Virus record (IMG/VR): IMGVR_UViG_3300042923_000666
Location: 1-22,276 of that record
DNA from: a virus
Length of the DNA: 22,276 nucleotides
Reading direction: 5' to 3' (one strand)
The notes under the pieces: generated by a model
Told to the model about the DNA's origin: nothing
Databases searched by the model: none
The model's input: the letters and a program-made list of their open reading frames with translations, nothing else
Part shown: positions 1 to 22,276 of the stretch, one piece after another
How the letters are laid out: each line of letters starts with the position of its first letter
Numbering within the stretch: the stretch's first letter is position 1
Program-made: the position numbers and the translations under genes

Positions 1-27
1 GACGTTGACCACATGGGGGGTGTGTGA
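1..27 (+). CDS. C-terminal end of an upstream gene (partial)
   Basis: The frame beginning at base 1 reads eight residues (DVDHMGGV) and stops at TGA 25-27. That stop overlaps the ATG at 27 of the next gene (TGATG), the same stop/start coupling used throughout this operon. That overlap is the only reason to call this the tail of a gene that starts outside the window. Nothing can be said about its function. Confidence 0.5.
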   Translation, partial: DVDHMGGV

Positions 28-218
28 TGTCTGACGGCATTCAGCGCCACGTTCCGAGCCGGTTCGAGCGCATCGAGTCGGCGGTTTGGGAGGCTCTTGA
101 GCCGCATGTGGAGGCCGTGATCGACCTGGACCTGAACGACCCCACCGACACTGTGGTTTTCGCCATTCTCGTTGGCCAGGTCGCGGACGCGGTGATGGGG
201 GTGGTGGGTGATGAGTGA
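27..218 (+). CDS. Small acidic hypothetical protein, 63 aa
   Basis: The protein is short, acidic and mostly helical-looking. Its C-terminal half (residues about 30-60) is rich in Val, Ala and Asp and could form an amphipathic helix. The start at ATG 27 is preferred over GTG 24 because a G-rich ribosome site (15-20) lies six bases upstream. It overlaps the next gene by 8 bases. I do not recognise the family; membership in the early operon is the only functional hint. Confidence 0.6.
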   Translation: MSDGIQRHVPSRFERIESAVWEALEPHVEAVIDLDLNDPTDTVVFAILVGQVADAVMGVVGDE

Positions 219-333
219 TCGTGAGTTTGCGTTTGGTCAGTTCCTCGCCACCCTGGGGCCGTTGAACGAGGTTGAGGTTGAGTTCGCACAGTCGGTGTTC
301 AATGCCGGCTCCGACTGGGAGGCAGGACGATGA
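211..333 (+). CDS. Small hypothetical protein, 40 aa
   Basis: The ORF starts with ATG inside the end of the preceding gene and stops in an ATGA overlap with the next one. It is acidic, with a repeated Glu-Val pattern in the middle, and ends GSDWEAGR. Its overlaps on both sides argue that it is translated. There is no recognisable family. Confidence 0.5.
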   Translation: MSDREFAFGQFLATLGPLNEVEVEFAQSVFNAGSDWEAGR

Positions 334-509
334 CCGACCACGGAACCGTCATCTACGGCGTATGCAACCGCCTGCTCGACGCGGAGACCAACGAGCACTG
401 CGAGTTCGACGGTGACGTGAACGCGACCCGCAACGACTTCGGCGGGTACCGCTGGACCTGTCCCGGATGCCGCTCGCTGCGGTACACGTCCGAGGAGGCC
501 GCGTCGTGA
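330..509 (+). CDS. Small Cys-rich (zinc-ribbon-like) protein, 59 aa
   Basis: The protein carries Cys12, Cys24 and a C-terminal CPGC pair near residues 46-49 followed by RSLRY, which looks like half or all of a small zinc ribbon. It starts in an ATGA overlap and ends in a GTGA overlap, so it sits within a translationally coupled string. Zinc binding is inferred from Cys spacing only; no specific family is recognised. Confidence 0.6.
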   Translation: MTDHGTVIYGVCNRLLDAETNEHCEFDGDVNATRNDFGGYRWTCPGCRSLRYTSEEAAS

Positions 510-583
510 TTCCGTCTCGTCCTGTTCCGGACATCCTTACCGACGACCCGCCCCTGCCAGTAGACATCCCAGAGCTCGAGTAA
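506..583 (+). CDS. Possible 25-aa microprotein ending the first gene string
   Basis: GTG 506 overlaps the previous stop in a GTGA arrangement and opens a Pro/Asp-rich 25-residue frame ending at TAA 581-583. The coupling resembles the genuine junctions around it, but the length is so short that chance cannot be excluded. It is the last ORF before the long non-coding stretch. Confidence 0.35.
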   Translation: MIPSRPVPDILTDDPPLPVDIPELE

Positions 584-1022
584 CCCGAAGCTCACCGGCC
601 CCCGTCGCAGTCACATGCGACCCGGGCACTAATCGTCGCGTCTTCAAACGGGCGATTCCACAACTGAATCCGGCACCCATCCCGCCAACCGAGCGGCTAA
701 GGGCTGATCCGGCGAACTCCATACAGATAGCAGCCAAGCGTGAGTGAGGCCACCGAACGGGGTGGATAGGCGCAGCGGTTGTGAGGTTCCCCGGTATGTC
801 CCGGGGGCGGATCGGATCGTGAGTCCGATTGCTTACCAACGTTCTCTGTCGAAGGGGAACACCAACTTTGAGCGCCGTAGCTGGCGCCTGATACATCGAC
901 TTCGAGGGATCGCTGAACGAACCGTTGAACGGTCGGGCGATGAAGGGGTCGGGTCCTGAGATGCATGGCACACACCCGCGTACAAGTCGCGGCAGGACAC
1001 CAACCAACGGAAGGAAGCACGC
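584..1022. other. 439-base non-coding region with serial stem-loops
   Basis: I find no convincing gene on either strand; the ORFs here read as low-complexity Arg/Ser/Pro-rich shadows. Perfect or near-perfect inverted repeats occur at 604-621, 750-765, 789-806, 811-829, 841-860, 872-887, 921-933 and 976-992, with several nearly back to back. The tract ends in a good ribosome site (GGAAGGA) for the gene at 1023. It could hold a structured RNA, a regulatory leader or a replication/packaging signal. I see no clear sigma70 promoter. Confidence 0.6.
604..621 (+). terminator. Stem-loop just after the first gene string, possible terminator
   Basis: GTCGCA and TGCGAC form a perfect 6-bp stem around a 6-base loop, 20 bases after the last stop codon at 583. 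There is no T-run after it, so intrinsic termination is only suggested by position. It may equally be the first element of the stem-loop series that follows. Confidence 0.3.
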
Positions 1023-1331
1023 ATGGAAGAGATCGAGCCACTGATCGAATCGCAGGCCGCCGACGAACTCGTTGAGGTCCACAACCCCCGCGGGGTGATC
1101 GCTGACATGCGCACCTTCTTCGCGGACACGTCCCTCACAGAAGGCCGGCTCACTGTCACGCTCGCGGCGGCGCTGCTTCCCGGTATTGGCCGCGTCGAGA
1201 ACCTGCAACTCCTGTACACGGGGAAGTTCGAGCTCGAAGGCGACACGTATGTGGTCACCGACCTGGGCGTCGTCAACATCTCCGAGATGATCCGCGGCGT
1301 CGAGTCCGTCCTGGACGACGCCGGACTGTAG
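1023..1331 (+). CDS. Acidic hypothetical phage protein, 102 aa
   Basis: This is the first gene after the non-coding region, with a strong ribosome site (AACGGAAGGA) about seven bases before ATG. The protein is acidic and soluble-looking, with no signal peptide, membrane segment or Cys motif. Residues 40-90 alternate hydrophobic and polar residues in a beta-rich pattern. It ends TAG and is followed at once by a 14-bp perfect stem-loop. I do not recognise the family. Confidence 0.75.
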   Translation: MEEIEPLIESQAADELVEVHNPRGVIADMRTFFADTSLTEGRLTVTLAAALLPGIGRVENLQLLYTGKFELEGDTYVVTDLGVVNISEMIRGVESVLDDAGL

Positions 1332-1334
1332 GGC

Positions 1335-1375
1335 TTGTGGGGTTCGGTTCGGCCAGGGGGTACCGAACCCCACAA
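1335..1375 (+). terminator. Perfect 14-bp stem-loop between two genes
   Basis: TTGTGGGGTTCGGT (1335-1348) pairs exactly with 1362-1375 around a 13-base loop. The stem starts four bases after the stop of the 102-aa gene and ends about ten bases before the ribosome site of the next gene. There is no T-run, which is common for actinobacterial terminators. It could be a partial terminator, an RNA-processing or stability element, or a leader structure controlling the next gene. Confidence 0.55.
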
Positions 1376-1392
1376 CACACAACGGAGGCGTC

Positions 1393-1641
1393 ATGAGTCA
1401 GGACTTTAGGCGGTCGGCGAAACGGTACCGCCACACAGCAACCCTCACCACCATTCTCGCCGGCATCACCACCGGCCTCAGTTTCGCGGTCATGTTCACG
1501 AACCTGTGGGCGGGACTGTTCATCCTCGGGTGCGCGACGGTCCTTGTTCTCGTCAGCTTGTGTGTCCGTTCGGAAGCTGTGCAGGTGGGGCGGTTGGCGG
1601 CATCTCAGTCCCGCATGACCGCATGGAACCGCCGTGCGTGA
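1393..1641 (+). CDS. Two-helix membrane protein, 82 aa
   Basis: A basic N-terminus (residues 1-15) is followed by two hydrophobic segments at about 19-36 and 39-58, then a polar basic tail. This predicts a helical-hairpin inner-membrane protein with both ends in the cytoplasm. ACGGAGG lies six bases before ATG. It overlaps the next gene, another small membrane protein, by 8 bases. The role is unknown; small early membrane proteins in phages are often exclusion factors or host-takeover proteins, but that is only a possibility here. Confidence 0.7.
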   Translation: MSQDFRRSAKRYRHTATLTTILAGITTGLSFAVMFTNLWAGLFILGCATVLVLVSLCVRSEAVQVGRLAASQSRMTAWNRRA

Positions 1642-1792
1642 CGATCTCGCGTGGGTGAACGGTCGCCCCCCAGCGTTCCGCCGTGAACGGAACCACCTCA
1701 TCCGACAGGCCATTCTCTACGGCCTGGTAGTCGCCACTCTCACCCATGCCGCATTCCTGGTGCGGTTCTCACCCAACCGGAGAAACCAATGA
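1634..1792 (+). CDS. Single-pass small membrane protein, 52 aa
   Basis: GTG 1634 starts eight bases inside the preceding gene, and the frame ends in an ATGA overlap with the gene at 1789. A basic region (residues 18-28) precedes one hydrophobic segment of about 20 residues (AILYGLVVATLTHAAFLVRF) and a basic tail. The ribosome site is weak, so translation probably depends on coupling to the upstream membrane protein. The two may act together, but no family is recognised. Confidence 0.55.
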   Translation: MRDDLAWVNGRPPAFRRERNHLIRQAILYGLVVATLTHAAFLVRFSPNRRNQ

Positions 1793-2166
1793 GCGTTGAT
1801 CCTGCCGTTGCCGCCGCCGCCAACACCTACCTGTCCCTCCCCATGAACTTCGGGGAACCCACGAACCTGATCCTCATCGCTGAGCGGGATGCGTGGGTTG
1901 CGGCCGTGGAGTGGCTTGTTGGTCACCCGGACGAGTACGCACGCCTCAGCCGACAGAAGCCGATCACCGATGACGAGTGGGAGTACGCGATCAAGGATGG
2001 CGCCGGTCTTCACGCGTGGCCGTTCGGGCCGCAGGACGAGGAACTGGCGGAGACCCTCGACGCTTGCGTCAAGGCACTCGACGGCAACGACCCGGACTTC
2101 TGGAACCCGGACGACCACATCGTGCGTCGTCGGAAGCATGGCGCGTGGGAGCCGGTGTCGTCGTGA
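1789..2166 (+). CDS. Hypothetical acidic protein, 125 aa
   Basis: The start overlaps the previous stop (ATGA) and the end overlaps the next start (GTGA). The protein is acidic with several Trp residues (for example DAWVAAVEWL and DEWEYAIKDG) and a basic patch near the C-terminus (HIVRRRKH). There is no signal peptide or membrane segment. I do not recognise a domain. Confidence 0.75.
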   Translation: MSVDPAVAAAANTYLSLPMNFGEPTNLILIAERDAWVAAVEWLVGHPDEYARLSRQKPITDDEWEYAIKDGAGLHAWPFGPQDEELAETLDACVKALDGNDPDFWNPDDHIVRRRKHGAWEPVSS

Positions 2167-2312
2167 ACCGTCCCACTGATCTTGGCCCTATGGGTGAAGC
2201 CGCCCCCGTGAAGGGTGTGCGCAGGCGCCGAGGCCCAAACCTGCTTGTGATCGTCGGCTGGCTGTTTGTCGCCGTCCTCATCATCCGATTCATCGTGGAG
2301 GTAACCCTGTGA
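2163..2312 (+). CDS. Single-pass membrane protein with basic N-terminus, 49 aa
   Basis: GTG 2163 overlaps the previous stop. A basic stretch (VRRRRG, residues 19-24) is followed by a strongly hydrophobic segment (about 26-45), leaving a very short C-terminal tail. The likely orientation is N-terminus inside. It ends in a GTGA overlap with the next gene. It is the third small membrane protein within 900 bases. Confidence 0.6.
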   Translation: MNRPTDLGPMGEAAPVKGVRRRRGPNLLVIVGWLFVAVLIIRFIVEVTL

Positions 2313-2854
2313 ACGAATACACCGCATCAAACGGCGCACGCATCGTAAAGGGGTTCGATGCCGGAACGTGGTTCACCATCGACATGTCGACAGTGGACAA
2401 CACCGTCAAGCTTGCAGGCGTACATGTCGAGGCGCTGCGTGAGTTCTTCCGTGCTGAGGAAGACGAACGCCTCGGACGGTGGCGCTGGCCCGAGAACCCC
2501 GACTACCTCGTTTACCCCATCCCCGGGAAGCCGAACGCCGTTCGCGTACTCATCGAGAGCACTTCGACGACCGGGTTCTACTACCGGGGCGAGTCTGGCG
2601 AGAACTCGACCGAGGACATGGGCCGTCCCGCGCGGGCTTACTTCGATGCTCACCCTGAACCGAAGCCCGCATGGCATGGCGCCAAGCGCGGCGAGGTGTG
2701 GGCTCTGACCCTCAACGGCAGCGAGAGCGCATGGTCGTTCACCGACTTCTCGTCTCACCAGTGGGTATCCGCTACCGACCCAGCGAATCGGATCTCCGTC
2801 AACAACGGGGGCATCACCGCTGGTCGCCGCATCTACCCCGAGGGGGACTCATGA
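2309..2854 (+). CDS. Hypothetical protein, 181 aa
   Basis: GTG 2309 lies in a GTGA overlap, with GGAGG eight bases upstream, and the gene ends in an ATGA overlap with the exonuclease gene. The protein is soluble and rich in aromatic residues, with beta-like alternation in the first half and a Gly/Asn/Arg-rich C-terminus. I do not recognise a family. Position next to the RecE-like exonuclease could mean a recombination role, but that is weak evidence. Confidence 0.7.
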   Translation: MNEYTASNGARIVKGFDAGTWFTIDMSTVDNTVKLAGVHVEALREFFRAEEDERLGRWRWPENPDYLVYPIPGKPNAVRVLIESTSTTGFYYRGESGENSTEDMGRPARAYFDAHPEPKPAWHGAKRGEVWALTLNGSESAWSFTDFSSHQWVSATDPANRISVNNGGITAGRRIYPEGDS

Positions 2855-3702
2855 CCGTCGTACACGACATGTCCGACCTGGACTACCACTCGCGCCCCGA
2901 GCTCTCCAGCACCGGGGCGCGTTTGCTTCTACCCGAGTTCGGTGGGTCGCCGGCGAAGTTCAAGTACCGGCAGGGACGTGAGTACACGTCGGCCGCGTTC
3001 GACGTCGGCAAGGCGGTCCACGCGCAAGTCCTCGGCGTTGGTGCACAAGCCGTCGCATACCCGGAAGACGTGCTCGCGTCGAACGGAGCCGCATCCACGA
3101 AAGCCGCCAAGGAATGGGCCGACAGTGTGCGGTTCGAGGGGAAGATCCCCATGAAAGCCGCCGACCTGCGACCCATCACCGGCATGTCCGAAGCCGTCCT
3201 CCGGCATCCGACCGCGCGTGCACTGTTCGAGCTTCCCGGCCACAGGGAAGTGTCCGCGTTCAGTGAGGTTGACGGTGTGAAGGTTCGGGCACGATTCGAC
3301 GCGCTCACCGACGAAACACCGCAGGGTGCGTTCGGCATCGACCTCAAAACATCCTCCGACTCCGCTGACGGCGACACGTTCACGAAGACGGTTGTGAAGT
3401 ACGGGTACCACGTGCAGCAGGAGTTCTACAAGGACGCCTACCGACCCCACGGGGAGATCCAGTTCGCGTTCGTCGTCGTCGAGACCACGGCCCCCTACCT
3501 CGTCGCCGTCCACCGCCTCGGGGTCATGTACGAGGAGATGGGACGCACCCTCGCCGACGTCGCCAGGAAGACGTACGCGGCCTGTGAAGCGGCCAACACG
3601 TGGCCCGGACACCCCGAAGACGTACAGACCCTCGAACCGCCCGTGTGGGCGGCAATGGCACACGAAGAGCGCTACGCGCTCAGCTCGGAGATACGAGTCT
3701 GA
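2851..3702 (+). CDS. RecE-like PD-(D/E)XK exonuclease, 283 aa
   Basis: This resembles the C-terminal nuclease domain of RecE/exonuclease VIII, which digests one strand of linear duplex DNA to expose a 3' single strand for annealing. Visible signatures: YH near residues 12-13 followed by an LSSTGARLLL segment, FDVGKAVH at 50-57, Asp150 in ARFDALTD, the catalytic D-L-K at 164-166 (GIDLKTS), and QEFY plus a Tyr after it. The length fits phage stand-alone versions. I chose ATG 2851 because it overlaps the previous stop and the family motifs begin right after it. The expected RecT-type annealing partner is not obvious nearby. Confidence 0.88.
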   Translation: MTVVHDMSDLDYHSRPELSSTGARLLLPEFGGSPAKFKYRQGREYTSAAFDVGKAVHAQVLGVGAQAVAYPEDVLASNGAASTKAAKEWADSVRFEGKIPMKAADLRPITGMSEAVLRHPTARALFELPGHREVSAFSEVDGVKVRARFDALTDETPQGAFGIDLKTSSDSADGDTFTKTVVKYGYHVQQEFYKDAYRPHGEIQFAFVVVETTAPYLVAVHRLGVMYEEMGRTLADVARKTYAACEAANTWPGHPEDVQTLEPPVWAAMAHEERYALSSEIRV

Positions 3703-3947
3703 TGAGCGGAAACCCAAAGGAACTGCGTAAGGCGCGTAAAGCGGCAAACGAAGCCGCCGCCGATCTCGAAGCGATCGGGGCTCTCCCTCGGCGCAAAGGG
3801 TCGCGAGTGCGCTGGAGAAATGGCGTCATCTGGGAGCGGATGGGTGACGACGCATGGCGCCCCACCACGGCCCCCGACGATGACGCCCATTGGACGTACC
3901 CGTCGTTGCACGTTGCGTCGTTCGGATTCTGGGAGGTGAAGGACTGA
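3702..3947 (+). CDS. Basic hypothetical protein, 81 aa
   Basis: The gene starts in a TGATG overlap with the exonuclease and ends in a TGATG overlap with the HNH gene. The first 45 residues are basic and helical (KELRKARKAANEAAADLEAI); the rest is Trp/Asp-rich. No domain is recognised. A nucleic-acid-binding role is possible because of the basic helix. Confidence 0.65.
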   Translation: MSGNPKELRKARKAANEAAADLEAIGALPRRKGSRVRWRNGVIWERMGDDAWRPTTAPDDDAHWTYPSLHVASFGFWEVKD

Positions 3948-4474
3948 TGGACATCACACGGACGGTTGAGCCGAAGTCGCGGGTTGGAATAGTCCGGCGA
4001 CCTGCGATGGACAGGTTCATCGAGAAGACCATTCTCACGGACTCAGGATGCATCGAGTGGACCGGGGGTCTCAACGGCGCCGGATACGGGCAGTTTTACA
4101 TCGGAAGATCCGAGATCGGCCAGACCGGCAAGGGATACGCGCACCGCTGGGCCTACGAGACGTTCGTCGGCCCGATCCCCGAGGGTCTGCACATCGACCA
4201 CCTCTGCCGCAACCGAGCGTGCGTCAACCCTGACCATCTCGAGCCGGTTACCGTCCGGGAGAACCTGCTCCGCGGTGAGGGTGCGTCTGCCCAGCATGCG
4301 AAGAAGACGCACTGCCCTGCGGATCACCCGTACGCGGGCGACAACTTGCGCATCGACCCCAAGAAGGGGATGCGGTTCTGCCGTGAATGCGCGCGCATCG
4401 CCGCTCAGCGATACCGAGACAAGAAGAAGGAGGCGGGCAATGGACCTCGCGCACTCGATCGAACCGAACAGTGA
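3947..4474 (+). CDS. HNH endonuclease, 175 aa
   Basis: The central part (residues about 64-110) has the phage HNH_3 pattern: AHRWAYE, then HIDHLCRNRACVNPDHLEPV with metal/catalytic His82, Asp84, His85 and His97 and zinc-type Cys87 and Cys92, then NLLRG. The C-terminus adds a second Cys/His cluster (CPADH at about 122 and CREC at about 147) and a lysine-rich tail. This layout is typical of free-standing homing-type HNH nucleases. It sits between the RecE-like exonuclease block and the next gene, which starts 35 bases inside it, so it may be a secondary insertion. Confidence 0.85.
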   Translation: MDITRTVEPKSRVGIVRRPAMDRFIEKTILTDSGCIEWTGGLNGAGYGQFYIGRSEIGQTGKGYAHRWAYETFVGPIPEGLHIDHLCRNRACVNPDHLEPVTVRENLLRGEGASAQHAKKTHCPADHPYAGDNLRIDPKKGMRFCRECARIAAQRYRDKKKEAGNGPRALDRTEQ

Positions 4475-4994
4475 GCAGCTGAACGCGGAGGACTTGCTCG
4501 CCGGCCCCATGACGGTGACCATCACGGGCGTCAAGAAGGGCACCGCGGATCAGCCCGTGTTCATCCAACTGGCTGAGTTCGCTGACCGGACATACCGTCC
4601 CGGGAAGTCCATGAGACGCATCTTGGTGGCCGCGTGGGGGGCTGAGGCGGATGCCTACGTCGGGCGCCGCATCACGATCTACAACGACCCCAAGGTGAAG
4701 TGGGCGGGACAGGAAGTAGGTGGCATTCGCATCGCCGCCCTGTCGCACATCACCGAACCTCTCACAGTCGCGCTCACTGTGACCCGGGGCAAGCGTGCAC
4801 CGTTCACCGTGCAGCCGCTCCCGTCCGACACGGGCGCGCTCGAGGCTGCACTGGCCGACATCGCAAACTCCGACTCCATCCCGACACTCAAGGCGGCATG
4901 GGATCTCGCCGGCACACGCGGCATCCAAAACCACCCCGACGTCGTCGCCGCGAAGGAACGACGCAAGACCGAGCTCACCACCGAGGAGTCGTGA
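4440..4994 (+). CDS. Conserved-looking phage protein next to the exonuclease, 184 aa
   Basis: The start at ATG 4440 has a very good ribosome site (AAGGAGG) just upstream, inside the end of the HNH gene. Residues 1-110 look beta-rich (MTVTITGVKK, IQLAEF, ITIYNDPKVKW) and could be an OB-like or annealing-type fold. The C-terminal 60 residues are helical and resemble a small helical DNA-binding or protein-binding tail. I do not recognise a named family. It occupies the position where a RecT/Erf-type annealing protein is often found, so a single-strand DNA role is plausible but unproven. Confidence 0.75.
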   Translation: MDLAHSIEPNSEQLNAEDLLAGPMTVTITGVKKGTADQPVFIQLAEFADRTYRPGKSMRRILVAAWGAEADAYVGRRITIYNDPKVKWAGQEVGGIRIAALSHITEPLTVALTVTRGKRAPFTVQPLPSDTGALEAALADIANSDSIPTLKAAWDLAGTRGIQNHPDVVAAKERRKTELTTEES

Positions 4995-5272
4995 TGAACA
5001 GACCATTCGTTCGCCTCTGCCCCTGCGGATGCCGCATGTACGGAGTCTGGAAACAGAAGTGGTCCGACACGTGGGAACCGCAGCACGACGGCGACTACCC
5101 CCGTGATGGACTCATCCACTTCTACGCGTTCCTGTGGGAAGCGATGGACACCGCCGTTTACGAAGCATCCACCGAGGGTGCGCGCCGGCTCAAGGCTGCA
5201 CTGGAAGCGCACGCACCGAAGACCGCGGCAACGGTTCCGACATCGACGTGGCGGAAGTGGGGGATCTCGTGA
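4994..5272 (+). CDS. Small protein with N-terminal Cys cluster, 92 aa
   Basis: The gene starts in a TGATG overlap and ends in a GTGA overlap. A CPCGC cluster near residues 9-13 suggests metal binding at the N-terminus. The middle is Trp/Asp-rich, and residues 55-80 form an Ala/Arg/Glu-rich helix. No family is recognised. Confidence 0.65.
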   Translation: MNRPFVRLCPCGCRMYGVWKQKWSDTWEPQHDGDYPRDGLIHFYAFLWEAMDTAVYEASTEGARRLKAALEAHAPKTAATVPTSTWRKWGIS

Positions 5273-5532
5273 CTGTTCTTGACGCACCCCGGGTAGACAC
5301 GATCATCCTCGACGAAACCATCCTTGACGACACCGCGTGCTGCAATTACGACGACAAGCCCGCCGAGTGGCTGGCCCACTGCCGACACTGCCCCAGCCAG
5401 GCGTTGTGGTGTGCGGATCATCACGACCGGAAGATGTTGCAGGCGTTGAGTCATCGCGGGGACTGGCACTGCCGTTCTTGCGGGCAGCGGTCGTTGACGT
5501 GGCATGCCGGTTTCTACAAGAGGCCGGTATGA
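5269..5532 (+). CDS. Cys/His-rich zinc-binding protein, 87 aa
   Basis: GTG 5269 overlaps the preceding stop. The protein has Cys24-Cys25, C38-x2-C41, Cys48 with His51-His52, and C68-x2-C71, enough ligands for two zinc sites arranged like interleaved ribbons. It lies directly upstream of an HNH gene in an ATGA overlap, so the two may be co-translated. A nucleic-acid-binding zinc protein is the best guess. Confidence 0.65.
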   Translation: MTVLDAPRVDTIILDETILDDTACCNYDDKPAEWLAHCRHCPSQALWCADHHDRKMLQALSHRGDWHCRSCGQRSLTWHAGFYKRPV

Positions 5533-5849
5533 GTCGCGCGAAACCTATCCCTCCCGGCAACCGCCGCATCGTCATGGAACGGTGCGGCGGTCTCTGTGAG
5601 GGCTGCGGGAAACGACCCGTCACGGACATTCATCACCGCAAGTACAAGTCCCGTGGCGGCACCCACGACGTGTGGAACCTGCTCGCGCTCTGTGGCGGCG
5701 ACAGTGGCCTCTCAGGTGGCAACCACAGCGGATGCCACGGCATCGCACACTCCACCGAAGGGCACGAGCTCGGCTGGTCAGTTCACTCGTGGGGCGACGC
5801 CGAGACGGAACCGGTTCTGTACCGCGGCGTCATGCGCCGACTCGACTAG
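5529..5849 (+). CDS. HNH endonuclease (McrA/HNH_1-like), 106 aa
   Basis: Residues 19-28 carry RCGGLCEGCG, a zinc-type Cys pattern, followed by DIHHRKYKSRGG (the first His pair of an HNH site), NLLALCG, and GCHGIAH. This is the compact HNH fold without extra domains. It starts in an ATGA overlap with the zinc protein and ends 11 bases before the next gene. It could be a phage nuclease used in recombination or host-DNA breakdown, or a homing nuclease. Confidence 0.8.
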   Translation: MSRAKPIPPGNRRIVMERCGGLCEGCGKRPVTDIHHRKYKSRGGTHDVWNLLALCGGDSGLSGGNHSGCHGIAHSTEGHELGWSVHSWGDAETEPVLYRGVMRRLD

Positions 5850-5860
5850 GGAGGCCAGTT

Positions 5861-6088
5861 ATGTCGTCAGAGTCATATCCGGGCCGTGAAGACCCGTGGG
5901 TTATGAACCTCATCACCATGGCATCCGGTCCCGCAGCACCCGCCCGTGACGCCGCCATCCGCGCACTGTGGATCAACCACGGCTTCACGGTCGACGACAT
6001 CAACGAGGTCTGTTCTGTGGGGCTCGACATCATCCGGTGGGCACTCAACCACCACCCAATCAGCAGACCCCCGGAAGGAAGTGGGTAG
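5861..6088 (+). CDS. Small possible HTH protein, 75 aa
   Basis: GGGAGG lies about seven bases before ATG 5861. Residues 30-65 contain two amphipathic helices separated by a short turn (ALWINHGFTVDDINEV, then GLDIIRWAL), reminiscent of a helix-turn-helix. It ends in a TAGTG overlap with the replisome-organiser-like gene. The DNA-binding suggestion rests on helix pattern alone. Confidence 0.55.
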   Translation: MSSESYPGREDPWVMNLITMASGPAAPARDAAIRALWINHGFTVDDINEVCSVGLDIIRWALNHHPISRPPEGSG

Positions 6089-6855
6089 TGCCACGCATTA
6101 GGACGATCAAGCCGGAGTTCTGGGATTCGCCGGCCACTGCGAGGGCGAGCCTGCGTGCACGGCTGTTCTTCATTGCGATGTGGAACTGGGCTGACGACTA
6201 CGGGATCGGTACCGCGAACGGGAAGCAACTCGTCGGGTTCGCGTTCCCGAACGACGACGACGTTTCGGCGGCGGATTATCCGCGGCTGGCGTCGGACGTG
6301 TCGGAAGCCTTCGGAGTCGTCTACTTCGAGCATCACGGACGCCCGTTTTATGTCATTCCGAGCTGGGAGAAGCACCAGCGGACGGAGAAGAAGGCGAAAC
6401 CTCGTGACGGGTTGCTGGAAGCGGCGGAAGCGGCTGTGGCCCGCGGAAATACGGGGGTCGGAACGTCCGCGGATGGCGGCGGATTGTCCGACTCTGGTGT
6501 CGGAACTCCCGTCCCTGGAAAGGGAACAGGGGAACAGGGGAACAGGGGAAAGGGAACAGGGGAAAGGCGCGCCACAGGGTTGCCCCTCGACTGGACACCT
6601 AACCCCAACTGCATCGCCTACGCGCAGACCCGCGGAGTGGATGTGAACCATGAGGCTGACCAGTTCAGAAACCATGCCGCAGCGAACGGGCGGAAGCAAC
6701 TCGACTGGCACGCATCGTTCCGCACATGGCTGGGGAACGCGCGGCCCCGGCCTACCTCTGGCGGCAATGCTCCGACCCGCACAGAACAGAACATGGCCGT
6801 CGTCGCGAAGTATGCCGCGATTGAGGGCGTCCAGCAGAAGGGACTTACCCCGTGA
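6088..6855 (+). CDS. Replisome-organiser-like replication protein, 255 aa
   Basis: The N-terminus begins RIRTIKPEFWDS and continues with LFFIAMWNWADDYG. This is the winged-helix opening seen in many phage replication initiators of the DnaD/replisome-organiser type, which bind the origin and help load helicase. A low-complexity Gly/Glu/Lys linker (about residues 130-165) is encoded by an 8-bp DNA repeat tract. The C-terminal domain (about 168-225, with LPLDWTPN and DWHASFRTWL) is the small helical domain often found at the end of such proteins. GTG 6088 is preceded by GGAAGGAAG. The next gene, overlapping by GTGA, may be the helicase-loader partner. Confidence 0.8.
   Translation: MPRIRTIKPEFWDSPATARASLRARLFFIAMWNWADDYGIGTANGKQLVGFAFPNDDDVSAADYPRLASDVSEAFGVVYFEHHGRPFYVIPSWEKHQRTEKKAKPRDGLLEAAEAAVARGNTGVGTSADGGGLSDSGVGTPVPGKGTGEQGNRGKGTGERRATGLPLDWTPNPNCIAYAQTRGVDVNHEADQFRNHAAANGRKQLDWHASFRTWLGNARPRPTSGGNAPTRTEQNMAVVAKYAAIEGVQQKGLTP
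6522..6567 (+). repeat. Short direct repeats GGGAACAG within the replication gene, candidate origin
   Basis: GGGAACAG occurs at 6522, 6530, 6538 and 6552, with GGGAAA at 6546 and 6560, in a strand-asymmetric purine tract. The 8-bp period does not match codons, so selection may act on DNA and not only on the protein linker. In lambda-like and several Gram-positive phages the origin repeats lie inside the initiator gene, which makes this a candidate origin. Confidence 0.5.
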
Positions 6856-7247
6856 ACAAGACAGAGGTTGCGAAGCTGTTGACCATCGTGTCCGGGTTTG
6901 ACCGGCGTCAGGTGGATGAGATGACGGTGGAGGCGTGGCACTCCATCCCGGAGATCGCGGACGCACCATATGAGGTGGGGCAGGCGGCTGTCATGGCTCA
7001 CTTCCGTGACCCGCTGACCCGCAACGAGTACCTGACTGTGGGGCGTATCCTCGACCGGCTCGAGGTGGACGCCCGTTCCAAGCTTGCGGACATTGAGGCG
7101 GATGTTCGTTCCGCGAAGGCCCGTGGCCTGCTCGAGCCGACGTACCCGCCGCGGGAACCGTTGCCCGCGGATGTGAAGGTGTTGTTGTTTCAGGCGCGGG
7201 AACGTGACCGGGAGACCGCACGACTCATGTACGAGGTCGAGTCGTGA
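6852..7247 (+). CDS. Possible helicase-loader/replication accessory protein, 131 aa
   Basis: The gene overlaps the replisome-organiser-like gene in a GTGA junction. It starts with KTEVAKLLTIVSGFDRRQVDEMTVEAWHSIP and continues with helical segments. This resembles the small helical proteins that follow phage initiator genes and act as helicase loaders or as adaptors. There is no Walker A, so it would not be a DnaC-type ATPase. The C-terminal half has a basic/acidic helix (residues 70-95). The assignment rests mainly on gene order. Confidence 0.65.
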   Translation: MNKTEVAKLLTIVSGFDRRQVDEMTVEAWHSIPEIADAPYEVGQAAVMAHFRDPLTRNEYLTVGRILDRLEVDARSKLADIEADVRSAKARGLLEPTYPPREPLPADVKVLLFQARERDRETARLMYEVES

Positions 7248-7471
7248 GGCGTTTGTCTGATGCGGTGTTGACGGCCCGCGGACACCTGCTCGAGAAGTAC
7301 GACGGCGTGTGGGTGAGGTTCGATACCCCGGTGCGGATTGTGGACGCGCGGCCCCGCCGCAACACCCCGAACTATCTCGGCTGGGTTCATGTGGACGGCG
7401 GGTTCACGGACACGGTCAGGTGGATCAACGAAACCAACTTCAACAAGTACTACCGAAAGGTGCAGGAATGA
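7244..7471 (+). CDS. Hypothetical protein, 75 aa
   Basis: GTG 7244 overlaps the previous stop and the gene ends in an ATGA overlap. It is basic with a beta-rich middle (WVRFDTPVRIVDARP) and a Tyr/Lys-rich C-terminus. I do not recognise a domain. Confidence 0.6.
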   Translation: MRRLSDAVLTARGHLLEKYDGVWVRFDTPVRIVDARPRRNTPNYLGWVHVDGGFTDTVRWINETNFNKYYRKVQE

Positions 7472-7686
7472 AGCATCGACGCGGCAAGCCTCGCCCGTTC
7501 ATCGTCTGGGAAGGGCGACGGCACGGCGAAGCGCACGGCTACTCGTACCGTCACCGCTGGCAGGCGATCGTCGCCGCATGGTGGGCCAGCCTCTACACCG
7601 CCCATGAGGTGTGGATCGAACGCGAGATGCCCCAGACGGTCACCGTGGACATCTTCGCGCACGTACCGACCGAGCTGCGACCGTGA
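7468..7686 (+). CDS. Basic hypothetical protein, 72 aa
   Basis: The gene starts in an ATGA overlap with GCAGG nearby and ends in a GTGA overlap. The first 30 residues are strongly basic (KHRRGKPRPF, RRHGEAHG), followed by a Trp-rich segment (AIVAAWWASL). No family is recognised. Confidence 0.55.
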   Translation: MKHRRGKPRPFIVWEGRRHGEAHGYSYRHRWQAIVAAWWASLYTAHEVWIEREMPQTVTVDIFAHVPTELRP

Positions 7687-7820
7687 ACGTTTCTCGTGTT
7701 CGTGTCCCTATGACCATGTCCGGGTACTGCGCCCACCCGAGTACACCAACGCATGACGGTTGCGTGCGGGTTTCGTGTACCTGCACCGACTGTGACCACA
7801 ACGAACGGAGCAAGACGTGA
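7683..7820 (+). CDS. Cys-rich microprotein, 45 aa
   Basis: The frame is coupled on both sides by GTGA overlaps. The C-terminal half holds five Cys and two His residues (GYCAH, GCVRVSCTCTDCDH), which could form one zinc site. Nothing more specific can be said. Confidence 0.5.
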   Translation: MNVSRVRVPMTMSGYCAHPSTPTHDGCVRVSCTCTDCDHNERSKT

Positions 7821-7969
7821 ACGACGAGTTCGAACCTGTGATGAGCATCGGCCACGGCGAACTGCGATTCAGTTGCTACGAGATCGATCCGGACGGACGA
7901 GAGCGTGCGGTGTACGCGGGCGACTGGGAGCAACCTGGCTCGTTCGTGGACCGGGAACAGCAAGCATGA
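7817..7969 (+). CDS. Acidic microprotein, 50 aa
   Basis: GTG 7817 has AACGGAG about eight bases upstream and overlaps the previous stop; the end is in an ATGA overlap. The protein is acidic, with one Cys, and has a beta-hairpin-like core (ELRFSCYEIDPDG). The family is not recognised. Confidence 0.5.
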   Translation: MNDEFEPVMSIGHGELRFSCYEIDPDGRERAVYAGDWEQPGSFVDREQQA

Positions 7970-8082
7970 ACGACGCGACGTACGACGGACCGAACTATCG
8001 CTGCGGGGCATGTTCGTCGGGCAACTGGAACCTTTGTCGCGACGCCGGGTGCGTAAGCCAAAAGCCTAAGACGGATAACTAG
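7966..8082 (+). CDS. Cys-rich microprotein, 38 aa
   Basis: This is the last gene of the first early operon, starting in an ATGA overlap and followed by a likely terminator. Four Cys residues (CGAC and, later, C-x4-C) could coordinate one zinc. It has no recognisable family. Confidence 0.5.
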   Translation: MNDATYDGPNYRCGACSSGNWNLCRDAGCVSQKPKTDN

Positions 8083-8107
8083 CACTCACTCACCCGGCCA
8101 CCTTTTC

Positions 8108-8142
8108 ACGGTCCTCTTTCCTTCGGGTAGGGGGCCGTTTCT
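8108..8142 (+). terminator. Likely intrinsic terminator of the first early operon
   Basis: Bases 8108-8116 (ACGGTCCTC) pair with 8130-8138 (GGGGGCCGT) through nine pairs including two G-T wobbles, around a 13-base loop. TTTCT follows. It lies 26 bases after the TAG at 8082 and 20 bases before the next ATG. Confidence 0.65.
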
Positions 8143-8162
8143 CATACCCCCAAGGAACCAAC

Positions 8163-8438
8163 ATGCGAATCCAGGTCGACCTTGATGCGAAGGACGTGTG
8201 GCGCATCCAGGAAACAGCGGAACGCCGCGGCATCACACCCGGACAAGTCCTCCGCGACGAACTCCTACGCCAACGCCACGGTCGCGACTTCCGAGAAGCC
8301 GTCCGCTCCAGGGTCATCGCCGGCATGTGCGACGCCGACATTGCGTCCGAGCTCGTCTGGCCCACCGTTGGCACGGTCGCACAGGTACGCCGCTCCCATG
8401 GCCTTAAAGCAAACCCCAGATACAGGAGAACCACATGA
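8163..8438 (+). CDS. Small DNA-binding protein (RHH-like plus HTH-like), 91 aa
   Basis: The N-terminus (MRIQVDLDAKDVWRIQETAE, then GITPGQVLRDEL) looks like a ribbon-helix-helix: one strand followed by two helices. Residues 45-85 (VIAGMCDADIASEL, then VGTVAQVRRSHG) look like a second helix-turn-helix. AAGGAA precedes ATG. As first gene after a terminator, next to a WhiB gene, it is a good candidate for a transcriptional regulator of the second operon. Confidence 0.65.
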   Translation: MRIQVDLDAKDVWRIQETAERRGITPGQVLRDELLRQRHGRDFREAVRSRVIAGMCDADIASELVWPTVGTVAQVRRSHGLKANPRYRRTT

Positions 8439-8758
8439 GCGGAGACGTCATCGTCCCCTGCCCCCGATGCGGGGTTGCACGGCAGGTGAAGACCGGTGCT
8501 GCCGGGAAACACTGCCAGGACTGCAAGACGCTGCGGGGTACACCGACCGTGTCACGGACATGGATGGACGACGCGGCGTGCGCGACGACTGATCCCGACG
8601 CTTTCTTCCCGGAACCGGGAGCGTCCACCACTAGCGCTAAGGCGGTGTGTGCGTCTTGCCCGGTGCGGCGGCAGTGTCTTGCTGATGCGCCCACGTGGGA
8701 CCGGTTCTCGATTCGTGGGGGACTGGCCGCGTACGAACGACGAAAGGCCGTCGCATGA
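8435..8758 (+). CDS. WhiB-family regulator with an extra N-terminal zinc ribbon, 107 aa
   Basis: Residues 43-103 match the WhiB (Wbl) family: the four iron-sulfur cysteines are Cys49, Cys72, Cys75 and Cys81 (C-x22-C-x2-C-x5-C), and the family G-(V/I)-RGG turn appears as SIRGGL at 92-97. Wbl proteins bind a 4Fe-4S cluster and the primary sigma factor; phage versions can repress host genes. Unusually, residues 9-30 carry a CPRC and CQDC pair that looks like a separate zinc ribbon. The start overlaps the upstream DNA-binding gene (ATGA). Confidence 0.88.
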   Translation: MSGDVIVPCPRCGVARQVKTGAAGKHCQDCKTLRGTPTVSRTWMDDAACATTDPDAFFPEPGASTTSAKAVCASCPVRRQCLADAPTWDRFSIRGGLAAYERRKAVA

Positions 8759-8874
8759 CCGTCCACAAGCATTTCTGGCGGGTCCGGAACCGCACCGGCA
8801 CCGTCATCCTCTTCTACTGCGACGGGTGCCCCGAACTACTGCCACGACACTACCCGCCGAGGAATCAGACATGA
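8755..8874 (+). CDS. Microprotein, 39 aa
   Basis: ATGA overlaps join it to the WhiB gene before it and the RusA gene after it. It is basic, with CDGC near residues 23-26 and several His residues. The pattern WRVRN-RTGTVILFYCDGC looks like a short beta hairpin with a Cys pair. Confidence 0.5.
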   Translation: MTVHKHFWRVRNRTGTVILFYCDGCPELLPRHYPPRNQT

Positions 8875-9275
8875 CTGACACTGTTTCGTTCTTCATCGAG
8901 GGTGTCCCGGTCCCGCAGGGGTCGAAGACTGTTTCGCAGGCGAAAGGCAGGGCGTGGTTGCGGGATGCGAACGCCGCCCGCCTGAAACCGTGGCGGCACG
9001 TTATCGCCACTCATGCGGACCTTGGGGTCACGTTCGACTGTCCAGTCATCGTGACCCTTTCGTTTGTCCTCCCACGCCCACAGAAACCCCGCTGGCCCGT
9101 GCCCGCAGTGAAGCCCGACATCGACAAACTGTGCCGCGCGATTCTCGACGGCCTCAAAGACGGGGGACTGCTCGCCGAGGATTCGCGGGTCGTCACCCTC
9201 ACCGCAACGAAGCGTTACCCAAACCCCGGAGACCCTACCGGCGTCGGAATCGACGTCACCGAATGGAGCAACTAA
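8871..9275 (+). CDS. rusA: RusA-family Holliday junction resolvase, 134 aa
   Basis: RusA proteins are dimeric Mg-dependent nucleases that cut four-way DNA junctions during recombination and replication. The sequence has the family opening ([13 protein letters not shown]), a [12 protein letters not shown] segment, and the acidic active-site motif KPDIDKL at 81-87, with [10 protein letters not shown] and ED103-104 following. The length is normal for the family. The gene is coupled by an ATGA overlap upstream and TAATG to ssb downstream, which fits a replication/recombination operon. Confidence 0.92.
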
Positions 9276-9736
9276 TGGCTGGCGAAACCATCATCACCGT
9301 CGTGGGAAACCTCACTGCCGACCCCGAGCTGCGGTACACGCAGAACGGCCTCCCCGTGGCGAACTTCACCATCGCGAGCACGCCGCGCACGTTCGATCGG
9401 CAGGCGAATGAGTTCAAAGACGGCGAAGCGCTGTTCCTCCGCGCGAGCGTGTGGCGCGAGTTCGCCGAGCACGTGGCCGGCTCGCTGACCAAGGGCATGC
9501 GGGTCATCGCGACCGGCGCGTTGAAGCAGCGTTCGTATCAGGACCGTGAGGGGAATCAGCGGACTGCGATAGAGCTCGAGGTTGACGAGATCGGCCCGTC
9601 GCTGCGTTACGCGACCGCACAGGTGACACGGGCGACAGGCGGTTCCGGGAATGCGGGTGTTCCGCGCGCGGCGGAACCCGTCGATTCATGGAACACGCCC
9701 GGCTCGTTCGGCGACGACAGCCAGAGTCCTTTCTGA
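9275..9736 (+). CDS. ssb: Single-stranded DNA-binding protein, 153 aa
   Basis: The OB-fold region (residues 1-112) opens with [20 protein letters not shown], followed by VANFTIAST and [14 protein letters not shown], the standard bacterial SSB pattern. A short Gly/Pro-rich linker ends in an acidic tip (GDDSQSPF), which in SSBs recruits partner proteins. It should form tetramers that coat exposed single strands made by the exonuclease and replication fork. The start is fixed by a TAATG overlap with rusA. Confidence 0.93.
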
Positions 9737-9918
9737 TGGGCCAGCCACGTCCTTGGTGGAACCCGTCGAAGGCTCAGCAGGCGGTCATTGACTCCGTCCG
9801 GAACCCTGCACCCGAACCCCCACAACACCGCTGCGGGGTTTGCTTCGGGCCGTATGGGCGGTCCGCCATCCCTTGCCGCAATGACCCAGGAACGAGGAGA
9901 CATGCCACGGATACTTGA
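9736..9918 (+). CDS. Small Cys-containing protein, 60 aa
   Basis: The gene starts in a TGATG overlap with ssb and ends inside the first codons of the methyltransferase gene. A Trp/Pro-rich start (RPWWNPSKAQQAV) is followed by C33-x2-C36 and Cys47, perhaps an incomplete zinc site. Family unknown. Confidence 0.5.
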   Translation: MGQPRPWWNPSKAQQAVIDSVRNPAPEPPQHRCGVCFGPYGRSAIPCRNDPGTRRHATDT

Positions 9919-10618
9919 TCTCTTCTGCTGTCAGGGCGGAGCCGGTACGGGATATGCCCGTGCCGGCTTCGACGTTGTCGGGGTCGACATTGACCCGCAA
10001 CCCCTGTACCCGTACCCGTTCCATCAGGGCGACGCGCTCCAGGTCCTACGCGATCTACTGCTGTCCGACATCCTCGGAACCCCCGTCATCCTCGGCGGGG
10101 TCGAGTACGTGTTGCAGGACTTCGACGCCATCCACGCATCACCACCCTGCCAGGCGTACTCGACAATCACCCCGGACAAGTCGAAGCATCCGGAGCTCAT
10201 CGAGCCGGTGCGTGAGTTCCTGATCGAATCTGGGCTCCCGTATGTCATCGAGAACGTTGATGGGGCGAAACGGGAACTCATCGACCCGGTGATGTTGTGC
10301 GGGTCGTCGTTCGGGCTCCGGGTTCGCCGGCACCGCTGGTTCGAGTCCAACACGCCCATCATGACGATGCCCTGCCAACACAAGACCCAGGGGCAACCGG
10401 TGGGTGTGTATGGGGATCACCCGGACGCGCGGCAGGTTCTCCGTCCCGACGGACGTTCACGCGGCGCCAAAGCGACATCCGTTGATGATGCCCGCGACGC
10501 CATGGGAATGCCGTGGGCTGACTGGGCCGGGTGCGCAGAGGCCATCCCCCCGGCGTACAGCGAACACATCGGCCGGCAACTGATTGAACACCTCACCCGT
10601 GAGGGGGTAGTGGCATGA
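9902..10618 (+). CDS. DNA (cytosine-5-)-methyltransferase, phage short form, 238 aa
   Basis: Motif I (LDLFCCQGGAGTGY, residues 5-18) binds S-adenosylmethionine, VDID (28-31) follows, motif IV SPPCQ (80-84) holds catalytic Cys83, and motif VI ENV is at 117-119. The target-recognition region is brief and the C-terminal motif region includes PPAYSEHIGRQL. I chose ATG 9902 because GAGGAG sits just before it and motif I starts immediately after. It probably methylates phage DNA against host restriction; no partner restriction gene is seen. Confidence 0.92.
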   Translation: MPRILDLFCCQGGAGTGYARAGFDVVGVDIDPQPLYPYPFHQGDALQVLRDLLLSDILGTPVILGGVEYVLQDFDAIHASPPCQAYSTITPDKSKHPELIEPVREFLIESGLPYVIENVDGAKRELIDPVMLCGSSFGLRVRRHRWFESNTPIMTMPCQHKTQGQPVGVYGDHPDARQVLRPDGRSRGAKATSVDDARDAMGMPWADWAGCAEAIPPAYSEHIGRQLIEHLTREGVVA

Positions 10619-10944
10619 CCCGCCCGGGAACGCTCGGTCCTGTCCTGCCAGTCACGGCGAAGGGGCATTGCGGGTTTGTCACGTCATGGGCTGTCCGCAT
10701 GTGTGGCGCCCCCGCAACCGTCCATTACCTGTACGCGAATCCGGTGCACAACATGTTCGCGTGCGCGGACCATGCGGGCCGGGTTGCTGTCGTGTTCCCC
10801 CCGGTTGACGCTCATCCTGTGGCTTCGGAGTGTGTGCATCCGGGGTCGGAGTGGCGCATGTCGGGGGTGCGTCCGGGGTTCTGTTTCGTGCCCGCGGAAG
10901 ACGTTGAGCTCGCCCACAGTCTTGAGGAAGCAGGAACCCGATGA
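10615..10944 (+). CDS. Hypothetical Cys/His protein, 109 aa
   Basis: The gene starts in an ATGA overlap with the methyltransferase. Residues 19, 30 and 50 are Cys with His53 (CADH), a spacing that could bind zinc; two further Cys residues lie in the C-terminal half. It ends in an ATGA overlap with the next gene. The family is not recognised. Confidence 0.65.
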   Translation: MTRPGTLGPVLPVTAKGHCGFVTSWAVRMCGAPATVHYLYANPVHNMFACADHAGRVAVVFPPVDAHPVASECVHPGSEWRMSGVRPGFCFVPAEDVELAHSLEEAGTR

Positions 10945-11558
10945 CCGAACTGTTGGATGCGGTGGATGCGTTGACGAAACCGGGGGTGCTGCATCATACG
11001 ATTCAGGATTCCCGGTTCACGTGTGTCGTGTTCGACACGCCCCTGTTGGACCGGTTGGAGAACGAGATCCGGTTCTCCCTCAGCCGGGAGGGTAGTAAGT
11101 CGCTCCCGAATCAGCGGGTACCGATCAACTCGGGCGCCCTGATGTTGTTCATGCGGATCAGTTCGCAGATCACGGATTGGGCGCATGACGCGAAAGCGAC
11201 GGTGCATAAGGGTGACCCGTCACGGACGTTGCGGGCCTGGTATGTGGCATGGACGCAGACGGAACGTGAGGCGGGAAGCATCGCCGGGCGTGTGCGTCTC
11301 CTCACCAACTGGGAAGCATCCATCCGCAGGGAGATTGAACCACCCCGACAGAAAGACCTCCCCGACCCGTGCCCTACGTGTGGGGCTTCGGAGTGGTGGA
11401 GGGATGGGGAACGATACCCGCGGCCCCTTGTCGTCGAATCACCCCGCAACCCTGACAAGTCGCTGATCGACGAGTCCACTGCCCATTGCCGCGCCTGCGA
11501 CAAGAGGTGGGGAGCACGAGAACTCGCCTACGAACTCGAACAGAAGGAAGGCGCATGA
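10941..11558 (+). CDS. Phage protein with C-terminal zinc ribbon, 205 aa
   Basis: The N-terminal 130 residues are helical, with several Trp residues. The C-terminus contains C144-x2-C147 (CPTC) and C183-x2-C186 (CRAC), a classical two-knuckle zinc ribbon with a GASEWW turn. Coupling to the two methyltransferase genes suggests a DNA-related task, such as recognising DNA, but the exact role is unknown. Confidence 0.7.
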   Translation: MTELLDAVDALTKPGVLHHTIQDSRFTCVVFDTPLLDRLENEIRFSLSREGSKSLPNQRVPINSGALMLFMRISSQITDWAHDAKATVHKGDPSRTLRAWYVAWTQTEREAGSIAGRVRLLTNWEASIRREIEPPRQKDLPDPCPTCGASEWWRDGERYPRPLVVESPRNPDKSLIDESTAHCRACDKRWGARELAYELEQKEGA

Positions 11559-12262
11559 GCCTGTACTACGAAGACGAATACGTGCAGATCCATCACGGCG
11601 ACGCGCTCGAGGTACTGGCTGACCTTCCGTCCGGATCTGTGCACCACACGGTCACCGACCCGCCTTACATCTTGCAGGCTGGCTCGTCCTCCAAGGCCGG
11701 GAGCAAGACGGGCGGATGGGCTGACATGATGAACGCCTCCCACTGGTTCTCGGCGTGGTATCGAGAGGCGGGCCGGATCACGCAGGGCACAGGTTCGATG
11801 TGGACCTTCGGCAACTGGCGGTCTCTTCCGGTCATGATGCGTGCCGCCATCGACGCAGGCATCCCGACGACATCCCTGATGGTGTGGGATAAGGACTGGA
11901 TCGGACCCGCAGGACCGCAGGCGCTCCGCTCCCAGCACGAAATCTGTCTGGTGATGGCAAACCCGGCATTCAAGTTGCCGAATCGGTCACAGGGTGACGT
12001 ACTGCGCGTGAAGGCGAGTTCTGACAAGCCGTCCGGACATCCGGCCGAGAAGCCTGTGGCGTTGCTCCGGCGCGTAATCGAACTGACAGGAATCCAGGCG
12101 GGCCAGACCATTCTCGATCCCTTCACAGGGTCCGGCACCGCGATGATTGCGGCGCGCGAACTGGGCGTCAAGACCGTAGCGATCGAAGCGGAAGAGCGGT
12201 GGTGCGAAGTGGCCGTCAACCGGCTTCAGCAGCAGGCATTCGTCTTCTCGGACATCGAGTGA
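11555..12262 (+). CDS. Beta-class DNA methyltransferase (DPPY type, probably N6-adenine), 235 aa
   Basis: Motif IV DPPY is at residues 35-38 and motif I DPFTGSGT at 188-195, so catalytic motif precedes SAM motif, defining the beta class. DPPY usually goes with adenine-N6 methylation (SPPY more with cytosine-N4). GHPAEKPVALLRR upstream of motif I is the family's conserved helix. The middle part should carry target recognition. ATG 11555 overlaps the upstream stop. Together with the cytosine-5 enzyme it gives the phage two different modification chemistries. Confidence 0.92.
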   Translation: MSLYYEDEYVQIHHGDALEVLADLPSGSVHHTVTDPPYILQAGSSSKAGSKTGGWADMMNASHWFSAWYREAGRITQGTGSMWTFGNWRSLPVMMRAAIDAGIPTTSLMVWDKDWIGPAGPQALRSQHEICLVMANPAFKLPNRSQGDVLRVKASSDKPSGHPAEKPVALLRRVIELTGIQAGQTILDPFTGSGTAMIAARELGVKTVAIEAEERWCEVAVNRLQQQAFVFSDIE

Positions 12263-12441
12263 TGGAGGCGGCAGTTTCAGTCCGCCGAGACGGCGGCATC
12301 ATGCGTCAGGGTGCGCTGATTGGATGGGCAGACCGGTTCAGGCAGCGCAGTGGAAAGTGGCGGGGAATCAAGGAAGGCGGGCGCGAGAAAGGCGGTTTCC
12401 CCTCACGCGCCGCTGCAGTGGAATGGGTGGTGAAGCCGTGA
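12262..12441 (+). CDS. Small basic protein, 59 aa
   Basis: The start overlaps the methyltransferase stop (TGATG). The core GWADRFRQRSGKWRG followed by GGFPSRAAAVEWV resembles the three-stranded AP2-like arm-binding domain found at the start of phage tyrosine integrases, but no recombinase is attached. The similarity is by eye and may be coincidental. It ends in a GTGA overlap. Confidence 0.55.
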   Translation: MEAAVSVRRDGGIMRQGALIGWADRFRQRSGKWRGIKEGGREKGGFPSRAAAVEWVVKP

Positions 12442-12743
12442 GGCGAGCAACATTGACCGAATACGCGATCCGCTGGACGGACTGCGGCGGCGTCATTCCG
12501 GACACATCGGCGCCAAGCACCAACCGCGCCCAAATGCAGGCGAGCCTCGATGCCTCCGCGTTTCGAGGTCGCTTGATCAAGCGAACAGTCACGTACACCG
12601 ACTGGGAAGAAGTGTGGCAGGAAGCCGGGGGCGGCTGTAAGTGCTGGGTGAACCCGAAGCCCTTCACGCACTACGGAGCTGTGGAACCTGGCGACGCTCT
12701 GGAACCGAACCACGAATGTCCGATGCACTTCCCCGAAGGGTAG
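12438..12743 (+). CDS. Hypothetical protein, 101 aa
   Basis: GTG 12438 overlaps the previous stop. The middle (residues 25-60) is basic and helical, the C-terminus contains a CKCW cluster and NHECPMH, so a metal site is possible. The TAG stop at 12741-12743 is followed within eight bases by the next ATG. Confidence 0.6.
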   Translation: MRRATLTEYAIRWTDCGGVIPDTSAPSTNRAQMQASLDASAFRGRLIKRTVTYTDWEEVWQEAGGGCKCWVNPKPFTHYGAVEPGDALEPNHECPMHFPEG

Positions 12744-12750
12744 GCAAGTA

Positions 12751-12924
12751 ATGAGCGACTACCGAGAGATTTTCGGCCGCGATCCGGAGCCGTGGCGCGA
12801 ACCGTTGGGGGCGTTGCGACTGACCTTGACTGGACCGGCCGGCATGGTCGACGTGGAACGCGCGCAGGCGGAGTGTGAGCGACTGGTGCGAATTCTCAAC
12901 GATCCCGCCGATAGGAGTGAGTAA
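12751..12924 (+). CDS. Small hypothetical protein, 57 aa
   Basis: The gene is eight bases after the previous stop and ends in a TAATG overlap. The sequence includes a short beta-type segment (ALRLTLTGPAGMVDV) and an amphipathic helix (ERAQAECERLVRIL). GAAGGG lies upstream of the start. The family is unknown. Confidence 0.55.
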   Translation: MSDYREIFGRDPEPWREPLGALRLTLTGPAGMVDVERAQAECERLVRILNDPADRSE

Positions 12925-13067
12925 TGGGGAAGCGCGTCTATCTGAACGATGCCGAACTCGAACTGCTGCGCGAGGCGGTCGAGAAGTGGACCAACTGGGC
13001 TGTCGATGACCGCACGGAGGAAGAGCACGATGCTCTGGATTCACTCCGACGCAAGGGAGTGTGGTGA
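12924..13067 (+). CDS. Small helical protein, 47 aa
   Basis: It starts in a TAATG overlap after AGGAG and is the last gene of the second early operon. The sequence is acidic and helical (AELELLREAVEKW), like a short helical bundle. It ends just upstream of the strong promoter at 13096. Confidence 0.55.
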   Translation: MGKRVYLNDAELELLREAVEKWTNWAVDDRTEEEHDALDSLRRKGVW

Positions 13068-13095
13068 TTTCGAGCGAATCACCGACTGATGAGTG

Positions 13096-13124
13096 TTGCG
13101 TACGAACGTTCGTGTGTGTATAAT
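13096..13124 (+). promoter_or_regulatory. Sigma70-type promoter with a 12-bp palindromic operator in its spacer
   Basis: TTGCGT (13096-13101) and a consensus TATAAT (13119-13124) are separated by exactly 17 bases. The spacer begins with the perfect palindrome ACGAACGTTCGT (13102-13113), placed where a dimeric repressor or activator would meet RNA polymerase. It is the best promoter I can see in the window, and it faces the HTH/metallophosphoesterase genes. It is a good candidate for a regulated phage promoter. Confidence 0.8.
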
Positions 13125-13401
13125 CGACCCTAGGTAGATGAAGCACGCCTTCAAGCCGCCAAACTAGCCTGCTCAGCCGCTCCGGCCACTGTGCGGGCTT
13201 TCTCATTCCTCCCGGCAGCGGGGACCCCGTAGTTCGGTTGAGGAAGGCTGGCCCAGGAGCCTGCCGCCATCACAAACGTGAGCCGTAAGTCGCGCTTCGC
13301 TACCGCGCCACTCACCAAACGGCCCGAGCCAGCGCTACCACGGCTGCGGCGGGCACCTTCACTTTCCCTGTGTACGCGCCCCTGCGTAATCCGGGGGGAG
13401 T
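13125..13401 (+). other. Non-coding leader downstream of the 13096 promoter
   Basis: Together with 13068-13095 this is over 300 bases without a convincing gene. It holds small inverted repeats at 13139-13153, 13219-13229 (CGGGG-A-CCCCG) and 13245-13262, then a G-rich ribosome site (13393-13400). It may be a long 5' leader, a small RNA, or a packaging-related region. The minus-strand ORF here is Arg/Ser-rich and looks like a shadow. Confidence 0.5.
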
Positions 13402-13671
13402 GTGCACCCAACCATGGGAGCGACCGTGGACCCGATGATTGAAGCTCTCGCGGAACCGCGGGTGAAAACGACAGCCGGCAAGTCACGCATGGATGCGTGG
13501 CTAGACACTCTTCCCGAAGCCCGACGCGCTGCCGTACTTGCGGCAGCCGTCAACCGTTCATGGGGTCACACCGACCTCCTCGAGCAGTTGCGTGAGTACG
13601 GTGCCCCCGAGATCGCTGACACGTCCTTCGGGGCGTGGCGCCGGAAGAAGGGGCTTCCCCGTGTCTCTTGA
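13402..13671 (+). CDS. Small helix-turn-helix protein, 89 aa
   Basis: Residues 26-85 look like a DNA-binding helical domain: RMDAWLDTLPEARRAAV, then GHTDLLEQLREYG, then SFGAWRRKKGL as a putative recognition helix with basic end. Such proteins often sit just before phage metallophosphoesterase genes. The GTG at 13402 may be too close to the G-rich site; ATG 13414 is an alternative, giving 85 aa. It overlaps the next gene by 11 bases. It might act on the palindromic promoter upstream, but nothing in the sequence proves this. Confidence 0.7.
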   Translation: MHPTMGATVDPMIEALAEPRVKTTAGKSRMDAWLDTLPEARRAAVLAAAVNRSWGHTDLLEQLREYGAPEIADTSFGAWRRKKGLPRVS

Positions 13672-14803
13672 AGAAGCCCTCAGCAACCCGCCTGTCGTGG
13701 TACCGAAGCAGTACCAGCAGCACGCCGAGTTCGACGAGAACGGCGGAACAGCCGCTACCGGTCCCGTGCGCCGCATGGTCACCGACTACCGGGAACTGCT
13801 GACCCTCGCCGGTCTCGACCCCGACGCTTTCCGCATCGTCGGCAAAGTGTCCCAGTGGTCCAAGACGCACCACGACAAGGAAGACACCTACAGTTTCTTC
13901 TTCACCTTTGAAGCCCTCACGGCTGGTGAAGACGCCATTGACCTCCCTGCCCTCTACGCCGAAGCGAGACGCAAACCGCGAACCCCCATCAGGGGTACGG
14001 CTGACAGCCGAGTTACTGTCGTCGCTCTATCGGACGTCCAAGCGGGCAAGGTTGACCACAGGGGCGGCACGCCCGAACTCATCGACCGCTTGGCGGGGAT
14101 GAGGGAACGGCTTGCCGCCCACCTCAAAGCACGCAAGCCTCAGGCGACCGTGCTCGCTGAGGTGGGTGATCTGTTCGAGGGGTTCGAGTCGGGTGGTAAC
14201 CCGATGTTCACCAACGACCTTTCGTTGGCGCAGCAGATGGACCTTGCTGGTACCGAGGTGTACCGGTTCGTTGAGGTCATGCAGAGGCATGGGCGCGTCG
14301 ACGTGGTGTCGATCCCGTCGAACCACACACAGTGGCGGTCCGGAAAGCAGCAACTCGGACGCCCCGGTGACGACCTCGGCATTTTCGTGCACCGGCAGGT
14401 CGAGAAACTAGCCAACGCGGCCGGCATCGACGCCCACTGGACATTCCCCGACATGTACAACGAGTCAGTCGTCCTCGACGTCCTCGGCACCGGTCTGGGT
14501 GTGGTCCACGGGAACCAGTTCAACACTGGTCAGGCGGTCACATGGTGGCAGAAGCAGCAACACGGTGGAATGCCCACCGCAACCGCTGACATCCTCCTCA
14601 CCGGTCACTACCACCACCTCACCGTGATCCCCTCGGGCCGTAACCCGGTCACAGGGAAACCGAAGTGGTGGTTGCAGGCGCCGACGACCGACAACGGTTC
14701 GTCTTGGTTCCGGAACGTTGGTGCCGGCGACAGTGACGCGGGGCTTCTGGTGTTCGACATCACGGAGGACGGGTTCGACCTCTCGAGCCTCACCGTCCTC
14801 TGA
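13661..14803 (+). CDS. Metallophosphoesterase (Mre11/calcineurin-like fold), 380 aa
   Basis: The two-metal active-site motifs appear in order: ALSDVQAGK (motif I, with Gln where most family members have His), EVGDLFEG (motif II), SNHTQ (motif III, usual GNHD/E), VVHGNQ and GHYHH (motifs IV-V). These fold into a dinuclear metal centre that cleaves phosphoesters, in the Mre11/SbcD group DNA. GTG 13661 is favoured because it follows AAGAAGGGG and preserves the usual short N-terminus; the upstream frame extension is a shadow of the HTH gene. It may process DNA ends in replication or host degradation. Confidence 0.88.
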   Translation: MSLEEALSNPPVVVPKQYQQHAEFDENGGTAATGPVRRMVTDYRELLTLAGLDPDAFRIVGKVSQWSKTHHDKEDTYSFFFTFEALTAGEDAIDLPALYAEARRKPRTPIRGTADSRVTVVALSDVQAGKVDHRGGTPELIDRLAGMRERLAAHLKARKPQATVLAEVGDLFEGFESGGNPMFTNDLSLAQQMDLAGTEVYRFVEVMQRHGRVDVVSIPSNHTQWRSGKQQLGRPGDDLGIFVHRQVEKLANAAGIDAHWTFPDMYNESVVLDVLGTGLGVVHGNQFNTGQAVTWWQKQQHGGMPTATADILLTGHYHHLTVIPSGRNPVTGKPKWWLQAPTTDNGSSWFRNVGAGDSDAGLLVFDITEDGFDLSSLTVL

Positions 14804-14891
14804 TTAGAGAAAACGCGGAAGCCGCTAACTCTAATACGCGCACACGCTCACCCAACTTTGCGTGGGTATACCGATTGTGTATGCCCACGCA
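14803..14891 (+). repeat. Two stem-loops after the metallophosphoesterase gene
   Basis: The first pairs ATTAGAG (14803-14809) with CTCTAAT (14829-14835) and has an inner GCGG/CCGC stem. The second pairs 14859-14871 with 14879-14891 through 13 pairs (one G-T wobble) around a 7-base loop. Neither has a T-run. They may terminate the transcript that starts at 13096 or protect its end, or the second may be an operator. A possible GTG start at 14875 would be inside the second hairpin. Confidence 0.55.
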
Positions 14892-14922
14892 AGCTACCTT
14901 CTACCGCGAACGGCGGTGCGTC

Positions 14923-15090
14923 ATGGAGATCCCATGCTGTGACGAGTGCGGCACCGCTGTGGCCGCGAAAGACATCGTGTCCCTCCCATCAGGTCGATGC
15001 CTGTACTTCTGCCACCACCATGCGGAGAAGTACCGGCCGAAGCTGGAGGAGATGGGTGCGCTCATCTACCCACTGTTGGATGGTGACTGA
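14923..15090 (+). CDS. Small DUF7455-like Cys/His protein, 55 aa
   Basis: The pattern CDECGTAVAA, then a Leu/Pro/Ser-Gly turn, then LYFCHHHAEKY and a helix to the end resembles the small actinobacterial proteins classed as DUF7455, with one likely zinc site from two Cys, one Cys and His residues. I prefer ATG 14923; an upstream GTG at 14875 would add 16 residues and start within a hairpin. It ends in a TGATG overlap with the next gene. Confidence 0.65.
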   Translation: MEIPCCDECGTAVAAKDIVSLPSGRCLYFCHHHAEKYRPKLEEMGALIYPLLDGD

Positions 15091-15212
15091 TGTGCCGGCG
15101 TGAGTTGGACGAGTGCTGCAACCGTCGGGCTGAGTACATCGACTCGCGGATCGGCCGTCTCGTGAGTGAGCAGGCTGAAGTCTCGCAATGTGAGGGTGAG
15201 GGCTCAAAGTGA
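15090..15212 (+). CDS. Microprotein, 40 aa
   Basis: The ORF is coupled at both ends (TGATG upstream, GTGA downstream). It is charged and helical with three Cys residues (MCRRELDECCNRRAEYI). Family unknown. Confidence 0.45.
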   Translation: MCRRELDECCNRRAEYIDSRIGRLVSEQAEVSQCEGEGSK

Positions 15213-15334
15213 CCTGCACAATGACGTTGGTCCTCGACTACGACACTGTCGACTGCTACCTCCCTGCTGGTCACGCCGGACCGCACAAATGCGTGGGTGA
15301 CGGCACAAGGTTCTTCTGGGCCTACGACCGATGA
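15209..15334 (+). CDS. Microprotein with Cys/His pattern, 41 aa
   Basis: GTG 15209 overlaps the previous stop and the end overlaps the next ATG. The sequence DCYLPAGHAGPHKCVGDG resembles the CxLpaGHxGpH-x-(D/N) microprotein pattern common in actinophages, possibly a metal-binding loop. The remainder is short and aromatic. Confidence 0.5.
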   Translation: MTCTMTLVLDYDTVDCYLPAGHAGPHKCVGDGTRFFWAYDR

Positions 15335-15576
15335 GCGCTTACGACGACCTGTGTGCAGCGGTCCGCACCTACTACGACAAGGTCGAACCCGACTCGTACG
15401 TGGAAGCCTGGTGCCTCATCACCCACCGACTCTCACCTGAGCTCGAGCAAGACGGGCAATCCACGGTAGGTGTGTTGTCGTCCCCCGAAATGTCATGGGT
15501 GATGAAGCGTGGCCTGTTGGATGTGGCGCTCACTGAGGACCGGCAGTCAGCAACGGTCCCGGAAGATGACGACTGA
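15331..15576 (+). CDS. Hypothetical acidic protein, 81 aa
   Basis: ATG 15331 overlaps the previous stop. The protein is acidic and helical at the N-terminus (YDDLCAAVRTYYDKV) and ends EDDD. It is the last gene before the tRNA region. No family is recognised. Confidence 0.65.
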   Translation: MSAYDDLCAAVRTYYDKVEPDSYVEAWCLITHRLSPELEQDGQSTVGVLSSPEMSWVMKRGLLDVALTEDRQSATVPEDDD

Positions 15577-15649
15577 TCTGAGGGGGTTCTCGTCTATCTC
15601 GTCGCGGTGACGACGCAAACCACGCCACAAGACTTGCCTCGTTAATGCG

Positions 15650-15661
15650 CACCCATGGGTG
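15650..15661. promoter_or_regulatory. Perfect 12-bp palindrome CACCCATGGGTG upstream of the tRNA
   Basis: In the 150-base gap between the 81-aa gene and the tRNA (15577-15726) this is the only striking element; a weaker inverted repeat lies at about 15671-15687. It could be an operator, but no clear promoter elements flank it. Confidence 0.35.
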
Positions 15662-15726
15662 TGAAGTGGCCGGGTTGATCACCGGGTAGCGAGCCGAAGC
15701 CCATCGGCGCAAGAACACGGGCACTT

Positions 15727-15800
15727 GGTTCTGTAGCTCAGTTGGTTAGAGCGCTGCCCTGTCACGGCAGAGGTCGCCGGTTCGAGTCCGGTCAGTACCG
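15727..15800 (+). tRNA. tRNA-Asp (anticodon GTC)
   Basis: The cloverleaf is clear: D arm with AGCTCAG-TTGGTTAGAG, anticodon stem CTGCC/GGCAG with GTC at 15761-15763, and T arm GCCGG-TTCGAGT-CCGGT. The acceptor stem GGTTCTG/CAGTACC has a T-T mismatch at the fourth pair; a G73 discriminator follows and CCA is not encoded. Everything but the acceptor looks like a bacterial tRNA-Asp. It may be a captured host gene, functional or decaying. Confidence 0.9.
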
Positions 15801-15849
15801 CACAATTCCCTTCGACACTGAACCTCCGAGGTACACCATGCGTGTGTGC

Positions 15850-16011
15850 TCAGGTACGGGCGACTTCCTCGGGCGTAAAGGGCTCGGGGATCAACCCCGC
15901 CCGAATCATGCGATCCTCCGCAAGAGCCGCCCTGAACTGCTCCCCGATCCTTTTAGCGAGCGCAGCATCACTCGCGCTCAAGTTCAGATCGGTTCCCTTG
16001 AAACCCCTCAT
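15850..16011 (-). CDS. Minus-strand small helical protein, 53 aa
   Basis: Apart from the intein antisense gene, this is the only plausible minus-strand gene. ATG at 16011 is preceded by a very strong ribosome site (GGAGGGG, three bases away). The protein begins MRGFKGTDLNLSASDAAL, has an amphipathic helix (AKRIGEQFRAALAED), and ends IPEPFTPEEVART, which looks like real protein and not a shadow. An in-frame ATG four codons upstream exists but would overlap the ribosome site. It converges with the tRNA. Function unknown; a small regulator is possible. Confidence 0.65.
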   Translation of the reverse strand: MRGFKGTDLNLSASDAALAKRIGEQFRAALAEDRMIRAGLIPEPFTPEEVART

Positions 16012-16062
16012 GGTCCCCTCCATACGTCGGATTAGCGAAGCCTAACGGCAAGGGGGCACCAC

Positions 16063-16431
16063 GTGGCGACCTACTTCACGTATCTGCCGGACATGACGGG
16101 CGCGGCAAAGGGGGGAACCCACATGGCTTGGACTAACGGGGGACCCTCGCGGACAACAACCCCCCAGCACCGCGCATGGCGGAGAGGGGTGCTCGACCGG
16201 GACCAGCGAGTGTGCCAACTCCAATACCCAGGACGATGCACCCAAGTAGCAACACAAGCTGACCACATCATCGAGGTTGCAGACGGTGGCTCACCCTTCG
16301 ACCTAGGCAACGGCCAAGCCGTATGTGAGTCCTGCCACAAACTCAAGACCTCTCTTCACGCGAACAAGACGCGATGGTCGGACAGGTCCAGCACCACGCA
16401 CCCAGACGAGACGCACCCTGCTCTCCGCTGA
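16063..16431 (+). CDS. HNH endonuclease of the packaging module, 122 aa
   Basis: The core runs from RAWRRGVLDRDQRVCQL (Cys51), to ADHIIEVADGG (Asp67-His68), to NGQAVCESCHKLKT, the standard HNH fold with paired zinc cysteines. In many cos phages such a gene lies beside the terminase genes and the encoded nuclease is needed for terminase cleavage at cos. GTG 16063 has AAGGGGG before it; ATG 16123 also has a strong site (AAGGGGGG) and would give 102 aa, close to the core domain. I cannot decide between them. Confidence 0.85.
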   Translation: MATYFTYLPDMTGAAKGGTHMAWTNGGPSRTTTPQHRAWRRGVLDRDQRVCQLQYPGRCTQVATQADHIIEVADGGSPFDLGNGQAVCESCHKLKTSLHANKTRWSDRSSTTHPDETHPALR

Positions 16432-16602
16432 AGGGGAACGGGGGACCCCCTGCCGCCCCCTCCAGAGCCACGAGAGGTGCTGTGAGAAATCCTCTCTACG
16501 GGTCTGGGACTTTTGAGAACTGAATAGAACACCCGGCTGATCCCCGGGTTAGAAAGCCCCTGCGTCTCCTCGGCGCGGGGGCTTTCGCATTCCGAGGAGA
16601 CG
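16432..16602 (+). other. Non-coding hairpin region between two HNH genes, candidate cos/leader
   Basis: Contains GGGGG-A-CCCCC (16440-16450), a 6-bp stem at 16531-16549, and the long stem at 16552-16586. It sits between the packaging HNH gene and the terminase genes, the usual location of a cos site. No cohesive-end sequence can be identified from the sequence alone. Confidence 0.4.
16552..16586 (+). terminator. 13-bp stem-loop, probable terminator
   Basis: GAAAGCCCCTGCG (16552-16564) pairs with 16574-16586 through 13 pairs (one G-T wobble), with a 9-base loop. The form GAAAGCCCC...GGGGCTTTC is a common actinobacterial terminator shape. It precedes the ribosome site (GAGGAG) of the gene at 16603. 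Confidence 0.6.
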
Positions 16603-17424
16603 ATGATGTACACCTGCGCGAATTGCTCCGCACCCACTCGGACTGCCACTCGGTTTTGTAGTGCCACTGAATGCAGGCGAGCCAGAGATCGGGCGCGGTA
16701 CGTTCCAACACCCAAGAGCAGTGGAGCATGCGCCGAGTGTGGCGGTCTCTTCACGGGGAACGCGAACCGCGTCTATTGCTCAAAGCGTTGCAGGCGCGCA
16801 GTCCAGAACCGCAAGCGCGCTGAGTCTGGCACTCTCCCCCATCAGATGGAGAAGTACCGGGAGAAGCGCAAAGCGTGGCAGGACGCGAACTGGCGCCGCT
16901 ACATGCTGCGAAGGGTTTGCCGCACCTGTTCCGACGAGTTCACGCAGGATCCCAGATCCCGCGCGATGGACCGCTGCACCGGATGTCGCCGGCTGGACAA
17001 GATGCAGGTGGAGCTTTGGTCGCCCCCCGCCGTAACTGTCATCCCCGGGGCGTTCTGGCATGCAGGGCGGTGTCGAGTGTGCGACGCGGCATTCGTGTCC
17101 CAGCATGCGGATGTGACCTGCTCGACGGTCTGTCGCCGCCTTCGACAGAAGCCGAGTCTCGGGAGCAAGGACTGGATCAGTCGCGAGGATCGCCGCGGCG
17201 TATACGTCCGGGACGCATTCATATGCCAACTCTGCTCCGAGCCAGTCGACCAGGATGCCGACCCGTTGAGCAACCGTTACCCATCTTTGGATCACATCGT
17301 GCCCCGATCGCAGGGCGGTGACGACGCGCTGTCGAACCTTCAGACGGCCCACCGAATCTGCAACTCCCGGCGCCGCGACATGTCGGTGGCGGAGTACCGC
17401 GGGAGGTACCTGCAAGCCGCCTGA
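16603..17424 (+). CDS. Multi-zinc-ribbon HNH endonuclease, 273 aa
   Basis: The first 190 residues carry repeated CxxC-type pairs (CANC, CAEC, CSKRC, CRTC, CTGC, CRVC and CSTVC), looking like three to four zinc knuckles. The C-terminal 85 residues form an HNH domain: VRDAFICQLC with Cys208 and Cys211, SLDHIVPRSQGG with Asp230-His231, and NLQTAHRICNSRR. ATGATG gives two possible starts (16603 or 16606). It lies directly before the terminase small subunit gene, so it may be homing-type or help packaging. The upstream HNH gene makes this a doubled arrangement. Confidence 0.85.
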   Translation: MMYTCANCSAPTRTATRFCSATECRRARDRARYVPTPKSSGACAECGGLFTGNANRVYCSKRCRRAVQNRKRAESGTLPHQMEKYREKRKAWQDANWRRYMLRRVCRTCSDEFTQDPRSRAMDRCTGCRRLDKMQVELWSPPAVTVIPGAFWHAGRCRVCDAAFVSQHADVTCSTVCRRLRQKPSLGSKDWISREDRRGVYVRDAFICQLCSEPVDQDADPLSNRYPSLDHIVPRSQGGDDALSNLQTAHRICNSRRRDMSVAEYRGRYLQAA

Positions 17425-17425
17425 C

Positions 17426-17460
17426 CCCGAAACGGGTGCGGGTCTAGATCCCGAAACGGG
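17426..17460. repeat. Two copies of the palindromic motif CCCGAAACGGG before terS
   Basis: CCCGAAACGGG occurs at 17426-17436 and again at 17450-17460, spaced 24 bases centre to centre (slightly over two helical turns). Each is an inverted repeat CCCG-AAA-CGGG. The 45-base gap between the HNH stop and the terS start is nearly filled by them, so they could be binding sites for a dimeric protein or for terminase itself. Confidence 0.6.
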
Positions 17461-17469
17461 AGGCGAATC

Positions 17470-17934
17470 ATGGCCGGTCGTGGCCCTGCACCTAAAGACC
17501 CTTCGCGTAGGGCACGCACGAATAAGGATGCGCTCACGTTGCGTGTCGTGGAGATCGTCACCGCAGACAAGCCGGATCTTCCTGAGTTTGATGTCGAAGT
17601 CAAGGTAGACGGCGATCTGGTCATGGTTCCGTTCGAGTGGCCGGCGACGACCCGCGATTGGTGGGCGATGCTCGAGGCTCACCCATTGAAGGGTGAGTTC
17701 ACCGAGCTCGACTGGTCGTATCTGTTGGACACGGCCCGGTTGCACGCGTCGTTTTGGCGGGGCAATACGTCGATCGCGTCTGAGCTGCGTCTCCGTGAGG
17801 CGAAGTACGGGTTCACTCCCGAGGATCGTGCACGTCTACGCATTCAGTTCGCTCAGGCGGCTGAGGCTGAGGTTGATGCGACTCGGAAGGTGGAGTCGGC
17901 CCGTGATCGTATGCGGAACATCCGGCCTGCCTGA
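17470..17934 (+). CDS. terS: Terminase small subunit, probable, 154 aa
   Basis: The opening MAGRGPAPKDPSRRARTNKD matches the start seen in many actinophage small terminase proteins. The central part is acidic and Trp-rich (EWPATTRDWWAML) and the C-terminal half is a helical oligomerisation-like region. TerS rings recognise phage DNA and hand it to the large subunit. It ends in a TGATG overlap with terL, the classic order. No sequence-specific catalytic motif is expected. Confidence 0.8.
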   Translation: MAGRGPAPKDPSRRARTNKDALTLRVVEIVTADKPDLPEFDVEVKVDGDLVMVPFEWPATTRDWWAMLEAHPLKGEFTELDWSYLLDTARLHASFWRGNTSIASELRLREAKYGFTPEDRARLRIQFAQAAEAEVDATRKVESARDRMRNIRPA

Positions 17935-19613
17935 TGCCTTGGGTTCCCCTGTCGGATGATGATTTCCCGACGCTTGGGTGGCTTGTTGCGGATCAGATGA
18001 CGGAGTATTTGGGTCGACCGGATGCGGGTGATGACGATCAGGATTCTGCGTTTGTCCCTACGGTGGAGCAGCAGGAGATCCTGAACGAGCTGTACCGGCT
18101 GGACCCTGTGACTGGGCGCCGGGTGAAGCATCGTGCGGTGATTCAGCGGCCTCGTGGTTGGGGGAAGAGCCCGTTCGTCGGCGGCATCATGATTGCTGAG
18201 GCGATCTTCGATGTTGTGCCTGATGGGTGGGACTCTGAGGGTCAGCCTGTGGCGCGTCCGTGGTCGTCGATCCGTACCCCGTATGTTGCCGTCGCTGCTG
18301 TCACTGAGGAGCAGACCCGGAACACGTGGGGTCCGCTGCTCGAGATGCTTCGCAACGGTTCCGCGATCGATGAGTTCGACGTTGACCCGATGGATTCGTT
18401 CGTGGCGTTGCGCCGCGGCCGGATCGTGCCGATTACGGCGTCTCCGACGTCGATCAAGGGCTTCAAGGCTGTGGCTGCGTCTCTTGACCAGACGGAGACG
18501 TGGGTTCCCGGCAACTCGGGTGTGAAGCTCGCTCAGACGCTCCGTAACAACGCCACGAAGCTCGGCGGCGTGACCATTGAGACTCCGAACGCGTTCACCC
18601 CGGGTGAGCGGTCTGTCGCTGAGGGTTCCGCGAAGTTCTGGGAGCAGATCAAGTCCAAGAAGTTCAAGAACCTCGAGGACGTTCAGAGCCTGTACTACAC
18701 CCACCGGGAAGCGCCGGCCACCACGGACGTCGGGGACCGGGATTCGCTCGTGAGCGGGCTCCGCGTGGCTTATGGTGATGCCGCCAAGGGTGGCTGTGCA
18801 CTGCACGACCCGCCCTGCATGGATGGCTGGGTTGATCTGCACCGTGTCGCGGAAGACTTCTTCGACACGTCGAACGATCCGCAGGTGATGCGGGCCGACT
18901 TCCTGAACCAGATCACCCATGCGTCGGACTCGTATGTGTCTCAGCCCGATATGCGGGCGATCGTCGACACGAAGAAGGTCATTGGGCGTTCTGAGCCGGT
19001 AACGCTTGGGTTCGATGGCTCCGAGGGCCGCAAGGTGGGGGTCGCAGACGCGACGGTCCTCGTTGGCTACTCGGTTGAGCAGAATCACCTCTTCGAGATT
19101 GGGTGCTGGGAACAGCCCAAGAGCTGGGACCCAACCGTCGCAGGCCCGTGGCAACCGCCTGCACTTGAGGTTGACGCCGCGGTCGATAAGGCGTTCAGGG
19201 AGTTCAACGTGGTGGGCTTCTTCGCCGATCCGTCCGCGGGCTGGGCATCGAATGTGGCGGCATGGGAAGCGAAGTATCACCGCAGGCTCAAGGCGAAGAT
19301 CACGTCAGAGCAGCCAATCCGCTACCGACAGAAGGATCTCACTAAGACGTGTGAGGGCTTCGAGTCGATGCGTCAGGCGATTGCTCAGGGCGACCTCACA
19401 TTCGACGGCTCACCTTCCATGCTGGCCCACTTCCTTTCGGGCCGGCGTGATCCGCGTCGAAGCGGATATGTCGTGAAGAAGCCGGACGACGATCAGGACT
19501 ATTCAAAAGTGGACCTCGTTTGGGGTTCGATGTTCGCGTTCATCGCGGGCTTGGAAGCAATCGGCAAGGGTGTTCTGCTCCGCAAGGGGTCGATGCCACG
19601 CCGGATCTACTAA
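17934..19613 (+). CDS. terL: Terminase large subunit, 559 aa
   Basis: The ATPase domain shows a Walker A loop RPRGWGKS at 72-79 and a Walker B region SLDQTE at 184-189, with Asp185 and catalytic Glu188 in the pattern used by TerL proteins. The nuclease half contains FDGSEG near residue 360 and FFADPSAG near 430, the acidic residues of the RNase H-like fold that cuts concatemers. Length is typical. It drives packaging through the portal encoded next. Confidence 0.93.
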   Translation: MPWVPLSDDDFPTLGWLVADQMTEYLGRPDAGDDDQDSAFVPTVEQQEILNELYRLDPVTGRRVKHRAVIQRPRGWGKSPFVGGIMIAEAIFDVVPDGWDSEGQPVARPWSSIRTPYVAVAAVTEEQTRNTWGPLLEMLRNGSAIDEFDVDPMDSFVALRRGRIVPITASPTSIKGFKAVAASLDQTETWVPGNSGVKLAQTLRNNATKLGGVTIETPNAFTPGERSVAEGSAKFWEQIKSKKFKNLEDVQSLYYTHREAPATTDVGDRDSLVSGLRVAYGDAAKGGCALHDPPCMDGWVDLHRVAEDFFDTSNDPQVMRADFLNQITHASDSYVSQPDMRAIVDTKKVIGRSEPVTLGFDGSEGRKVGVADATVLVGYSVEQNHLFEIGCWEQPKSWDPTVAGPWQPPALEVDAAVDKAFREFNVVGFFADPSAGWASNVAAWEAKYHRRLKAKITSEQPIRYRQKDLTKTCEGFESMRQAIAQGDLTFDGSPSMLAHFLSGRRDPRRSGYVVKKPDDDQDYSKVDLVWGSMFAFIAGLEAIGKGVLLRKGSMPRRIY

Positions 19614-19624
19614 AGGGGGTTTGC

Positions 19625-20971
19625 ATGGCCGTTACGCCTGCTGAATGGCTCCCGGTATTGGCTAAGCGGCTCGATGACCGGCGTGCGCGGGTTGATCTGC
19701 TGATGTCGTATGTGACGGGCGATGCACCACTGCCGGAGATGAATCGTGCGACCCGGGAGGCGTGGCAGAGGTTCCAGCGTGAAGCGCGAACCTCGTTCGG
19801 GCTTCTCGTGGTCGAGGCGTTGACTGATCGGTTTGTTCCGAACGGTGTGCGTGTGGGCGGCGATGACGTGTCCGAAGCGACGGTTGCCGCACGCCGGATC
19901 TTCCGCGACAACCGCCTGTCCGTTGTATTCCCGGATGCTGCTCGTGACGCTTTCACGGCATCGGTTGGATACCTGATTGTCGGCGAGGACTCGGGCAAGG
20001 CGGTTATCACCGCCGAATCGCCGCAGTTCGTCATCACAGCGCCCGACCCGCTGCGTCCTTGGGTTTCTCGAGCGGCGCTCAAGGTCTATCGGGACTCAGA
20101 CGAGGGAGCGGACTTCGCGTTCGTGTGGGCTGACGGTAACCGGCAGCTGTTCACGCGCCCCATTGCGGACCCGTCCTCATCCGAGCCTTACAACTTCACG
20201 TCTGAGGGTGAATGGCTCTCGGTGGATGAGCCACAGCGGTATTCGGGGAACGTTCCCGTCTTTGCCCTTGAGAACAAGGGTGGGGTGGGCGAGTTCGAGC
20301 CCCACATTGACATCCTGAACCGCATCAACCGCAACCTGCTACAGCGGCTTACCACCGTAGCGATGCAGGCGTTCAAACAGCGCATGGTCGAGGGCGGGTT
20401 GCCTGAGACCGACAACACCGGCAACGACATGGACTGGGCGCAGGTGTTCGAGCCGTCGCCCGGTGCGCTGTGGGATCTTCCCGAGGGCATCAAGGTCAGT
20501 GAGCTCGCCGATGGGTCCGCTGGGATCATGGCGATGCTCCAGGCTGAGGACGCGGATCTTCGCGCGTTCGCCGCGGTGACTCAGACGCCCCTTCCCATGC
20601 TGATGCCTGACGGTGCGAACCAGTCTGCGGAGGGCGCACAGTTCTCCCGCGAAGGCTTGGTGTTGAAGGCCGAGGACCGGGTGGACCGGTTCAAGCCGGC
20701 GCTTGCTCTGGCACTCGTGTACGCGCTCCGCATCGAAGGCATGAGTGATGTCGACGATGTGGAGGTTCTGTTCGAGCCTGCGGCTTACGTGACTCTCTCG
20801 GAGAAGTACGCGGCTGCGGCTCAGGCTTCCGGGCTTCTCGCGATCCGCACCATTCAGCGGCAGATCCTCGGCATGTCTCAGGCGGCTATCGCTGAGGACG
20901 AGGTGAACCGTGCGGCGGAGCAGTTGCAGGCGTTCACGTTGACGGGTGGAGCGGATGCCGAAGCGCAGTAA
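19625..20971 (+). CDS. Portal protein (SPP1 gp6-like), 448 aa
   Basis: The sequence has the portal signature region: EALTDRFVPNGVRV (about 60-75), the beta-rich wing, PVFALENKGGVGEFE (about 210-225), and the long helical stem with MAMLQAEDADLRAFAAVTQTPLPML, before the final crown helices. Portals form a 12-subunit ring at one capsid vertex through which DNA passes. ATG 19625 has AAAGGGGG upstream. Its 3' end overlaps the MuF gene by 17 bases, as is common for this pair. Confidence 0.9.
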   Translation: MAVTPAEWLPVLAKRLDDRRARVDLLMSYVTGDAPLPEMNRATREAWQRFQREARTSFGLLVVEALTDRFVPNGVRVGGDDVSEATVAARRIFRDNRLSVVFPDAARDAFTASVGYLIVGEDSGKAVITAESPQFVITAPDPLRPWVSRAALKVYRDSDEGADFAFVWADGNRQLFTRPIADPSSSEPYNFTSEGEWLSVDEPQRYSGNVPVFALENKGGVGEFEPHIDILNRINRNLLQRLTTVAMQAFKQRMVEGGLPETDNTGNDMDWAQVFEPSPGALWDLPEGIKVSELADGSAGIMAMLQAEDADLRAFAAVTQTPLPMLMPDGANQSAEGAQFSREGLVLKAEDRVDRFKPALALALVYALRIEGMSDVDDVEVLFEPAAYVTLSEKYAAAAQASGLLAIRTIQRQILGMSQAAIAEDEVNRAAEQLQAFTLTGGADAEAQ

Positions 20972-22276
20972 CCGGATCATCCTCGGCTACTCGAGGGCGA
21001 TCGCCGATGTTCGCTCGCGGGTTGTCCAGTTCGCCACGGCGACATGGTTGAGCTTGCCGGAGTATCGCGACGCGGATGTTGACCGTCTCGTGCGGCTGGT
21101 TACGCCTGTCGTGCTCGCGGGGCAGACCCGCGCGGCGTCACTGACGGTTGCGTACCTTCAGGCGCTCGCGACGGAAGCTGGCGTAACGCTCACGGGGGCG
21201 CTAGACGCCTCTGTGACGGCCTATCGGGGCGTTCCTGCGGTGGATGTGTACCGGCGTCCTGCTGTGACGTTGTACACGGCCCTGTCGAATGGTGTTTCGT
21301 TCACCGACGCGAAGGCGCAGGGGCTCACCCGGCTCGTGTCGCTGGCGTCTACGGACATTCAGCAGGCACGCAACCGGCAGGCCGCGGCATCCATCGCCGG
21401 TTCCGGGTTCAAATCGTTCTCACGTGTGCTGTCTGGCACGGAGGACTGCGAACTGTGCACCGTAGCCGCTGACCGGACCTACTACCGCGGCGACCTGATG
21501 CCGATCCACCCGGGCTGCGTACCCGGCGACTCAGTACTTTCGCCCATAGCGGGCGGAAGCACCCATCTTGCCGATTTCGCTTGGGGTGAGGTTGAGGCTG
21601 TTTCGCGCCGACTGTTCGAGGGTGAACTCATCGAGTTCATCACGGCCAGAGGCGATGAGGTGCGCGTCACCCCGAATCACCCTGTACTCACCGCGAAGGG
21701 CTGGATTCCGGCTCACCTCCTGAGCGAAGGCGACACAGTATTCAGCAGCGGCTCGCGTGAGCGGGTAGTTACTGGTGGCCCATACGTAAACGAGCGCCCA
21801 GCCTTCGCCGAGGATGTATTTGACGCGGCGCGGGTGGCGTTCCCCCTTGTACGCGTGCCACTCGCCGCCGAGGATTTCCACGCCGACGCTGCCGAGGGTG
21901 AAGTCGAGATTGTATATACCCACGGCAACTTCCCGGCGCCACGGAACGCCGATCCTGTCCAGGGAGCGAGCGAACTTGGCTTCGTGCACGCTCATGGCAG
22001 GCGGGTTGCGCTCGATGGTAGCGGCGCGCTTGGCCCGCTCATCCCACGTAGCCTTGCGGCCCCTGGTAGCGGAATGGGCGGCGGCTACCTGAGCGGAGAT
22101 CTGCTCCGGGGTCATCCGACTAGCTCGGTTGAGGCCAGCGGAACTGCGTCCGCGCGGTTCGATGCCCCTGCTGGTGAGTTCTCGCCGGAGAGCGCCCCGG
22201 TCTACGCCAGTCAGGGATTGGATCTTGTACGCCGACTCGCCAGCGACGTAGAGGGCGACCGCGTTGTCAAGCTTCG
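20955..22276 (+). CDS. MuF-like minor head protein interrupted by an intein (3' partial)
   Basis: The frame from ATG 20955 stays open for 440 codons to the window end. Residues 1-187 look like a Mu gpF/SPP1 gp7 head-morphogenesis protein: helical N-terminus, GVSFTDAKAQGLTRLV, then C165-x2-C168 and YYRGDLMPIHPGC with His185 and Cys188, the typical MuF end block. Such proteins are few per procapsid and often associate with portal and DNA ejection. At Cys188 the expected ending is replaced by an intein/Hint domain. GGTGGAG precedes the start, which overlaps portal by 17 bases. The C-extein is outside the window. Confidence 0.9.
   Translation, partial: MPKRSNRIILGYSRAIADVRSRVVQFATATWLSLPEYRDADVDRLVRLVTPVVLAGQTRAASLTVAYLQALATEAGVTLTGALDASVTAYRGVPAVDVYRRPAVTLYTALSNGVSFTDAKAQGLTRLVSLASTDIQQARNRQAAASIAGSGFKSFSRVLSGTEDCELCTVAADRTYYRGDLMPIHPGCVPGDSVLSPIAGGSTHLADFAWGEVEAVSRRLFEGELIEFITARGDEVRVTPNHPVLTAKGWIPAHLLSEGDTVFSSGSRERVVTGGPYVNERPAFAEDVFDAARVAFPLVRVPLAAEDFHADAAEGEVEIVYTHGNFPAPRNADPVQGASELGFVHAHGRRVALDGSGALGPLIPRSLAAPGSGMGGGYLSGDLLRGHPTSSVEASGTASARFDAPAGEFSPESAPVYASQGLDLVRRLASDVEGDRVVKL
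21516..22276 (+). other. Intein (Hint domain) inside the MuF gene, C-terminal end outside window
   Basis: Block A is CVPGDSVLSP starting at Cys188; block B is VRVTPNHPVL with Thr239 and His242 (TxxH), followed by GWIPAHLLSEGDTVF. This is the canonical splicing N-terminal half: Cys as nucleophile, TxxH assisting the first acyl shift. A linker of about 180 residues follows, then DRVVKL at the window end, which resembles the beginning of block F. There is no LAGLIDADG or HNH nuclease in the sense frame; instead the antisense strand of this DNA encodes a nuclease. Splicing would restore the Cys-containing MuF end. A non-splicing Hint toxin-processing domain is the alternative until the end is seen. 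Confidence 0.88.
21531..22276 (-). CDS. Antisense HTH + Vsr/DUF559-like homing endonuclease within the intein (5' partial)
   Basis: Read leftward from the window end, the frame gives an HTH-like segment (AVALYVAGESAYKIQSLTG, then GALRRELTSRGIEPRG), a basic linker, and from ATG 22115 a nuclease domain. The nuclease has the Vsr/DUF559 layout: SVHEAKF helix, GVPWRREVAVG, YNLDF with Asp71 (21903-21905), VGVEILGGEWH with Glu80 (21876-21878) and His87, then a basic helix HPRRVKYIL and GWALVYVW strand (numbering from that ATG). The stop (21531-21533) is five codons inside the intein. The HTH sits upstream of the ATG, so the true start lies beyond the window or near its edge. It is presumably the intein's homing nuclease, expressed from its own antisense promoter. 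Confidence 0.85.
   Translation of the reverse strand, partial: KLDNAVALYVAGESAYKIQSLTGVDRGALRRELTSRGIEPRGRSSAGLNRASRMTPEQISAQVAAAHSATRGRKATWDERAKRAATIERNPPAMSVHEAKFARSLDRIGVPWRREVAVGIYNLDFTLGSVGVEILGGEWHAYKGERHPRRVKYILGEGWALVYVWATSNYPLTRAAAEYCVAFAQEVSRNPALRGEYRVIRGDAHLIASGRDELDEFTLEQSARNSLNLTPSEIGKMGASARYGRKY

What the first reader, a model, noticed from the sequence alone, without database searches (positions are those of the whole stretch)
13096..13124. Near-consensus promoter with a perfect palindrome between -35 and -10
The spacing is ideal (17) and the -10 is consensus, rare in this GC-rich sequence. The embedded ACGAACGTTCGT would be contacted by a dimeric repressor that blocks polymerase, or by an activator that reshapes the spacer. 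The following gene is an HTH protein, suggesting possible autoregulation.
Basis: partly seen in the sequence, partly recalled or inferred. Interest (0 to 1): 0.55.

Follow-up and report, generated by a model that had tools for sequence, protein, structure and literature searches.

The report
Phage promoter-terminator switch before late genes
The palindrome sits inside a real phage promoter that is followed almost at once by a stop signal for transcription, a layout shared by dozens of related phages and resembling the switches by which lambda-like phages turn on their late genes.

Summary
The sequence is as described: TTGCGT, 17 bases holding ACGAACGTTCGT, TATAAT (13096-13124). The -35 matches only 3 of 6, and the palindrome occurs once in the window. 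It recurs at the same place in related phages, so the promoter is very likely real. A perfect palindrome is not the conserved property: only 4 of 12 same-class promoters have it. The right half CGTTCGT is present in all 12; the left arm varies.

What is conserved is a cassette: promoter, then a hairpin with a T-rich tail (T1) whose stem starts within about 50 nt of the predicted start, then a ~220-nt leader, then a small ORF. T1 is present in all 36 distinct records examined, with non-homologous sequences in the same slot. Promoter type co-varies with the last conserved early gene (DUF7341/DUF7340 clade, or an unrelated zinc-finger protein plus an HTH_17 protein; Mantel r=0.68, n=21), not with the downstream HTH-like ORF (r=-0.13).

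Best reading: a late-gene control cassette that works like lambda Q, AlpA or GafZ antitermination, the spacer element being the loading site. Autoregulation by the 89-aa protein is not supported. The Q/AlpA pause motif is absent and DUF7341 has no Q-like fold: analogy, not membership. Antitermination itself is inferred.

The parts
13096..13101 (+). -35 hexamer TTGCGT (3 of 6)
   Evidence: TTGC kept in the same-class relatives
13102..13113 (+). spacer element ACGAACGTTCGT; class consensus ACG[AC][AC]CGTTCGT
13119..13124 (+). -10 hexamer TATAAT; predicted start about 13131
   Evidence: TANNNT in most relatives
13133..13157 (+). possible 5'-terminal RNA hairpin HP1 (GGTAG..AAGCC); weak in the window itself
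   Evidence: -4.6 kcal/mol, 21 of 50 shuffles as good; strong in many relatives
13166..13208 (+). intrinsic-terminator-like hairpin T1 (stem 13166-13199, tail TTCTCATTC)
   Evidence: -17.4 kcal/mol, starts +36; 1 of 100 shuffles as good
13206..13425 (+). non-coding leader conserved among relatives, ending in the ribosome binding site
   Evidence: no Rfam family
13426..13671 (+). small all-helical HTH-like ORF (81 aa), first gene after the leader
13661..14803 (+). MRE11-like exonuclease gene (phrog_284)
10941..11558 (+). DUF7341+DUF7340 zinc-ribbon protein (205 aa), candidate regulator

Best explanation
The site is the promoter of a late-gene control cassette in a temperate phage related to phages of Microbacterium. 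RNA polymerase starts at about 13131 and, by default, stops at the terminator T1 some 70-80 nt later. A phage protein made from the end of the early operon recognises the class-specific element between -35 and -10, joins the polymerase, and lets it read through T1 (and possibly a second hairpin in the leader) into the leader, the small ORF, the MRE11-like gene and on towards the terminase and structural genes. The leading candidate is the DUF7341/DUF7340 zinc-ribbon protein at 10941-11558; in some relatives an unrelated zinc-finger protein plus an HTH_17 protein stands in its place. Shown by sequence: promoter conservation, a T1-like hairpin in every relative, class-specific elements, association with the early gene. 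Inferred: that T1 terminates, that the element is bound, that read-through is regulated, and which protein does it.
For: T1: 21 of 21 promoters found first (0-7 of 100 shuffles as good) and 16 of 16 found afterwards, 14 by scanning for the regulator gene and two from isolated phages (0-2 of 60); 36 distinct records in all. T1 sequences are of several non-homologous types in the same slot. Promoter versus protein at the DUF position: r=0.68, p=0.0003, n=21; partial r=0.65 after T1, leader, ORF81 and 300 nt upstream. In regulator-first scans, 3 of the 5 new contigs with a clade-I relative (78-93% identical) carry the class-1 element (L143, L150, L155), one (L152) a related element; 4 of 5 new type-V loci have TTGACA. 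In Footloose, gp62 (a DUF7341 relative: scanning with it finds L170-L172) ends at 35788, followed by TGC-TATCCT, a terminator at 35845, tRNA-Leu and MRE11. vB_MoxS-R1 has the same order with a type-V protein, an HTH_17-like ORF, terminator and tRNA-Ala. Published Q21, AlpA and GafZ elements lie between -35 and -10 with terminators downstream; the GafZ element is a near-perfect palindrome and GafZ has only one target (passages read).
Against: No sigma-dependent pause motif: TANNNT near +1 in 5 of 37 promoters. DUF7341 has no PDB fold match (best E 0.26) and no recognised DNA-binding domain. Within DUF7341 clade I (n=12) promoter and protein similarity do not correlate (r=-0.09): ACGAACGTTCGT, CTAACGATTAGTG and TTACACCCGTGTAA promoters occur with nearly the same protein. 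Distant DUF7341 proteins of mycobacteriophages and Gordonia phages (Che8 gp100 and others) sit inside operons. L042 has the class-1-like palindrome with a clade-II protein. The relative L156 (42%) shows no element, and its only strong terminator lies about 540 nt behind the gene. The -10 hexamers of the relatives were chosen by eye.
Confidence: 0.5

Rival explanations
1. Ordinary operator: a phage-encoded dimeric repressor (or activator) binds the palindrome and blocks or helps polymerase; T1 merely insulates the late operon from early read-through.
For: Palindromes with arms of 6 or more in 10 of 21 promoters, of different sequence in different classes and at different distances from the -10, as tolerated by steric repression.
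Against: One exact copy per record; one arm decays in 8 of 12 class-1 sites; TTGACA-type promoters have no spacer palindrome. The small HTH repressors beside the integrases of G003 and G009 look alike by eye although their palindromes differ. An insulating terminator would be expected before the promoter, not after it.
Confidence: 0.2
2. The product is the short RNA itself (5' hairpin plus T1), acting in trans, for instance as a decoy against RNA-antitoxin defence systems; the variable T1 sequences would be swapped specificities.
For: In L022 the T1 slot is an abiF RNA (RF03085, 43.4 bits, cut-off 37) in a record with no Abi_2 match; abiF-motif RNA is an antitoxin in C. difficile (PMC12373285, passages read). 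Hairpins at the RNA 5' end in 34 of 36 promoters, better than nearly all shuffles in 24.
Against: 1 of 28 records has an abiF match. In class 2 and clade II the RNA would be a bare terminator hairpin of about 40 nt. Does not explain co-variation of promoter type with an early gene.
Confidence: 0.12
3. Constitutive host-type promoter serving the leader and, in some relatives, a tRNA; element differences reflect drift and recombination without a dedicated regulator.
For: tRNA genes lie in this slot in L016, L022, L035, L045, L066 and Footloose. Within clade I the promoter follows its neighbouring DNA (up300 r=0.46, p=0.006).
Against: A terminator-like hairpin directly behind the promoter in 36 of 36 records; palindromes of unrelated sequence in the same spacer.
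Confidence: 0.15

Closest known systems
Lambda / phage 21 Q antitermination at pR' with tR'
   Same: binding element between -35 and -10, terminator downstream, late genes behind (passages of PMC6606751); regulator gene just before the promoter (lambda gene order recalled)
   Different: no -10-like pause motif; candidate protein has no Q-like fold; host is an actinobacterium
AlpA of Pseudomonas aeruginosa (AlpA binding element, terminator tB)
   Same: element between -10 and -35, intrinsic terminator before the first gene (PMC9371919, PMC7969949)
   Different: element GGGACG is not palindromic; pause motif required there and not found here
GafZ of the Caulobacter gene transfer agent
   Same: near-perfect palindrome between -10 and -35, single target, antiterminator of structural genes (PMC11150451)
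   Different: terminator there lies after the first gene; IHF and GafY needed there; proteins not compared here
DUF7341/DUF7340 (PF24030, PF24029)
   Same: window protein matches both; DUF7341 above cut-off, DUF7340 below it
   Different: function unknown; no paper found in the library
abiF RNA (RF03085)
   Same: occupies the T1 slot in one relative, L022
   Different: no Rfam match in window 12400-14000; no abiF match in the other 27 of 28 records searched

Membership tests
Promoter-loaded antiterminators (Q, AlpA, GafZ) | recognition element between -35 and -10 | tested here: met
   location and class-specific conservation; binding itself not tested
Promoter-loaded antiterminators (Q, AlpA, GafZ) | terminator downstream of the start point | tested here: met
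   36 of 36 distinct records; termination itself not tested
Promoter-loaded antiterminators (Q, AlpA) | -10-like pause element near +1 | tested here: not met
   TANNNT in 5 of 37 promoters, absent in the window
Promoter-loaded antiterminators | antiterminator protein with HTH or Q-like fold | tested here: not met
   DUF7341 model: no PDB match at E<=0.001; weak HTH_17 only in type-V phages, below cut-off
Promoter-loaded antiterminators | regulator gene encoded upstream, its type matching the promoter type | tested here: inconclusive
   matches between clades (r=0.68), not within clade I (r=-0.09)
Promoter-loaded antiterminators | read-through of the terminator | not testable with these tools
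   needs transcription assays
Autoregulated operator of the downstream HTH gene | palindrome type follows HTH protein type | tested here: not met
   r=-0.13, p=0.88, n=21
Prophage immunity operator | several copies of the operator in the genome | tested here: not met
   one exact copy per record; own palindromes not repeated elsewhere

The most novel reading that the evidence does not exclude
DUF7341/DUF7340 proteins and the replacing zinc-finger/HTH_17 pair are previously unrecognised antiterminators of actinobacteriophages, unrelated in fold to Q. They load at a class-specific element in the promoter spacer, without the -10-like pause motif, perhaps through the hairpin at the RNA 5' end. Phages exchange promoter, terminator and leader as separate small modules while promoter and regulator stay matched.
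Probability: 0.28. Interest if true: 0.78.

Novelty: new variant of a known kind. Interest (0 to 1): 0.6.

Why it matters
How phages of actinobacteria switch on their late genes is, as far as I recall, poorly known, and my searches listed no antitermination system in them (listings only). This analysis points to one short cassette, candidate regulators, and two isolated phages (Footloose, vB_MoxS-R1) in which it can be tested.

Tried and rejected
Blastn of 12900-13700 in phages: no match. Rfam on 12400-14000: none. A conserved hairpin H1 in the leader: RNAalifold found no pairs, so no structured-RNA claim is made for the leader. DUF7341 by fold: no PDB match; of the 7 BFVD matches at E<=0.001, one is named ribbon-helix-helix DNA binding (Gordonia phage VanLee), the others are uncharacterised or unnamed. 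Fusion of DUF7341 to an HTH in other phages: not found in the 3 proteins examined. Genome contigs: 2 distant relatives only, Leifsonia sp. Root4 and Arthrobacter sp. ES3-54. A regulatory-looking repeat in G001 at about 6063 was read and set aside. LexA, MerR-type and immunity-repressor readings were considered and dropped. The -10 hexamers of relatives were chosen by eye; the anchor for L152 fell upstream of its likely -10, with no effect on the terminator found.

Full report
The site. The window holds TTGCGT-17-TATAAT with ACGAACGTTCGT in the spacer (13096-13124). The -35 is poor, the -10 perfect. The palindrome is unique in the window. The window is a 22,276-base IMG/VR virus record. The genes I consider real around the site run rightwards, from early functions (WhiB, methyltransferase, DUF7341) to an MRE11-like exonuclease; by my reading of the frames, HNH, terminase and portal genes follow.

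Relatives. MRE11-like relatives were found in 80 viral loci. An exact scan for palindrome plus TATAAT found 3 other contigs, two of which were already in that set. All lie at the same place, between a variable early gene and a conserved non-coding leader of about 180-230 nt that ends at the start codon of a small ORF. Scanning for a leader motif added further contigs.

What is conserved in the spacer. Among 12 contigs of the same promoter class, ACGAACGTTCGT is exact in 4 (window, L004, L006, L084), ACGACCGTTCGT in 6 (L003, L130, L131, L134, L150, L155) and ACGCACGTTCGT in 2 (L008, L143). CGTTCGT is present in all 12. Other phages carry other inverted repeats in or next to the spacer: CACTAA-CGA-TTAGTG (L005, L126), TAAGCC-AC-GGCTTA (L013), CATAAGCA-CC-TGCTTATG (L024), CACGAACGTTCGTG (L042), TTACAC-CC-GTGTAA (L135). 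Ten of 21 promoters have a perfect repeat with arms of at least 6 and gap of at most 4, each with a shuffle frequency of 0.004-0.044. L009 and L124 are half-broken versions; L002, L010, L014, L017 and L129 have none by this test. So a perfect palindrome is not required, but symmetric elements recur more often than the shuffles suggest.

The terminator. Every promoter is followed by a hairpin of -12 to -21 kcal/mol with a T-rich tail. Its stem starts at +1 to +48. The hairpins fall into non-homologous types in the same slot. The count is 21 of 21 in the first set and 16 of 16 in the second, which make 36 distinct records because L124 and L142 are one contig. In 24 of 36 promoters a hairpin at the RNA 5' end is better than all but at most 3 of 50 shuffles; in class 2 and clade II this hairpin is the terminator itself, and in the window it is weak.

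The matching early gene. The last conserved early gene is a DUF7341/DUF7340 zinc-ribbon protein. Clade I (77-98% identical to the window) occurs in all 12 tested loci with promoters of the CGAACG/TTAGTGTG/TTCGTGTG group; clade II in L013, L024, L042; single loci in clades III (L002) and IV (L014). Four loci (L010, L011, L017, L129) encode instead an unrelated zinc-finger protein, with an HTH_17-like protein, and their promoters have a consensus TTGACA. Promoter similarity follows this gene (r=0.68, p=0.0003; partial 0.65) more than the adjacent terminator (0.29), leader (0.10) or ORF81 (-0.13), n=21. Against this, within clade I there is no correlation (r=-0.09, n=12), so the differences inside the clade are unexplained. 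Regulator-first scans tested the link on new contigs: L143, L150 and L155 carry the class-1 element, L152 a related one, L156 none; type-V L159, L160, L161 and L163 have TTGACA, L162 does not; clade-II L165 has TAAGC.

Isolated phages. Microbacterium phage Footloose and vB_MoxS-R1 show the same order: regulator gene, promoter, terminator, tRNA, then the genes leading to the terminase or the genome end.

Mechanism. The published systems with this anatomy are Q, AlpA and GafZ: element between -35 and -10, terminator downstream, read-through when the protein is loaded (passages read: PMC6606751; PMC9371919; PMC7969949; PMC11150451). The GafZ element is itself a near-perfect palindrome and GafZ has one target, as the single copy here would suggest. 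The -10-like pause motif of Q and AlpA is not present (5 of 37), and DUF7341 shows no fold match. I therefore say that it works like this class, at 0.5, and do not file it as a member.

Literature. Searches for late promoters or antitermination in actinobacteriophages, mycobacteriophages or Microbacterium phages and for DUF7341 (no paper) showed no earlier description; only listings were seen and not every hit was listed.

Noticed in passing
L022:3146-3181 (+): An abiF RNA (RF03085, 43.4 bits) forms the terminator behind the corresponding promoter in a virus record without an Abi_2 match; it might be a decoy antitoxin against host AbiF.
   Followed up: partly
L016:3473-3549, L022:3470-3554, L035:3468-3543, L122 (Footloose):36082-36166: tRNA-Leu(CAA) genes sit between terminator and small ORF; L045 and L066 have tRNA-Asn in about the same place.
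   Followed up: partly
L018:3361-3870: By eye the leader carries a stretch with tmRNA-like ends; ARAGORN and Rfam do not report it.
   Followed up: no
window 15727-15801: tRNA-Asp(GTC) gene between the MRE11-like gene and the terminase genes; also in L017, L040 and L042.
   Followed up: no
L102:5980-6130 (record G001): Another promoter-like region (TTGACA) with repeated GGGTNNNACCC-type inverted repeats, perhaps an early operator.
   Followed up: no
L084 and L004, upstream of the promoter: Genes resembling a queuosine-precursor transporter (188-189 aa) lie between DUF7341 and the promoter (reading by eye).
   Followed up: no
L009:2257-3519: An RtcB-like RNA ligase ORF lies between DUF7341 and the promoter (reading by eye).
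   Followed up: no
window 20946-22274: MuF-like capsid gene whose frame seems to hold an intein (CVPGDSVL...; reading by eye).
   Followed up: no
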